A program made the translations under genes and the position numbers. Of a stretch of 64,000 bases of DNA, positions 1 to 64,000 are shown piece by piece. How positions within the stretch are numbered: position 1 is the first letter of the stretch; each line of letters begins with the position of its first letter. Source of the stretch: Oscillatoria sp. CS-180 (GTDB lineage: Bacteria > Cyanobacteriota > Cyanobacteriia > Phormidesmidales > Phormidesmidaceae); NCBI RefSeq assembly GCF_028330965.1, contig NZ_JAQMUB010000037.1, positions 186,001 through 250,000 of the forward strand. The letters are read 5' to 3'. The notes beneath the pieces are model-generated. The model did not search any database. It saw only the letters and a program-made list of their open reading frames with translations, and was not told the DNA's origin.

Positions 1-94
1 AGGAGCCTGTAGCCAATCCTCATAAATTCCTCAAACTGTTGATCTACAGATGAGTGGAATTAGAAGTCTAAATCGCTTGTTGAGACTAATTTTT

Positions 95-2551
95 ATGACT
101 CAAGCAATCCACTCTTCTCCAGTCAAAGTTACAGGAAACGCTGATTTTATCCGTTGGTTCGACAAAATTGGTATTGATGACGTTCCCCATGTCGGCGGCA
201 AGAATGCCTCCTTGGGAGAAATGATTCAGCGACTGACTGCAAAAGGTGTACAGGTTCCTACGGGTTTTGCTACAACAGCCTATGCCTACCGCTACTTTAT
301 TCGGCAGGCCAATTTGGAAGAGCCGCTGAAGGAACTCTTCGCTAATCTTGATGTGGAAGATGTTGATGCGCTTCGTCACTGTGGACGGCAGGCTCGCATC
401 TTAATTTTAGAAACGCCGTTTCCCCATGACCTATCGGGGGCGATCGCCCAGGCCTATCGTCAACTCTGTGAGCAAAGCAGGCACCCAAATATAGACGTTG
501 CGGTGCGCTCCAGCGCGACTGCCGAAGACCTGCCCGATGCTAGCTTTGCGGGACAACAAGAGACCTACCTCAATGTTCATGGCATTAAAGGTGTCTTGGA
601 ATCCTGCCATAAATGCTTTGCCTCGCTGTTCACTGATCGCGCTATTTCTTATCGCACCCTCAAAGGCTTTGACCACTTCACTATCGCCCTGTCAGTCGGG
701 GTCCAACGAATGGTGCGCTCCGATCTCGCCACCTCCGGCGTGATGTTCTCAATTGATACGGAAACAGGCTTCAAGAATGCAGCCCTGATTACCGCCGCCT
801 ATGGCTTAGGAGAAAACGTAGTGCAGGGGTCAGTCACTCCTGACGAATACCTCGTCTTCAAGCCAACGCTGCAACAGGGATACCGTCCCATTTTGAAGAA
901 GCGATTAGGCAGCAAAGAACTCAAAATGATCTATGACGTGGGCGGTAGTAAGCTGACCAAAAACGTCCCTGTTTCTGAGACGGATCGTCAGCGCTATGCT
1001 CTCAGCGATGATGAAATTCTGACGCTGGCTCGTTGGGCCTGCATCATTGAAGACCACTACTCTCAAGTGCGAGGCCTGCACAGCCCCATGGATATTGAGT
1101 GGGCTAAGGATGGTCTGACGCGGGAATTATTCATCGTTCAAGCTCGACCTGAGACCGTGCAATCTCAGAAATCAGAATCGGTGTTACAGACCTATCATCT
1201 TCAGACTGACGTGAAGGCGCTGACGCCTTTGCTGGAGGGACAGGCCGTGGGGGAAATGATCGGTCAGGGGCAAGCTAAGGTGATTCGCTCAGTCCAAAAC
1301 ATTGCTGAGTTTCAGCCCGGCGAAGTCCTGATTACTCAGCGCACTGACCCTGACTGGGAACCCATTATGAAGCGAGCCAGCGCAATTGTGACCGATCAGG
1401 GTGGCCGGACCTGCCATGCTGCAATCATCGCTAGGGAAATGGGCATCCCTGCCATTGTGGGCTGTGGCGACGCCACCGATGTGGTGCAGACCGGATCGCC
1501 AGTGACGGTGTCCTGTGCAGAAGGCGAGGTCGGTAAAGTCTATGAGGGCTTGCTGCCCTTTGAGGTCGAAAAGACTGCGATCGATCAGGTGCCGAGTACG
1601 CGCACTCAGATTTTGATGAATGTTGGCAATCCAGAGGAAGCCTTTCGCCTAGCGGCAATTCCCTGTGACGGTGTGGGACTGGCACGGATGGAATTTATCA
1701 TTGCCAACCACATTAAAGCGCATCCCTTAGCGCTCCTTCAGTTTGACCAAATTAAGGACTTTGAGGCTAAACAAGAAATTGCCGCTCTGACAGCACGCTA
1801 TCCTCACAAGCCAGATTACTTTGTGGAACGGCTAGCCCACGGTATTGGCACGATCGCTGCTGCTTTTTATCCCAAACCTGTTGTCATTCGCCTGTCGGAT
1901 TTCAAGAGTAATGAGTACGCTAATCTGCTGGGCGGCGTGGACTTCGAACCCGTTGAGGAAAATCCAATGATCGGCTGGCGGGGGGCTTCTCGCTACACTG
2001 ATCCGCGCTATCGCGATGCCTTTGGGTTGGAGTGCAAAGCTTTGGGACGTGTGCGTCACGATATGGGGTTGACCAATGTCATTCCGATGGTGCCGTTCTG
2101 TCGCACACCGGCGGAGGGCGAACGGGTACTTGCGGAAATGGCAAGCTATGGCCTCAAGCGAGGCGAAGCCGGTTTGCAAGTTTACGTCATGTGCGAAATT
2201 CCCAACAATGTTGTTTTGGCGAAGGAATTTAGCCAGATTTTTGACGGATTTTCCATTGGCTCCAATGACTTGACCCAGCTCACGCTAGGGCTGGATCGCG
2301 ATTCCGCTCTGGTCGCGCACCTGTTTGATGAACGCAATGCTGGGGTGATGGAGACTGTCCGCACGGTGATTGAACGGGTAAAAGGATGCGATCGCAAGAT
2401 TGGCATCTGTGGTCAGGCTCCGAGTGATTATCCTGAATTCGCTCAGTTCCTGGTCGAGCAGGGGATTGACTCCATTAGTCTCAATCCCGATTCGGTACTC
2501 AAAACAACCCTCACCATCGCTGACGTCGAACAAAAGCTTAACGGACGTTAA
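95..2551 (+). CDS. ppsA: Phosphoenolpyruvate synthase
   Basis: Makes phosphoenolpyruvate from pyruvate and ATP (gluconeogenic direction) through a phosphohistidine. About 818 residues, the usual length. Seen: N-terminal ATP-grasp/PPDK nucleotide-binding part starting near GGKNASLGEM, the swivelling phosphohistidine domain with GGRTCHAAIIARE (His is the phospho-carrier), and a C-terminal PEP-binding TIM barrel ending with SIGSNDLTQLTLGLDRD. An upstream in-frame ATG at 50 exists, but the ATG at 95 matches where relatives begin and drops a 15-residue basic leader. Stands alone; a hairpin follows at 2571. Confidence 0.95.
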   Translation: MTQAIHSSPVKVTGNADFIRWFDKIGIDDVPHVGGKNASLGEMIQRLTAKGVQVPTGFATTAYAYRYFIRQANLEEPLKELFANLDVEDVDALRHCGRQARILILETPFPHDLSGAIAQAYRQLCEQSRHPNIDVAVRSSATAEDLPDASFAGQQETYLNVHGIKGVLESCHKCFASLFTDRAISYRTLKGFDHFTIALSVGVQRMVRSDLATSGVMFSIDTETGFKNAALITAAYGLGENVVQGSVTPDEYLVFKPTLQQGYRPILKKRLGSKELKMIYDVGGSKLTKNVPVSETDRQRYALSDDEILTLARWACIIEDHYSQVRGLHSPMDIEWAKDGLTRELFIVQARPETVQSQKSESVLQTYHLQTDVKALTPLLEGQAVGEMIGQGQAKVIRSVQNIAEFQPGEVLITQRTDPDWEPIMKRASAIVTDQGGRTCHAAIIAREMGIPAIVGCGDATDVVQTGSPVTVSCAEGEVGKVYEGLLPFEVEKTAIDQVPSTRTQILMNVGNPEEAFRLAAIPCDGVGLARMEFIIANHIKAHPLALLQFDQIKDFEAKQEIAALTARYPHKPDYFVERLAHGIGTIAAAFYPKPVVIRLSDFKSNEYANLLGGVDFEPVEENPMIGWRGASRYTDPRYRDAFGLECKALGRVRHDMGLTNVIPMVPFCRTPAEGERVLAEMASYGLKRGEAGLQVYVMCEIPNNVVLAKEFSQIFDGFSIGSNDLTQLTLGLDRDSALVAHLFDERNAGVMETVRTVIERVKGCDRKIGICGQAPSDYPEFAQFLVEQGIDSISLNPDSVLKTTLTIADVEQKLNGR

Positions 2552-2567
2552 GAGAGAGAACCGATCC

Positions 2568-2597
2568 CACGTCAGGTGGGCATTGCTCACCTGACAC
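2568..2597 (+). terminator. Hairpin after ppsA
   Basis: GTCAGGTG at 2571 pairs with CACCTGAC at 2588; the inner GGC/GCT extends the stem through one G-T pair, leaving a 3-base loop. There is no T-run after it, which is common for cyanobacterial ends. Likely 3' end of the ppsA transcript. Confidence 0.55.
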
Positions 2598-2751
2598 TAC
2601 CGCTAGCCGTTAGATGGAGTATTTGCAAAAGGCTTAGGAATTCTATAGCCTTAGTCCAATTTGGGAGGCAGGGGGTAGCGTAAATTCAACGGCAAGATCT
2701 AAGTAAAATGAAAGCAACAACTTTCTTGCCAGTGTCAGACAGCTTTCTGCG

Positions 2752-3534
2752 ATGCCCTCTCCTCTTCCCGGCATGGACCCATATTTAGAACAACCAGCGT
2801 TCTGGTCCTCGTTTCATAGTCGCTTTATCGTGGCCTTGGCGGATGCGATTGAAACCCAGTTGGCTCCCGACTACTACATCGAGGTAGAAGCACGTACCTA
2901 CTTAGACAATGCAATAGAGGGAGCATTAATGGGTATTCCAGATGCTGTCATTGTTTCAAATGCTCAGAAAGAGACACTGCTGCAACCTTCTGATGTAGGA
3001 GTGTTAGCGGTGCAGGTTGAGCCTCAACAGGTGGAAGTGCCCATTCCAGAAGAAGTTACAGAGCGCTATCTGGAGATTCGTGATTTGACATCGGGAGCCG
3101 TCATTACCGCCATTGAATTACTTTCACCCAAGAACAAGCGCTCAGAGAAAGGACGCATGACCTATACAGAAAAGCGGACTCAGATATTGGGAAGTGCGAC
3201 CAGTCTGGTCGAGTTGGACTTACTTCGAGCTGGATATCCCATGCCACTTTCAAGTAATGTCATGCCCACTCCGTACCGAATCTTGGTTAGCCCCAGCTAT
3301 CAGCGTCCCAAAGCCGACTTGTATGGTTTTGGCCTGCGGCAGCCCCTGCCTACAATCACCATTCCGCTGAAGCCTGAAGACGATGCGATCGCGATCGCTC
3401 TACAGCCTATCTTCGAGGGCGTTTATGAGCGTGGTCGCTATCAAACCCGCATCGACTATACCCAAATGCCGCCAGCTCCTAGCCTGTCTGAAGCAGATCA
3501 AGTTTGGCTGAAGGAACATCTTCACAACGTCTAA
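2752..3534 (+). CDS. DUF4058 family protein
   Basis: 260 residues. The start MPSPLPGMDPYLE is the signature opening of DUF4058, a family abundant in cyanobacteria with no established function. The middle has the family's EIRDLTSG and ITAIELLSPKNK stretches, which resemble the core of restriction-endonuclease-like folds (a resemblance only). No signal peptide. Its stop overlaps by 4 bases the convergent gene ending at 3531. Confidence 0.85.
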   Translation: MPSPLPGMDPYLEQPAFWSSFHSRFIVALADAIETQLAPDYYIEVEARTYLDNAIEGALMGIPDAVIVSNAQKETLLQPSDVGVLAVQVEPQQVEVPIPEEVTERYLEIRDLTSGAVITAIELLSPKNKRSEKGRMTYTEKRTQILGSATSLVELDLLRAGYPMPLSSNVMPTPYRILVSPSYQRPKADLYGFGLRQPLPTITIPLKPEDDAIAIALQPIFEGVYERGRYQTRIDYTQMPPAPSLSEADQVWLKEHLHNV

Positions 3535-3806
3535 TCTTCCTCATCGACGTCTTCTGTAAACTCCTCAATCGTCAGCAACGCCTCATCTGATTCAGAGGGA
3601 TCCTGTCTTAAACGGTCAATCTCCTGATCAAACTGCTCTCGACCGCGATCAAAAAAGTCTGACTCAGATCTCAAGATGACGTCAATATCATCAGGAATCG
3701 GGACAGGGGGATGAGCTTCTTGAAAATCTGCCTGTAGGGGAGTTGCAGACACTATGCTGCCCAAAAGGGCGATCGTAACCCCTGTAATAAAGCGACTTAA
3801 GTCCAC
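3531..3806 (-). CDS. Small exported acidic protein
   Basis: 91 residues, family not recognised. A hydrophobic N-terminal segment (FITGVTIALLGSIVSA) followed by TPLQA-D looks like a Sec signal peptide, so the mature part would be a ~65-residue acidic periplasmic peptide (ends DVDEED). Start is GTG at 3806, supported by an AGGAGG ribosome-binding site 7 bases upstream; there is no ATG alternative. Function unknown. Confidence 0.6.
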   Translation of the reverse strand: MDLSRFITGVTIALLGSIVSATPLQADFQEAHPPVPIPDDIDVILRSESDFFDRGREQFDQEIDRLRQDPSESDEALLTIEEFTEDVDEED

Positions 3807-3949
3807 AAAATCCTCCTCACAAGTTTCTCAACTTGATGAGATAGCGTAGGGCCAGTTCTCATAGCTCTATTGATGACGATCTAGCTCTAAGTTAGTTCGA
3901 TAGCAGTCAGCTATGATTCCTCTTTTTTGGCTTGAAACCACAATAAATC

Positions 3950-4705
3950 ATGGGAATCGAGACAGGCACCGGGCAAGTTGTTTGGCATGATCTTTTAACG
4001 CCCTCTGTAGATAAAGCAAGGGAGTTTTATGCCCAACTCCTCGGCTGGAAATACAAAGTCGAACACACGGATAACTTTGTGTGGAGACCGGGTGAGGCTG
4101 ATTACCCATTGATCTTAGCCAACGGAGAAGCTCATGGGGGGTTTGTCAATACTGGGTGGGAGATATCTCCTTGCTGGGCCGCCTATGTCAATGTTGAAGA
4201 TGTTGATGCCACGACAGCAAAAGCAGAGATCTTAGGGGCAACAGTTTACCAACGCCCTTTCAACACTCCAGGAGTAGGACGCAGTGCAGTCATTCGAGAT
4301 CCCCAGGGAGCTATCATCTGCTTAAACTCTCCTACCCATAACTTTCCTACTCCTAAAGGTACGTTCCTATGGGATGAACTAATGACCGCAGACCTTGAAT
4401 CAGCGAGGCAATTCTATAGTGAATTGTTTGCTTGGAAGTCTAAGGACGTTGATATAAAGGAGATGAAATACGTCCTCTTTGTCAATGCAAACAACATTAA
4501 TGTAGCTGGAGCAGTGCAGCAAACTAATGCCGTCGATTCTGCAATTTGGTTACCTTATCTCGCAACTAACACCATCGATTTATCAACAACAAAGGCAAGG
4601 GTACTGGGTGCAGTAGTTACGGCAGAAATTGATAGACCACATGCAGGACGGCTTAGTATCCTTATGGACCCAACGAAGGCTATGTTTGGTCTTATGCATC
4701 CATAA
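3950..4705 (+). CDS. VOC family (glyoxalase/bleomycin-resistance-like) protein
   Basis: 251 residues made of two VOC modules: residues ~5-125 (TGQVVWHDLLTPSVDKAREFY opening, written here only in part) and ~135-250 (LWDELMTADLESARQFY). The double-module layout with PxG-like spacing resembles the 27-kDa antigen/Cfp30B glyoxalase subfamily. Substrate cannot be told from sequence. Convergent with the pentapeptide gene, 18 bases apart. Confidence 0.8.
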   Translation: MGIETGTGQVVWHDLLTPSVDKAREFYAQLLGWKYKVEHTDNFVWRPGEADYPLILANGEAHGGFVNTGWEISPCWAAYVNVEDVDATTAKAEILGATVYQRPFNTPGVGRSAVIRDPQGAIICLNSPTHNFPTPKGTFLWDELMTADLESARQFYSELFAWKSKDVDIKEMKYVLFVNANNINVAGAVQQTNAVDSAIWLPYLATNTIDLSTTKARVLGAVVTAEIDRPHAGRLSILMDPTKAMFGLMHP

Positions 4706-4723
4706 ATGGATGAGTTGGAGACA

Positions 4724-5254
4724 TCAGTTTGGTCCCCACGTTATCCAATCACGTGACATTCCTGTAGGCGCATATTCATCATTCAAACGAATCTGAGAAA
4801 CATCCGTTCCCTGTAGATCAACGCTTTCAAAATCGACGCCATCTAAACAAGCACTGTTTATATTAGCCCGTCGAAAATTTGCTCCACTGATATCCGCTTC
4901 CGTGAGATTGGCTCCCCTCAAATCGGTTTCTTCTAAATCGGCAGCTCGCATATCAGCTCGTGTCAAATTACTACCGATCAAATCGGCTCCTGCCAAAGAG
5001 GTGCCGATTAAATTAACTCGTTCAAGGTTGGCGCCGCTCAAATCTGCACCGCTTAAATCTGCATCAGTAAAATTGGTGCCACTCAAATTTGCTCGCGTAA
5101 GATTTGCACCAGAAAGATTAGCTCCAGTTAGATCTGCACGGCTTAAGTCAATACCACTGAGGTTGTGATTGCTAAGGTCAGCGCCATGAAGATTGAGGCC
5201 AGAAAAATTGCGATCGCCTTGATTGTACTCGTGCAAAAACTGTTGAATATTCAT
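4724..5254 (-). CDS. Pentapeptide-repeat protein
   Basis: 176 residues. From residue ~15 to ~160 nearly every fifth position is Leu/Phe/Met with A(D/N)LSG-type repeats (HGADLSNHNLSGIDLSRADL and so on), predicting a right-handed quadrilateral beta-helix of about 28 repeats. No signal peptide, so cytoplasmic. Such proteins are common in cyanobacteria; most functions are unknown. C-terminus ends in a short non-repeat tail (SRDWITWGPN). Confidence 0.9.
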   Translation of the reverse strand: MNIQQFLHEYNQGDRNFSGLNLHGADLSNHNLSGIDLSRADLTGANLSGANLTRANLSGTNFTDADLSGADLSGANLERVNLIGTSLAGADLIGSNLTRADMRAADLEETDLRGANLTEADISGANFRRANINSACLDGVDFESVDLQGTDVSQIRLNDEYAPTGMSRDWITWGPN

Positions 5255-5316
5255 TTTTATTGCTCCAAACCGTACCTAATCTGATCCTGAATCCTCATAA
5301 AAAACACATACTTCTC

Positions 5317-5350
5317 TGAGTTGGTGTTCTGACAAGCCAACACCAACTCA
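5317..5350. repeat. Perfect 12-bp inverted repeat
   Basis: TGAGTTGGTGTT (5317-5328) and AACACCAACTCA (5339-5350) are perfect reverse complements around a 10-base spacer. It sits 63 bases upstream of the leftward pentapeptide gene and 120 bases upstream of the rightward broken gene. It could be an operator, a leader hairpin of either transcript, or (with a T-run at 5364) a stop for a short unseen RNA. Confidence 0.6.
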
Positions 5351-5469
5351 AATCTGAGTGCTATTTTTTGTTGAATTAAAACCAGATAATTCAATTATTG
5401 CTTGGCATTAGTCGAAGAAGTCAATTCGTTAACACAATGAAAAGGTATGTAAACGCTAGAAGGATCAAC

Positions 5470-5690
5470 GTGAAAGACAGAATAGAGCTTGTTATGGCGC
5501 AGACCCTAATGTCTTCAACCGTTGAAAATTATGCAGCTAAAGTGAATTAGCGCAACGGTATGGTTTTGAAAAATTACTGTCATTTCTATCTTTAATCAAC
5601 CTGACATTAAATGCTTATCTGTATGACCATGAAAGCGGTCTGGATTTGAGGACAGACATCAAAAAACAAATGCTAAACTTAGTGATATAA
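5470..5690 (+). pseudogene. Frameshifted small gene, function unknown
   Basis: GTG at 5470 has a good AGAAGGA site 5 bases upstream and opens VKDRIELVMAQTLMSSTVEN; this frame stops at 5548. The frame one base back continues from about 5541 with ELAQRYGFEKLLSFLSLINL and ends in KKQMLNLVI, stop at 5690. Together they give one coherent ~73-residue helical protein, one base short of being in frame. The junction (GCTAAAG) is not a standard slippery heptamer, so a one-base deletion is more likely than programmed frameshifting. Homologues not recognised. Confidence 0.6.
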
Positions 5691-5974
5691 GCGAATAATT
5701 TCATTTCTCGAAAATAATTCCTGCTAAGGGGACTGGGAATTTCGAATGCCATTTTCTGACCTAAAAAGACAATTGGTGTAAAAAAGAGTTCCTGTTGAAC
5801 CGGATACTAACTAGTTTGTGAAGTGACGTTCTGAAAGGCTTTACTTTTTTGTTGAACTAACTTTTTTTGTTGAGGCAATTAGAAATTAAACCCCGAGAAA
5901 ATGTGCGTTTGATTGTCTGTTATCGGTTCGGTTAGGGGTTGAAAACATTCAAGAGAAAAGTTAGGAGGGGTGCC
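5691..5974. other. AT-rich gap
   Basis: No convincing gene. Two copies of T6-7GTTGA occur around 5845 and 5862, echoing one near 5364; they may be chance in AT-rich DNA. Presumably carries the promoter of the next gene. Confidence 0.4.
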
Positions 5975-6313
5975 ATGTCCTCTGCTGTTCAGCGCCAAGA
6001 AACGCCTGATAAATGGGTGGTCTCCACCTTGCCTGATCCCTGGAACACGCTCTCAAAGGTGAACACGATGCATCGCTACCAAAGAATCCCATTAGATCCC
6101 AGTCACGAATTGACAGGGCGGCCTGCTCGAAAAGCTATTTTGCCTGAGGGTATTCCTGAAGCGCTGAGGATTCCCCAACATACAGGACCCGTTCGTAGTG
6201 CTGTGGCAATCCTGCTGGAAGATGAACTGAAGTTAGCTAATCGAATGGATGAGCATCTGCGACACGACATTCAAGACGCGATCTCATTTATAGAGATAGC
6301 CAGCAGGCAATAG
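5975..6313 (+). CDS. Hypothetical protein, 112 residues
   Basis: Not recognised. ATG at 5975 is preceded by AGGAGGGG 4 bases upstream, a strong site, and is preferred to an in-frame TTG at 5939. The product is soluble and moderately charged: a Pro/Arg-rich N-terminal half (LPDPWNTLSKVN) and a C-terminal helix (DELKLANRMDEHLRHDIQDA). Convergent with the lipid kinase gene. Confidence 0.6.
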   Translation: MSSAVQRQETPDKWVVSTLPDPWNTLSKVNTMHRYQRIPLDPSHELTGRPARKAILPEGIPEALRIPQHTGPVRSAVAILLEDELKLANRMDEHLRHDIQDAISFIEIASRQ

Positions 6314-6343
6314 CTATGGCTTGTTCCAGCTTGAATGTCTAAG

Positions 6344-7045
6344 TCATAGCCACCATAGGGTTAGCCCGTAAGCTAAAAAAGCGCTTCCTAGAGGAACGGT
6401 TAGATTGTCTAATCCTAGTTTTGAAAAGGACTCTAAGAACGTCGCAAATAGGGCGGCAAGGAGAGCGATCGCGCTAACCGTCAAACCTTGCCCATATACA
6501 ATGCGGAGCACGAGAAAGCAGGCGACAAAACTCACAACCAGCATCGCGCTTGTTCCCTCCCAGCTCTTCTTCATATCCCAAACCTTATAAATGTGGCGAC
6601 CTAGGGATTGACCTACCAGTGCAGCCATGCCGTCTCCCCAAGTCATCGTCAAAATTCCCAAAGCTGCGAATTCAGGATGACCGTTTCCCCAAAACACAGC
6701 CGTCAGTACGCCAATGCTAATGGCATAGAAAAAGGTTCCTAAACTGGTTCGGCCAACACTATTAATTCCGGGCAAAATCGGCAGCCAGTAGGACAGTAGT
6801 GCGACGCCGCTAAAGACTATAGAAGCGGCAATTCCCATCCAGGCCGGAGTTTGTAACCACCAGGCCAGTAGAATTACGTTTCCTGCCCCGATATGAACAA
6901 TCTTGCGGGTCACTTCTGAGGAAACGGATCCAGTCCAATATAAGCCTTGCGAGATTAAGCCGACTGTCCCTAACCAAAGTCCAACTAAGGCCACCTGTAC
7001 CACTGGCAGTGGCAAACCTGTGAGATCTAGCAGGGCATCTCGCAA
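6344..7045 (-). CDS. Phytol/dolichol-kinase-like membrane protein (SEC59/DGK1/VTE5 family)
   Basis: 233 residues with about 6-7 membrane segments. SEVTRKIVHIGAGN (~40-53), TMTWGDGMAALVGQSLGRH and DMKKSWEGTSAM match the CTP-dependent lipid-kinase family. Plant and Synechocystis relatives phosphorylate phytol for tocopherol and chlorophyll salvage; that role here is inferred. Starts with TTG at 7045 behind an AGGAAAGG site; no upstream ATG fits. Confidence 0.8.
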   Translation of the reverse strand: MRDALLDLTGLPLPVVQVALVGLWLGTVGLISQGLYWTGSVSSEVTRKIVHIGAGNVILLAWWLQTPAWMGIAASIVFSGVALLSYWLPILPGINSVGRTSLGTFFYAISIGVLTAVFWGNGHPEFAALGILTMTWGDGMAALVGQSLGRHIYKVWDMKKSWEGTSAMLVVSFVACFLVLRIVYGQGLTVSAIALLAALFATFLESFSKLGLDNLTVPLGSAFLAYGLTLWWL

Positions 7046-7199
7046 TACCTTTCCTCAGTTCCGTGGAAATACTCTATCGTTTTTCATCACGCGGTTGCTC
7101 TATCCTCCTGCTACTCTGCCATCATTCTTCAACTCTTCCACTCTTTAAAAAGCGCTGTAAGTTTAAAGGGAGCACACCGCAGGAGAGGCGATCGCGCTA

Positions 7200-8594
7200 A
7201 TGCTGGCTTACGTTCTTGCAATTGTTATCGCCATTGGCAGCTTTAGCTTTTATATGGCAGCCTTTTTCGTGCCAGAGATTCATCGTCGCCAGGATTTTTT
7301 CTGGAGTGGCTTGGGCCTGTTTTATGCCGTGGTGCTGTGGTTTTGTGCTGGACGAATTACCGGGGCAGTGCTGCTGGGACAGACTGCCAGTGTGGCACTG
7401 CTGGGCTGGTTGGGCTGGCAGACGCTGACACTGCGTCGGGACCTAACCCCTGAGACCGTTAGAACACCCGTGACAGGGGAAGATTTGCAGCGCTGGGGAC
7501 AAGGGCTGCAACAGCAGCTAAAGACGTATATCAAGGTCGACTCTTTGATCAACAGCATTCAGGCTGTTTGGGCGGATGTGCGTGGGGCGGTTTCATCAAT
7601 GCGAAATCGAACTGCGGGACCTAGAGGCGTCGATGTTTCATCTGATGTGCCGCCCTTGAAGCGATCGCCCGCTTACGAATTTGAGACGGCTCCGGGAGAA
7701 GGTCAATCGGTGCCTTCAGAGTTTGCCACCGTTTCCGCTCGCAGTCCTCAGCAGGGGACTACACCCATTCCAACAGAACCTCCTTCAGACAGTTCTGCCT
7801 CTTTGGAGACAGAAGAGGTCGCTGCGCCCAACGAAGGTGCCGCTCCAGCAGAGACTGTAGAAACGGCTGCGGCAGAAGTGGAAACCGCTGAAACCGAAAT
7901 CGTCAGGGCCAATAGACAACCTGCGCAGGCTGCACCATTCAAGACCAGTAAGACACCACAGCGGATCACTGCGACTCAAAAGTCGTCCCGTCCAGCAATG
8001 CGTCCATCCCAGCCCGTCACTTCTGAGCCAGCCGCCCAAGGGTCGAAACCTATTCCAAAGGGTACGAAGAAAGTCAATCCTGTCGCCGGAGTAGCGGCAT
8101 GGTTTGGAGATATGGCAAAAAGTTTCCGTAAGCCGAAGCCTCAACGGGCCGTGATTGAAATTCCGCGACGAGCACCGTCTATTCCGCGATCGCCGGACGC
8201 AGCGGAGGCCAAACCATCCTCCCCACCCAGACGCCCCATATCATCACAAACCGATGCTAGCTGGGTTGATGTCGGGGACGCTGATAAAAAGGACGAAAGT
8301 ACAGTACCTCCAGCAGTACCTCAAATAGATAGAGAGCCTCCGCGATCTCCAGCTGATGCGATTCAAAGGACTATACAGCCGCAAGCAGCAGAGAGCGACA
8401 GCAACGAGTCTGAGTTTGAGCAAAACTGGCCGGATGAAGCATCACAAGTAGGATCCACGCCGTCTTCAACTGAGTCCTTTGATCGAGCCAGTGCAACAGA
8501 AACGAACTGGCCAGATGAAGTCCAAAATAGCCCTCCCACCTCGACGCCCGCACCGGCGACAGATGACGATGAAGAGAGCAATTGGCCCGACTAG
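7200..8594 (+). CDS. Ycf66 family protein with long disordered tail
   Basis: 464 residues. Residues 1-~110 match Ycf66: MLAYVLAIVIAIGSFSFYMA and two further membrane segments ending GWLGWQTLTLRRDLTPE. The remaining ~350 residues are Pro/Ser/Ala/Glu-rich and probably disordered. The tail has three NWPD motifs: QNWPDE (~404), TNWPDE (~441) and NWPD as the very last residues. Start has AGGAGAGG 12 bases upstream. Ycf66 is found in cyanobacteria and plastids; function is unknown. Confidence 0.85.
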   Translation: MLAYVLAIVIAIGSFSFYMAAFFVPEIHRRQDFFWSGLGLFYAVVLWFCAGRITGAVLLGQTASVALLGWLGWQTLTLRRDLTPETVRTPVTGEDLQRWGQGLQQQLKTYIKVDSLINSIQAVWADVRGAVSSMRNRTAGPRGVDVSSDVPPLKRSPAYEFETAPGEGQSVPSEFATVSARSPQQGTTPIPTEPPSDSSASLETEEVAAPNEGAAPAETVETAAAEVETAETEIVRANRQPAQAAPFKTSKTPQRITATQKSSRPAMRPSQPVTSEPAAQGSKPIPKGTKKVNPVAGVAAWFGDMAKSFRKPKPQRAVIEIPRRAPSIPRSPDAAEAKPSSPPRRPISSQTDASWVDVGDADKKDESTVPPAVPQIDREPPRSPADAIQRTIQPQAAESDSNESEFEQNWPDEASQVGSTPSSTESFDRASATETNWPDEVQNSPPTSTPAPATDDDEESNWPD

Positions 8595-8790
8595 TCATTG
8601 ACTTGACGACCTTAGCCTGAAGATTTTAACGATTTTGCTGTAGCTGATTGACAGCCTACATTGCGTTGCTTGTCTAGCATCCATTTGAATTGCCCACCCG
8701 AAATTATAGGAAAGGTTTAGATCGGCAATGAGATTGAGGACCGCATATCTAGCTAGGATAGAGAGTGGACGTTAGGTTAACGACAGCGCA

Positions 8791-9813
8791 ATGGATCTTG
8801 TAACGCTTCAGGGATGGTTGGATAATGCGGCTTTTGCCATCCTCTTTGGGACAATGTTGGTTTACTGGATTAGCGTCGCTTTTCCACGAATAACCTTTTT
8901 ACCCGCTTTTGGCACAATGGGAATGGTTGTCGCTAATTTGGCGATCGCTGCCCTGCTGACAGCCCGCTGGATTGAAGGCGGCTACTTCCCCCTAAGTAAC
9001 CTCTATGAGTCACTCTTCTTTGTCACCTGGGGAATCACAGCGGTGCATTTGATTGCCGAGCGCATGAGCCAGAGTTCGCTGGTGGGCACCGTCACTGCCC
9101 CCGTTGCTATGGGTATCACCGCTTTTGCTGCGCTGTCGTTACCCGACACGATGCAGGTTTCAGAACCTCTCGTGCCTGCTCTGAAATCCAACTGGCTGAT
9201 GATGCACGTCAGCGTCATGCTGCTGAGCTACGCGGCGCTGATGGTGGGGTCCTTGATGGCGATCGCATTCCTTGTCGTCACCCGAGGACAGGCCGTTGAG
9301 CTACGCGGCAGTTCCGTGGGCACAGGTGGATTTCGTGATGTCAAGCTACGGCGCAACGGAGTTGCGGTCGATACATTGTCCACAACACCAGAACTCGCGA
9401 CAGCAACGGCTGGGGGAGAGACCAGGAACACTGCCGTTTTGGAAAAAGTAGCGGTTCAGCCTACTGCAACGAGCACACTCATTCCTCAACGGTTGACATT
9501 AGCCGACACCTTAGACAACATCAGCTACCGCATCATTGGTCTAGGGTTTCCGCTGTTAACGATTGGCATCATTTCTGGCGCTGTTTGGGCCAACGAAGCT
9601 TGGGGATCTTATTGGAGCTGGGACCCTAAGGAAACCTGGGCACTGATCACCTGGCTTGTCTTCGCCGCCTACCTCCATGCCCGCATCACTAAAGGCTGGC
9701 AAGGACGTCGCCCTGCTATTTTGGCGGCCTCTGGCTTTTTAGTCGTCTGGGTCTGCTACCTCGGCGTCAACATTCTAGGGAAAGGGCTACATAGCTACGG
9801 CTGGTTTTTCTAG
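8791..9813 (+). CDS. ccsA: Cytochrome c biogenesis protein CcsA (ResC/CcsB type)
   Basis: 340 residues, multi-spanning. The [15 protein letters not shown] heme-handling motif lies near residue 275, with flanking histidines in loops, as in System II heme export/ligation proteins that mature cytochromes f and c6. A ~60-residue soluble insert around residues 165-230 separates the halves. Partner Ccs1 is not in the window. Followed by a terminator at 9846. Confidence 0.93.
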
Positions 9814-9845
9814 ACACCGCAAAAAGCCGTCATCAAACGGCACCC

Positions 9846-9877
9846 ATCCCCCACAGAAAAAGACTTTGGGGGATTTT
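9846..9877 (+). terminator. Terminator of ccsA
   Basis: ATCCCCCA at 9846 pairs with TGGGGGAT at 9867, then TTT. A smaller GCCGT/ACGGC hairpin at 9826-9841 precedes it. Confidence 0.7.
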
Positions 9878-9914
9878 GGTACGGTCCATTCGCTGACTAG
9901 CACCGCTATGCGGA

Positions 9915-9949
9915 ATTCAAAATTCAAAATTCAAAACTCAAAACTCAAA
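9915..9949. repeat. Heptamer tandem repeat (STRR-like)
   Basis: Three ATTCAAA units followed by two ACTCAAA units in perfect 7-base register. The same units recur at 14398-14411 and inside the repeats at 36292 and 42967. Short tandemly repeated heptamers are a known class of intergenic DNA in cyanobacteria. Confidence 0.85.
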
Positions 9950-10049
9950 ACCAAGGCAGATGGGCTTTCCTGGCATTCCGAATGGTGAGCCTATTTCTGC
10001 CGTAATGTACTACCACTGCGCCTTACCGACATCTCCCCCTTACGTCTCA

Positions 10050-11333
10050 CTAATTGTCCTCCAGCACTCGCAAAACCAGATCCGTCAGTTTTTGGGCAGC
10101 TCCTGGTGTTCCCCGGACCTGCTGTAAATCTTGGCGCATTTGCCCCAGCTGCTCTGGCTGATTGAGATAATTGAGCACGCGATCGCCTACGCTTTCCGCT
10201 GTCAATCTCCCCAGCAGTTCTGGTACGACCTCTCGCTGCGCCCAAATATTGGGCCACGCAAACAGTTTCTTCCGGCGGCGAATGTAGGTCAAAAACGCTC
10301 GGTTGATTAGCTTGTTCAAAGGCTTGCCAATTAAAGGCAAATTGACCAGCAGTCCCAAAATGCCGTCCCACGCATTCATGGCCTCTAGCTGTTGGGTTGG
10401 CAACAGGACCAGCATGGGGATTGCCAGAGACCCTAACTCAGCGGTGTTGGCTCCTACCGTCGTTAAACAGAGCTGACATTGACTGGTCACAGCATGGGCT
10501 GGAAAAGGACGCCAGAGGAAGATTTGAGTGCCCTGACTGGTTTTAAGATAGGGCAGGTTGTCGGACGTTTCAGGCTCGACCCAGGTGACTGTCGGAGCTT
10601 CGAAGACGGCGTGAAACGAGTTTTTCTGCGGATTGGCGTAGTCGAGTAGGGTTTGCACATCAAGGGTCGGTGCAACCGGAATCACGAAGCGGGTTTGGGG
10701 GCGTTGACTGTGCAAGTGGTCCGCGATCGCCAATAGCAAAGGCATCCCTTGAGTCAGCTTCGCCGACTTAGATCCCGGCAGCATCCCAATTAATTCAGTC
10801 TGTTCGGTCAGTCCCAGTTGCTCGGCTGCCCGTTCTTTATCGGCAATGACTGCTTGCCCATCGCTCATCAAATCGCCAACGACCGTATATTTGTGGCGAA
10901 AACGGTCAGGCGCTTGGTCAACCAGATCCTCGTTCATCACGCCAAAGGCATCAATCCAACGGGGCCAGTTTGCAAACCATTCGGCATAGACGACTGTTTT
11001 GTAGCCCAAACGTCGCCCTACAATTACAGGATAAATTTGATCGCCCCCTAGAAACAGAACAACGCCGCGATCGCGCCAATCCCAGGTCTCAGCTGTTTTT
11101 CCCCCCAGCAAAAATGCCCAAAAATGATTCGCATCTTGGACTCGGTCAATCTCTGGATACTGTCGGGCAATGTCGCCTTCGCGTCCTGTGGCATTAGGAC
11201 AGGGTGAGAGAATAACCGAGATTCTGATCTCCGCTGATAAGGGAAATTGCTGTCGCACCGCAGCAACAACGGGCTTTACCCACGTCGTAATTTCTCCAGG
11301 TCCGTTAGACAGAATGACTAGATCTGCATTCAT
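10050..11333 (-). CDS. LpxB-related glycosyltransferase (lipid-A-disaccharide-synthase-like)
   Basis: 427 residues from ATG at 11333 (an upstream in-frame start at 11372 adds 13 residues that do not fit relatives, which begin near MNADLVILSNGPGE). GT-B fold features: N-terminal SNGPGEITTWVKPV, VVLFLGGDQIYP, and C-terminal CLTTVGANTAELG-SLAIPMLVLLP similar to the LpxB/MurG donor-binding region. Many cyanobacteria have this paralogue besides true LpxB; acceptor unknown. Followed closely by aat upstream on the same strand. Confidence 0.75.
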   Translation of the reverse strand: MNADLVILSNGPGEITTWVKPVVAAVRQQFPLSAEIRISVILSPCPNATGREGDIARQYPEIDRVQDANHFWAFLLGGKTAETWDWRDRGVVLFLGGDQIYPVIVGRRLGYKTVVYAEWFANWPRWIDAFGVMNEDLVDQAPDRFRHKYTVVGDLMSDGQAVIADKERAAEQLGLTEQTELIGMLPGSKSAKLTQGMPLLLAIADHLHSQRPQTRFVIPVAPTLDVQTLLDYANPQKNSFHAVFEAPTVTWVEPETSDNLPYLKTSQGTQIFLWRPFPAHAVTSQCQLCLTTVGANTAELGSLAIPMLVLLPTQQLEAMNAWDGILGLLVNLPLIGKPLNKLINRAFLTYIRRRKKLFAWPNIWAQREVVPELLGRLTAESVGDRVLNYLNQPEQLGQMRQDLQQVRGTPGAAQKLTDLVLRVLEDN

Positions 11334-11394
11334 GCGCTCCCTCAATCCGCTCTTTTGCACCTGCGATGACAAACCCTGTCACCCTATTGGCCAC

Positions 11395-11982
11395 TCACTG
11401 GAAACGACAGGGCATCGCTAACGCTTGCTTCAGCAGTTTACGATAATCACGATTGGAGACAACGTATGCGCCAAATCTAGCCAGATGGGGATTCATCATT
11501 TGGGCATCAAAAAAGTGAAAATGGCGCGATCGCAAATGCTCCACCAGCTTCACCATGGCGGCTTTAGATCCTTCAGGGATGCGATAGAACATGGACTCAC
11601 CAATGAACGCGCCGCCAATGGACAGACCCAGAATTCCCCCCGCCAGTTCATCGTCCTGCCACGTTTCAAAGCTATGTGCCCAACCCGCTTGATGCAGTTC
11701 CCAATAGATACTTTTCAGTTCATCCGAGATCCAGGTCGTATCTCGATCGGCACATCCGTCCACAACCGCTAGAAAATCTCGATCAATAGCTGTTTGAAAA
11801 CGCTCCTGATTGAGAACCCGCCGCAGCGATTTGGGATAGCGAAATCGGTCGTCTAAAGGAATGAGTGTCCGCTGGCGACTGGAATACCAATTTAAGCTAT
11901 CGCCGTCGTCATCGGACATCAAGAAATAGCCTTTGGCATAGCCTTCAATGATGGCGGGAATGTCGTACTGAGGTAAAATCAC
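11395..11982 (-). CDS. aat: Leucyl/phenylalanyl-tRNA-protein transferase
   Basis: 195 residues. Transfers Leu/Phe from tRNA to N-terminal Arg/Lys of proteins in the N-end degradation pathway that feeds ClpS/ClpAP. Motifs: [41 protein letters not shown], and [19 protein letters not shown]. Slightly shorter than the E. coli enzyme. 61 bases upstream of the LpxB-like gene, possibly one transcript. Confidence 0.92.
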
Positions 11983-12016
11983 GTCCTAGTTAGAGAGAGA
12001 TCTTGGTAGGTCGTCA

Positions 12017-12961
12017 TCAGGTTGCTTGCTTCTCCGCCTCTGCATAGGCAGCATAGACACCTTGAACGTTGTACCAATTAAGGAACACTCGTGCGACTTC
12101 TAGCGCCAGTTGAGGACGCCCAGTATCGATCAGCCATTGCAAAAGTGGAGCCAGCGTCTTTTCATTAAGTCGACCCCCTAAAGACAAAATACCCCACAGC
12201 AATCGATGTAGCCACGTCATCTGGATCATCATGCGAACGTCCCAGGTAGGATGTTTTTGGTAGAACAGAACACCCATACGGCCTCGCTGAATCTCTTTGT
12301 CAATTAGCGAAGGAACCTGATCTAGGGAAAACGGTGGATGCCAATGATAGCCGACGGCGGCAGGAACCTTCACCAAAGACAACCCCAAATTTTTGAGTCG
12401 CACCCCCAGTTCCAAATCTTCCCAGCCATAGAGTTGAAACCGAACATCGAAGAGTCCAGCCTGTTCTAGCCAGTGTCGAGCGATCGCTACGTTTCCTGTG
12501 GCAAAAAACGCTTGGGAATAATCAGTGACCTTAAACGGCTCTGAGGTCGGGTGCTCGAAATTACAGGTATTAACCACGCGACCATAGGTGAAGACGCGAT
12601 CGCTGCCTTTCTCGGCATAGGCTTGCTGCAAGGCCATTCCGTGCTGATGCAGAAAATCGGGCAGCACGACAAGGTCGCTATCGATAAAGACGATAGTGTC
12701 GCCTTTCGCCACCTGCACTCCGAAATTACGGGCGATCGCCGGTCCCTTATGGTCTTGCTCGAATAAGCGAACATGAGGAAAATCAGCAGCGCTTTCCTGT
12801 AGCCAAGCCACCGTGCCATCCGTTGAACCATCGTCCACCAGCACAATCTCGTAATCCTCAACAGGATTACCCACTGGCAACTGCTGCTGCTCCATCGCGC
12901 GCAGACACTTCTCCAAAATCGGTTTGCGATTGTAAGTCGGAATGACAACGCTGATAAACAC
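12017..12961 (-). CDS. Glycosyltransferase family 2
   Basis: 314 residues from GTG at 12961, giving the classic MFISVVIPTYNRK opening with GAGG upstream; an earlier TTG at 12973 is less likely. GT-A features: LVDDGSTDGT (~47), FIDSDLVVLPDF (DxD-like, ~98) and GWEDLELGVRLKNLG (~185). No membrane anchor. Acceptor unknown; the WEDLE type is frequent in chondroitin-synthase-like/polysaccharide enzymes. Divergent from argG. Confidence 0.85.
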   Translation of the reverse strand: MFISVVIPTYNRKPILEKCLRAMEQQQLPVGNPVEDYEIVLVDDGSTDGTVAWLQESAADFPHVRLFEQDHKGPAIARNFGVQVAKGDTIVFIDSDLVVLPDFLHQHGMALQQAYAEKGSDRVFTYGRVVNTCNFEHPTSEPFKVTDYSQAFFATGNVAIARHWLEQAGLFDVRFQLYGWEDLELGVRLKNLGLSLVKVPAAVGYHWHPPFSLDQVPSLIDKEIQRGRMGVLFYQKHPTWDVRMMIQMTWLHRLLWGILSLGGRLNEKTLAPLLQWLIDTGRPQLALEVARVFLNWYNVQGVYAAYAEAEKQAT

Positions 12962-13124
12962 AGCACACCTCAAGCCAGCAATCCAATCCTACTCTAGTTG
13001 CTGTAGCGCACCTTATGGGTGAAAACCAGAAAGCCCAATAGTACGGTGGTCAGCAATTTTTGATCAGCCAAAATTCCATAAGTCTGAGACAATATATGGC
13101 TTGTGAGTTTCGTAGGTACTGGGT

Positions 13125-14333
13125 ATGGGTCGAGCAGAGAGAGTCGTCTTAGCGTATTCAGGTGGGGTTGATACGACCGTATGCATTCCCTACTTAAAAA
13201 ACGAATTTGGGGTCAAGGAGGTCATTACGCTGGCCGCCGATTTGGGCCAGGGAGAAGATCTAGAACCTATTCGTCAGAAAGCCCTTAAGGCTGGAGCATC
13301 GGAATCGCTAGTAGTCGATGCGAAGAAAGCTCTAGTAGAACGCTATGCAGTACCGGCTATCAAAGCCAATGCCCTTTACGAGAATCGCTATCCTCTATCG
13401 ACTGCGCTAGCCCGTCCTCTCATTGCCAAACTTCTAGTTGAGGCGGCAGATCAATGTAGTGCCGACGCGGTGGCCCATGGCTGCACAGGCAAGGGCAACG
13501 ATCAGGTCCGATTCGACGTTTCTATTGGGGCATTGAATCCCAATCTTAAGGTCCTGGCTCCGGCGCGGGAATGGGGCATGAGCCGAGAAGAGGCGATCGC
13601 CTACGGTGAGCAATTTGGCCTCACTTTCGCAGTCAAGAAATCCTCTCCTTACAGCATTGACTATAATCTGTTGGGCCGCAGCATTGAAGCTGGCCCCTTA
13701 GAAAATCCTTGGACTGAGCCATTAGAGGAGGTGTTTGCCATGACCAAGGCGATCGCCGATACCCCCGATGAGCCCGAGTACGTTGAAGTTGGCTTTACCG
13801 CTGGTGAACCGACCTGCCTCAATGGACAAGAGATGTCTGCGATTCAAATGCTGACCGAGTTGAACGCGATCGCGGGCAATCATGGCGTCGGGCGTATCGA
13901 CATGATTGAGAACCGTTTAGTCGGCATCAAGTCCCGCGAAATTTATGAAGCGCCTGCCTTACTCTTGCTGATCGCTGCCCACCGAGATTTAGAGAGCCTG
14001 ACGCTGACTGCTGATGTCACTCAATACAAGCGCAGTATTGAAGAAACCTACAGCCGCCTAGTTTACAACGGCCTTTGGTACAGCCCTTTGAAGTCTTCTC
14101 TAGATGCCTTCATCGAACATACTCAGATGTTTGTCTCAGGAACCATACGGATCAAGCTGCACAAGGGTAATGCTCAAATTGTGGGGCGACAGTCTGAAAA
14201 CGCACTTTACAGCGAGGAACTCGCCACCTACGGCGCAGACGACCAGTTCGACCACCGAGCCGCTGAAGGGTTTATCTACGTTTGGGGGCTGCCTACCCGC
14301 GTTTGGTCTGAGAGATTGGGGGATGAGGCTTAG
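13125..14333 (+). CDS. argG: Argininosuccinate synthase
   Basis: 402 residues, full length. Condenses citrulline and aspartate with ATP in arginine synthesis. PP-loop [11 protein letters not shown] at residue ~10, then [13 protein letters not shown] and [14 protein letters not shown]. Faces argF across a 150-base gap; carA is 10 kb away, so three arginine genes share this region without forming an operon. Confidence 0.97.
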
Positions 14334-14369
14334 GAGTTTGAGCTTTAAGTTTTGAGTTTTAAGATTTGA

Positions 14370-14411
14370 ATTCACAATTCACAATTCACAATTCACAATT
14401 CAAAACTCAAA
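14370..14411. repeat. Heptamer tandem repeat between argG and argF
   Basis: Four exact ATTCACA units, then ATTCAAA and ACTCAAA, in 7-base register. Flanked by looser reverse-complement versions (AGTTTTGAGTTTT at ~14348), so the whole 14336-14424 stretch can fold back. Lies where two convergent genes end. Confidence 0.85.
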
Positions 14412-14484
14412 ATTTTGTGACCTTTACCAACTCAAAATTTGAGGAGAGACTACCAACTCCGTAGGGAACACGATATCTCTCCTC

Positions 14485-15408
14485 TCACTCACCCAACAGA
14501 GCAGCTAGCAGAGCTTTCTGAGCATGCATGCGATTTTCGCCTTCCTGCCAAATCCGAGATTGCGGACCTTCCATGACCTCATCCGTGATTTCTTCGCCCC
14601 GATGGGCGGGTAAGCAGTGCAAAACGATCGCCGCTTTATCTGCGATCGCCAACAGCTCTTGGTTGACTTGGTAGGGCTGAAAAATGGGGATACGGCTCTC
14701 CGCCAGATCCTCTTGTCCCATACTGGCCCAAACGTCGGTGTACAGGACCTGAGCACCCTCAACGGCTGCTTGGGGATCCTCCGTGAGGGTAATTGTGCTG
14801 CGATCGCCCGCTAGTTTTCGGCCCGTTTCGACAATCTCAGCATTGGGGGCATAGTCCTTGGGCGTAGCGACACGAACGTTCATGCCCATGAGAGCACATC
14901 CCAGAATTAAAGAATGGGCCACGTTGTTGCCGTCGCCGAGATAGGTCAAGGTAAGCCCTGACAAATTGGCCTGGAAAGCTTCTTGAACAGTCAGCAGGTC
15001 TGCCAGAACTTGACAGGGATGCTCCCAGTCCGTTAGAGCGTTGATGATAGGCATCTTGGCATAGTTGGCAAAGGTATGAAGCTCTGTTTGGTCATAGGTC
15101 CGGACGGCGAGGATATCGAGATAACCGTCCAAAATTCTGGCCGTATCTTTGATCGGCTCGCCTCGATTAATCTGAGTCAGGCTCGTGTTGAGATCTAGCA
15201 CCTGACCACCCAAACGCCACATGGCTGAAGCAAAGCTAACGCGAGTCCGGGTTGAAGACTTGCGAAAGAGTAGCCCTAAAATTTTGCCAGAACAGTTAGC
15301 CGTAACTTCACCTGTCTTGAGCTGAGCTGCTAGCGTCAGTAGATGCGTCATTTCCTGCGAGGTAATATCAGCAATGCTGAGAAAATCTCGACCCTTTAAC
15401 CCTGTCAT
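14485..15408 (-). CDS. argF: Ornithine carbamoyltransferase
   Basis: 307 residues. Makes citrulline from ornithine and carbamoyl phosphate. Carbamoyl-phosphate loop KSSTRTRVSF (~50), HPCQVLADL (~130), the ornithine-side DVWASMG (~225) and HCLPAHRGEE (~263) are all intact. Confidence 0.97.
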   Translation of the reverse strand: MTGLKGRDFLSIADITSQEMTHLLTLAAQLKTGEVTANCSGKILGLLFRKSSTRTRVSFASAMWRLGGQVLDLNTSLTQINRGEPIKDTARILDGYLDILAVRTYDQTELHTFANYAKMPIINALTDWEHPCQVLADLLTVQEAFQANLSGLTLTYLGDGNNVAHSLILGCALMGMNVRVATPKDYAPNAEIVETGRKLAGDRSTITLTEDPQAAVEGAQVLYTDVWASMGQEDLAESRIPIFQPYQVNQELLAIADKAAIVLHCLPAHRGEEITDEVMEGPQSRIWQEGENRMHAQKALLAALLGE

Positions 15409-15516
15409 TTGCTTCTTGCCTGCGTTTTGAAACTATAAAGCTACCAAACTTTCGACAGTTGTACGGGTAAATGTTTACGCTCTAGAACAGTGACGTCACC
15501 AAGGTGCTGTAAAAAA

Positions 15517-16134
15517 ATGGGCTGGTATAACCGACAGGTCTTTCCACGGTTACTTGACTGGGTGATGGCCGGTGAGCCATTTGTCACTTACCGAAAACAA
15601 GTCCTAGCCAATGTTGAAGGTGAGGTTTTGGAGATTGGGTTTGGGACCGGGTTGAATTTGGCCTACTATCCCGAAGCTGTGTCAGCACTGACGGTTATTG
15701 ACCCTAATCCCGGGATGTCCGCGATCGCTCAACCGCGCCTTTCAGCTAGCGATCTGTCAGTTACGAGTCAATCCCTTCGTGGCGAAGCCCTTTCAATGGC
15801 AGATAATACGTTTGACTGGGTGGTGAGTACCTGGACGCTGTGCAGTATTGAGAATATTGATCAGGCCCTGTCGGAAATTCAGCGAGTCCTTAAACCGGGC
15901 GGCAAGTTTACGTTCATCGAACACGGTCGCAGTCCTGAACCCGGCATCCGAACTTGGCAGCACCGCATTACCCCACTTCAGAAGCGCATTGCAGATGGCT
16001 GTCACCTAGATCGGGCGATCGCTGACCTCGTAGAAGACTATTTGACTCTAGAGAGCTTGGAGACCTTCTATGCTCCAACCATGCCTAAAATCAGCGGTTA
16101 CTTCTACCAAGGCATTGCCACTAAGCTCTGCTAG
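15517..16134 (+). CDS. Class I SAM-dependent methyltransferase
   Basis: 205 residues from ATG at 15517 (a GTG at 15490 would add nine). SAM-binding LEIGFGTGLNLAYY (~40), acidic TVIDPN (~62), and the Ubie/Methyltransf_11 post-motif RVLKPGGKFTFIEHGR (~125). Resembles METTL7-like/small cyanobacterial methyltransferases; substrate unknown. Confidence 0.82.
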   Translation: MGWYNRQVFPRLLDWVMAGEPFVTYRKQVLANVEGEVLEIGFGTGLNLAYYPEAVSALTVIDPNPGMSAIAQPRLSASDLSVTSQSLRGEALSMADNTFDWVVSTWTLCSIENIDQALSEIQRVLKPGGKFTFIEHGRSPEPGIRTWQHRITPLQKRIADGCHLDRAIADLVEDYLTLESLETFYAPTMPKISGYFYQGIATKLC

Positions 16135-16154
16135 CGTCTCCTTTGCCCTGTCGG

Positions 16155-16631
16155 CTAAGGCTTCAATGCTTCGTCTAGCACTCGACGCGCAGATTCAGCG
16201 TGCGATCGCGCATCCCTATACTTCAGATTGCTTTGAGCAAAGGTTTTCAGCGTCTTAAATCCGTCTTTCAGGCTAGAAATTTGCTCCTCGGTAATGGGTT
16301 CATCGGTGAAGAGCAAGTCGACTAGCTTCCGAACCTGCAAGGCTTCCTCGCGGGAGTCCTGAGTCTTCATTTTCAAAGTCGCTAGATGACTCAAAACTTG
16401 CACGGCTTCGACAACCGCGTCTTCTTGACTCTTGACATCAGAAGTCGTTTCAGGCGTTTTCACTTCGATAAACTGCTGTGGGTCAAATCCATTGGCAAGG
16501 TTTGTGGGCAACTTGCCATCGTCCATCATTTCTACCAGCTGATCCATCGCTTTCTCTCGTGCTTTACGAGAATCTTTACCCGAAACGTTAAGAACAACCT
16601 CTGGACTTTGAGCGAGCGTGTACTGAACCAT
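16155..16631 (-). CDS. Conserved-looking hypothetical protein next to thf1
   Basis: 158 residues from ATG at 16631 (a TTG at 16661 is also in frame). Mostly helical and charged; begins MVQYTLAQSPEVVLNVSGK and ends in ESARRVLDEALKP. No membrane segment or known motif. It lies 95 bases downstream of thf1 on the same strand, so co-transcription is possible. Confidence 0.65.
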   Translation of the reverse strand: MVQYTLAQSPEVVLNVSGKDSRKAREKAMDQLVEMMDDGKLPTNLANGFDPQQFIEVKTPETTSDVKSQEDAVVEAVQVLSHLATLKMKTQDSREEALQVRKLVDLLFTDEPITEEQISSLKDGFKTLKTFAQSNLKYRDARSHAESARRVLDEALKP

Positions 16632-16726
16632 TGTCTTTCTTAGTTCACTTGAACTACTCAATCATAGATCATCCCAGAATAGGAGAGTGCCTGAAACGCT
16701 GAATAGCAATTTTTCTCAATCCTCTC

Positions 16727-17503
16727 TTACTCCTCTGAGCCTTCTCCAGTGGTCGTTGGGACAGGAGCACTATCAGACTTCTCAGGCGTTTCGTCATCAG
16801 CTGAGCCTGCTTCAGCTGATGACACTTTCTCTGCCTTTGCCTGAGCTCGTTCTTCGCGCTTCTTGCGTTCGGCCTCTAGCATTTCAGCCATGAGTGCTTT
16901 GGCTTGAACCATCTTGTCCAGATTACTGATGTATAGCTCGATATCCTTTTGGAGCTTGTCGAACGAGATCGAGAGTGTCTCTGCGGTCTCTTTCATAAAG
17001 GTCATGAGCTTTTCTTTGTCTTTGACTAGCTCAGGGTCAATTTTTTCCGTCAGCGTGTAAAGACCAATGCCGAAAGCACGGCTATATTTGAAGCGATCGC
17101 GCTCAGAAATCCCCTTCAAGATTCCAGCTAGCCCTTCCCCAGAAGAACTGTCGAGGGTTGTCAGCATGTTCTTGAAGGTATCCATGGACATGCCTTCGAC
17201 CATACTCAAGACCTGTTGAGCATCGCCTCGATATTGTTCGGGAGAGGATTCAATGGACCGGCAAAGGGCAGAAAAAATGGGTTCGATATCGCCCTCCGGA
17301 CGGTACCCTTCCATGAAAGTGTCGTACGTTGTAACGATCCCTAAGGCATAAATAGGATCGTAAACGAAGTCGCCACTGACAGAGAGGAGGTGCATCTCCA
17401 CCATTAGCTCCTCAATCACTCGACGATAAACCGAAGTGACGGGGCGGTCGAAGTTATCGTAAAAAGCGCGCTTGGTGTCAGATACAGTGCGGACGTTGCT
17501 CAC
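16727..17503 (-). CDS. thf1: Photosystem II biogenesis protein Thf1/Psb29
   Basis: 258 residues from GTG at 17503, which yields the family's own start (SNVRTVSDTKRAFY); earlier in-frame starts add ~19 unrelated residues. Thf1 is needed for photosystem II repair and interacts with FtsH complexes at the thylakoid (established for Synechocystis and plants). Helical core followed by a Lys/Glu-rich coiled coil (AEMLEAERKKREERAQAKAE, ~205-225) and an acidic tail. Confidence 0.93.
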   Translation of the reverse strand: MSNVRTVSDTKRAFYDNFDRPVTSVYRRVIEELMVEMHLLSVSGDFVYDPIYALGIVTTYDTFMEGYRPEGDIEPIFSALCRSIESSPEQYRGDAQQVLSMVEGMSMDTFKNMLTTLDSSSGEGLAGILKGISERDRFKYSRAFGIGLYTLTEKIDPELVKDKEKLMTFMKETAETLSISFDKLQKDIELYISNLDKMVQAKALMAEMLEAERKKREERAQAKAEKVSSAEAGSADDETPEKSDSAPVPTTTGEGSEE

Positions 17504-17741
17504 AGAAATTTGCCGAAAATACAGCTTTATTATTCTCGCTCTTAGCAGTCGGTTTGCCAAGCTACAAAACGCTGCATGAGGGTGTCAGGACTCGGAAATT
17601 TCTCAATTGCCTACAGCTGCAGTTCGCCTGTCGTACTGAAGCAACCAGAAACTCGTGATTTCAAGAAATCTGGGATAGGCTTTTGCAAAAGCTGCTAGAG
17701 AAGGCAATGGAGTCAAGGTGTAAAGGAGTCGGAAAAAATCC

Positions 17742-18626
17742 ATGGTGAGGAAGACGAGGTTAGTGTGGGCTGCTAGTGCGATCGCCGCAGCAACGCCAAT
17801 GCTTTGGTATAGCGCTATGCAATGGCAAAGACCTTCCCGAATTTCCGTTCCTCAGGCAGAACTGTTTGAAGGCATCACATATGAGCGCCAGATTCAGAAT
17901 CAGCCTTGGCCGCAGGTGATCCACGTTGTTGAAATTGATCTGACGCAACCCAATTTAAAGGTGCTAACAAGTCCCGGTAATCCGGGCGACGACGGTTTAG
18001 AAACGATCGCTCAAACAACCTCAGATTTCGTGGTTCGCAATAATTTACATCTAGCCGTGAACGCCAACTTCTTCTATCCCTTTGACGAGAAAACACCTTG
18101 GAATTTTTACCCCCGTACGGGCGATCGCACCAACGTTTTAGGGATAGCTGTTGCGAACGGTGAGGGTTATTCACCCCCCGAGACAGAATGGCCGGCACTC
18201 TGCTTTGATGCCGCGAATCGAGCTGAGGTGACTGCGGTAGACGGCATTTGTCCCCCAGGCACGCAGCAGGCGATCTCGGGAATTCAGCATTTGCTGTGGG
18301 CAGGCCGTCCCGTACCTATCGAGACCGAAGACCGCGCCTATGCCCGAGTAATGGCAGCCGTGGATGAGAAGGGCGATCGGCTTTGGCTGGTTGTGGTGGA
18401 CGGAAAACAGCCCAACTACAGCGAAGGGGCAACTTTAGCTCAACTGACCGAGATTGCCTTGAGCTTAGGAGCCGATGCTGCCATCAATTTAGACGGCGGT
18501 GGCTCCACAACGCTAGTGAGGGATACTGCCGATGGTCCCGTTCTGCTCAATGCCCCCGTTCACACTAAGCTGCCCATGCGAGAGCGTCCCGTTGCCAACC
18601 ATCTCGGATTTCGGATTGCCGACTAG
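17742..18626 (+). CDS. Exported phosphodiester glycosidase (NAGPA domain) protein
   Basis: 294 residues. N-terminal membrane anchor or signal (LVWAASAIAAATPMLWYSAM). The rest is the NAGPA fold: AVNANFFYP (~107), AINLDGGGSTTLV (~247) and a C-terminal RPVANHLGF. Relatives cleave GlcNAc-phosphodiester bonds or process wall/exopolymer sugars. Strong AAAGGAG site upstream. Exact substrate unknown. Confidence 0.85.
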   Translation: MVRKTRLVWAASAIAAATPMLWYSAMQWQRPSRISVPQAELFEGITYERQIQNQPWPQVIHVVEIDLTQPNLKVLTSPGNPGDDGLETIAQTTSDFVVRNNLHLAVNANFFYPFDEKTPWNFYPRTGDRTNVLGIAVANGEGYSPPETEWPALCFDAANRAEVTAVDGICPPGTQQAISGIQHLLWAGRPVPIETEDRAYARVMAAVDEKGDRLWLVVVDGKQPNYSEGATLAQLTEIALSLGADAAINLDGGGSTTLVRDTADGPVLLNAPVHTKLPMRERPVANHLGFRIAD

Positions 18627-18634
18627 TCGCAGCC

Positions 18635-18874
18635 TCAGTGACAGGGAATGACCGGATTTTTCCGGGCTTGATAGTCGTGCAAGTCATTGACCAACCCTGC
18701 TGCAGAGACATCCTGTTCAGCCAATCCGGTTAATGTCTGTAGGATGATGTCCATCTCTTCTTGAGACAAATAGCCTGCGCAGCCGCTGCTGAGAGGAATT
18801 GGTAAGTCCAATTCGCGAGTTTGCGATATCTGCATTAGCCGCTGAGTTGTTTCCAAAGGGACTACGGTAATCAT
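18635..18874 (-). CDS. Small hypothetical protein downstream of cellulose-synthase-like gene
   Basis: 79 residues, not recognised. ATG at 18874 has an AAGGAG site at the right spacing, supporting translation. It begins 69 bases after the stop of the cellulose-synthase-like gene and is likely on the same transcript. Contains SSGCAGYLSQEEMD and ends in PCH; no signal or membrane segment. Could be an accessory or regulatory protein of the synthase, but this rests only on position. Confidence 0.6.
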   Translation of the reverse strand: MITVVPLETTQRLMQISQTRELDLPIPLSSGCAGYLSQEEMDIILQTLTGLAEQDVSAAGLVNDLHDYQARKNPVIPCH

Positions 18875-18943
18875 GATGATCTCCTTCAAAGTGTTGTTGT
18901 GAGCAAGGTTGGACTGAAGCTTTCTTTTGGACCCCCGGCTTCG

Positions 18944-21190
18944 TTACCCACGACTGACTAAGACGGGCTTGGGCTGCGGTTGTCGCTCGACCAAAAATCG
19001 GGGTCTCATCACTGATTTGATAATCAGCCACAAAGACTGTAATTCGTTAGGTGAACAGCGACTCTGCCACTGTCCTGGCCGACAGAACAGCATTTCCACG
19101 AGCTGTCGCTGCTGGGGAAGCGACAACGGTGCGAATTCAATGGTGAATGTGGGTACTCCCTCTTCCAATCGGGTTGAGGTGATCGTTCCAGGCAGTGTTA
19201 ACTGCTCGTCCGCCAGTACCAGTTCAACAGCTTGGGGGGACCCGCTCTTGAAGGGAAGATCACGAGATTTGGTCAGAGAGACAGCCGCTGCGACTTCCGA
19301 AATCATGGTGGTGGTGCCCCAAAGCGTAGTTGTTTGCCCTTGGGGAGAGGTGAAATTTAACTGGGCAACCCGCTGGATTTTGAACCACTCATAGGGACTT
19401 GGACGGGGAGCATCCAGCAAGATCAACAGCGCCAGTCCTAGCATGATCAGGTTATAGGTGCTCCAAAGCCAGCCGATGCCAATGCCGCGCAAATGCTCAG
19501 CCGGGCTTGCCATCGTGACTAAGCAATGGCCCAAATTCACCCACAGACTCAGAGCTGTCAGACCAAAGACAATAACCAAGGGCCAAGCTAGCGACCAGTT
19601 GAAATGGTAGCGATCGCTCGCTGTTCCCTTAGGCGTCACCTTAAAGCCTTTGCTGAAAGGCCGTAACATGACTTGGAATACGGTCAGCGCTAGCGGAAAG
19701 GCCAGTACCAGTGAATACACATCCGACAGGAGGGCAGAGCGCGATCGATAGTTCAGCCAGGAGAAAACGCTGAGCTGCACTAGATAGAAGGGCAGGAAAA
19801 AGTAAACCAGTTCAGATTCTGTCGCTCTCAAGGGAATAATGCCCAGAAAGGCGTAAGCGAGAGGCATCAGCAAAAAGCCGACACGGGCAATGCTGCTGAA
19901 CCAGTGAATTAATCCCTCGAAGTACGCCAGTCGTTGAATGGGTTTAAGTCCTGGAATGGTGACCGGATTGGACTGGATGAAGAAAGCCTGCAGGGTGCCT
20001 TGCTCCCACCGCACACGCTGTAGAGCATGGGTAGCAATATTTTCAGCCGCAAGTCCAGCACTCAGCTTCTCATTCAGATACACCAGTCGATAGCCTTTGG
20101 CTGCTAGCTGGATCCCCGTAAAGAAGTCCTCGCTTACGGCTTCGGTAACAAAGCCACCAATATCCTCTAAGGCAGTTCGCCGGACAACAAACGAGGTTCC
20201 CGCACAAACAACTGCTCCAGCGCCGTCTCTAACTCGTTGAATCTGTCGGTAGAACACCTCCTCTTCTGGAGTCAACACATCCTCAAGACCAAGATTGCGA
20301 GCAATAGGGTCAGGGTTATAGAAACTCTGTGGCGTTTGCACCAGCGCCACTTTGGGATCTTGAAAGAAGCCAATTGTGCGAGTCAGAAAGTTCCGGGTCG
20401 GTACGAAGTCAGCGTCAAACAAAACCAGCAGTTCGCCCTGCGTTTGGGGAATAGCGTGATTCAGGTTTCCAGCTTTGGCGTGACGGTTGTCTGGACGTGT
20501 GATGTATTCGCAGCCCAGCTCTTTAGCCAGAGCCTTGATAGCAGGCCGCCGGGTATCGTCTAGGAGGTAGATGGTCTTAGGACCGTACTCCATAGCCTGA
20601 CAGCCGATTACTGTTCGCCGCAAAATGAACTCCGGTTCGTCATAGGTCGGAATCAGCACGCCTACTGTAGGCTGGTAGCTGCCGTCAAGAACTGTTTGAG
20701 CTAGCTGGTCAGCAGCTTTGCGGCGATCGCGCACCCGCAGCAACAAAAAAAGCTGAACCATACCGCTAGTTAAAATCAATAATTCCAGAGCGAATAAACC
20801 CAAGCTGAACACTCCGTCCAGTGGTGTACTGAGATTCAACGTTGCTGTGGTTCGCCAAAATAAATATCGGATGGTGAGCACGCCCAAAATCAGGATCACT
20901 AGCGTGCGGGACCAGGTTTGGGGTGTCGGTGAAATTCGCATCACGACCCAAACCAGCGCCATCAATGAAGCTGCCCAAAATAGGAAATAGTTACCCAACA
21001 TCATTGGGGTCATGGCCCAACCGGGTGGATGCTGTTGCAAATGGTCGAGCTGCTGAAAGATCGTTGTAATCAAACCATTACCTGCAAACCAGGCGAGTGC
21101 GACGCAAGCAGCCAGCGCTAGCGTGCCAATCATCAACAGGGTGGCTAGCTGAGGACGAAACGAACGTTGTTTAATCTGTACAGAAGTCAT
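18944..21190 (-). CDS. Cellulose-synthase-like catalytic subunit (BcsA type, GT2)
   Basis: 748 residues from ATG at 21190. Four N-terminal membrane segments, then the GT2 core with LLDDTRR (~209), FDADFVP (~258), VSEDF (Asp ~355) and QRVRW (~391), the D,D,D,QxxRW set of processive beta-glycan synthases, then more membrane segments. The C-terminal region has the position of a PilZ domain but the c-di-GMP motifs are not intact (RVAQL in place of RxxxR; MISEVA in place of D/NxSxxG). No bcsB or bcsZ nearby. Cyanobacterial relatives make cellulose for cell aggregation. Confidence 0.88.
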   Translation of the reverse strand: MTSVQIKQRSFRPQLATLLMIGTLALAACVALAWFAGNGLITTIFQQLDHLQQHPPGWAMTPMMLGNYFLFWAASLMALVWVVMRISPTPQTWSRTLVILILGVLTIRYLFWRTTATLNLSTPLDGVFSLGLFALELLILTSGMVQLFLLLRVRDRRKAADQLAQTVLDGSYQPTVGVLIPTYDEPEFILRRTVIGCQAMEYGPKTIYLLDDTRRPAIKALAKELGCEYITRPDNRHAKAGNLNHAIPQTQGELLVLFDADFVPTRNFLTRTIGFFQDPKVALVQTPQSFYNPDPIARNLGLEDVLTPEEEVFYRQIQRVRDGAGAVVCAGTSFVVRRTALEDIGGFVTEAVSEDFFTGIQLAAKGYRLVYLNEKLSAGLAAENIATHALQRVRWEQGTLQAFFIQSNPVTIPGLKPIQRLAYFEGLIHWFSSIARVGFLLMPLAYAFLGIIPLRATESELVYFFLPFYLVQLSVFSWLNYRSRSALLSDVYSLVLAFPLALTVFQVMLRPFSKGFKVTPKGTASDRYHFNWSLAWPLVIVFGLTALSLWVNLGHCLVTMASPAEHLRGIGIGWLWSTYNLIMLGLALLILLDAPRPSPYEWFKIQRVAQLNFTSPQGQTTTLWGTTTMISEVAAAVSLTKSRDLPFKSGSPQAVELVLADEQLTLPGTITSTRLEEGVPTFTIEFAPLSLPQQRQLVEMLFCRPGQWQSRCSPNELQSLWLIIKSVMRPRFLVERQPQPKPVLVSRG

Positions 21191-21401
21191 GGGCGAAGAG
21201 GAGATGTACGACAGCGTGAATACTAGTCTCAATCAGGTGTCTAACTCCACTACACCTTCGCCGGACTACCTAAACTCCCTGTGAAATATTTCTGATAGTT
21301 TGATGAGAATGTAGCGCTCTTACCTGGATTTTGAAGGCTTTCCTAGAAAAACCTGATTCAAAAAGCCTTCTCATCCCCAGAAATTATCTGGATGGCTGTG
21401 T

Positions 21402-23018
21402 TTAGTCTTCGTTGAGGTCCGCGATCGCGATACTGTTGGGGTGCTCAATTACATATTCGTAATAGATGTGCTGAGTTGCTTGAGCTGCAAGCTGTAGCGC
21501 CCACCGACACTGATTGACTTCAGTCAGGGAGACGCGAGGCTCAGCTTTGGTCAAACGAATACGAATTGCTTTAGTGCGACTAATCGGTACCTGTTCAAGC
21601 ACCATGACATTGATGGGGTAGGAAAAAGGATTGTACAGGGTGAGTCGATAAGCTCTCGAATGGCGACTTAATTCCCCTGATTGCGTCTCTCTCATAACCA
21701 GCTCTCGCTCAATAGGAATGCGTTCATCCAATCCCAAGTTAATTTGAAACGATTTTCCGGGCGAAATGTGATCGATGGTCTGTTCGCCGACATAAGCGCC
21801 TGCTCGAAACAGATGGAGGGTTCCAGGTAACAGCGGTGACTGCTCTGAGTTCGTAAACTCAGCAGACAAATAGAGCGCACGGCATCGCTGGGACAAGGCT
21901 ACGTAGGTGATTTGGCTATCCACCTGAAGGTGGTTGAGTAAGACACGGTGAAGTTGATTGTTACTGGGTATCGTAGCGGGCGCGATCGCCTCAAAACTGA
22001 TAGCCGGATTAACAGGACGCAGCACTGCGATTTCAGGTGCCGTTTCCTCAGCATCCATCGGAATCTCGCTTCCAGGAACCGCTCCCAACATGCGGTAGGT
22101 TTCGTCTAAAACAGGACTGCGCGATTTAATCCGAGTTCGGCCTCGCGGTTCTTCCTCAGGCTCTTCAATCGGAGGCGGTATTTGTAGAAGTCTGGGGTTG
22201 GCCACCGTTACAGATTTATCGGGTACCGCTGTGGAGACCGTAATATCAACTTCAGACCAATCCTCACCTGTGTTCTGTTGAATGCTAGCAATGCGATCAA
22301 TCTGAAGCGATTGCTGATCGCTATCCAGGCGAACATCGTAGGCTGGATGCCACTGAGCTTGAGTAACGTCATAAACGACGCGAATTTGCAGGCTGCCCTC
22401 TTGGTGAATCTCCAAAGGCAACAACATTCGATATGGCGACGTTGAAGCCTGATCTTGAAACTGTTGCAAATGCTGTCTGGCCTGCTGGAGCTGCGAGTCG
22501 AATTCCTGCTTGAGGCGCTCCTTGGATGCAATTACTGCCGTATTTTGTTGGTATGACTGTTCAAAAAACGCCAGAAACTGAGCCACGTTTTCTAGAGTCA
22601 TCGACTGCTGCGAGAGTCCTTGGGCGAAACTCAGCGCGGTCTGTTCCGAAAGCGCTTCAAGAAAGGTTTTTTGATGTCCCAAAGCTGATAGGACATCCTT
22701 GCAGTTACGAAAAGTTCCTTCTGCTTGGCGCACGCGATCGCTAATGGCCTTTTCATCCTGCCGATGTTGACTACTGGGGGGCAGTAGCTCTAGGCAAGGT
22801 TTCTGCAATACGCACGAAGCCGTTCCGCCGATGATGTGAGCTTGAATGCTTTCCGCTTGAAGCACACCAGGCAAAGGACTGAGTTCTAGGACTGTGTGCT
22901 GCTGGGTAACTTCAGCTTGTCCTTGACGAGTGACGCTGGCCCGATCCGGATACACCGTTACAGCGGTAATCTCAGTTTCGATCAAAATGGGGCTTCTAGA
23001 ACCAGCAAAATCGGGCAT
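21402..23018 (-). CDS. MuiA-type protein (DUF4140/DUF4139)
   Basis: 538 residues. N-terminal DUF4140 (ITAVTVYPDRASVTRQG, ~13-30), a central coiled-coil region, and C-terminal DUF4139 (VVYDVTQAQWHPAYDVRL and further). Family named after a mucoidy inhibitor; found in bacteria and eukaryotes, function poorly known. No signal peptide. Start chosen at ATG 23018; GTG at 23024 is also possible. Confidence 0.85.
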   Translation of the reverse strand: MPDFAGSRSPILIETEITAVTVYPDRASVTRQGQAEVTQQHTVLELSPLPGVLQAESIQAHIIGGTASCVLQKPCLELLPPSSQHRQDEKAISDRVRQAEGTFRNCKDVLSALGHQKTFLEALSEQTALSFAQGLSQQSMTLENVAQFLAFFEQSYQQNTAVIASKERLKQEFDSQLQQARQHLQQFQDQASTSPYRMLLPLEIHQEGSLQIRVVYDVTQAQWHPAYDVRLDSDQQSLQIDRIASIQQNTGEDWSEVDITVSTAVPDKSVTVANPRLLQIPPPIEEPEEEPRGRTRIKSRSPVLDETYRMLGAVPGSEIPMDAEETAPEIAVLRPVNPAISFEAIAPATIPSNNQLHRVLLNHLQVDSQITYVALSQRCRALYLSAEFTNSEQSPLLPGTLHLFRAGAYVGEQTIDHISPGKSFQINLGLDERIPIERELVMRETQSGELSRHSRAYRLTLYNPFSYPINVMVLEQVPISRTKAIRIRLTKAEPRVSLTEVNQCRWALQLAAQATQHIYYEYVIEHPNSIAIADLNED

Positions 23019-23024
23019 CTGCAC

Positions 23025-23460
23025 AACTAAATCTCTGCGATCGCGAAAGTCTGAATTAATAAGATTGCAATCCGTATCGGTCGGTTAAAGTCAGCAGGAA
23101 ATCGTTTTTGCGGAACCGTATTTCCTCCGACCATACCGATGATGTTGTAGAGTTAGCACCTTACGTCCATTCATAAAAGACTCAAAAGGAGAAAATACAG
23201 GGATGCCCTTTCAAGACACACTGAGGTCTCCTAAGTAGGCAAGACAACAATACTTTTCCTACATCAGCCCTTTTAACTTATTTCTTCCGTCATCGAGTGG
23301 GGGGAATCAACCCATAAGAAGCCATATGAAACTTTGTAGAAGAACCCGTCTTTATTATTTCTGATTGAAAAGGATTATCCACATCATAGAAGCACCGCGA
23401 GGTTTGCAGAATATTTCGCAATATTTAGCATGAAAACTTTGCTGGTGGTGACGTTTCTAT
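23025..23460. other. Gap with no clear feature
   Basis: Separates two leftward genes. A ribosome-site-like AAAAGGAG near 23186 precedes an 11-codon reading frame (23203-23238), too short to claim. No strong hairpin or repeat seen. Confidence 0.4.
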
Positions 23461-24339
23461 TTACTGATACAAATCGATTCTGGATGCGCCGATAGATAGA
23501 CCGTACTCTCCATACACATCTTGACCCAACAGACCGACGTCTCCGCCAATTCCGACTACCAGATCTGTGACCACCAAATCACCCACTTCAAGAGTATCGA
23601 CATAGCCAATGGGCACTTGTACTTGTCGTCCGTCTGCGACAACAAAGGTTGCTGTGCCCAGGCTCACGACGCCGATCTCATTTGCCATTGCCTGAGTAAT
23701 TAACGTGGCTGATGCTCCTGTATCAAACATCATAGTGAACTGTCGAGAGCTTTGGTTTCCAGTCAGCGTGACCGGCACAACGGGTGACCCGCCCGGTAGG
23801 CGGTTGACAATGGGGATGCTTGCAATAAGTCCCGCAGGGCGCTCTGCCTCAGCAACTTGAGTCGTCGCAGGCCCTTTGCCTGCCGCGCGTCTCTCGGCTA
23901 AAACCTGATTCTGCTGATATTCCTGAATCTTCTGCTGCGCCGTTGCGTAATTCGGGTCAGCAGCAGGCACTTGCTGCATGTAAACGGCTGCTTGCTGCCA
24001 ACGGCTAGCGGCCAGATTCCAGTCATCTGTCGATTGAGCTGACTGTCCAATTGCAACAGCGCTTTGTGCCCGAGTCACCCCCTCGTTGAAGAAATTCGAT
24101 TGAGGAACCGCTGCTGGCTCAGGTGCAGGATTTTCTGAGGCAGATACGTTTGTCACGGGCGCAGTAGCCGATTCAGTCGATTCAGGCTCAGTCGTTGTAA
24201 CCTCTTCCGAAGTTGCGATCGCACTTTCCTCAGAGACCTCGCTGTCTGGCATCTCACGGGCAAATGGCAGTAACGAGCAGCTCGAAAGAACGCAACTACT
24301 GGCACAAATCAAAAAAAGACGACGGCAAGAGCGAGTCAT
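23461..24339 (-). CDS. Retropepsin-like aspartic protease, lipoprotein
   Basis: 292 residues. Lipobox CVLSSC ending at Cys21 predicts a lipid-anchored periplasmic protein. A Glu/Thr/Pro-rich linker and a helical TPR-like piece (~90-150) lead to a clan-AA single-domain protease: MMFDTGASATLIT (catalytic Asp) and GLLGQDVYGEY near the C-terminus. Family members with this layout are common in cyanobacteria; target unknown. Confidence 0.85.
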   Translation of the reverse strand: MTRSCRRLFLICASSCVLSSCSLLPFAREMPDSEVSEESAIATSEEVTTTEPESTESATAPVTNVSASENPAPEPAAVPQSNFFNEGVTRAQSAVAIGQSAQSTDDWNLAASRWQQAAVYMQQVPAADPNYATAQQKIQEYQQNQVLAERRAAGKGPATTQVAEAERPAGLIASIPIVNRLPGGSPVVPVTLTGNQSSRQFTMMFDTGASATLITQAMANEIGVVSLGTATFVVADGRQVQVPIGYVDTLEVGDLVVTDLVVGIGGDVGLLGQDVYGEYGLSIGASRIDLYQ

Positions 24340-24449
24340 GAATCTTAACCAAAGGCGAAACGTTCAAATTACCCTCTCGGACATCAAGATTGTCCGTTAT
24401 TCTTAAGGATGCCCTGTCGGTACACGCTTACACCCATTCTTGAGACTCT

Positions 24450-25601
24450 ATGTTTTCTGACAATCTTACTCCAGCGCTGCTGGTTCTGGCAGATGGCTCC
24501 ATCTACGAAGGATGGAGCTTTGGTGCACCTGGAACTGTGATGGGAGAAATTGTCTTCAATACCGCGATGACAGGCTACCAAGAAGTCTTGACCGACCCTA
24601 GCTACTGCGGCCAAATTGTTACTTTTACCTATCCAGAACTAGGTAATACAGGCGTCAACCCCCGTGATGAGGAGTCGCATCAAGTTCACGTCAGGGGCGC
24701 GATCGCTCGTAGTATTTGCCATCATCCTAGCAACTGGCGCATGGCTCAATCCCTGCCGGAGTACTTGAAACAGCATGGAGTTCCCGGCATTTTCGGTGTC
24801 GATACCCGCGCCTTGACCCGTAAGCTACGAGAGACGGGCGTGATGAATGGGGCCATTTCCACCGAGATTCTTGACCCGGTGGAACTCCTACGGCAGCTTC
24901 AGGACACGCCCAGCATGACTGGATTGAACCTGGTTGATGTCGTTACTACTACTGAACCCTACGAATGGAGAGAGGCAACGGAAACTAACTGGGAGTGTTT
25001 TTCAGATGAGGCTGAGATATCTCCTGCTAGCCTCACGGTGGTGGCGATTGATTTTGGCATTAAACGCAATATTCTGCGGCGGCTAACTCGCTATGGCTGT
25101 CGAGTCATTGTAGTCCCTGCTGACACACCCGCCGAAAACATTCTTAGCTACAGTCCTGACGGTATTTTCCTATCAAACGGACCGGGAGATCCTGCTGCGG
25201 TGGCTGAAGCGCCTGCCATTGTGAAAGCACTGCTGGACAAACAGTTGCCCACGTTTGGCATCTGCATGGGCCACCAAATTATTGGGCGATCGCTTGGCGC
25301 TGAAACCTTCAAGCTGAAATTCGGTCATCGTGGCCTTAATCATCCTTGTGGCGTGACTCAGCAGGTGGAAATTACCAGTCAAAATCACGGTTTTGCGCTA
25401 GATGCCGATTCCCTGACTGACGCCGAGGTCGAAATCAGCCATCTCAACCTCAACGATCGCACCGTTGCCGGAATTCGCCATAAAACATTGCCGCTCTTTT
25501 CAGTGCAATATCATCCCGAAGCTAGCCCTGGTCCCCATGATGCTGATTATCTGTTCCGTGAATTTGTAACCCTGATGCAGCAACATAAACAATCTGCATA
25601 A
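24450..25601 (+). CDS. carA: Carbamoyl-phosphate synthase small subunit
   Basis: 383 residues. Glutaminase subunit delivering ammonia to CarB for carbamoyl phosphate (arginine and pyrimidines). N-terminal CPSase domain ([15 protein letters not shown]) and class I glutamine amidotransferase domain with SNGPGDP, nucleophile GICMGHQ and the His-Glu pair in QYHPEASPG. carB is not in the window. Confidence 0.97.
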
Positions 25602-25654
25602 CGCTGGGAATCCTGGAAATGCAACTTCAGCCAACTAGGTGAGTGCACCTGAGA

Positions 25655-25720
25655 GCATTTGGGTGCTAAGCACATCGCCTGATAGTTTGCTGTCTTGTCC
25701 TGACGAAACTGGCGACGGCC
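25655..25720 (+). repeat. Dispersed ~65-bp element, copy 1
   Basis: Shares a recognisable pattern (GCATTTG, GTGCT, ATCGCC, GCTG, CTTGT, ACGGCC in the same order and spacing) with 39781-39845, about 70% identical by eye. Here it follows carA by ~50 bases. May be a repeat or part of a structured RNA. Confidence 0.5.
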
Positions 25721-25819
25721 ATAACGGCACTGCTCAGCGTGCAGTCTAATCTGGATGACGGTCCTTCAGTCTTGCGTTTTACCAAGAAAAGCTACTTTCT
25801 ATAGCGATCGCTCCTTTTG

Positions 25820-25841
25820 GTAGCAACAGCTACAGTTTTTT
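25820..25841 (+). terminator. Short hairpin with T-run
   Basis: GTAGC, loop AACA, GCTAC, then AGTTTTTT. The stem is only 5 bp, so it is a weak terminator candidate for carA or for a short RNA between carA and the next gene. Confidence 0.4.
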
Positions 25842-25901
25842 GTTAGGATTTGCTCATAGCAGTTGTAACGGATATCTGCCGTTTCAGGAGAGAAGAAAGT
25901 A

Positions 25902-26102
25902 ATGTCTACATTTGAACAAGCCCGTGCTTTAATGCAGCGCCATCACCACACAGTCAAGCGTCGTCAGCAGTCCATGCTGGGTCGCGTCAACTCTGAGATT
26001 GGGATGCCTGCTGAGACTGTTTCTCACTGGAGCCACATCCAGGGCAAGCCTAGCGCCAACGCTAGTGATAGCTACAACCGTAGCCATTCCGCTTTGAGCT
26101 AG
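25902..26102 (+). CDS. Small basic protein, likely conserved in cyanobacteria
   Basis: 66 residues with no known domain. The opening MSTFEQARALMQRHHH and the following basic stretch read like a conserved short protein; upstream AGGAG and AGAAAG sites support translation. It is followed by a clear bidirectional terminator at 26222, so it forms its own unit. I recall similar short cyanobacterial proteins but cannot name a function. Confidence 0.65.
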   Translation: MSTFEQARALMQRHHHTVKRRQQSMLGRVNSEIGMPAETVSHWSHIQGKPSANASDSYNRSHSALS

Positions 26103-26221
26103 TCTTTCAGACTGAACAATGACCAGCACGTGTCAGACAAGAGGGGTATTGGATTGCAGCTAAGCTAGTGTCATGCTTCATCCTAGCTCTTGCACTTTTG
26201 TAAGGCGCCATGCCATAGGTG

Positions 26222-26260
26222 AGAAAAAGCTCAGTTTCTTTGGAGGCTGAGCTTTTTTCT
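26222..26260. terminator. Shared bidirectional terminator
   Basis: AAAAAGCTCAG (26224-26234) pairs with CTGAGCTTTTT (26247-26257), with T-runs on both strands. It ends the small gene on the right-going side and overlaps the last codons and stop of pdxA on the other. Confidence 0.85.
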
Positions 26261-27334
26261 GTGGTTAACCAGCTCAATTGCTAGGGCGATCGCGGCCTCC
26301 ATGCTTTCAGAGCGAGCGATACCTTGGCCTGCAATATCAAAGGCTGTACCGTGGTCGGGTGACGTACGGACAAAGGGTAGACCGATTGTGGTGTTTACCG
26401 CTCGATCAAAGGCCAGCAGCTTAATGGGGATTAGCGCCTGATCGTGATAAAGCGCTAAATAAGCGTCGTAGGGACTGGCCTCTGCAGTGCTGTACCAAGC
26501 TTGTCCAGCACTAACCCACAGCGTATCGGGTGGAACAGGTCCTGTTAGGCTGACGTGAGGATAGCTCTGCCGTGCCGTTTCTAGCCAAGGAATGAGCCAA
26601 TCCTGCTCTTCTGTGCCTAGCTTGCCGGCTTCACCACTGTGAGGATTGAGACCCGCCACTGCAATGTGAGGTGTCGCCAGGCCAAAGTCTTGTTGCAAGC
26701 AGTCCACTAACAAATCAAGTTTCTGGGTCATTAGGTCAGCGCTCAGCGTCGTGGGAACGGCTTTCAAAGGAATGTGGGTGGTTGCCAGCAAACTGCGAAG
26801 GGACCACTGAGTGTGGGGGGATTGAGCGGCAAACATCATGCCAAATCGGGTGGCTCCTGCCTGTTCAGCCAACACCTCCGTTTGCCCTGGATAGAGATGT
26901 CCAGCCGCATGCCAAACTGATTTAGCAATGGGCGCTGTGACTACCGCGTCGAATTCACCTGACATGGCCCCCGCGATCGCTCGCTTCAGCCATTGAAAAC
27001 TGGCCTCACCAGAAATTTTGCTTGGAATGCCGGGTTCGACATCCGCTAAACCCGAAATGAGTTGATCTGGCTCTACAACGGCGATTTGGTCAAATCGCGT
27101 CGTACACTGACCATTAGCCTCGAAAGAGTTTGCAATGGCCCTTAACCAAGCTTTATCAGCAACCAGCGTTATAACAGCTGTCGATTGAAAAGCCGGATGA
27201 CCTAGTGCTTTTAGCGCAACCTCGGGGCCAATTCCGGCAGGATCACCTAAAGGAATGGCCAGCTTCGGAGGTGTTTTACCGGTTTTGAGGAAAAACTTGG
27301 ATTGATCTATGTCAATGATTTCGGATTCTTTCAT
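26231..27334 (-). CDS. pdxA: 4-Hydroxythreonine-4-phosphate dehydrogenase
   Basis: 367 residues from ATG at 27334. NAD-dependent step of the DXP-dependent vitamin B6 pathway. IPLGDPAGIGPEV near the start, TAPIAKSVWHAAG, GLNPHSGEAG and LYHDQALIPIK supply substrate and metal ligands (His residues). The N-terminal ~25 residues before the core are extra. Divergent from hemH. Confidence 0.95.
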   Translation of the reverse strand: MKESEIIDIDQSKFFLKTGKTPPKLAIPLGDPAGIGPEVALKALGHPAFQSTAVITLVADKAWLRAIANSFEANGQCTTRFDQIAVVEPDQLISGLADVEPGIPSKISGEASFQWLKRAIAGAMSGEFDAVVTAPIAKSVWHAAGHLYPGQTEVLAEQAGATRFGMMFAAQSPHTQWSLRSLLATTHIPLKAVPTTLSADLMTQKLDLLVDCLQQDFGLATPHIAVAGLNPHSGEAGKLGTEEQDWLIPWLETARQSYPHVSLTGPVPPDTLWVSAGQAWYSTAEASPYDAYLALYHDQALIPIKLLAFDRAVNTTIGLPFVRTSPDHGTAFDIAGQGIARSESMEAAIALAIELVNHRKKLSLQRN

Positions 27335-27501
27335 AAGCAATCCCTTTGCTAGTTTAGAATGTTGACACTTCAGGTGTTTGAGGCAATTGAACGCTTTTAC
27401 GACACAAAACGAACAGGTATTTTGTTTCGAGTGTGTCCGATGGTTAAATCAATTGTTACGATAATTTTAGGAATTATTAGAAGTTTAGGATCTCAACCGT
27501 C

Positions 27502-28665
27502 ATGGGCCGTGTAGGGGTATTGCTGCTGAACTTAGGTGGGCCAGAACAGCTAGAGGACGTCCGTCCCTTTCTGTTTAACCTGTTTGCCGATCCTGAGATC
27601 ATTCGTTTACCAGTCCCTTGGTTGCAGAAGCCTTTGGCATGGTTGATCTCTAACAGTCGAGCTAAGCAGTCCCAGCAGAACTACAGTCAGATTGGCGGTG
27701 GTTCACCCATCAGACGTATTACAGAACAGCAAGCTGATGCCTTGAAGCAGCGATTGGAAACGGCTGGGCATGAGGCCGAAACCTATATCGGTATGCGCTA
27801 CTGGTATCCGTTTACTGAGGAGGCGATCGCTCGCATCAAGCGTGATGGCATCGAAGAACTGGTCGTCCTTCCCCTCTATCCGCAATATTCCATTAGTACA
27901 AGTGGGTCCAGCTTCCGCCTGCTGCAAAAGCTTTGGAAAGAAGATCCTTCGCTGGAGCGAATTCGCTACACGGTGATTCCGTCTTGGTATGCTCGTCCGG
28001 GGTACGTTCGTGCCATGGCTGACCTCATCGCTCAGGAACTGGATCAGCTTCCAGATCCCAGTACTGGACATGTCTTTTTCAGTGCTCATGGTGTGCCAGT
28101 CAGCTACGTCGAAGAGGCTGGCGACCCTTACCAGCGTGAGATTGAACACTGCGTTGATTTGATTATGAAGGCGCTGGGCCGCAGTAATGAATACACACTG
28201 GCTTATCAAAGTCGGGTGGGTCCTGTGGAATGGCTACAGCCCTACACGGAAGACGCCATTGAAGAGTTAGCTGAGAGAGGCGTCAATGAGCTTGTAGTGG
28301 TTCCTATCAGTTTCGTCTCTGAGCACATTGAGACGTTGCAAGAGATTGACATGGAGTATCGCGAGATTGCTGAGGAGGCAGGTATCGAGACTTTCCTCCG
28401 TGTGCCTGCCCTCAACACCCATCCTGGGTTTATTGATGACATGGCCAAGATGGTGATGGAGGCTTTGGATTCTCCTCGTCGCCTCTTCTCTGACGTGGTT
28501 GAGCCGGATAAGAAGGTCAAGATTTATCCTCAGGAGCGCTCTGCTTGGGGGCTGACTCCAGTTGCTGAGGTCTGGAATGGGCGACTGGCGATGGTGGGTT
28601 TCTTGGCGTTGATTCTGGAACTTATGAGCGGTCACGGACCACTGCACTTGGTTGGTCTACTGTAA
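27502..28665 (+). CDS. hemH: Ferrochelatase with C-terminal chlorophyll-binding tail
   Basis: 387 residues. Inserts Fe2+ into protoporphyrin IX, the last step of heme synthesis. Catalytic core: [31 protein letters not shown] and [13 protein letters not shown]. After residue ~340 a linker and an Hlip/CAB-type helix follow ([16 protein letters not shown]), as in other cyanobacteria and plastids, where it allows dimerisation and pigment binding at the membrane. Confidence 0.97.
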
Positions 28666-28720
28666 TTCCGCTTTGCGCAGTGTTTTAAGCAACGTATCTC
28701 AAGCGATCTTCTGGCCAGGG

Positions 28721-28742
28721 TGGAGTGATACAATCACCTCCA
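28721..28742 (+). terminator. Hairpin between hemH and TPP riboswitch
   Basis: TGGAGTGAT and ATCACCTCCA pair around a 3-base loop with one bulged C. No T-run follows. It directly abuts the riboswitch, so it could end hemH or belong to the leader RNA. Confidence 0.4.
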
Positions 28743-28822
28743 AGCTAGGGGTGTCCGAGTGAATCGGGCTGAGATTATACCCTCAGAACCTGACCTGGTT
28801 AATGCCAGCGGAGGGAAGCGTT
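28743..28822 (+). promoter_or_regulatory. TPP riboswitch (THI element)
   Basis: Contains the THI-box blocks in order: AGGGGTG, GGGCTGAGAT, TACCC, GAACCTGA, CTGGTTAATGCCAGCG, and closing AGGGAAGC. Thiamine pyrophosphate binding would switch off the downstream symporter and thiC. About 190 bases separate it from the first start codon; an ACGGTC/GACCGT hairpin near 28878 may be part of the expression platform. Confidence 0.95.
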
Positions 28823-29010
28823 GATTGAGGTTACGAGACCGAAACGACGAGCGGTTGCACGATAGGCTAGAGATCAACGGTCGCTGCTGAGCAGACCGTG
28901 CTCTCTGAAAACGTGTTTCTCTCCAGTCAATTCAGATCCGCTTCATCTTGCCACCTTCCCATGAGTGCCACCTCTAGCATCTTGCGTTAAACCAGCGAGG
29001 TGCTTTGTCT

Positions 29011-30507
29011 ATGACTCTTGGTGCGATCGCGCTAGTCGTCACGGTGCTAACTGTGGGGACTTTTTCACTAGTGGGTCTATGGCAGGCTAGCCGTAGACCG
29101 ATCACGTTAGAAGACTACATGGTCAGTCGCAATCATGTAGGAACAGGAGTAGCGCTTGCCACGATAGTTGCTTCTGCTATGGGGGCCTGGATTTTGTTCA
29201 GTCCACCGGAAGTCGGTGCCAGTAGTGGCGTTGCCGGTATCGTAGGGTACTGTATCGGGCAAGCAGTCCCCTCGGCGCTGTTTGCCTTTGTGGGAACCCG
29301 CATTCGCTTTCTAATGCCACAGGGGCATTCGCTAAATGAGTATGTCCTGCATCGTTTCGGTAATGCCATGTACGGGTTGACGTTGGGCATTATCGTCTTT
29401 TACATGTTTGTTTATCTGACAGCTGAGCTGACCGCGATCGCCAAAGCGGTTGAATTGATGGCGGGTATTCCTTTAGGGCTAACCGCTTTCTTGGTGATTG
29501 CTGCTGTTTTTGCATACACCACCGTTGGCGGCTTGGGAACTACCATGTTCACCGACGCCGTTCAGTTTGCAGTGATTGTGCCACTGCTGCTGTTCAGTTT
29601 TGGCATCGCCGTGTTTGCCTTAGGTGGATGGGGTAATGCGATCGCGCCTGTTGCCCAAACCGCTCCAGAGCTGCTGACGCTGGCAAATGGCCCTGGCATT
29701 AAGTTTGGAGCCACTCTTGTGGTCGCTGTCATCGCAGCGGAGATGTTTAATCAGGCCAACTGGCAGCGGGTCTATGCCTGCAAGAACAATCTCGTTGTGC
29801 GGCGATCGTTTCTCGGTTCGTTTGTGTTTATTCTGCCAATGCTGTTTATCTCAGGGTTGTTAGGCATTCTGGCAATGCACTTCGGATTGAGTGGTGATCG
29901 CGCTTTTTTCTTGCTGATTCAAGCGCTAGCACTGCCTAGTTGGGTCACAATTGCCGTTCTCATATTAGTCCTGGCGCTGGTCATGAGCAGCCTGGATACT
30001 CTCCTCAATGGCATTGCCAGCGTTTTCACGACGGATTTGATTCGCCTCTTTCCCACAATGCAGTCTGCTGGCATCCTCAAAGCGTCTCGAATTCTGACTG
30101 TAGCGATCGGGGTACCAACGGTACTGATTGCCGCCCAGGGGTACAACGTGCTTTATCTGTTTTTACTGGCAGATTTAGTCTGTGCCGGAGCGTTGTTTCC
30201 AGTTTTGTTAGGACTCTATTCTCGGCGGTTAACAGGATCTATTGCTTTTTGGAGCACCCTCTTGGGTATCTGTGCGGGCGCACTCTTTTTCCCACGTCCT
30301 GATTTCAGCCCCTGGAATAGCCTGCCCTTGTCAGGAGACCTGCTGCTCAGTTTTGTGCTTCCCATCATTGTCTCCTCCTTGGTTTCCATGATTTGGATGC
30401 GAGTCAATGCCCAACGAGGACAAACCGTCGCATTTGACTTCAAATCTTTGAACGACAACATCCGTGCCTACGATGAACCCGCCCTATCGACAAAGGTGAG
30501 TTGCTAG
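29011..30507 (+). CDS. Sodium:solute symporter family transporter, predicted thiamine-precursor uptake
   Basis: 498 residues, about 13 membrane segments, typical SSS (LeuT-fold) protein; the sodium-site region is around MGAWILFSPPEVGASSG (~55) and the signature-like stretch VGGLGTTMFTDAVQF (~175). ATG at 29011 preferred over TTG at 29005. First gene after a TPP riboswitch and 52 bases before thiC, so thiamine or a pyrimidine precursor (ThiV-like) is the likely substrate. The substrate is inferred from regulation only. Confidence 0.85.
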   Translation: MTLGAIALVVTVLTVGTFSLVGLWQASRRPITLEDYMVSRNHVGTGVALATIVASAMGAWILFSPPEVGASSGVAGIVGYCIGQAVPSALFAFVGTRIRFLMPQGHSLNEYVLHRFGNAMYGLTLGIIVFYMFVYLTAELTAIAKAVELMAGIPLGLTAFLVIAAVFAYTTVGGLGTTMFTDAVQFAVIVPLLLFSFGIAVFALGGWGNAIAPVAQTAPELLTLANGPGIKFGATLVVAVIAAEMFNQANWQRVYACKNNLVVRRSFLGSFVFILPMLFISGLLGILAMHFGLSGDRAFFLLIQALALPSWVTIAVLILVLALVMSSLDTLLNGIASVFTTDLIRLFPTMQSAGILKASRILTVAIGVPTVLIAAQGYNVLYLFLLADLVCAGALFPVLLGLYSRRLTGSIAFWSTLLGICAGALFFPRPDFSPWNSLPLSGDLLLSFVLPIIVSSLVSMIWMRVNAQRGQTVAFDFKSLNDNIRAYDEPALSTKVSC

Positions 30508-30517
30508 CACACGGTAA

Positions 30518-31951
<1,434 letters not shown>

Positions 31952-32133
31952 CAAGGTCCAGTGGTGAATTACAGCCGTTGCCAGTTTCACTAGGACAAGA
32001 CAATGAGCTCTGGTTATTGCGCTAAGCATCCGCATGATGTTTGGCGCAATAGCCTATGGCTTTATCAGCGTTCCAAATGGGGTACTTGTAGGTTAGTGTA
32101 GAACGCAGTGCAGGCCCTACCTTCTCGCAGCGT

Positions 32134-32170
32134 AACCCAACGTCAGCAAAGGATACGCTGGGTTTTCTGG
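32134..32170 (+). terminator. Candidate terminator of symporter-thiC unit
   Basis: AACCCAACG (32134) pairs with CGCTGGGTT (32156-32164), one mismatch, followed by TTC; an alternative CAGCGTA/TACGCTG pairing overlaps. The remaining DNA between thiC and 32260 shows no gene. Confidence 0.5.
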
Positions 32171-32259
32171 CGGCAGATTAGAGAGCTAAATGCAGATACT
32201 TATGTATATCAGGTGATGCATAGGTGCAAGATGCCAGTTCTATGGCATAGACCCAATCT

Positions 32260-32694
32260 TTAACAGACCTGTCCCTGAGTGGGTTCCGAAAAAGTATCCC
32301 AACCACCAGAGCGATAGGATTGCTTGACGATCGCAGATTGAACGAGCGAAACCAATATATCGTCCGTCAAAGGCTTAACCAGGAAACCATCCAGCTGCAA
32401 AGCTTTTTCGGACGCATTCCATCTTGGGGAGGCCGAATCTGTCAACGCCACAATGGTCATAGAAGGGGATTGCGACGAATGTCTTAAGGCTTTGACCTGA
32501 TTTTCAAACCAGGCGTGATTCTCGCCCACCAGGATTACCAAACAGGGGATCGCTTGCCGTGTTTGCTCGACTGCATGCTCAACGGAGGAGACAACAATAA
32601 ATGGATACTGGCTAGAGATGTCCGGGAGCTCTGGCGATCGCATCTGCCGCTGTTGCTCATCCAAAACGAGTACATAGTCTTGGGAAGGTTTCAT
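32260..32694 (-). CDS. Receiver-like protein lacking the phospho-acceptor Asp
   Basis: 144 residues with a CheY-like pattern: YVLVLDEQQ at the N-terminus, CLVILVGENHAWF where the LLD phospho-site normally is, TIVALTDSA (conserved Thr/Ser strand) and GFLVKPLTDD (conserved Lys). With Gly-Glu-Asn in place of the Asp it is probably a pseudo-receiver acting by protein contact. No output domain. Confidence 0.65.
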   Translation of the reverse strand: MKPSQDYVLVLDEQQRQMRSPELPDISSQYPFIVVSSVEHAVEQTRQAIPCLVILVGENHAWFENQVKALRHSSQSPSMTIVALTDSASPRWNASEKALQLDGFLVKPLTDDILVSLVQSAIVKQSYRSGGWDTFSEPTQGQVC

Positions 32695-33351
32695 TGGTTA
32701 ACCATAAGGTTGGGGATTGGTAGAAAGGAAATTGCTCACTAACACGTAGTTACGTAGAGCTATAGCGATCGCTAGTCCAACTAGAACAAGCCTGCAAGTC
32801 ATCTTGTTAATGTACTAAGTATTTAAAGATACTCATTACCTCGAACAGAATGACTAGTGCTACATATCTACAATCTATGACTTGCCCCCATTTTGATAGG
32901 TGAAGCTTCTAATAGAGCAAGAAAATTCTTTTTTTTTCAGCTTTACCGTATTTAAGCATCCAACCCTAAAATCTTCTTAAATAAAACCACTGATTTTTTG
33001 GAAAAGCGATAACACTATCTGATTCTCTTAAGAAATGAATGGTGTGTTGCCATACTGTATTATTGCTGCGGCTGCTCATTTTAAATGTCGAATACGGACA
33101 TTTTGGCTGCTTTTACGGCGAGATCTCAATCTTTAGGTAGTGCTATCGCATCAATTTTAATGGTCACATCAGGTTCTTTCTGTTCCGTTTAATGTTCTAC
33201 TGAGAACGGACTCAATCTTCTTTTACTTTTGTTGCGATAAAGAACTTATATTTCAATTTCAATACATAATTCACACAACTTAAGAATATGATTTTACTTG
33301 AAATCATGCGGTGATCTATCATGGCGGTCGCAGTCTAGCGAAGAGCAATAA
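32695..33351. other. AT-rich gap
   Basis: No supported gene. A 35-codon frame (33085-33192) exists without a ribosome site. T-rich runs at ~32930. Base composition is clearly more AT-rich than neighbouring genes, and the following DNA contains gene debris, so the stretch may be a remnant of a deleted locus. Confidence 0.45.
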
Positions 33352-33653
33352 GCAGCACCTAAAGACGTAATTGCAGCGATCGCCCATCAACCTCAGCGGG
33401 AACTTGTTGTTGGTTTAGGGAGTCGATTAGATTCGGCTGAACTAGAACCACCGCCCCCGAACGTCCATGCCTTCTCCTGGGCACCCCAACTTCAGGTCTA
33501 CAGCCGGCTGATTGCGCCATTATCACTGCGGGCATCAACGCCATTGACGAATGCATCTATGAAATTCAAGTCGTCAAAGGGCTGCATGGTTCCCTGCTAC
33601 GTGAACCATATGTGCAAAACCTAGCCAATATAATCAATCAAACTCTAAATTAA
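33352..33653 (+). pseudogene. Remnant of a UDP-glycosyltransferase-like gene
   Basis: Frame from 33352 reads PKDVIAAIAHQPQ, then NVHAFSWAPQLQV; after a one-base loss near 33501 the next frame continues LQPADCAIITAGINAIDECIY and, after an apparent internal deletion, ends REPYVQNLANIINQTLN, stop at 33651-33653. WAPQ..L..AD..I..GG(A).N...E is the donor-binding signature of GT1/MGT-type enzymes. The N-terminal half is missing. A dead gene next to a live exporter. Confidence 0.75.
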
Positions 33654-33682
33654 ACCTTGGATTTACTCAAAAATCCTGAGCT

Positions 33683-35551
33683 ATGCCAACACTGCGACTT
33701 ATGACAATCTACCGCTCGGTATTAAAAATCATTAGAGCTAGGTTTCAGAATTATGACTTCGTTTTGCATGAATTAGGCCATCTTAAATTATTAGCTGCTC
33801 TAGCGCTTATTTGTTCAGTCTTAGTATCGATCTTAGATGGCCTTGGCATCGGTCTGCTATTGACTTTTTTGCAAAGCCTGACCTCCCTTGAACCTGAAGG
33901 TACTCAGACCGGTATTCATTGGATTGATACTCATGTTTTGGGAGTTGATCTACCCCAAAATCAGCAGTTAATTAGAATTGCCGGTATTACCCTGTTGGTG
34001 ACTTGGTTACGTGCCGGCGTTGATTTTCTGCAAGCCATGCTCACTGGAACCGTCGAAATTACGCTGCTAGATCGACTGCGACGGCGTGTCTTTGAGCAAC
34101 TGTGTGCGTTCAGACTCGACTATTTTTCTGACGTTCGTTCAGGTAACTTAGTGAGTCTCCTGACGAACGATATCACCAAGTTAAAAAACTTATTTGGCTC
34201 AATTTCCTTTTTGCTCGTCAACAGTGTACGAGTCACTATTTATGGATTAATCATTATTTGGATTTCTTGGAAGTTGTCTCTAACTGCGATTGCTTTACTC
34301 AGTATTCTTTCAATTGTTATTTCAAAACTGAGAAGATATATTCGTCAATCTAGTCAAAAAATTACAATTGCCAATAGCGAGATGACCGCGAGAGGGATTG
34401 AATTTCTGTCTGGTATTCTTACTGTTCATGCCTTTGCAACTCAGCAAATCGAGAAATTACGCTTCAATCGCGCGAGTCAACAAATTGCTGATGCTGAGGT
34501 TGAAGCTCTATCCCGAGTTGCTTTACAGGGTCCTCTTTCCTTTGGGTTCGGTTCCACTATTATTCTATTTATCATTGCAATAGGCTACCTGTCTTTCGAG
34601 GTCTCCGTTGCCCAACTGCTGATGTTTGTCTACATCCTCGATAGTGTCGTTAAAACGCTCCGATATATGCACTATTTATCTGGGCAAGTTAGCTATCAAC
34701 AAGGATCGCTGCACAATGTCAGGAACCTGGTATCGACCCACAATAAGCCTTACTTTGCAAATGGTCGCATCGCCTTTTCAGGCTTGAAGAATGCTTTTCA
34801 GTTCTGTTCTGTCAGCTTTGCCTACGATACCAACAGTCGTATTCTTCAGGATATCAATTTGGTGATTGAAAAAGGCAAAACAACTGCTTTGGTGGGCGCT
34901 TCTGGTTCTGGAAAATCTACGTTAGCATCGTTGCTTTGTCGTTTTTATGACCCGCAAGCAGGGCAAATTCTGGTCGATGACGTTGATTTAAGAGCCTTTG
35001 AAATCACTTCTCTACGGAATAAGATTGCCATCGTCAGTCAGGAAACCTTCATCTTTAATACGTCGGTGATCAATAACATTACCTATGGCTTAGAAGACGT
35101 CAACGACACCGACGTTTATCGCGCAGCTGAACTGGCCAATGCCATTGACTTTATTCAGAACTTACCGGAAGGATTCAATACCGTGTTGGGCGATCGCGGC
35201 GTCAAACTTTCGGGGGGACAGCGCCAGCGCATCGCGATCTCCCGTGCCCTCCTGCGTGACCCCGAAATCCTGATTCTAGACGAAGCCACCAGCGCCCTCG
35301 ATTCCGTCTCAGAGCAGCTGATTCAAAAATCCCTAGAGCAGCTCTCCACCAACCGAACCGTGATTGCGATCGCCCATCGCCTCTCCACCATTACCCATGC
35401 CGACAAAATCGTTGTCCTTGAAAAAGGCCGCATCGTCGAGCAAGGCACCTATCAAGGCTTGCTAGCGCAGAAAGGCAAACTCTGGGACTATCACAAAGCC
35501 CAGTTCCTCGAAAATGCCGACACCCAGTTCAAGAAACCCGAAACGGTTTAA
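33683..35551 (+). CDS. ABC exporter, membrane-ATPase fusion (HepA-like)
   Basis: 622 residues. Six-helix exporter domain (~35-340) then nucleotide-binding domain: Walker A GASGSGKST (~410), Q-loop SQETF, signature LSGGQRQR, Walker B LILDEATSALD, and H-loop AHRLST. Resembles HepA/MsbA-type exporters used for exopolysaccharide or glycolipid in cyanobacteria; no peptidase domain. A decayed glycosyltransferase lies just upstream and a lipase-like gene 50 bases downstream. Cargo unknown. Confidence 0.88.
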   Translation: MPTLRLMTIYRSVLKIIRARFQNYDFVLHELGHLKLLAALALICSVLVSILDGLGIGLLLTFLQSLTSLEPEGTQTGIHWIDTHVLGVDLPQNQQLIRIAGITLLVTWLRAGVDFLQAMLTGTVEITLLDRLRRRVFEQLCAFRLDYFSDVRSGNLVSLLTNDITKLKNLFGSISFLLVNSVRVTIYGLIIIWISWKLSLTAIALLSILSIVISKLRRYIRQSSQKITIANSEMTARGIEFLSGILTVHAFATQQIEKLRFNRASQQIADAEVEALSRVALQGPLSFGFGSTIILFIIAIGYLSFEVSVAQLLMFVYILDSVVKTLRYMHYLSGQVSYQQGSLHNVRNLVSTHNKPYFANGRIAFSGLKNAFQFCSVSFAYDTNSRILQDINLVIEKGKTTALVGASGSGKSTLASLLCRFYDPQAGQILVDDVDLRAFEITSLRNKIAIVSQETFIFNTSVINNITYGLEDVNDTDVYRAAELANAIDFIQNLPEGFNTVLGDRGVKLSGGQRQRIAISRALLRDPEILILDEATSALDSVSEQLIQKSLEQLSTNRTVIAIAHRLSTITHADKIVVLEKGRIVEQGTYQGLLAQKGKLWDYHKAQFLENADTQFKKPETV

Positions 35552-35600
35552 GGACATGACTCATACGGGATAATAATCATGTAGTCCGTGAGCGTACTTT

Positions 35601-36305
35601 ATGCCTTTGCCGACGGTGATTATTCCGGGATATCTTGCTGGGGCAGCGCCCTATCGTTCTTTGGCGGCGGACCTAAATCAGCGGGGGATCTGGACAAAGA
35701 CGGTGCCGTTGACGCAGGCAAGCTGGTTGCCGACCATTGGAGGGCGATCAGTGCAGCCTATTTTGGCGGCGATCGCTCAAACCGTCAACGAAGCAACATC
35801 CACAACGGGGTGCGATCGCGTCAATCTGGTGGGCCATTCAGCAGGCGGGTGGATTGCCCGCATCTATTTGGGTGATGTTCCCTACGCAGTCCACAAAGCG
35901 GATCAAACTCGGCAAAATACTTGGTCGGGGTATAAGCAGGTGGAAACGCTGCTGACGTTGGGCACCCCCCACGTTAGTCAAGAACGCTGGACTCGTCGCA
36001 ACTTAGATTTTGTTAATCAAACCTATCCGGGTGTTCACCACGATACGGTCAACTACATCTGTATTGCAGGGAAGGCCGTTTTTGGTCGGCGCTGGCGCAC
36101 TTGGTTTACATACAACAGCTACAAGCTCACGGTTGGTGAGGGGGCCTGCTGGGGCGATGGCATCACCCCGATCACAGCAGCCCATCTTCCCGATGCCAAG
36201 AATATTACTCTGGAAGGGGTATACCATTCTCCGAAGCCGGGGATTGCTTGGTATGGTTCGCCTCAGGTCGTCGATCAGTGGGTGCTCTATCTTAGGAATG
36301 AATGA
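35601..36305 (+). CDS. Lipase/esterase-like alpha/beta hydrolase
   Basis: 234 residues. Oxyanion region VIIPGYLAGA at the start, nucleophile elbow VGHSAGGWIARIY (Ser ~97), LLTLGTPHV, and a His in GVYHSPKPG near the end complete a plausible Ser-Asp-His triad (Asp in GDGITPI). Similar to PGAP1/triacylglycerol-lipase-like proteins. Possibly co-transcribed with the ABC exporter. Its last codons lie inside the repeat starting at 36292. Confidence 0.8.
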   Translation: MPLPTVIIPGYLAGAAPYRSLAADLNQRGIWTKTVPLTQASWLPTIGGRSVQPILAAIAQTVNEATSTTGCDRVNLVGHSAGGWIARIYLGDVPYAVHKADQTRQNTWSGYKQVETLLTLGTPHVSQERWTRRNLDFVNQTYPGVHHDTVNYICIAGKAVFGRRWRTWFTYNSYKLTVGEGACWGDGITPITAAHLPDAKNITLEGVYHSPKPGIAWYGSPQVVDQWVLYLRNE

Positions 36306-36396
36306 ATTTTAAGTTCTCAGTTTTGAGTTTTGAATGATTGATTTATCAGCGAATCCAAAGCTCAAAGTTGATACTTAAATAAGTTCCCGTTCCTTA
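36292..36396 (+). repeat. ~105-bp dispersed repeat, copy A
   Basis: Starts TTAGGAATGAAT, ends AAGTTCCCGTTCCTTA, and matches the reverse complement of 42967-43067 with about four substitutions and one 4-base insertion. Contains ATTCAAA/ACTCAAA heptamer units on the other strand. Overlaps the end of the lipase-like gene. With copy B it brackets the TonB/ExbBD/PstS cluster in inverted orientation. Confidence 0.9.
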
Positions 36397-36491
36397 CTTA
36401 GTGAATTAGAGCGATCGCTACTGCCAGCAAGGGAGTCGTTTGGAAACGCTGAAGCCCTTACTGTGCCAATATTTCTCTGCCTTCATCTGGA

Positions 36492-38591
36492 CTACTCAAG
36501 CTCCCGAGGATCTTCCGGCCAAATCACCACTAGTGCGTTTGAGTTGCCTGCCCCAAATCCTACAATGGATGAGAAAAGTTGTGGGGTTCCCTCTACAGCC
36601 ATTCTCAAGAGAGGTGCACCGCAGTATTCGCCGGCATCTGCAATTTCAGTCTGATAGAGACGTGAAAGCGTTGACGGAACGAAGTCGAAGCTTTCAGTCA
36701 TCACTAGGGCATCCTTGGCCGCACTCACAGGGACAGGACCGGTTTCGGGGGTTAGATCAGCTAGAAAGCAGCTTTGGTCGATGCCAGTTGGCCAGCCATC
36801 TGCGATCGCATCAGCAGCAATTTCGGGTAGCGCATTCAGACTGCCCACGGAGTTGTTGAGCACATTGATTCTGCCAGCTTCAATCAGTTCCGCCTGCTTC
36901 TCAGGATTGAACGCAACTAGCTCAGACACAGGCACGGCATCGTCAGAGTCGCCAGAGTCAGTATCACTAACCCTGGTCCTTGAAGTATTGGAAGTCCTGG
37001 CCGAGTTGCGGTTTTGGGGCGTGGCCGGACTGGTCGCTGCGGCTACTTCGGGAGTCCGGGTCGATTGATCTGTTACGTCTTGTTCTTCTTCAGTGGCGGC
37101 TGTTTCGTTTTCCTCTGCTGGAGCATCTTCAGTGCTTTGTTCTGGACGTCTGCCGTTAGCGGCGGTCGTTGTCGGTGTTTCAAACTCGTCGGAGTCCAAA
37201 GTCTGGCAGTTGACCGCGTTGTAGTCCACTTCCACTTCAACAACATAAACTTGTGGTGTTTCAGCTTCAGGGAAGTCAACGTTTTGGACCAGCTCTAGGG
37301 AGCGATCGTCAAAATCCTGATAGCCCGTTGAGCGCAAGGGCTGAGGATCACCGACTAGGACCCCGTCTGGACCCACTACAACACCCCATTCGGCATCTTT
37401 AGGGGCGATCGGCAGGCAAATGCCCAACGGGTAGGGAACTTTCTCTTCAAGATCGTCCAGTATCTCTACAGCCACGCTACTAGCCTGCGAAGCGTCCTCT
37501 CCTTCTGTTGCCTCCGGAGCTGTCTCGGCTGCGGGAAGCTCAATATCTTCAATTTCGCTGAGGGCTTTTAACCAATTTTCGCGAGCGGTTTTAGCCTCAG
37601 CTGGTGTAGTCAGGTCAGGACCAACGTAGTCATCGAGAACAGCAAAGTATTCGTCTGGAATCTTTTCAATCGAAGGTGGCCATTCACAATCTTCAGCATC
37701 GTAGTCCACTGCAATTTCTGCGAGATAGGCTTGGGGTGCATCCGAATCAGGAAAGTCATAGCTATCAAGCAGCTTTAGGGCTTCCCGGTCAAAGTTGCGA
37801 TAGCCGGTCCTCTGCACAAACTGCTTGTATTCATCAACTGTGCCGTCTGCATCCACTAAGACCAGAATCTCCGCTGCTGTAGGGTCACCGGGCAGACAAA
37901 TATTGGCTTCGTAGGGCAGGTCGTCAAAATCATTGAGTGGCTGGATTTCTAGATCGGTGAAGGCGGCACCGCGATCGCTAAAACTCTCTATCCAGGACTC
38001 CCTCAGATCTGTCGCTTCAGCCTCAGCAATCTTGACGCCATTGTAGGCACCAAAAACGGCTACATACTCCTCAAATGCCTTCTCCGGGGAATCAGCAAGC
38101 GCCTGTAGCGGCGGCGCAGTAACGTTTGGCGGATCGGTATTAGGATTCTGGACAGTGTCAGCAGCGGGAGAGACCTGAGGCACTCTACCTTGAGAGCGGG
38201 AGGAACGATTGTCTGAACTGGATGCACCGGTGCGATTACCTGTCCTACTGCTACGAGTGCCACTACGATTTCCTCCAGAACGGGACGCGCCACCACTGGT
38301 CCCTGCTGCCGCATTGGCTCGGGCTTGAGTGGCGGGAGTAGTGGTTGGGTTGGTTTTAACTGTGCCTGTATTAGCAGGTGCCGCAGCCCTCGGACGAGGC
38401 CGAGGGGGATCAACCTTAGTTATGGCAATACCTGTATCTTCTGGATCAGGCGGCGGCACAAGATCATCTTCAGAAGGCGCCACCGGAGTAAACAGGACCA
38501 ATCCATGCAGCCCTAGGGATGCTAAAAGCATCGGAGGCAATAAAAAATACCAAAGCGGTTTTTTCTTAGTTGGTTTAGGGGGCAGATTCAT
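36492..38591 (-). CDS. TonB-like protein with tandem repeats (large)
   Basis: 699 residues from ATG at 38591. Short basic N-terminus, one membrane segment (~13-34) with S25-x3-H29, the motif through which TonB contacts ExbB/ExbD, then PPPDPED/PRPRPR and a Ser/Gly/Arg-rich linker. Two related modules, ~229-302 and ~389-462, share ICLP, (S/T)GY-x-(N/D)FD, an FP turn and V-DY(D/N)A plus two Cys; their pattern resembles the TonB C-terminal fold. The last ~100 residues (C608, EYCG at 655-658, final DPR) match the end of the neighbouring TonB-like protein. Last gene of the cluster. Confidence 0.75.
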   Translation of the reverse strand: MNLPPKPTKKKPLWYFLLPPMLLASLGLHGLVLFTPVAPSEDDLVPPPDPEDTGIAITKVDPPRPRPRAAAPANTGTVKTNPTTTPATQARANAAAGTSGGASRSGGNRSGTRSSRTGNRTGASSSDNRSSRSQGRVPQVSPAADTVQNPNTDPPNVTAPPLQALADSPEKAFEEYVAVFGAYNGVKIAEAEATDLRESWIESFSDRGAAFTDLEIQPLNDFDDLPYEANICLPGDPTAAEILVLVDADGTVDEYKQFVQRTGYRNFDREALKLLDSYDFPDSDAPQAYLAEIAVDYDAEDCEWPPSIEKIPDEYFAVLDDYVGPDLTTPAEAKTARENWLKALSEIEDIELPAAETAPEATEGEDASQASSVAVEILDDLEEKVPYPLGICLPIAPKDAEWGVVVGPDGVLVGDPQPLRSTGYQDFDDRSLELVQNVDFPEAETPQVYVVEVEVDYNAVNCQTLDSDEFETPTTTAANGRRPEQSTEDAPAEENETAATEEEQDVTDQSTRTPEVAAATSPATPQNRNSARTSNTSRTRVSDTDSGDSDDAVPVSELVAFNPEKQAELIEAGRINVLNNSVGSLNALPEIAADAIADGWPTGIDQSCFLADLTPETGPVPVSAAKDALVMTESFDFVPSTLSRLYQTEIADAGEYCGAPLLRMAVEGTPQLFSSIVGFGAGNSNALVVIWPEDPRELE

Positions 38592-38703
38592 GGCAGTTTG
38601 CGATCGCAATTTTGAGTCAAATCCAGTCGCTCGTGAGCAGTTAACCGACTTTCAAGTTTCACACAGCGGAGAAGCTTTTTCTAGCTAGCGGACCTATCAG
38701 CGT

Positions 38704-39579
38704 TTACACACGGGGGTCCGACGTCCAAAAAATCAGGAGAATTGCCCCTGGTGGGCTGCCAGGGCCTATGCCTATGGTCGAAACATAGATTCCCGTCGTT
38801 GCTCCTCCTTCCTGGACTTCATAAAGGGGCATTCCGCAGTACTCAGCCGTTGGAACCACCGTCTGTCCAGCAAAGGTTTGAGGCAAGTCTTCACTGACTA
38901 CTAAACCATAGTTACGCACTAAGTATTTCAATCGATCAGCTCTGGGGTCTAAGACGAATGAGCTCTCTTCAATAGATGAGAAAAAGCAGCTTAGTGTTTC
39001 AGGTGCCCAACCGCCTAGATAAGTTGGCGAATTGTCTCCTGTGGGATTCCAGGCATACAAGGGAAAATAGTCAGTCTGGTCAAACTCGCGATTGATGGCA
39101 CCTGTTTGCCCCAGCAGAGTTTGCTGTCTAGCCAGATCAAATCCAACTGGAGCCTCTTCTTCAGGAAAACCATTCTCTTCGGGAAAGTCTTCTTCGATAA
39201 ATTGCTCCTCAGGTGGCAGTTCCTCTACCTGGGTGGGGTCAGGTGGAGGGGGGACGGCATCAGGCGGAGGGGCTTGCTGCTGAGGCTGAGGCTGCTCTGG
39301 TGGTGGCTCGGCAGGTGGTTCAGGAATTTCAATGTCTGAGAGACTGAGGATATCAATCGGCTCCTCATCGTCAACTTCTTCAATCTCGTCCTCAGCCGTC
39401 TCTTCCTCCGCCACTTCTCTGGAGGGAAGCGGGACAAAGAGCAAAGCAATGTGGAGAACGATAGAAATGCCCATAAGTGGCGCAATTAGCCACTGCCAGC
39501 GCCAGGTCAACTTCTGCTTGGATGCAGATGCAGGAATATTCGATGGGTCTGCGGATTCTAAGGTCTCTAATTCAGACAT
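38704..39579 (-). CDS. TonB-like protein (small paralogue)
   Basis: 291 residues. Membrane segment ~28-50 with S39-x3-H43 as in TonB, then an acidic and Pro/Gln-rich periplasmic linker (EIPEPPAEPPPEQPQPQ), and a C-terminal domain ~185-291 sharing GW, SCF (C198), EYCG-x-PL (C248), a G-x-G-x-G stretch and a W-x2-DPR end with the larger protein downstream. The Cys spacing (50) is nearly the same as in the paralogue (49). No classical TonB C-terminal YP motif. 112 bases before the next gene, same strand. Confidence 0.75.
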   Translation of the reverse strand: MSELETLESADPSNIPASASKQKLTWRWQWLIAPLMGISIVLHIALLFVPLPSREVAEEETAEDEIEEVDDEEPIDILSLSDIEIPEPPAEPPPEQPQPQQQAPPPDAVPPPPDPTQVEELPPEEQFIEEDFPEENGFPEEEAPVGFDLARQQTLLGQTGAINREFDQTDYFPLYAWNPTGDNSPTYLGGWAPETLSCFFSSIEESSFVLDPRADRLKYLVRNYGLVVSEDLPQTFAGQTVVPTAEYCGMPLYEVQEGGATTGIYVSTIGIGPGSPPGAILLIFWTSDPRV

Positions 39580-39780
39580 TCCCTTTTCAATGGGTCACTA
39601 CCAAAGTCGGATATTGGAGGACAAAATAGCGTAAGACGTTTGAAGATAGATGCCTGTCGCAGCTAGGATCCCTAAGCAATTTTGGCTCAAAGGAGACTGT
39701 TGTTAGCCTGAAATTTTCCGGCGATCGTGCCTAACCTCATCCTAAGATATGTTTCTGCCTGACAGGTACAACTATCGGCA

Positions 39781-39845
39781 GCATTTGAGTGCTTGCGTAT
39801 CGCCAAATGACTCGCTGCCTTGTTCTCACGGAATGGACAACGGCC
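39781..39845 (+). repeat. Dispersed ~65-bp element, copy 2
   Basis: Partner of 25655-25720 in the same orientation, ~70% identical by eye, ending in ACGGCC. Lies between pstS and the small tonB-like gene. Confidence 0.5.
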
Positions 39846-39883
39846 CCATTTTGAAACCTAAGCAGACAACTGGATCAATAGAA

Positions 39884-39911
39884 ACCCCAGAGCAAGCTAT
39901 TGCCCTGGGGT
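39884..39911 (-). terminator. Terminator of pstS
   Basis: ACCCCAG and CTGGGGT pair, with an inner GCA/TGC after a mismatch, 42 bases past the pstS stop; on the pstS strand TTCTATT follows. It suggests the tonB-like pair has its own promoter in the 370-base gap or is read through. Confidence 0.65.
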
Positions 39912-39952
39912 ACGCTTTCAACTAGCTGTCAAAAGCTTGTGGCTATCCAAGG

Positions 39953-40867
39953 CTACATTGCACCAATGATCTCAAGATCATCATCGTAAGCATTTTCCTC
40001 AAGTGGAACATAACCCACTTCAGTGATGATGTCTGTATCACGAGCCGTCTCTAGGTAATACTCAACAAATGCACGAACCTGAGGCTCATCTAGAGATGCA
40101 GGGTTAACGTAGATGTATAGAGGACGAGCCAGAGAGTAGTCACCGCTCTTAGCATTTTCAGGAGTTGGCTCTACACCATCGACGGGTAGTGCACGTAGCT
40201 CATCATCGTTCTCTAGGAAATACGCTAGACCAAAGTATCCCAGAGCATTAGGGTCGCGAGAGACACCCAATACCAAGATATTGTCATCTTCACTAGCAGT
40301 GTAATCAGCGCGGCTAGCACCCTCTTCACCGTTGATTTCATCTGTAAAGAAGTCAAAGGTACCCGAGTCAGTACCAGGACCAAACAGACGGATAGGCTGG
40401 TTAGGCCAGTCAGCGTTCACCTGATTCCAGCGAGTCACTGTGCCTTCTGCCTCAGGAGCCCAGATCTTGTTGAGCTCGTCAGAGGTAATAGCAGTCAACC
40501 AGTCGTTATCTTGATCAACAACGACGGTTAAAGCATCAGTACCAACGAGTAGTTCGATTGGCTCGATGCCGTTTTCAGCACAAGCATCCAGTTCTTCTTG
40601 CTTCACAGGGCGAGAAGCATTGGAGATGTCAGTTTCGCCTGCGCAGAACTTACGAAAGCCGCCGCCAGTACCAGAAACGCCGACGGTTACGCGAGCGTCG
40701 GGGTTCTCTGCCATGAATTCCTCAGCCATCGCTTCACTGATGGGGAAGACAGTACTAGAACCATCGATCGCAATGTCCCCGGATACCTGAGCAGAAGCGG
40801 AAGTTCCCAGACCAACTGTTGCCGCGATTGCAAAAGCACCGGCAACTTTAATTCCATTAGCAAACAT
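39953..40867 (-). CDS. Periplasmic phosphate-binding protein, PstS/SphX type
   Basis: 304 residues from ATG at 40867 (GGAG 8 bases upstream; a GTG at 40876 is less likely). Signal peptide ending TSASAQ. Phosphate-site motifs: DGSSTVFPI (~37), [24 protein letters not shown] region (~75-98), and [12 protein letters not shown] (~180). No pstCAB nearby; it lies inside an ExbBD/TonB cluster. Pho-box-like repeats upstream suggest induction by phosphate shortage. Could also bind another oxyanion. Confidence 0.88.
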
Positions 40868-40969
40868 ACAGCACACTCCGTAGAGCTATCAAAAACTCAA
40901 AGCCACCGAGTAAGGTATCGGTTCAAGATTAAAAGCGACTGCAACAAAGCCCAAGAGAAGTTTTTGAAT

Positions 40970-40988
40970 TGGTTAAATTTGGCTTAAT
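40970..40988 (-). promoter_or_regulatory. Pho-box-like direct repeat upstream of pstS (site 1)
   Basis: On the gene strand: ATTAAGCC, 3 bases, TTTAACCA; 11-base period, like cyanobacterial SphR/PhoB boxes (consensus near CTTAACCT). About 100 bases before the start codon. Confidence 0.5.
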
Positions 40989-41079
40989 TTTGCTCGTCGG
41001 AACCTTCTCTTCTGAATTCCGTCATTCAGGGGTTGCCTATGATTGAGTTAATGACTTTATTCTTCAAAGTTTATTGATG

Positions 41080-41098
41080 GATTTAATGTCAGGTTAAA
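41080..41098 (-). promoter_or_regulatory. Pho-box-like direct repeat upstream of pstS (site 2)
   Basis: On the gene strand: TTTAACCT, 3 bases, ATTAAATC; same 11-base period, one good and one weak half. About 215 bases before the start codon. Confidence 0.4.
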
Positions 41099-41163
41099 TA
41101 ACGGTGATAATTCTATGCGTAGCCTGCTTAAAAGTCAGAGAAAGCTGACTTTTTAATAAGGCC

Positions 41164-41583
41164 TTACTCGACGGCCAAAGAAACTTGGTTACCACCAATA
41201 TCCCGTAAATCGGTTAAAAAGGCCGCTACTTCGTTGTAGGGCAAGTCTTTATCGGCTTTAAGAACTAACTTACCCTCTGGATTTTCTGAAAAGTAAGTCC
41301 GGATACGCTGAGTAAGCTGCTGAAAGCTAATTGTTTGATCCTCAAACAAAATTTCGCTGTCACTATTTAATCCAATAATTAGCGTCTCTTCTTCGATAGC
41401 CTGCTCCGCAGTTTCTTCGTCCGTGCCCTGGACATCATCGGGAATATCAATACCAATTAGCTGTCGTCCCGTTAAGGTCATTGAGATGATGACGAAGAAC
41501 GTCAGCACCGTCATCAACACGTCCATCATGGGGACGAGGTTGACTTCAGGCACCTTGGAAGCAGGATTACGGCGAGAACGCAT
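41164..41583 (-). CDS. exbD: ExbD-type proton-channel subunit (canonical Asp present)
   Basis: 139 residues from ATG at 41583. VNLVPMMDVLMTVLTFFVI has Asp21 at the start of its single membrane helix, the residue that carries protons in ExbD/TolR. The periplasmic part ends LPYNEVAAFLTDLRDIGG, as usual. Third gene of the cluster, 41 bases after its paralogue. Confidence 0.88.
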   Translation of the reverse strand: MRSRRNPASKVPEVNLVPMMDVLMTVLTFFVIISMTLTGRQLIGIDIPDDVQGTDEETAEQAIEEETLIIGLNSDSEILFEDQTISFQQLTQRIRTYFSENPEGKLVLKADKDLPYNEVAAFLTDLRDIGGNQVSLAVE

Positions 41584-41624
41584 AGTTGAGTGGGTGACTA
41601 GGAAAGGGTAAGTGAGCGGTCTGT

Positions 41625-42041
41625 TCATTCTTCGATCGCCAGTGACACGCGATCACCTCCAATCTCACGCATTTCCCCTAAAAACTGCATAACTTGTTCA
41701 TAGGGCAATTCGCGATCAGGCAAGAGGTAAACCACGTGATCGTCATTCCTAGTCAAGTGAGATTCCATCTGGGCTTTCAACGATTCTTTGTCGGTCGGTG
41801 TATTGTTGAGCCTAAACCCCCCATTAGCGTCCATCTCGACGATGAAAGGTTGGGTCGTAACGGGTTGGGGAGGTTGTTCTTCTTCCGGTTGGGCCGCAGG
41901 CAGCTTCATATCAATCATTTCCTCGTTGCCCAACGTCATGGTGACCACGACGAAGAAGGCTAAGACCCCCATCATGACAGTCAGCATGGGGACCAGATCA
42001 ACCTGAGGTGGGGGCGTGTCTCTACTCTCTCGAAAGCGCAT
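41625..42041 (-). CDS. ExbD-type protein with Thr in place of the channel Asp
   Basis: 138 residues from ATG at 42041. VDLVPMLTVMMGVLAFFVV aligns residue for residue with the paralogue, but position 21 is Thr (codon ACT at 41979-41981). The periplasmic domain is otherwise normal (LPYEQVMQFLGEMREIGG). It probably cannot carry protons alone and may pair with the canonical ExbD in a mixed dimer. 27 bases after exbB. Confidence 0.85.
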   Translation of the reverse strand: MRFRESRDTPPPQVDLVPMLTVMMGVLAFFVVVTMTLGNEEMIDMKLPAAQPEEEQPPQPVTTQPFIVEMDANGGFRLNNTPTDKESLKAQMESHLTRNDDHVVYLLPDRELPYEQVMQFLGEMREIGGDRVSLAIEE

Positions 42042-42068
42042 GATCAATGCCTGAAATAGTTCCAGTCC

Positions 42069-42767
42069 TTAGTATCGTTCAGCAATAAATGCTTCGGGGC
42101 GAGGCGGATCTGTTTTCTGACCGTCCAGGGCTGCTACCGCTGGTTCATACCAATATTGGCGATAGATCAGCTCAAGCTCGTTGCCTGCCTCCGAGAAGTA
42201 GTCCATCTGCTGGGCCTGAAAAGTCACCATTACTCGAAAAACCAGCAGTGCCATGATTGCTACGACCATTCCAGCCGCAGTTGTGATTAGCGCTTCCCCA
42301 ATACCTGCTGCTGCTTGGGACGTATCGGTACTGCCGCCACTGCCAATATTCAAGTTGTTAAACGTCGCAATGAGACCCGTGACAGTGCCTAGCAGTCCCA
42401 ATAGGGGTGCGATCGCAACAATCGTCTCTAAAATCTTGTCCCCACGCCGCATCTGAGCAAACTCTTTATCGCCCGCGTTTTCTAGCGCCAAACGAAACGT
42501 TTCGGGCGAGGGATTTTTAAGCCGCAGAGGAGCCAATAGAAAGCGACCGACAGCGGTATCTCTGGCTTGAGCCGCGATCGCTGCTGCTTCATTCAAATCT
42601 CGACGAGCTGCATCCAAAACCTGATTAACAACTTCGGTTTCTCGCTGTAATAAACGTGTCCAGAACCAAGCTCGCTCAAACCCGGTAGCAATTGTTAAGA
42701 CAGAACAGCCTAGGATGGGAACCATCACCGGACCGCCTTTCGCTAAAAAATCAAATACAGTTGTCAT
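42069..42767 (-). CDS. exbB: ExbB/TolQ/MotA family proton-channel subunit
   Basis: 232 residues with three membrane helices. LLGLLGTVTGLI (~120) and GIGEALITTAAGMVVAI (~155) carry the conserved Gly/Thr of the channel. N-terminal helix MVPILGCSVLTIATGFERAW (~14-33). First gene of the cluster. Confidence 0.92.
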   Translation of the reverse strand: MTTVFDFLAKGGPVMVPILGCSVLTIATGFERAWFWTRLLQRETEVVNQVLDAARRDLNEAAAIAAQARDTAVGRFLLAPLRLKNPSPETFRLALENAGDKEFAQMRRGDKILETIVAIAPLLGLLGTVTGLIATFNNLNIGSGGSTDTSQAAAGIGEALITTAAGMVVAIMALLVFRVMVTFQAQQMDYFSEAGNELELIYRQYWYEPAVAALDGQKTDPPRPEAFIAERY

Positions 42768-42898
42768 GGGAGCCGCTTAATTTAGGCAAAAGAACAATGT
42801 CAGACTTGAGTGGATAGAAGAACCGCTTTTTTCTAAATCGCCCTGTCGCTCAGCATAGCGAAACTCTTTGCAGCGAAGATTAACAGCAGCCATCCTTG

Positions 42899-42917
42899 AG
42901 TTTAACGGAAGATTAAG
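42899..42917 (-). promoter_or_regulatory. Pho-box-like direct repeat upstream of exbB
   Basis: On the gene strand: CTTAATCT, 3 bases, GTTAAACT; 11-base period, 1 and 2 mismatches from CTTAACCT. About 135 bases before exbB. Chance matches in AT-rich DNA are possible. Confidence 0.35.
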
Positions 42918-42966
42918 AAGTGACTGCCCTGAATGACGCTTGTGCTCTGAGCGTAGTTCCGTGCTC

Positions 42967-43067
42967 TAAGGAACGGGAACTTCTTTAAGTATCAACTTTG
43001 AGCTTTGGATTCGCCGATAACTCAATCATTCAAAACTCAAAACTGAGAACTTGAAATTCATTCCTAA
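42967..43067 (-). repeat. ~101-bp dispersed repeat, copy B
   Basis: Inverted copy of 36292-36396. Its outer end meets the stop codon of the DUF4333 lipoprotein gene, as copy A meets the stop of the lipase-like gene. Confidence 0.9.
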
Positions 43068-43798
43068 TCATCATCTCCGGGGACTCGCGGGCGCTCAACC
43101 TGTCGAGTACCGGCTTTCTTTTCTGTGCTTTCACCACTAGCCGCCTGAGGATTACCGGTAGAAGCTGCTGCCCCAGGTGTCGGTGTGGCCTGCCCTGATG
43201 CTCCTGATGTGCTTCCAGTCGTGCCCGTTGCCGCACTGGTTGCTGCATTAGCTACGGGCGCGATCGCGTCTCGTACCTCATACCAGTTCAGATTACCTTC
43301 GGGGTCAACTTTGACCAAAAGCGCTGTAATCTCGTCCTGTTCGACGGTTACTCCGCCAACGACCTCACACTCAAACTCCTCACCTGGCTGATTTAGCCGA
43401 TACATATCTCCGCAGTTGAGGGAAGCTCGCCTAGAAAATGCTTTGGCAAAGTCTTGCTCAAGGTCTTCTTCAATCTTGGCGACGTTGAGAATAACTTGAG
43501 AATTGGGCACGTCCCATTCTATGCTGCCCTGACTGTCTCTTTGCGTCACGTTGATGGTGAATTGCCCTTCAGGTCTTAGATAGCCAACACAGCGAAAATA
43601 AGCACCGGCCTGTCGATAGATGTTACGGGGGCAACGAACTTCAGAAATAGAGAGCCGTCGACTTTGACTCTCGATCTCAGCTTCAATTTCCTGCTCAACA
43701 GCGGTTGCGTTGAGACGATTGAAACAGCTTGTCAGCGTTAACAGCCCACCGGCCAAAAGAACCATACGGGAGAGAGAAGACATAGATGTTCGTTGCAT
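43064..43798 (-). CDS. Lipoprotein with two DUF4333-like domains
   Basis: 244 residues. Lipobox LTLTSC (Cys ~25) predicts a lipid anchor. Two repeats, ~28-98 and ~103-172, each with a pair of Cys (VRCP...FRCVGY; LNCGDMY...FECEVVGG) and a closing strand ending NW-Y or EWDV, as in DUF4333. The C-terminal ~60 residues are Ala/Thr/Gly-rich and disordered. Upstream of and co-directional with the exbB cluster, but separated by repeat B. Confidence 0.75.
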   Translation of the reverse strand: MQRTSMSSLSRMVLLAGGLLTLTSCFNRLNATAVEQEIEAEIESQSRRLSISEVRCPRNIYRQAGAYFRCVGYLRPEGQFTINVTQRDSQGSIEWDVPNSQVILNVAKIEEDLEQDFAKAFSRRASLNCGDMYRLNQPGEEFECEVVGGVTVEQDEITALLVKVDPEGNLNWYEVRDAIAPVANAATSAATGTTGSTSGASGQATPTPGAAASTGNPQAASGESTEKKAGTRQVERPRVPGDDD

Positions 43799-43871
43799 TG
43801 GGTCAGGCTTTTACTATACGGATTTACTACCGAAATTAAGTAAAGACGGTGTTAAAGGTTCAAACGCTTGA

Positions 43872-44738
43872 TCAGGCTTGCTGCTCCAGCCAGGTTCTGA
43901 GATCTGCGATGTCATTAAAATCAAACAATGCTTCTCCCAGTACTTCTAAGGTTTCCAGTGGCAACTGATTCACTTGCTCCTGTAAATCAGTCGTAAGGTT
44001 ACCAACCTTACGAACCAGCAGACGCGAAACCAGTGCTTTGGCTTCTTCTTCTCGCCCCTCTTCTCGCCCCTCTTTGAGGGCCTCTTCACGAGTTTCTTGA
44101 TAGACCCGAGTTTCTTTCAAATCTACAAGTCCTAACATGGCAGCAATCTCCTGGCGGGAACGACGGGGGAAGATATATACAACAATCGTTTCAATTAATT
44201 CTACAAGTCGCACTGTATCTACGTCAGCCGTTCTCGACTGCTGCACCCGGTCAATGAGGCTCTTTGCGACTACAGGTACGCTAGCTTCTGGCTCCACAAT
44301 TAGCCGCAGAATACCTAACTCAAGAGATAAATCTGAAATTGCGCCTAGCTGATCGAGATAAACTACTCGCATGTATGAGGTGTCGAGCAACTCATCAAAC
44401 ATCTCCGCTTCCCTGATTTCCATTGCTACGGAGGGATATACAACAACGGCTCGCCATTGTTTGACCGCTGGCCGCTGCCGGAGATATAAAAACACTTCCG
44501 AAAACAGCCGTCGATAAAGCATCGCATCGCGCTGAAACTGTATTTCTACAAAATAGACAGGCGCATCAGACTGATTTGCAGGAGGTAGGAATACTCCGTC
44601 CAGTCGAAAGGCCGTCTGTTTCACTTCTATCGATTCAAAACGGTATCCCTGAGCCTCACTGGTAGGCTGACCAATGAGTTCGAAGAAGACTGAGGGGTTG
44701 GACTGAAACAGGGAGTAGAACAGCGAGTCGGTTTTCAC
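43872..44738 (-). CDS. Rpn/DUF2887-type nuclease-like protein with DUF4351 tail
   Basis: 288 residues from GTG at 44738, giving the family start (KTDSLFYSLFQSNP) and avoiding overlap with divergent ubiD; longer in-frame starts run into it. PD-(D/E)XK-like core: FRLDGVFLPP then VYFVEIQFQRD. An EAREEA-type repeat (EEALKEGREEGREEEAK) precedes the C-terminal DUF4351 helix pair. Often multicopy in cyanobacteria and sometimes mislabelled as transposase. Confidence 0.82.
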   Translation of the reverse strand: MKTDSLFYSLFQSNPSVFFELIGQPTSEAQGYRFESIEVKQTAFRLDGVFLPPANQSDAPVYFVEIQFQRDAMLYRRLFSEVFLYLRQRPAVKQWRAVVVYPSVAMEIREAEMFDELLDTSYMRVVYLDQLGAISDLSLELGILRLIVEPEASVPVVAKSLIDRVQQSRTADVDTVRLVELIETIVVYIFPRRSRQEIAAMLGLVDLKETRVYQETREEALKEGREEGREEEAKALVSRLLVRKVGNLTTDLQEQVNQLPLETLEVLGEALFDFNDIADLRTWLEQQA

Positions 44739-44852
44739 AATAGAAAATCTTATCGAGCGATCGCATCCTACCTCAAGGAGTGCGATAGTTCCCCAAAGGG
44801 AGCCGCTCTCGTACAGAATGGAAAGTGAGAACAGCTTTACCTTTCTTAAATC

Positions 44853-46364
44853 ATGGCGAAGGATCTGCAAAAGTTTCTAAATCTTCTGGACGAGCGCGGT
44901 CAACTACGCCGTATCAAAGCAGCTGTTGACCCCGATCTAGAGGTTGCAGAAATTGCCAATCGGCTGCTGCTGTCTGGCGGTCCCGCACTGCTATTCGAAA
45001 ACGTTAAGGGTGCAAGTATGCCCTTGGCGATTAACGTTTTGGGCACTTTGGAGCGGGTGTGCTGGTCCTTTGGCATGGAGTCGCCTGAAGAACTGGAGGC
45101 GATCGGTCAAAAGCTGGCGTTGCTCTATCAACCTCGACCGCCTAAGAAGTTTTCCCAAGCGGTTGAACTAGGTAAGGCGCTATTCGATGTTGTTAAGGCA
45201 AAGCCTGACCGCGACCTATTCCCCCCTTGTCATCAAGTTGTCCTCAAGGACGATGCAGTAGATCTGAACAAACTGCCACTGCTGCGGGTCTACTCTGGCG
45301 ATGCGGGCAAGGTAATCACCTTGGGGCTAATGGTGACGAAAGATCCCGAAAGTAAAATTCCCAACGTAGGGGTCTATCGCCTTCAACTCCAGTCAAAAAA
45401 TACAGCGACAGTGCAGTGGCTCTCGGTGCGGGGTCCTAGTCGGCACCTGCGAAAAGCGGCTGAGCGAGGAGAGAAATTGGAAGTGGCTGTCGCGATCGGG
45501 GTGGACCCGCTGCTGATTCTCGCCGCCGCAACCCCACTGCCTATCGATCTTTCTGAATGGCTCTTTGCTGGACTCTACAGCGGCAATGGGGTCAATCTCG
45601 CAAAGTGCAAAACCGTTGACTTGGAGGTTCCTGCCCTATCGGAAATTGTGTTGGAAGGCACCATTACCCCTGGCGAGACCGATATTGACGGTCCCGCAGG
45701 TGATCACATCGGCTATTACGGTCCGCAGCGTGATAACGCGCCTCTACTGCGTTTTCACTGCATGACGCATCGCAAAAACCCCGTCTACATGACGGCCTTC
45801 AGCGGACGGCCACCCAAGGAAGATGCCATGATGGCGCTAGCGCTGAACCGTATTTACACGCCCATTTTACGAATGCAGGTTCCTGAGATTCAGGACTTTT
45901 TCCTGCCAATGGAAGGGTTGAGCTATAAGGCCGCAGTCGTTTCTATTGACAAGAGCTATCCAGGGCAGGCCCGTCGTGCTGCCTTTGCCTTTTGGACAGC
46001 CCTACCTCAATTCACTTACACCAAGTTCGTCATTGTGGTGGACAAAGCCATCAATATTCGTGATCCCCGACAAGTGATGTGGGCGGTAACCTCAAAGGTT
46101 GATCCTGCCCGCGATGTCTTCATCCTGCCTGAGAATCCCTTCGATCGCCTCGATTTTGCCACCGAAAAACCGGGTCTAGGTAGCCGTATGGGCATTGACG
46201 CCACAACCAAGGTCTATCCCGAAACGGATCGTCCTTGGAGTGATGAGTTGATCCCCGATCCCGAAACCGCTGAATTGGTCAATCGTCGTTGGGCTGAGTA
46301 CGGCTTAGATGATATCGATCTGGGTGACGTGAATCCTAACCTGTTTGGCTACGACATTCATTGA
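44853..46364 (+). CDS. ubiD: UbiD family decarboxylase
   Basis: 503 residues, full length. Prenyl-FMN-dependent (de)carboxylase family, in cyanobacteria tied to plastoquinone synthesis (4-hydroxybenzoate chain). The catalytic/prenyl-FMN region (GVYRLQLQSKNTATVQWL, EIVLEGTITPGETDIDGPAG) is intact. No ubiX in the window. Followed by a strong hairpin. Confidence 0.93.
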   Translation: MAKDLQKFLNLLDERGQLRRIKAAVDPDLEVAEIANRLLLSGGPALLFENVKGASMPLAINVLGTLERVCWSFGMESPEELEAIGQKLALLYQPRPPKKFSQAVELGKALFDVVKAKPDRDLFPPCHQVVLKDDAVDLNKLPLLRVYSGDAGKVITLGLMVTKDPESKIPNVGVYRLQLQSKNTATVQWLSVRGPSRHLRKAAERGEKLEVAVAIGVDPLLILAAATPLPIDLSEWLFAGLYSGNGVNLAKCKTVDLEVPALSEIVLEGTITPGETDIDGPAGDHIGYYGPQRDNAPLLRFHCMTHRKNPVYMTAFSGRPPKEDAMMALALNRIYTPILRMQVPEIQDFFLPMEGLSYKAAVVSIDKSYPGQARRAAFAFWTALPQFTYTKFVIVVDKAINIRDPRQVMWAVTSKVDPARDVFILPENPFDRLDFATEKPGLGSRMGIDATTKVYPETDRPWSDELIPDPETAELVNRRWAEYGLDDIDLGDVNPNLFGYDIH

Positions 46365-46419
46365 GCACCTAAAGTAAAAGGCCAAGAATGATGTGATGCT
46401 TGGCAGCTTCTCACTAAAG

Positions 46420-46467
46420 TAGGCTTCAGAAAGCCAAGTTTGTAACTTACTAGCTTTCTGAAGCCTA
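46420..46467 (+). terminator. Long hairpin after ubiD
   Basis: TAGGCTTCAGAAAGC pairs perfectly over 15 bp with GCTTTCTGAAGCCTA; AAGTT/AACTT extends it inside the loop. A GCCAAG/CTTGGC hairpin at 46381-46404 precedes it. Confidence 0.8.
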
Positions 46468-46503
46468 AGGCCTCTTATTTCGTTTCGTGAAACCTGACAC
46501 GCT

Positions 46504-46692
46504 TTAAGCTGAAAGTCGAGCAAATAGCATTTTCAGACGAGGCGCGTTGAATTCACGCTTAGAGGCAGATTTTTCTTGTTTGTAGCGATCGCACTGACTG
46601 AGGCGTTCTAGGAGAGCATACATGCCAGTATCCTTCTCAGCTAGCGCTGCGGGAAGGCAGTCCGTCCGCCGTCTACATGTACTACAGAGCAT
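46504..46692 (-). CDS. Small cysteine-containing protein
   Basis: 62 residues from ATG at 46692. Starts MLCSTCRRRTDCLPAALAEK (C3, C6, C12) with a further C34 in LSQCDRYKQEK, a possible metal-binding cluster. No clear ribosome site; support is composition and the Cys pattern only. Could be spurious. Confidence 0.45.
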   Translation of the reverse strand: MLCSTCRRRTDCLPAALAEKDTGMYALLERLSQCDRYKQEKSASKREFNAPRLKMLFARLSA

Positions 46693-46807
46693 GGTAAGAA
46701 AACCCACTAAAAATATGGTTTCTGCAAGCTAAGAATGGCCCTTTTCGCTTGCCGTATAACTGTGCGTTGCTGAACTTAACACACAATTCAAATCAAGAAA
46801 GTCGATA

Positions 46808-46957
46808 ATGAACATCTCGGAAACATCATTGATGAACCGATCTTTTCCAAAAGAAATGAAGTATCCAACAACAATTTCTATCTTTCGATTGAATACTCAA
46901 TTAATCGACATATATCGCAAGAAACACCCATCGGTAGATCCTCTTAATACTGACTAA
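46808..46957 (+). CDS. Candidate 49-residue protein ending at an intrinsic terminator
   Basis: ATG at 46808 to TAA at 46955; basic, soluble product (contains TISIFRLNTQLIDIYRKKH). GAAAG 5 bases upstream is a weak ribosome site. A textbook terminator starts 8 bases after the stop, showing that a rightward transcript ends here, independent of ubiD. The RNA could instead be non-coding. Confidence 0.4.
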   Translation: MNISETSLMNRSFPKEMKYPTTISIFRLNTQLIDIYRKKHPSVDPLNTD

Positions 46958-46964
46958 TTAAACC

Positions 46965-46985
46965 GGTGGATGACCACCTTTTTTT
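46965..46985 (+). terminator. Intrinsic terminator with T7 run
   Basis: GGTGG, loop ATGA, CCACC, then seven T. No large rightward gene precedes it after the ubiD hairpin. Confidence 0.85.
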
Positions 46986-47356
46986 ATAAAGAAAGCAAAA
47001 AGATCATCTACCAATTGTACAAAAAATCAAAAAGTGTGATTTTTGCAACAGATACGGTTCTCTACCCCTCCTATCAGGAAGAATGTGTCACCATAGAACT
47101 GTGGTGAATGAGTATATGTTCAGGAGAACATTCACACTTTTCTGAAAAGTAGCGCGCATGACTGATGCTTTCATAGGTTCTAGACCTGCATCCTTGCCCG
47201 TTTAAGATTTGCTTTGTTTGACTGACAGCGTTTTTGTTGGGCACTTGATAACCAACAAGAGCGGGTGATGCTGAATTTGAGGACTCAGAGTTTATGAGTT
47301 CTTGCAAAAGAATTAGCGACTCCTTTGCCTTGTTGAAATAACACCGGGAGGAACAT
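46986..47356. other. Gap upstream of exported pentapeptide protein
   Basis: A leftward 77-codon frame (47074-47307, TTG start) has no ribosome site and is not claimed. A TTGTTGG/CCAACAA hairpin lies at ~47233-47257. Presumably includes the promoter of the next gene. Confidence 0.4.
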
Positions 47357-47788
47357 ATGAAATTTATGGCTGCATTGACTGTATCAGTGCTGGTTCCGAT
47401 GGCAGCATCTGTCCAAGCTGGAGCTGCGAATCCGGCTCATGTGGAGCAGTTAGAGACTACAAGGGCTTGTTATGCCTGTGATTTGTCAGGTGCAGATTTA
47501 AGCCAGATGCACTTAATTGGCGCTGATTTGCGAGAAGCTGACCTGTCAGGCGCTAATTTGATGGAAGTCAATTTGGAAGGTGCCGACTTGGCGGGGGCCA
47601 ATTTAAACGGCGCAAATCTAACGGATGCATTTTTGACGAATGCTAGCTTCCGAGACGCAGATTTGACAGACGTGAACTTAACGCAGGCAAAACTCTACTT
47701 CGTTAACGTTGAAGGCGCAACGCTGAGTGATATTGACCTTACTCGTGCAGAAGTTGTGGGCACACCTATTAGCGTCGGTGGCAACTAA
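47357..47788 (+). CDS. Exported pentapeptide-repeat protein
   Basis: 143 residues. Signal peptide (AALTVSVLVPMAASVQA) then, after CYACDLSGADLS, about 18 A(D/N)LxG-type pentapeptides to residue ~135. The CxxC-like pair just before the helix is typical of periplasmic/lumenal cyanobacterial members. GGGAGGA site upstream. Function unknown. Confidence 0.88.
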   Translation: MKFMAALTVSVLVPMAASVQAGAANPAHVEQLETTRACYACDLSGADLSQMHLIGADLREADLSGANLMEVNLEGADLAGANLNGANLTDAFLTNASFRDADLTDVNLTQAKLYFVNVEGATLSDIDLTRAEVVGTPISVGGN

Positions 47789-47879
47789 TTGCCGACGTCC
47801 TGCGCTGAGAATAATGTGGTCATACTAGGCAACCTATGTCTCGCTTGATTATAGAAACTGTTGCTGGGCCAATGTAAGG

Positions 47880-48806
47880 TCACAACACGTGCTGCTGCTT
47901 GAGAAAGGTCTCAACGTGCGATCGCTGCGGCAAAGAGGGTTGTGCTCCAGCGTGTGAAACAGACAGCGCCGCAGTTGCTGTTGCCCACGTGACGGCTGCA
48001 GTTAAGGATTTTCCTGACTGCAATGCTGCTGCCAGCCCTCCGTTGAAAGCATCTCCTGCTGCAACCGTATCGACAACGGTGATTGGAAAGGCAGGGATGT
48101 GAAATATCTCTTGGGGAGTTCCACATAAAACCCCCTGTTCACCCATCTTGATTAAAACGGTCTCAGCACCCTGGTCATGGAGCTGTGCGATCGCCTCACT
48201 AGCCTGCTCCAATGTATCAACTGGGAATCCTACCAGCTGAGCCGCTTCAACTTGGTTTGGCGTTAGCACGTGGATGTAGGGATACAGTTCACTGGGATCA
48301 AATGCTTGAACGGGAGCGGGATCGACGATTACAGTAACTCCAGCAGCATGAGCCAATTGGGCAGCTTGTATAACAGCGGCCATCGGAATTTCAAATTGTA
48401 ACAGCAGCAGATCAGCTTGCTTCAGCGCGACTTCGAGCTTTGAAAGGTCAGTCTTATCGACTCGACTGTTGGCTCCTGGTACGACAATGATGTGGTTTTC
48501 ACCCTGATCAGATACCACGATCGCCGCCACTCCTGTGTGGGCATTGGGATCTACCTGGATTCCCTCCACTGCAACCTCATCCAAGGTCAGGGCATGGCGT
48601 AGGCGTTGACCAAAATCATCTGCCCCCACGCGACCCATCATTTGCGTAGGGACTTGCTGACGAGCGACAGCAACGGCTTGGTTTGCGCCCTTACCGCCAG
48701 GAATCGTATTAAATTGATTGCCCAAAAGGGTTTCCCCCGGCACAGGGAGGCGGGGAGACTGGACAACTAAGTCCATATTCAAACTACCGAAAACGAGAAC
48801 TGTCAT
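47880..48806 (-). CDS. rbsK: Ribokinase
   Basis: 308 residues from ATG at 48806, which gives MTVLVFGSLNMDLVVQSP; the frame is open much further upstream but that part overlaps another gene. PfkB motifs: IPGGKGANQAVAVA (~35) and DTVAAGDAFNGGLAAAL (catalytic Asp, ~250). Phosphorylates ribose from nucleoside breakdown. The nearby nucleoside transporter fits a salvage role. Confidence 0.92.
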   Translation of the reverse strand: MTVLVFGSLNMDLVVQSPRLPVPGETLLGNQFNTIPGGKGANQAVAVARQQVPTQMMGRVGADDFGQRLRHALTLDEVAVEGIQVDPNAHTGVAAIVVSDQGENHIIVVPGANSRVDKTDLSKLEVALKQADLLLLQFEIPMAAVIQAAQLAHAAGVTVIVDPAPVQAFDPSELYPYIHVLTPNQVEAAQLVGFPVDTLEQASEAIAQLHDQGAETVLIKMGEQGVLCGTPQEIFHIPAFPITVVDTVAAGDAFNGGLAAALQSGKSLTAAVTWATATAALSVSHAGAQPSLPQRSHVETFLKQQHVL

Positions 48807-48828
48807 CAGGATACGAGTAGGTGAAGAT

Positions 48829-49107
48829 TCATATCCCAAAAGGATTGGGGTTTTCGTCTTCTTTTGCACCGCTCCATTCCGTCGGGGGGCGGTCGCTGCT
48901 CCAGGCCCACCAGGCTGTTTCACACTCGCCGCAGTGATAGAACTCCTGCCATTTGCGACGGTGGGCCTCTGTGTAGACGGGCGATCGCCGATTGATCCAA
49001 ACGGACTTAGCCTTGTTGACCGCAGCCCCACAACGAGGACAGTCAAATTGGTGCGCGTGAACTGCTGATTCCGTCCAACTGGGCGGCACGGGAGAAAAGG
49101 GATTCAT
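48829..49107 (-). CDS. Small zinc-ribbon-like protein
   Basis: 92 residues. CPRCGAAV (~23) and CGECETAWWAW (~59) form a two-knuckle CxxC...CxxC zinc site. The rest is Trp- and Pro-rich. 22 bases upstream of rbsK on the same strand, so likely co-transcribed. Family function unknown. Confidence 0.75.
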   Translation of the reverse strand: MNPFSPVPPSWTESAVHAHQFDCPRCGAAVNKAKSVWINRRSPVYTEAHRRKWQEFYHCGECETAWWAWSSDRPPTEWSGAKEDENPNPFGI

Positions 49108-49273
49108 AAAGCTGTAGAGCGATCGTTCTATCCCATTATGAGTTGGGGATCAAAATTACGCACTCAGTGAGAACGGTATTGCCTAGCAAGCCTTAAAAAG
49201 TCTATTGAGGCTGCTTCAGAATTCTTCAACGCCTGTAGAATCGTGGCGGTAACTGTGGGAAAGGTGGTGTCCG

Positions 49274-50686
49274 ATGCTCAACTTACTTTCGCTACTGGGA
49301 ATCGCAGGGCTATGCTTTGTGGCTTGGTTGGGTTCAGAAGACCGCAGGCAGGTGCCATGGAAGCTCATGTTTTGGGGCGTTGGTATTCAACTTGCATTGG
49401 GGCTGTTTATTTTTCGTTTTCCGCTAACGCGAGATATTGTGGTCTGGCTAAGTGGATTGCTAAATGCACTGATTGACGCTTCAGAAGCAGGGGCAGAATT
49501 TCTCTTTGGACCAATTCTGGTACCCGACTTGGGAGCCTCCGTTGGACCTCAAGGTGCAGGTCGCTGGATTGCTCGTGCATTAACACCTCCCTTTACGCCT
49601 GTGCCGGGCGATCGCTTAGGCGTCGATAATCTGGGTCTAGGCTACATTTTCGCGTTTCGAGCACTCCCACAGGTCATCTTCTTTGCGGCGATTTTTAACC
49701 TGCTTTATAACTTGGGCGTTATTCAACCCATTGTGCGAGTCTTTGCAAGATTTTTCCGCTCAGTTATGAACATTAGTGGGGCGGAATCATTAGCAGGAGC
49801 CGCCAATATATTTGTTGGAATTGAGTCGGCGATCGCCATCAAACCTTTTTTGGTCAATATGACCCGAAGTGAACTATGCGCCATCTTGGCGTCCTGTTTT
49901 GGGTCAATTGCCTCCACAGTTCTGGGTCTTTATGCTGGATTTCTCAGGGGGATCTTTCCCGCAATTTCAGGCCACTTGATGTCCGCATCAGTGCTGACGA
50001 TTCCGGCGGCGTTTGTCATGGCAAAGATTTTGGTTCCGGAGAAGGACATTCCTGAAACCCTGGGTAAAGTTCCTGCGATGATCAATGCCGAAGAGGAAAA
50101 GCAGGGTCCGATGGATGCATTGATTTTAGGCGCTTTAGACGGGGTCAAGCTAGCCGTTGGAATTGCGGCATCGCTGATCGCCATTTTGGGACTGGTCGCG
50201 TTGTTGAATCTGATTTTCGGTTCTCTGGCATCGTTACAGAACAGTGATATGGCAATGCTCCAAATCATCGGTCAGGCTTTTAGCGTTATCACCCTTGATA
50301 ACATTACGGGAGCTTTGTTCTTACCGCTGACCTTTTTAACGGGAGTCTCTCTAGATTGGAATGAACTGTGGACGTCCTCTGTGTTGATTGGACAGCGACT
50401 CCTGAAAACGGCAATTCCGCCCTATGTTGCTTTGGCAGGGTTATCGGCAGAAGGGGCTTTGAGCGATCGTGCCCTGGTCATCATCAGCTACGTTCTGTGT
50501 GGATTCGCTCACGTTCCATCGGTAGGTATCTTCGTTGGCGGACTAGCTGGACTCGTCCCTTCTCGCCGCAAAGACATCAGCTCCCTTGGCTGGAAAGCGC
50601 TCTGGGCAGGCACCTTGGCTACTCTGATGACAGGCAGTGTGGCCGGCCTCTATTTTTACGAGGGCACAACTGTGCTGGGTCGATAG
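49274..50686 (+). CDS. Concentrative nucleoside transporter (CNT/NupC family)
   Basis: 470 residues, multi-spanning. N-terminal three-helix part, then the core with LFGP, GLGYIFAFRALPQVIFFAAI (~125), FVGIESAIAIKPFL (~178) and a C-terminal LCGFAHVPSVGIFVGG. Imports nucleosides with Na+ or H+. Divergent from the zinc-ribbon/ribokinase pair; together they suggest nucleoside uptake and ribose use. Confidence 0.92.
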   Translation: MLNLLSLLGIAGLCFVAWLGSEDRRQVPWKLMFWGVGIQLALGLFIFRFPLTRDIVVWLSGLLNALIDASEAGAEFLFGPILVPDLGASVGPQGAGRWIARALTPPFTPVPGDRLGVDNLGLGYIFAFRALPQVIFFAAIFNLLYNLGVIQPIVRVFARFFRSVMNISGAESLAGAANIFVGIESAIAIKPFLVNMTRSELCAILASCFGSIASTVLGLYAGFLRGIFPAISGHLMSASVLTIPAAFVMAKILVPEKDIPETLGKVPAMINAEEEKQGPMDALILGALDGVKLAVGIAASLIAILGLVALLNLIFGSLASLQNSDMAMLQIIGQAFSVITLDNITGALFLPLTFLTGVSLDWNELWTSSVLIGQRLLKTAIPPYVALAGLSAEGALSDRALVIISYVLCGFAHVPSVGIFVGGLAGLVPSRRKDISSLGWKALWAGTLATLMTGSVAGLYFYEGTTVLGR

Positions 50687-50919
50687 TTTTTAGTATTGGA
50701 GAGAAGTCAGAGGCTAGGCGTTGGAAATCAGGAGTTATAGCCCTGTGCAGCTTGGTCGAGTACATCTCAGTGGCTTAAGGGAGCAGGGACTAGGAACAGG
50801 AATGGGGTGTGCTTGACTCAAATGCATGCCGCTATAGGGTGTTCTAAATTGGAGATTGGATTTTCCATTCCTCCGCTCCCCTGCTTTATCGCTCTTCCAC
50901 GCTTTCGTTTAAGAATCAG

Positions 50920-51834
50920 TTAATCCAATGGGATCACATCAACCCATTCTCGGTAAGCAGGTTCCCGATTTTCAACGATCGCAGTCAGCGTACTTTGCAA
51001 TGTATCTGTGATCGGGCGATCAACAGGCAAATCGTAGTTCTCAATGCGCTTAATCGGAGCAATACGGGCTGCTGTACCACAGAGGAAAACTTCATCAGCA
51101 ATCAATAACTCAGAGCGATCTACGGGGCGTTCTATAACCGGAATGTCGTTATTCTGAGCGATTTGGATGACGCTATGGCGGGTGATGCCTTCCAGCACGT
51201 CCTGATCAACACCGGGAGTGATGAGTTGCCCCCCACGAACGAGGAAAATATTCATGCCTGAGGCTTCGCTGACCTTGCCTTGAGCATTGAGCAAAATGGC
51301 CTCATCAAACCCTGATTTGAGCGCCTCCGTTTTAGCCAGAGCTGAATTGACATATCCTCCAGTGATTTTTCCGCGTAGAGGCAGATTCAGGTCAGAGGGG
51401 CGCTGCCATGAACTGATTCGACAAGTAATACCCTCGGGAGAAAGATAGTTGCCCAACGGCAAACCATACACTGCAAAGTCATGCTCAATGTCGTGGACGC
51501 GAGGCGCAATGCCCAAATCGGATGTGTAGACGAGAGGACGGATGTAGAACGGTTCTGTGGGGCGATTGTGCTTCACAAAGTCAATCAGCACTGATTTGAT
51601 ATGACTGGTGGGAACATCAAATTGGAGATAGCGAGCACTGTTGCTTAAGCGTTGGCAATGTCGCTCCAATCGAAACAACAGAATCTGTTTGGGGTTTGCC
51701 GGATCGGGGAGTCCTCTCAATCCACCTAATGCCCCCGTCCCATAGTGTAAACCGTGGGTCGCAATGGAAAGAGTCGCTTCTTCAAAGGGACAAAATTTAT
51801 TCCGGAAAAAAGCGATCGGCAGGAACGTTGGCAT
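50920..51834 (-). CDS. ilvE: Branched-chain amino-acid aminotransferase
   Basis: 304 residues, PLP class IV. Last step of Leu/Ile/Val synthesis. ATHGLHYGTGALGG at the start, the PLP-Lys region LRGKITGGYVNSALAK (~150) and EASGMNIFLVRGG (~180) are present. Alone on its strand. Confidence 0.94.
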   Translation of the reverse strand: MPTFLPIAFFRNKFCPFEEATLSIATHGLHYGTGALGGLRGLPDPANPKQILLFRLERHCQRLSNSARYLQFDVPTSHIKSVLIDFVKHNRPTEPFYIRPLVYTSDLGIAPRVHDIEHDFAVYGLPLGNYLSPEGITCRISSWQRPSDLNLPLRGKITGGYVNSALAKTEALKSGFDEAILLNAQGKVSEASGMNIFLVRGGQLITPGVDQDVLEGITRHSVIQIAQNNDIPVIERPVDRSELLIADEVFLCGTAARIAPIKRIENYDLPVDRPITDTLQSTLTAIVENREPAYREWVDVIPLD

Positions 51835-51943
51835 AATGGTCTGTGAATTGAAGAAGGGATTTTAGCGTCTACAAACAGGATTTAAGGCAATGATACAACC
51901 CTTCGAAGGCCTCTCTTGCTTCCGTTGTTCGATACCCGCTGGC

Positions 51944-54900
51944 TTAACCCTGCTCGGCTCGTTCTCGACATCGCTCTAAATAGCTTTGCGCCACCGTGTC
52001 AGAAGGACAAATCTCTAAGCAGTGTTGAAATTTCTGAAGCGCATCGCCATAGCACTGCTGGTTGTATATAGCCAAAGCTTGCTCAAACAAGGTACGGCTT
52101 TTGAGCTTGCCTTCCCGCTGCTCTGGCGGGTCGGGATCAAACACTTCATATACGCTAATGTAGGCAATTTTGCCTTTGGCTTGCACACGGTCAATCACTC
52201 GCATGGCGTAGTCGTTGGGATTGCTGAGCTGAAGAAAGGTGTGATGAGAAATCAATAAGTTGACGTCATAAAAGCGAGTCATACGCTCGATGCGAGAAGC
52301 TACATTGACGGTATCGCTGATGACGGTGCTATCCATGCGGTTGCATCCACCTACAGTGCCCAACATCAGAGAGCCTGTGTTAATGCCAATGCCAATTTCG
52401 ATAATGGATTTACCGTATTCGCGTCGTTTCTGATTGTACTGATGCAGCCGTTTAAGCATGGCGACGCTAGCTTGCAAAGCATCATCAGCGCCACGGCTGA
52501 ATAGCGCCATGATGGCATCACCAATGTATTTATCAATGAAACCGTGATTTTCAGAAATTGCTGGTTCCATGCGAGATAGAAAGGCATTGATAAACTTGAA
52601 GTTCTGTTCCGGTGTCATCTGTTCTGACAAGCTGGTAAAGTCGCGGATGTCGGCAAACAGAACGGACATGTGCTGCTGAACTTGGTCGCCTAGCTCAACC
52701 TCAACAATGCTTTCTTTGTTCAAAAATTGCAAAAACTCACGAGGGACAAAGCGACCGTAAGCCTGGTTAATTTTGGCGAGATATAAATGGGTCTTGAGGC
52801 GGGCTACTAACTCGCTTTTTGAAATGGGTTTGGTTAAATAATCGTTGGCTCCGGCGGAAAGTCCTTCTACCAAGCTACTGACTTGGTTCTTCGCTGTCAG
52901 CATCACAATGGGCAGACTGTGGGCAGGATAGGTTTCTCGCAGCTTGCGACAGACTTCAAAGCCTGTCATCCGGGGCATCATGACATCTAATAGGACGATG
53001 TCAGGTTGAACACCGTCTTCGATGAGGGCCAGAGCTTCAGGACCATCAGCAGCCTGCACCACCCGATAGTTTTGTACCGATAGATGGTTCATGATGACTT
53101 GACGGTTGATGGGCTCATCGTCAACAACTAGCACCATATGCTGTTGCTGAGCCATCACACGCATTGTGCCATCGTGTCCGTTTTCACCATTGGGCATCTC
53201 TGCATACCCTAGCTGGGAGGGTGAAACGGCTTGAATAGGCCAGCGAAAGTCGACAGGGGACTCTAGATTGGATTCTTTTAAGAGGACCTGTTCAACTTCG
53301 GGGCGATCGCTGATCAATCGACCCGCTTCCGGTGAAACAGGGAGGGTGAATGTGAACTGCGAGCCAACCCCTACTGATGAAACCACCTTCATCGTGCCGC
53401 CTTGAAGCTCGACTAAGCGTTTGGTAACCGCCAAACCAATTCCCATACCGCCATAGATGCGGCTGGTGGAGCCATCGGCTTGGACAAAAGGTTCAAAGAT
53501 CCGATGTAGCTTATCTTCGGGAATCCCCGTTCCCGTGTCAGAAACAGTGATGGCTAAGTAGTAATTGGAATTGGAAGAAAAGTCATCTGGAGCGATCGCA
53601 GTCAGAACGGTGTCCTTCTCCACCAAAACAGCCGTTTCAGCGTGGCCGTTGCCGTTTATTTCAGTGTGCGTATTAGCGACTTCAGCATGGCCATTGCCGT
53701 TCATTTCAGTCGGGTGAGTGTTAGCAGCTTCAGATGCTTCAGATAATGAAGCTCCATTGCAGGTTGACGGCACACGAGACCGGACTGCCAAAGAACACGC
53801 ATCTGGATTTTTGATGATCTGAGCAGAAATACCCACCATCCCATACTCGGTGAACTTCACCGCATTGCCGACTAAGTTGTGGAGAATTTGCTGTAGGCGA
53901 TTTTCGTCTGCCAGAGCAGGAGGCAGTTTGTGAGAGACAGCGTTGATGAGCTGAACTTGTTTCTGATGAGCCAGCGGACGGCTAAGCGTGATCACAACTT
54001 CAGCCGCTTCTCGAATGCCAACGGGGCGGAGGTTGATGTCAACTCGATCGTGTTGAAGTTGAGAAAAGTCCAAAATGTCATCGACTAAGGCAGACAGGCG
54101 ACGTCCGCTAGCGACAATCATGGCAAGGTTGCTCTTTGTTTGGCGAGGCAGCGGACCACTGACTCCATCAATTAGGGATTCTGCTAGACCGATAATGCCG
54201 TTGAGGGGCGTTCTCAGTTCGTGAGAGGTGTTGGCCAGGAATTCGTCTTTGAGCTTGTCAATCCGCTTAAGCTCCCGGTTGTGGTCTTCTAATTGCTCAA
54301 ACGACTGCTTGATTTGCTGAGCCATACTTTCGAAGGATTGAGATAGCTCGGTCAATTCCTGAAACCGACCGTTGGGCAGCGAAGTCTCCCAAGTTCCCAC
54401 GGCTAGCTTTTTCGATGCTTCACTAAGGCGATAGATAGGTTGTGCTACCCACCGGGCTGTGATGCCTGCAATCACACTGGCAACGATAAGGGATAAGAGG
54501 CAGAGTATCAGGGTATTGCGGGTGTTTTCTGCAATCTGTCCCTTAAAGTCTGATTCGGGAATGATTGTTACGACCAACCAGTCAAGTCCTCTGCCATCTT
54601 GAAAAGGGACGACTTGAACGAGCTGTGGTTCTTGAGCCGATTCGAAGGTGAACTGTTCGGCATCATCAATGTTCCCTAAGCTGCCAAATTTTTGGGTCAG
54701 ATGCTGGGTTGTCTCACGAATGATGGGTTCCGTGCTGGCTGTCGCATTCAATCGTGTTTGCTCGCCTGTGCCGGAGGTCAAAAACGGGAGTTCATCGGTG
54801 GAGGTGGCCACAATGTTTCCGGTGCGCTCAATAATGAACGCTTCGCCGCTGGCACTGATGTCTATCTTGCGCAAATAGCTGCTAATTTGCTCTAGTGTCA

Positions 54901-55576
54901 GGTCCAGGGCAATCACACCCTTGAGTTCGCCGCGATCGCCATGAATGGGGGCTGCTAGCGTAATCCCCAACACAGAATAATCCTGGGAGGCGAATTCATA
55001 AATAGGACTCCAGCTCGTATGGCGATTGGTGACAACGGCTCGATACCAAGGACGCTCCCGAGGGTCATAATTTTGCGAACCAATTTCCTCTCGCCGCTGA
55101 CCTGACTCATTCAGGCGATAGGTTAGCCGCTTTGGTGCGGTTTCTTCGGTGACTTCCCAGAGTACCTTTTTCCCATCATCTCGTTTCTGAACCCCTAAAA
55201 ATCTGCCGTCAGGATATCCCAGATAAATACTTGTAATTCCTTCCGAGACCTGAATTTGATGCCAAAAGTGCCGCGCTACGACATCTGGATTGGACAATGG
55301 CACATCCCCGTGAAACAAGTTGCTGCGACTGTCACGCTGAAGGAGATTGGGTTGCAGAAGGTAGGTATGAAGATGTTCTTGAATACGGTTGGTCGCTCGG
55401 GTGCTCAGCTGAGTCGCTAAATCATCGATCGCCTTTTGCCCGTTTCGCCAAGAGAGAGCTGTTGTTAGCCCGACTGCTGCTGCAATTTGCACCACAAAGG
55501 ATACAACCAAAACGACCCGCAGTGGTAGTTTCTGAGTCAGATTCAGCACCGAGTGCAAAGTGGGTTTTGAAGACAT
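51944..55576 (-). CDS. Membrane hybrid histidine kinase with nucleotidyl-cyclase output
   Basis: 1210 residues. Membrane helices ~18-42 and ~354-376 enclose a dCache sensor (DPRERPWYRAV, ~171); HAMP; HisKA with SHELRTP (His452); HATPase with LVGNAVKF (~568), DTGTGIP (~680) and GMGIGL (~710); REC ~813-935 (Asp864, Lys916); class III cyclase ~970-1145 (metal Asp976 and Asp1020, Lys1016); short TPR-like tail. The layout resembles CyaC-type adenylyl cyclases of cyanobacteria, activated through the receiver. ATP rather than GTP use is likely, not proven. A duplicated linker sits inside the HATPase domain (618-648). Confidence 0.92.
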   Translation of the reverse strand: MSSKPTLHSVLNLTQKLPLRVVLVVSFVVQIAAAVGLTTALSWRNGQKAIDDLATQLSTRATNRIQEHLHTYLLQPNLLQRDSRSNLFHGDVPLSNPDVVARHFWHQIQVSEGITSIYLGYPDGRFLGVQKRDDGKKVLWEVTEETAPKRLTYRLNESGQRREEIGSQNYDPRERPWYRAVVTNRHTSWSPIYEFASQDYSVLGITLAAPIHGDRGELKGVIALDLTLEQISSYLRKIDISASGEAFIIERTGNIVATSTDELPFLTSGTGEQTRLNATASTEPIIRETTQHLTQKFGSLGNIDDAEQFTFESAQEPQLVQVVPFQDGRGLDWLVVTIIPESDFKGQIAENTRNTLILCLLSLIVASVIAGITARWVAQPIYRLSEASKKLAVGTWETSLPNGRFQELTELSQSFESMAQQIKQSFEQLEDHNRELKRIDKLKDEFLANTSHELRTPLNGIIGLAESLIDGVSGPLPRQTKSNLAMIVASGRRLSALVDDILDFSQLQHDRVDINLRPVGIREAAEVVITLSRPLAHQKQVQLINAVSHKLPPALADENRLQQILHNLVGNAVKFTEYGMVGISAQIIKNPDACSLAVRSRVPSTCNGASLSEASEAANTHPTEMNGNGHAEVANTHTEINGNGHAETAVLVEKDTVLTAIAPDDFSSNSNYYLAITVSDTGTGIPEDKLHRIFEPFVQADGSTSRIYGGMGIGLAVTKRLVELQGGTMKVVSSVGVGSQFTFTLPVSPEAGRLISDRPEVEQVLLKESNLESPVDFRWPIQAVSPSQLGYAEMPNGENGHDGTMRVMAQQQHMVLVVDDEPINRQVIMNHLSVQNYRVVQAADGPEALALIEDGVQPDIVLLDVMMPRMTGFEVCRKLRETYPAHSLPIVMLTAKNQVSSLVEGLSAGANDYLTKPISKSELVARLKTHLYLAKINQAYGRFVPREFLQFLNKESIVEVELGDQVQQHMSVLFADIRDFTSLSEQMTPEQNFKFINAFLSRMEPAISENHGFIDKYIGDAIMALFSRGADDALQASVAMLKRLHQYNQKRREYGKSIIEIGIGINTGSLMLGTVGGCNRMDSTVISDTVNVASRIERMTRFYDVNLLISHHTFLQLSNPNDYAMRVIDRVQAKGKIAYISVYEVFDPDPPEQREGKLKSRTLFEQALAIYNQQCYGDALQKFQHCLEICPSDTVAQSYLERCRERAEQG
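53633..53725 (-). repeat. Tandem duplication inside the kinase gene
   Basis: Two ~46-base units code ANTHPTEMNGNGHAEV and ANTHTEINGNGHAET, an in-frame duplication in a ~70-residue insert between the N and G1 boxes of the ATP-binding domain. Confidence 0.85.
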
Positions 55577-55939
55577 CCTGTGTGCTGCGATCGCGTGCGA
55601 TCAAAAAGAATTCATGAACAGACGAAGACTACAGGCCAATACGGTGCTACGGGCAGATGCTTTGGGGGTAGAAGCACTTCGGGAGTCAACACTCCAACTT
55701 GAATTTCTTGTTCTGAAGTTGATTATGACACTTAGGTATTAATACGCCGTTCGAACCTGACTTATTGTCCTTCTTTCTATACGGACTACCGAACTTCCGC
55801 TATTAATCCCATATCTACACGATTTTTACTGTAAACCCCATTAAATTTCTGTGTTTCTCCGGTGAGGAGTCAAAGATTCTATACTGGGAAAATGGCAAAA
55901 CATTGCTGTAATTCATTGCTTCTCTAGTATTGGTCAGCC

Positions 55940-58423
55940 TTGATTCAAACTGAAACACTTTCGCTTTTGGAGTGGCCTCGCCTATGTCAGCATTTATCAA
56001 CTTTTGCTGCTACTAAGCTAGGCGCGATCGCAGCACGTCAGTTACAGCTCCCCGCTCATCAAGCCGACAGCGAGCGTTTATTAGCTGAAACTCAAGAGGC
56101 TGCCCTGCTTGATCAAAACCCTCCTGGCTTGAAATTTACAGGTATTCAAGACATTGGAGATGCTCTGGAAAGAGCGGAACGTCAGGGTATTTTGCAAGGT
56201 GAAGAGTTGCTATCCGTCGCGACGACCCTTGCGGGTGCACGACAGCTTCGGCGCACCATAGATGGATTTGAAGCCGAGGAACTCCCTACTCTGTCTGACC
56301 TGGTGTCTCCCCTACGCACCTATCCTGATTTGGAGAAGGAAATTCACTACTGCATCGATGATCGCGGCAAAGTAGCAGACCGAGCCACCCCCAAGCTAGG
56401 GGGTATTCGCGAAAGGCTGAAAACTCAGCGGAGCGAAATCTACCAAAAGCTGAATAACATCATGCAGCAGCACAGTAATGCTATTCAGGAGGCGGTGATT
56501 ACACAGCGAGGCGATCGCTTCGTAATTCCAGTTAAAGCACCTCAGAAAGACGCCATCTCGGGCATCGTTCATGATGCGTCCACCAGTGGGGCCACGTTGT
56601 ATGTAGAACCCAACAGCATCGTTCCAATGGGAAACCGCCTGCGTCAGCTACAGCGGCAAGAACAGGTCGAAGAAGAAGCTATCTGTCGGGCTTTGACCCA
56701 GAAGGTTGCTGACATTCACGACGACCTAGAAGATTTGCTTCGCATCGTGACTGTGCTTGATTTAGCCTCTGCTAGAGCACGGTATGGCTATTGGCTACAG
56801 GCCAATGCTCCCCGCTTCGTAGACGATGGAGAGCAAACAACCCTGCGACGGCTCCGGCATCCGCTCTTGGTCTGGCAGCATCAGCACGAGGAGGGTAGCG
56901 AAGTCGTGCCAATCGATATCGTGGTCAATCCCCGTACGCGCGTTGTTGCTATTACCGGACCAAACACCGGGGGTAAGACCGTCACGCTAAAAACTCTAGG
57001 ACTAGCGGCGCTGATGGCGAAGGCGGGTATGTTCATTCCAGCCAAGGAACCTGTAGAAATTCCCTGGTTTGATCAGATTTTGGCCGATATTGGGGATGAG
57101 CAGTCCATTGAACAAAGCCTGTCTACTTTTTCAGGACACATCAAGCGAATTTGCCGAATTTTAGCGTCCATTCAGGAACAGCAAGACGGCCATCAGGCAT
57201 CGGGAATTAAGGCTCAAGCGCTAGAGAATGAAAGCCAAGCGCTAGAAGATAGCCGCCAAGCGTTAGAGTCCATGCCCTCATCCGCCGCCGCAAACGTTCT
57301 CGTCCTCTTGGACGAAGTGGGTGCTGGTACTGATCCTTCTGAGGGCAGTGCGTTAGCGATCGCCCTTTTGCGTCATCTCGCGGAACAGGCTCGGTTCACG
57401 GTAGCGACAACTCACTATGGAGAGTTGAAGGCGCTGAAGTATGAGGATGAGCGCTTTGAGAATGCCTCCGTAGAGTTCGACGATGTCAGTTTATCGCCAA
57501 CCTATCGTCTCCTTTGGGGAATTCCAGGCAGGTCCAACGCGCTAACAATCGCACGTCGATTGGGATTAGACGACACCGTCGTAGAACAAGCGAAAACCCA
57601 CGTGGGGCTTGATAGACAGCAGGATGTCAATCAGGTGATTGCGGGGCTGGAGGCTCAGCGCAAGGAGCAAGAAGAGAAGGCTGATAATGCTGCCGGGCTG
57701 TTGGCAGAAACGGAAAAGCTGCATCGGGAGGTTTCTCGCAAAGCCGCCTTTTTGCAAGAGCGCGAGCGCGAACTACAGCAGCAGCAGGAACAGGCGGTAC
57801 AGGCCGCAGTTGCGGAGGCCCGTAAGGAAATTGCGCGGGTGATTCGGCGATTGCAGCAGGGAGATGCCTCTGCCCAGGATGCTCAGAAAGCGACAGAAGC
57901 CGTTGGCACCATTGCGGAGAAGTATCAACCTAAGGTTGAAGCCCCGAAATCTAAACCCGGGTACAAGCCAAAAGAGGGCGATCGCGTCCGCATTCCCAGT
58001 TTGGGTCAAACGGCTGAGGTCCTGAGCGATCCGGATGAGGACGGTCGGCTCATGGTGCGATTCGGTCTCATGAAGATGACGGTAGGGCTAGAAGATATTG
58101 AATCGCTGCACGGGGAAAAGGCTGAACCGCCGAAACCGAAGGTGACTGCTCCACCCCCGCCATCGGTGCAGCCAGAAGCCCCAGCCGTGCGAACGTCTAG
58201 AAACACCTTCGATTTGCGCGGGATGCGGGTTGCTGAAGCCGAAACAAAATTGGAAGAGGCGATCGTCAGCGCTCGGGGACCCATTTGGATCATTCACGGT
58301 CACGGCACAGGTAAGCTGCGTCGTGGCGTGCAAGAATACCTCAAACGCCATCCACAAGTTCAGCGATTTGAAGCAGCAGAACAAGCTGACGGCGGAACAG
58401 GTGTAACGATCGCCTATTTTTAG
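55940..58423 (+). CDS. mutS2: MutS2 family ATPase/endonuclease
   Basis: 827 residues. TTG start at 55940 matches where relatives begin (IQTETLSLLEWPRL). Core ATPase with Walker A GPNTGGKT (~346), Walker B LVLLDEVGAGTD (~458), clamp coiled coil (~560-640, Glu/Gln-rich) and C-terminal Smr nuclease domain with LRGMRVAEAE and IHGHGTGKL. In other bacteria MutS2 limits recombination or rescues collided ribosomes. A short repeat insertion lies before Walker B (57215-57277). Confidence 0.94.
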   Translation: MIQTETLSLLEWPRLCQHLSTFAATKLGAIAARQLQLPAHQADSERLLAETQEAALLDQNPPGLKFTGIQDIGDALERAERQGILQGEELLSVATTLAGARQLRRTIDGFEAEELPTLSDLVSPLRTYPDLEKEIHYCIDDRGKVADRATPKLGGIRERLKTQRSEIYQKLNNIMQQHSNAIQEAVITQRGDRFVIPVKAPQKDAISGIVHDASTSGATLYVEPNSIVPMGNRLRQLQRQEQVEEEAICRALTQKVADIHDDLEDLLRIVTVLDLASARARYGYWLQANAPRFVDDGEQTTLRRLRHPLLVWQHQHEEGSEVVPIDIVVNPRTRVVAITGPNTGGKTVTLKTLGLAALMAKAGMFIPAKEPVEIPWFDQILADIGDEQSIEQSLSTFSGHIKRICRILASIQEQQDGHQASGIKAQALENESQALEDSRQALESMPSSAAANVLVLLDEVGAGTDPSEGSALAIALLRHLAEQARFTVATTHYGELKALKYEDERFENASVEFDDVSLSPTYRLLWGIPGRSNALTIARRLGLDDTVVEQAKTHVGLDRQQDVNQVIAGLEAQRKEQEEKADNAAGLLAETEKLHREVSRKAAFLQERERELQQQQEQAVQAAVAEARKEIARVIRRLQQGDASAQDAQKATEAVGTIAEKYQPKVEAPKSKPGYKPKEGDRVRIPSLGQTAEVLSDPDEDGRLMVRFGLMKMTVGLEDIESLHGEKAEPPKPKVTAPPPPSVQPEAPAVRTSRNTFDLRGMRVAEAETKLEEAIVSARGPIWIIHGHGTGKLRRGVQEYLKRHPQVQRFEAAEQADGGTGVTIAYF
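57215..57277 (+). repeat. Three 21-base units inside mutS2
   Basis: CAAGCGCTAGA-type units at 57215, 57236 and 57257 code QALENES, QALEDSR and QALESMP, a heptad-like insert in a loop of the ATPase domain. Confidence 0.85.
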
Positions 58424-58621
58424 TGCAATAATGCAGCGTCAAGCTCGAAATTGTGTATCCTTGCCGGAACAGGGGGCGATCGCTGTTTGGGTAATTGAAA
58501 TGATGTCTTGCGGAAACAGAGTTTTCCGGCTCATGCCATTCCCGAAAGCCGTACCTGAATTCGGTTTCTCACCGCTAACCAATCACCTAGACTAGGCAGT
58601 ATTGAGTTAAGTTTTTTATCA

Positions 58622-58702
58622 ATGCCTGTTATTCCCACACTTCTCACATTCGTTATCTTTGCCTGGTCTTTTCTGATTATTTTGGGGCAGTTAGGCAGTT
58701 AG
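58622..58702 (+). CDS. Candidate 26-residue membrane peptide
   Basis: ATG at 58622 to TAG. MPVIPTLLTFVIFAWSFLII then LGQLGS: one membrane helix with a polar tail, the format of tiny photosynthetic-complex subunits. It does not match PetG/L/M/N, PsbM/T/X/Y/30 or PsaM as I remember them. No Shine-Dalgarno sequence. The rest of the 58424-58813 gap holds only a CGGAAA/TTTCCG hairpin near 58514. Confidence 0.35.
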   Translation: MPVIPTLLTFVIFAWSFLIILGQLGS

Positions 58703-58813
58703 GTCATATAAGCGGCAGGCAGAACAGTCCTTGGTAGCAAGGATGGGAAAGTCCCCCTGAGATTCTGTTTTGTCACAACTGTTAGGCGGCGCGATCGCCC
58801 AAGTCGCTTGCAC

Positions 58814-59740
58814 CTACGTCCAAGGATCGCTACTAGAAGCAGACGTTCCTGACTCCGATGATTCCCCGGCCTCACTGGGCACAACAGTCTGATTAGGGAC
58901 TTGTACAGCCGTTTGTCCAGAAGCTGCAATTTGAGCTTCCACCTCTTCTCGATTCATCGACACAGAAGCTATGGGAGTCGTTGTGGTGTTTTGGGCATTG
59001 ACGGTGATGGTGTCTGCACCCGGTATGCTAACAGGTGATTTCTGTACCTGCTCTCGCATCCAGGTTTGGAACATCTCATCGAGTAAGCGCTGTTTTGTCG
59101 TATCGTCGAGTTGCGCTGGAAAAAATTTGTCTAGCTTCACCACTACATACCATTCCCCAATCCGTTTGGGAGGCCAAATTTGACCTGGTTTGCTGACTGA
59201 AAGTAGGCCTGCTAGCGCCGGGTGAGGCACACTAAGCTCTACTGGACCAATAAGGCCACCCGTCTTAGATTCCTGCCCCTCAGAGTATTCTCGTGCCAAA
59301 TCAGCGAACGACTGACCATCATCATGAATACGAAAATAGAGTTCTTGGGCGAGGCCGACCTGCGTAGTCCGAATAAGGGAGTAGATAACGCGGTCTAAAC
59401 GGCTCTTACGCTGCAAGAAGTAGGAATCAACTTCGTTGCCAAACGTCTGATCTTTAAACTTGGCAAGCTTTTTCTCTCGTGATGCGGTTGTACGGATTAG
59501 GTCAGGTGTGCCGTATTGCTGCTGTGCCCATGCATTCGCTTCTTCTGGGCTGTTGATGTTGTTGCGCTGGCAAAACTCTGCTTCGGCTGCTTGAACTTCT
59601 TCAGGAGTCAGCGAAATATCTACGATCGCATCATCAATAATGACCTCCTGAATGACCCGCGACAGGAGGTTGGTTTTACTTAGTAAGGGGACTAGTTCGT
59701 CTGACTGAAGAATGCGATCGCCGACTTTAAGCAAATCCAT
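58814..59740 (-). CDS. PpiC-type peptidyl-prolyl isomerase family protein
   Basis: 308 residues. SurA/PrsA-like N-terminal helical part (~1-130), then a parvulin domain (~135-235: LYFRIHDDGQSFADLAREYS, TGGLIGPVELSVPHPALAG), and a Ser/Thr-rich tail. No signal peptide seen, so cytoplasmic or exported by another route; cyanobacterial relatives of this kind are common beside secretion genes. Confidence 0.82.
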   Translation of the reverse strand: MDLLKVGDRILQSDELVPLLSKTNLLSRVIQEVIIDDAIVDISLTPEEVQAAEAEFCQRNNINSPEEANAWAQQQYGTPDLIRTTASREKKLAKFKDQTFGNEVDSYFLQRKSRLDRVIYSLIRTTQVGLAQELYFRIHDDGQSFADLAREYSEGQESKTGGLIGPVELSVPHPALAGLLSVSKPGQIWPPKRIGEWYVVVKLDKFFPAQLDDTTKQRLLDEMFQTWMREQVQKSPVSIPGADTITVNAQNTTTTPIASVSMNREEVEAQIAASGQTAVQVPNQTVVPSEAGESSESGTSASSSDPWT

Positions 59741-59976
59741 AAAAGTAACCGATAGATACGTTGATATCCGTCCATAACCCTATCTCAAGTTACCCACCTC
59801 TCTCCGGAGAGTCTTGCTTAGATTGTCAAAATTTATTGTCTAAACCAGTCTTTTAACGGTGGACAGGAGTGCTAGGGATAGAGCAGATGGGATGCGGGTG
59901 TCGCTTCTCCCCTATTCTGGACGTTTCCGTGCTTTTGACTTCCGATATTGTTGGGTAGAAACCAAGTGATGTTTGT

Positions 59977-61641
59977 TTACTGACATAGGGCATAGCTAGC
60001 AAGTTCAACCAGTCGGTGTCTCAAGGTTTCGAGGCCGAGACGCGATCGCGCCGAGACAAATACGGCGTTGGGAAATTCTTCTTTAGCCAGGGTGAGGGCC
60101 TCGCTGTCTACCTGATCTAGCTTGTTAAAGGCGAGCAATATTGGGCCAGGGGTAATTGGCATTTCTCCCAAGATCGTCATGACTGAGCGAATCTGGTTTT
60201 GCCAGGCAGGATGGGACAGATCGACCACGTGTAGCAGCGCATCAGCCTCTGTCACTTCCTCTAAGGTGGCGCGGAATGCATCCATCAAGGACTCTGGCAA
60301 ATCCCGAATAAAGCCCACTGTGTCCGTCAGCACGAGCTGTTTTTGCTCTTGAGCTTCTGCATCCAACACACTCAGCCGTCGCGTCGTCGGATCTAGCGTT
60401 GCAAAAAGCTGATCAGCAGCGTAGATTTCTGAATTCGTCAGCGAGTTCAAGAGGGTGGATTTGCCCGCGTTGGTGTAGCCCACCACAGCGATAGAAGGAA
60501 TGTCGGTGCGTTGGCGACGCTGGCGAAGGCGATCGCGGTGGGCTTGAAGCTGATTGACCTCCCGCTGTAGGCGTGAGATCCGCCTTTGAATCGCTCGCCG
60601 TTCGGTCTCTAGCTTCGTTTCACCAGGCCCTCTTGTCCCGATACCGCCCCCCAGTCGAGACATCGCCTGTCCGCGTCCAGTTAGACGGGGAAGTTGGTAC
60701 TCCAGCTGCGCTAATTCAACCTGTAGCTTACCGGCTCCAGTTCGCGCCCGCTGAGCGAAGATGTCTAAAATCACCTCTGTCCGATCCACTACGCGCACGC
60801 CCATCTGCATTTCTAGATTGCGAACCTGGGCAGGGGACAGGTCACGATCAAAGACCACCAAACTGGCTCCCAAAGTTTGTGCACTCAAGGCAATTTCTTG
60901 CACCTTGCCCGCTCCTAGCACAGTCTGAGGATGGGGGCGATCGCGGCGCTGATAGAGCGTTTCTAGCACCTCGCCGCCTGCCGTTTCCACCAAGCGCTCC
61001 ACTTCCATTAGGCTGTATTGAAATTGGTCCTTCGGCAGGTGTCCTGTCAGTAGACCAACGACTAAGACGCGATCATGGTCCGTATCAACCTGCTGAGCAA
61101 CAAAAACTCGACGAAATTCCTCTTCAAGGGCCTCAGTCAGTTCAACAAAGTCTTGACGAGCGACCTCTTCTAAAGTGAGCGAATCCGAGACAGTCCAGCG
61201 AGCTTCCGGGTGAGGGACTAAATGGGCTAAATAAACCTCTCGTACATATCCTGTGGCTCCCCCACCGCGTCGCTCGAAGCCTTGTCCAGACAAGCTGACC
61301 ATGACTAGAGAATCCAAACGCTGCATTGCCATCGCGGTTAAATCGCTAGTGCTGGGGGGTTCTTGCTTAAGCTGAGTTGCAATGCAGCGAATACCACACA
61401 AACGCTCAGCACCGTAACGCGGTAGCTCTAGCGGTGGAATTTGAGTCTTGCGTGGACTACCAACCCCTACTCGAATCACCTGTCCCCGTCGATTTAGATA
61501 GACACAGATCGGTTGGCTCAGATCAGTACTAATCGCCGCTAGCCGCTGAGCGAACTCTGGTGTCGTGAAGCGATCGCCCGGCAAACGCTGATGATACAGC
61601 CGTTGAAGCTGCTTCAGCTGACTAGACTTGAGTCCTTGCAA
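59977..61641 (-). CDS. hflX: GTPase HflX
   Basis: 554 residues. Ribosome-associated GTPase that splits stalled ribosomes. N-terminal HflX domain, coiled coil (~345-385), G domain: G1 VGYTNAGKSTL (~385), G3 DTVGFIRDLP, G4 AFNKLDQ. The listed TTG start is uncertain: ten conserved-looking codons (IETIHGNLQGLK pattern) continue upstream in the same frame to an in-frame TGA, and an ATG at 61670 with GAGG lies one base out of frame. The end of the N-terminus may be altered by a one-base loss. Confidence 0.92.
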   Translation of the reverse strand: MQGLKSSQLKQLQRLYHQRLPGDRFTTPEFAQRLAAISTDLSQPICVYLNRRGQVIRVGVGSPRKTQIPPLELPRYGAERLCGIRCIATQLKQEPPSTSDLTAMAMQRLDSLVMVSLSGQGFERRGGGATGYVREVYLAHLVPHPEARWTVSDSLTLEEVARQDFVELTEALEEEFRRVFVAQQVDTDHDRVLVVGLLTGHLPKDQFQYSLMEVERLVETAGGEVLETLYQRRDRPHPQTVLGAGKVQEIALSAQTLGASLVVFDRDLSPAQVRNLEMQMGVRVVDRTEVILDIFAQRARTGAGKLQVELAQLEYQLPRLTGRGQAMSRLGGGIGTRGPGETKLETERRAIQRRISRLQREVNQLQAHRDRLRQRRQRTDIPSIAVVGYTNAGKSTLLNSLTNSEIYAADQLFATLDPTTRRLSVLDAEAQEQKQLVLTDTVGFIRDLPESLMDAFRATLEEVTEADALLHVVDLSHPAWQNQIRSVMTILGEMPITPGPILLAFNKLDQVDSEALTLAKEEFPNAVFVSARSRLGLETLRHRLVELASYALCQ

Positions 61642-61817
61642 GTTACCGTGAATGGTCTCGATAAGCCCATAACCTCAATTTTTTAGTTAAATCCTATCCT
61701 AGTCAATTTTGGAAATGATGGGGTGGGCACAGGAAAAGGCGAGTCTCAAAACCGGAGATCATGAACTGAAGTAATGAGAAAATCTTAAGTTTTTAGGCTT
61801 CAAATTTCCTCTATCTG

Positions 61818-61881
61818 CTATTCCCTAGTCCCTGTACCTTATGCGCTATTCTCTATTCCCAGTGCCTTGTACCCTATTCCC
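61818..61881. repeat. Degenerate CTATTCCC repeat
   Basis: CTATTCCC at 61818, 61853 and 61874, with TGTACC between. A loose direct-repeat cluster of a type seen in cyanobacterial intergenic DNA, in the gap between hflX and the CURT1-like gene. Confidence 0.6.
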
Positions 61882-61939
61882 TCGCCGCATTTATTCAAAA
61901 AGAGGGTTTGATATTTAGACAATTTCGGATTATAAATCT

Positions 61940-61961
61940 GCTATCGCTATGCTGCGATAGC
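61940..61961 (+). other. Hairpin upstream of CURT1-like gene
   Basis: GCTATCG pairs with CGATAGC over an 8-base loop, about 105 bases before the start codon; probably in the 5' leader. Confidence 0.45.
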
Positions 61962-62064
61962 TGACCTTTTGGCTATTTGTGAAAAACTGTTGCTGTTGTT
62001 CAACAGTGCTGGAGGTTTGCATTTTAATAAGACGTCATTCTGGGTGGTTAGCCCTGTTGGGAAT

Positions 62065-62493
62065 ATGAGCACAGATATTAATTCTGAAACGACAGTGCCT
62101 GAGGTACCTAAAGTACCCGAGACTGATTATCAGTCGGTTCACACTGAGACGATTGAAGACGAAGAGACCAATCCACAGGTTCAGGAGATTCTGGACAAAG
62201 TGTCTGGGGTCTTAGCCAATCTGCCTGACTATGTAACGGACTTTTTCAAGGAGTATCAGCGCCCCTTGATCACGGTAGGTCTTATTTTGACAGCATTTGT
62301 CTCTGTCAAGCTGCTGCTGGCAATTCTCCATGCAGTCAACGAAGTTCCTCTACTCGCGCCAACCTTTGAACTGATTGGCCTAGGTTACAGCGGTTGGTTT
62401 GTTTATCGCTTCTTGCTTAAGGACGTCAATCGCCAGGAACTGACTGAGAACTTTACATCACTAAAAGACCAGGTTCTAGGCAAACGCATTTAA
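62065..62493 (+). CDS. curT: CAAD/CURT1-like thylakoid membrane protein
   Basis: 142 residues from ATG at 62065 (the frame is open 96 bases upstream but that part is not family-like). Acidic N-terminus, an amphipathic stretch (VSGVLANLPDYVTDFFKEY), two membrane helices (ITVGLILTAFVSVKLLLAIL; LIGLGYSGWFVYRFLL) and a basic/amphipathic C-terminus. CurT/CURT1 proteins bend thylakoid membranes and support photosystem II assembly zones. Confidence 0.88.
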   Translation: MSTDINSETTVPEVPKVPETDYQSVHTETIEDEETNPQVQEILDKVSGVLANLPDYVTDFFKEYQRPLITVGLILTAFVSVKLLLAILHAVNEVPLLAPTFELIGLGYSGWFVYRFLLKDVNRQELTENFTSLKDQVLGKRI

Positions 62494-62519
62494 GCACTTG
62501 ACCGACCTTTTGCTCAAGC

Positions 62520-62571
62520 AGCGCCTTGCAGGGATAAATTTTCTATATTCCTGCAAGGCGCTTTGTTTGTT
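62520..62571 (+). terminator. Terminator of CURT1-like gene
   Basis: AGCGCCTTGCAGG and CCTGCAAGGCGCT form a 13-bp perfect stem, followed by TTGTTTGTT. Confidence 0.85.
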
Positions 62572-62687
62572 AAGGTCAGTGCGAGTTAAGGCAACCCTGT
62601 TGTGGCTTCAGTCATCTGGCTATGGGCTAGGCACCTGGATACCCTTGGGTGCACGAGCCTAAAGGACTAAATCTATACCCATGTGCC

Positions 62688-63512
62688 TCATTGCTTGAGG
62701 GCGATCGCGGCCTGCTTCAGCGGAGTCAACAGCGATAAGGGTACCTTCAACCCGTTCAGTCCCGTTGCTGCCTTGCTCTTATCTTCTGAGGGACCGTGAT
62801 AATCACTGCCACCTGTCATGAGCAAATCGTGCTGGGTACACAATTCCTCAAGCTTGCGTTCATCGCTAGGGCTGTGATTGGGGTGATAGACCTCAATACC
62901 CATCAAACCTGCCTCCATTAGTTCAGGCAGGACGGACTCGACAGTGCCGCCACGGAACAGGTAAGGATGTGCCCATACGGGGACGGCACCGCAATCGAGC
63001 AAAAGCTGAATGCCGTCTTCAGCAGAAAACTTTTCATACTGCACATAAGCTGGGCCGCCGTCTCCAATCCACCGAGTAAAAGCTTCTTGGGCATGGGTAA
63101 TGTAGCCTGCTTTTACGAGCGCTTTGGCAATGTGGGGACGACAGGGGGCCATGTCTCCCGGCATCGCTGGGAGCTGAATGGGGTACCCCAGCTCAGCTAG
63201 CTTGTTAGCCATTGCCTGAGCTCGACGCTTACGTCCCTCAATACGAGCTTTTAGGGGATTTTCAAGCTGAGCTCGGTTAGGATAGTAGCCGAGAATGTGA
63301 AGCGATCGCTCCCGATGAACCGTGCTGAGTTCCAATCCTGGAATAATTTCTATCTGATCGCCAGCAGCTTCAATGGCTTGCTCCCAACCTGCTAAGGTGT
63401 CGTGATCCGTGATAGCCATTGCTTTGACCCCAGCAGCGATCGCCGACTCAACTAATTCTTTCGGAGTAAGTGTGCCGTCAGAGCAGGTGGTATGACAGTG
63501 CAGCTCTAGCAT
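62688..63512 (-). CDS. PHP-domain phosphoesterase (TrpH/YciV-like)
   Basis: 274 residues. PHP metal motifs: HCHTTCSDGTLTP (~5), ITDHDTLAGWEQA (~35), GLELSTVH (~60), WAHPYLF and GGSDYHG. E. coli relative (RNase AM) hydrolyses 3',5'-nucleoside bisphosphates and trims RNA 5' ends; that activity is inferred. ATG overlaps the end of the upstream gene. Confidence 0.88.
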   Translation of the reverse strand: MLELHCHTTCSDGTLTPKELVESAIAAGVKAMAITDHDTLAGWEQAIEAAGDQIEIIPGLELSTVHRERSLHILGYYPNRAQLENPLKARIEGRKRRAQAMANKLAELGYPIQLPAMPGDMAPCRPHIAKALVKAGYITHAQEAFTRWIGDGGPAYVQYEKFSAEDGIQLLLDCGAVPVWAHPYLFRGGTVESVLPELMEAGLMGIEVYHPNHSPSDERKLEELCTQHDLLMTGGSDYHGPSEDKSKAATGLNGLKVPLSLLTPLKQAAIALKQ

Positions 63513-64000
63513 GATTCATCAGTCCCCAACTGCTTGAATACCTCTTCAATAATCGACTTTGCTTTGTTATCTAAAACTAGCCAGTCAACATCATTGATCT
63601 CTTGATCAATCAGTGACGTATCGATGCTGACAGACCCCTTTGATACAGGATACTGCTCAAAGCAAACGCAATAGCATAGTTGCCAAACATCTACGATGCG
63701 CTCCTGGTCTTTATGAGTCAGATGCAGTTCGTAGCCTGGGAAAGGCTGAGGCAAGCGAGTCAGCTCTGTTCGAATGTCGTCAGCCTCTTCAGGAGTCGCA
63801 TTACTCAACTGGGCCTGTAGTTCTTTAAATCGCTGCATTTCAGAGGCCGCAACGCTGTCCGGCCATAGCTGAGTCTCGTGATAGCTTCCTTTCCAATCAG
63901 AGTCGTCGAGATGCTTACGAATGTTGTCGATGATGCGAATGAGCGCTGGTTGCATCAGCTGGTCAGCCAGCAGTCGAGTTTGGGGATCTTTAAATTTCAG
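63506..64000 (-). CDS. Hypothetical protein, N-terminus beyond window edge
   Basis: The frame is open from the right edge to TAG at 63506. Codons before the ATG at 63955 read KFKDPQTRLLADQLMQPAL, which look genuinely coding, so the true start is outside the window. At least 164 residues, soluble, acidic; ends KQLGTDESC. It overlaps the PHP gene by seven bases, so the two are likely translationally coupled. Family not recognised. Confidence 0.7.
   Translation of the reverse strand: MKFKDPQTRLLADQLMQPALIRIIDNIRKHLDDSDWKGSYHETQLWPDSVAASEMQRFKELQAQLSNATPEEADDIRTELTRLPQPFPGYELHLTHKDQERIVDVWQLCYCVCFEQYPVSKGSVSIDTSLIDQEINDVDWLVLDNKAKSIIEEVFKQLGTDESC

Follow-up and report, generated by a model that had tools for sequence, protein, structure and literature searches.

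An ExbD pair in which one copy lacks the proton-carrying aspartate suggests a lopsided, one-site motor in many cyanobacteria

Many cyanobacteria carry a pair of ExbD proteins of which one has lost the proton-carrying residue of the family, and this arrangement suggests a lopsided, one-site motor that is probably tied to phosphate starvation. The pair described here, ExbD-a and ExbD-b, is found in Oscillatoria sp. CS-180, within a window of 64,000 nucleotides (the term is used for the whole stretch of DNA that was analysed; features in Table 1). On the minus strand the critical codon of exbD-a reads ACT (agt on the plus strand), which specifies Thr21, counted from the ATG at 42041, in the motif DLVPMLTVMMG; ExbD-b, counted from the ATG at 41583, has Asp21 in the same motif, NLVPMMDVLMT. 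Thr21 aligns with the Asp of PFIDV in solved ExbD chains (7ajq, 6tyi), that is, with Asp25 of E. coli ExbD. An earlier note on this DNA had reported Thr at the proton-carrying position of one ExbD and Asp in its neighbour, both at residue 21, and codon, translation and alignment to solved chains all bear this out. Absent from that note were an Asp at position -6 of ExbD-a (Asp15) and coupled changes at +4 and +7, all numbered relative to the proton site.

Both proteins match the Pfam ExbD family PF02472, ExbD-a with 81.6 and ExbD-b with 88.6 bits (cut-off 25.4). The best NCBIfam equivalog for both is TIGR02801 (tolR), with scores of 50.5 and 56.8 bits, respectively, below the cut-off of 127.3. 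The transmembrane Asp that carries the proton in ExbD/TolR proteins is present in ExbD-b (Asp21) and missing from ExbD-a (Thr21); among six ExbD matches in the Oscillatoria sp. CS-180 genome, ExbD-a is the sole one without it, the five others having Asp at the site. Judged from its sequence, ExbD-a is an ExbD homologue and presumably not a functionally complete ExbD. It is nonetheless predicted to keep the periplasmic ExbD/TolR fold, as in an AlphaFold2 model (mean pLDDT 70.8) the periplasmic domain matches ExbD 8vgc (E 5e-5, TM by target 0.77). A TTG at 42047 is a possible alternative start of exbD-a, and a longer start of exbD-b at 41628 would give a 4-base overlap with exbD-a.

Table 1. Features of the exbB-exbD-pstS region in the window (positions are those of the window).
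Feature	Position	Strand	Remarks
exbD-a, ExbD-family gene without the proton-carrying Asp	41625..42041	-	138 aa from ATG 42041; PF02472; predicted ExbD periplasmic fold; clade mostly Asp-less
Codon ACT, Thr21 (position of ExbD Asp25)	41979..41981	-	from sequence and alignment
Codon GAT, Asp15 (-6)	41997..41999	-	Asn in most Asp-bearing ExbD of the set; invariant in 22 family rows of alignment A1
Codon GGG, Gly25 (+4)	41967..41969	-	Thr/Ser in most Asp-bearing ExbD of the set
Codon GCC, Ala28 (+7)	41958..41960	-	Thr in most Asp-bearing ExbD of the set
exbD-b, ordinary Asp-bearing partner	41164..41583	-	139 aa from ATG 41583; PF02472 88.6 bits
Pho-box-like TTAA-N7-TTAA upstream of exbB	42902..42916	.	
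Pho-box-like TTAA-N7-TTAA between exbD-b and pstS	41083..41097	.	
Second Pho-box-like TTAA-N7-TTAA upstream of pstS	40973..40987	.	
exbB, MotA/TolQ/ExbB channel subunit	42069..42767	-	232 aa; PF01618 113 bits, cut-off 22.9
pstS-like phosphate-binding protein	39953..40876	-	TIGR02136 305.1 bits, cut-off 206.6; PF12849 152.1 bits
TonB-like transducer 1	38704..39579	-	291 aa; predicted N-terminal helix with SxxxH, acidic/proline-rich linker, C-terminal domain
TonB-like transducer 2	36492..38609	-	705 aa; weak TonB C-terminal-domain matches just under cut-offs
DUF4333 protein	43064..43798	-	PF14230 37.3 bits; often found next to exbB on its upstream side in the family (synteny)

The Asp-less copy is widespread. 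When 63 genomes of the window's family were searched with the ExbD-a protein, close orthologues (at least 48% identity, full length) were clearly separate from other ExbD, and ExbD-a could be typed in 48 genomes, with Thr in 38, Asn in nine and Asp in one; in a further genome (G016), outside the 48, it is a contig-end fragment. Outside the family but within the same class, 42 ExbD-a were typed, with Asn in 21, Thr in one and Asp in 20. The site Asp is thus absent from 47 of the 48 family copies and from 22 of these 42, which come from among the best listed matches to an Asp-less ExbD-a profile and are not a census, or from 69 of 90 in total. In all 69, which were fetched by homology and not by residue pattern, the replacement is Asn or Thr. 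The 64 genomes typed outside the family comprise 20 with an Asn/Asp pair (ExbD-a residue first), one with Thr/Asp, 14 with Asp/Asp, seven with ExbD-a and no typed ExbD-b (Asn in one and Asp in six, one of the seven lying beside a truncated ExbD-b) and 22 with neither. The conservation of the Asp/Thr pair across cyanobacteria, which the earlier note had asked about, therefore extends to the family, where both copies were typed in 45 genomes and 44 of these are Thr/Asp or Asn/Asp, and breaks down beyond it in the 14 Asp/Asp genomes. Asp in both copies of homologous clusters, which the note had named as the sign of a local mutation, is found in the family in a single genome, G045. Because Asp/Asp pairs exist outside the family, the Asp-less copy is a clade-level trait and not a universal one.

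A pattern scan adds named carriers in Leptolyngbya, Nodosilinea, Phormidesmis, Acaryochloris, Petrachloros, Oculatella, Gloeocapsopsis, Coleofasciculus, Symploca and Spirulina, the strains Leptolyngbya sp. PCC 6406 and Nodosilinea nodulosa PCC 7104 being among them; its patterns had Asn or Thr ([NT]) at the site, and these genomes stand outside the counts of 48 and 42 and inside the tree counts given below. Seven viral stretches matched a pattern and none was confirmed as a relative, and a plasmid search returned nine records with one place each, the annotation of the two examined showing no tandem ExbD pair. In one locus a third, truncated ExbD-like frame without the part of the helix that holds the Asp site lies between ExbD-a and ExbD-b (L187, 5423-5773; the same gene occurs in L059 and L047).

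On a quick tree of 227 distinct ExbD (three of 230 were left out: L047 and L133, which have no site, and L057, a fragment), all Asp-less rows but one fall inside a clade of 105, the ExbD-a clade, in which 42 rows have Asn, 41 Thr and 22 Asp. Its 83 Asp-less members, some of which come from the scan with [NT] patterns, thus all have Asn or Thr. The outlying row (L209, Asn) is placed among ExbD-b rows on a long branch and has a-like residues at +4 and +7. A careful tree of 102 rows, built with the trait columns removed, gives the ExbD-a clade a support of 100/99 from a bootstrap that had not settled; here the ExbD-b rows form a grade and not a clade. Three changes between Asp and non-Asp suffice on this tree, which is compatible with one early loss of Asp and later returns. 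A single base change leads from Asp to Asn, and another from Asn to Thr (ACC, ACT); the Thr codons are mostly ACG (30 of 41), which needs one extra silent change. The ExbD-a of G045 (L227, 4745-5158), the only Asp-bearing one among the 48 family copies, is of the a type except for its transmembrane block, which is b-like, and its Asp is best read as a probable product of gene conversion. Mean similarity of ExbD-a to its own ExbD-b in the transmembrane block is 0.765 for Asp types, 0.626 for Asn and 0.587 for Thr, the higher likeness of the Asp types being expected of Asp/Asp pairs anyway.

The loss of Asp goes together with other changes in the transmembrane helix. Within the ExbD-a clade, position +4 is Thr or Ser in 17 of 22 Asp-bearing rows and Gly or Ala in 81 of 83 Asp-less rows; position +7 is Thr in 20 of the former and Ala or Gly in all of the latter. 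Positions 0, +4 and +7 would share one helix face. Few parts of ExbD-a are as conserved as this helix, in which P18, M19, L20, V22, M23, G25 and L27 to V31 are invariant in alignment A1. In the window's family all 47 Asp-less ExbD-a typed also have Asp at -6, where ExbD-b has Asn, and for this reason the subunit that the earlier note had called silent can be described only as presumably silent. The gene as a whole is conserved about as strictly as its partner, under purifying selection. Across 44 family genomes in which both are complete, mean pairwise identity is 0.604 for ExbD-a and 0.601 for ExbD-b. When comparisons are limited to sequences 70-99% identical, dN/dS has a median of 0.10 for ExbD-a (106 pairs) and of 0.13 for ExbD-b (112 pairs), values that are rough as synonymous distances are large.

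The window's gene order is UbiD (on the opposite strand), a DUF2887/DUF4351 gene, DUF4333, exbB, exbD-a, exbD-b, pstS and two TonB-like genes. The pore residues of ExbB are nearly invariant in the aligned rows (Thr128 in 118 of 118, Glu158 and Thr163 each in 117 of 118), and we take T128, E158 and T163 to be the counterparts of E. coli T148, E176 and T181. The 291-aa TonB-like protein has no Pfam or NCBIfam match; its C-terminal domain is modelled with pLDDT near 90 and has no PDB match with E < 0.1. Ser39 and His43 are invariant in nine aligned sequences of this type, and the Ser/His pattern SxxxH is the motor-binding motif in the N-terminal helix of TonB (PMC12204202, in the part available). 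The 705-aa protein scores 21.5 bits against PF13103 (cut-off 22), 21.4 against PF03544 (24.6) and 24.1 against TIGR01352 (27.1). In the distant relatives L200, L201 and L215 the exbB, ExbD-a, ExbD-b, PstS-type and TonB-like genes also occur together, but in many others they do not. Elsewhere in the window (51944-55576) a protein of 1210 aa joins dCache, HAMP, histidine kinase, receiver and adenylate/guanylate cyclase domains in one chain.

ExbD-a and ExbD-b tend to occur in the same genomes. Of the 63 family genomes, 45 carry both, three ExbD-a only, four ExbD-b only and 11 neither (Fisher, p 6.5e-7), and the association holds within the genus g7 (15, 0, 2, 9; Fisher, p 1.8e-5), both tests being on related genomes in which few events may be involved. 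Two of the ExbD-a-only cases are at contig ends (G005, G012) and one is in a genome 78% complete (G008). Those with ExbD-b only are G016, with the contig-end fragment already mentioned, G050 (69% complete), where ExbD-b lies elsewhere and exbB has no ExbD in the following 1.2 kb, and G020 and G028, in which neither ExbD-a nor an exbB orthologue was found. Among the 11 with neither, G018, G029 and G049 are 61-84% complete, and eight related genomes carry a solo exbB with an unlinked, Asp-bearing ExbD of a third type in a separate supported clade (L256-L263; L228, L231-L233, L242-L245). The solo exbB has UbiD and DUF4333 as neighbours in five of these, is cut off by a contig end in two and stands without these neighbours in one; a single event may account for all eight double absences. 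The two copies share one locus in 28 of the 45 genomes with both, and in the other 17 ExbD-b is apart from ExbD-a, with no exbB in the stretch read around it, and exbB adjoins ExbD-a. In four genomes (G001, G007, G037, G045) pstS and two TonB-like genes come after the unlinked ExbD-b, in the window's order. Co-occurrence, a shared exbB and equal constraint make the mixed ExbD-a/ExbD-b dimer, as proposed in the earlier note, the best reading of these sequences.

A link to phosphate is suggested by the neighbouring genes and by short repeats. Repeats of the cyanobacterial Pho box are set apart by a gap of 3 bp, and TTAA-N7-TTAA was taken as its core spacing. The 64 kb window contains four such sites, three of them in the exbB-pstS cluster (one before exbB, two before pstS). 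Of 46 family genomes, 26 have the site ahead of exbB, as do 10 of 37 others, compared with 11 of 267 random windows; other TTAA spacings from 3 to 17 occur before exbB in at most three of the 46 and four of the 37. The TTAA-N7-TTAA site precedes exbB in seven of the nine family genomes whose exbB has no adjoining ExbD, and none of 19 unlinked ExbD-b genes. It is also found before exbB of Asp-bearing pairs, and hence is independent of whether Asp has been lost. The Pho box has been described as consisting of CTTAACCT repeats (PMC1906773) with, in cyanobacteria, conserved TTAA cores (PMC11126600). The candidate sites in the window have two repeats each, compared with the three 8-bp repeats with a TTAA core of the SphR/PhoB box in the accessible text of these papers, whose main texts never mention exbB, exbD or TonB. 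Given PstS and two TonB-like proteins in the cluster and Pho-box-like repeats before exbB and pstS, a role of the exbB-ExbD-a/b cluster in phosphate starvation is likely, and the cluster may be under Pho control.

We hypothesize that ExbD-a and ExbD-b pair up as one axle, each providing one half, within an ExbB pentamer that they share. The helix of ExbD-a would have been stripped of its proton-handling face (Asp to Asn or Thr, Thr/Ser to Gly/Ala at +4, Thr to Ala at +7) and would be permanently neutral there, its periplasmic domain retaining structural work in dimerisation and in contacts with TonB-like proteins and the wall. ExbD-b alone would be protonatable, leaving the axle with a single proton site in place of two. 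In rotary models of ExbBD and MotAB the two Asp of the dimer take turns, with one 36-degree step per proton (PMC9022066, as far as its text was available); a single-site axle would not be able to alternate in this way and might make one powered stroke, or use one proton, per two positions. Such a motor would probably drive the TonB-like transducers together with the PstS-type protein under phosphate starvation. We regard this reading, of a mixed single-site axle within a shared ExbB pentamer probably serving such a system, as the probable one, with modest confidence. Its fullest form, a natural single-site 5:2 proton motor with an obligate ExbD-a/ExbD-b axle advancing two positions per proton, an ancient loss of Asp to Asn and later to Thr, and a cyanobacterial Ton-like system for phosphate starvation made up of PstS and unusual TonB-like transducers, is put forward tentatively, as possible and rather doubtful. 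Several observations count against a mixed axle: the Asp/Asp pairs in 14 typed genomes outside the family indicate that two sites are compatible with the same architecture, the co-occurrence is phylogenetically non-independent, four genomes have ExbD-b and no whole ExbD-a, and the lack of a Pho-box-like site before all 19 unlinked ExbD-b genes is a poor fit to a fixed 1:1 pair. In addition, E. coli ExbD(D25N) is called inactive (PMC11658791, in the portion available), so that a motor with one neutral subunit might stall as well.

Several known systems are comparable. The ExbB5-ExbD2 Ton motor of E. coli and Serratia (6tyi, 7ajq) has the same families and domain layout, with a sequence match from residue 12-13 to the C-terminus, but identical ExbD copies that both have Asp25, in place of two paralogues of which one has Asp. 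The AglR-AglQ-AglS gliding motor of Myxococcus likewise has one ExbB-like and two ExbD/TolR-like genes (PMC9389320; gene table in PMC3169522); heterodimer formation by AglQ and AglS is called unknown in the accessible text of PMC9389320, where both are predicted to have the conserved Asp, unlike ExbD-a of the window. TPH-vWA proteins with TolQ-like pentamers are putative axle subunits, also mainly from heterologous gene pairs, but have one Asp per monomer and hence a pair in the axle, and vWA domains replace the ExbD periplasmic domain (PMC12204202, available sections). In CjMotB D22N, a protonation mimic, Asn occupies the proton site as in Asn-type ExbD-a (PMC9022066, PMC9389320, in part); that is a laboratory substitution, whereas the Asp-less ExbD-a is a natural, conserved paralogue state. 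TonB-like proteins of Anabaena are cyanobacterial transducers too, some without a role in siderophore uptake, and the study in its available text describes no ExbD-a/ExbD-b pair (PMC8597729). In the literature covered, mainly openly accessible journal papers and some of them in part, we found no account of a normal ExbD whose partner is a conserved Asp-less copy. If the mixed axle is true, a conserved natural axle with one Asp would mean that alternation of two Asp is not essential; it would also offer a ready-made asymmetric motor whose subunits are distinguishable and singly mutable, and point to a trans-envelope system of cyanobacteria that is energised, linked to PstS and probably responsive to phosphate.

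Among the alternatives, ExbD-a might act as a brake or as an assembly reserve, either by forming a non-conducting ExbB5:a2 complex of its own or by sequestering ExbB, and ExbB5:b2 would be the working motor. Researchers in the field use Asn to mimic protonated Asp (the CjMotB substitution just cited), in the 17 genomes with ExbD-b elsewhere exbB is linked to ExbD-a alone, and as Pho-box-like sites precede exbB-a and not unlinked ExbD-b, phosphate starvation could raise ExbD-a relative to ExbD-b. However, a common locus in 28 of 45 genomes suits a fixed ratio, and equal constraint and joint absence from eight genomes suit a joint complex better than a decoy, so that we regard a brake or reserve as unlikely. 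A second possibility, which we consider quite improbable, is that the proton site has moved and Asp15 of the family ExbD-a carries the proton at a shifted depth. Besides its invariance in the family alignment, Asp stands at -6 in 40 of 41 Thr-type rows, compared with Asn in 116 of 121 Asp-bearing rows outside the ExbD-a clade; yet four of the latter also have Asp there, and 18 of the 42 Asn-type rows keep Asn at -6, so that Asp-less ExbD-a exists without a relocated acid and a relocated Asp at -6 was rejected as a general rule. It is more improbable still that ExbD-a acts through its periplasmic domain only, as an adaptor to the wall or TonB-like proteins with its helix outside the ExbB pore: the model of that domain matches ExbD structures, but the strong conservation of the helix and its coupled changes at 0, +4 and +7 are what would be expected of a helix packed in a pore. 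Finally, a local mutation or decaying pseudogene is ruled out by the absence of Asp from 69 of 90 ExbD-a and the family median dN/dS of about 0.10; the one point in its favour is that a single Asp-less locus (L198/L083) reads with frame breaks. At that locus, in G297, a frame of 294 aa spanning a and b domains was considered as a natural fusion and rejected, as the open frame contains neither the usual end of ExbD-a, which is in the next frame, nor its usual start, which is in a different one; it probably reflects frame breaks from sequencing errors.
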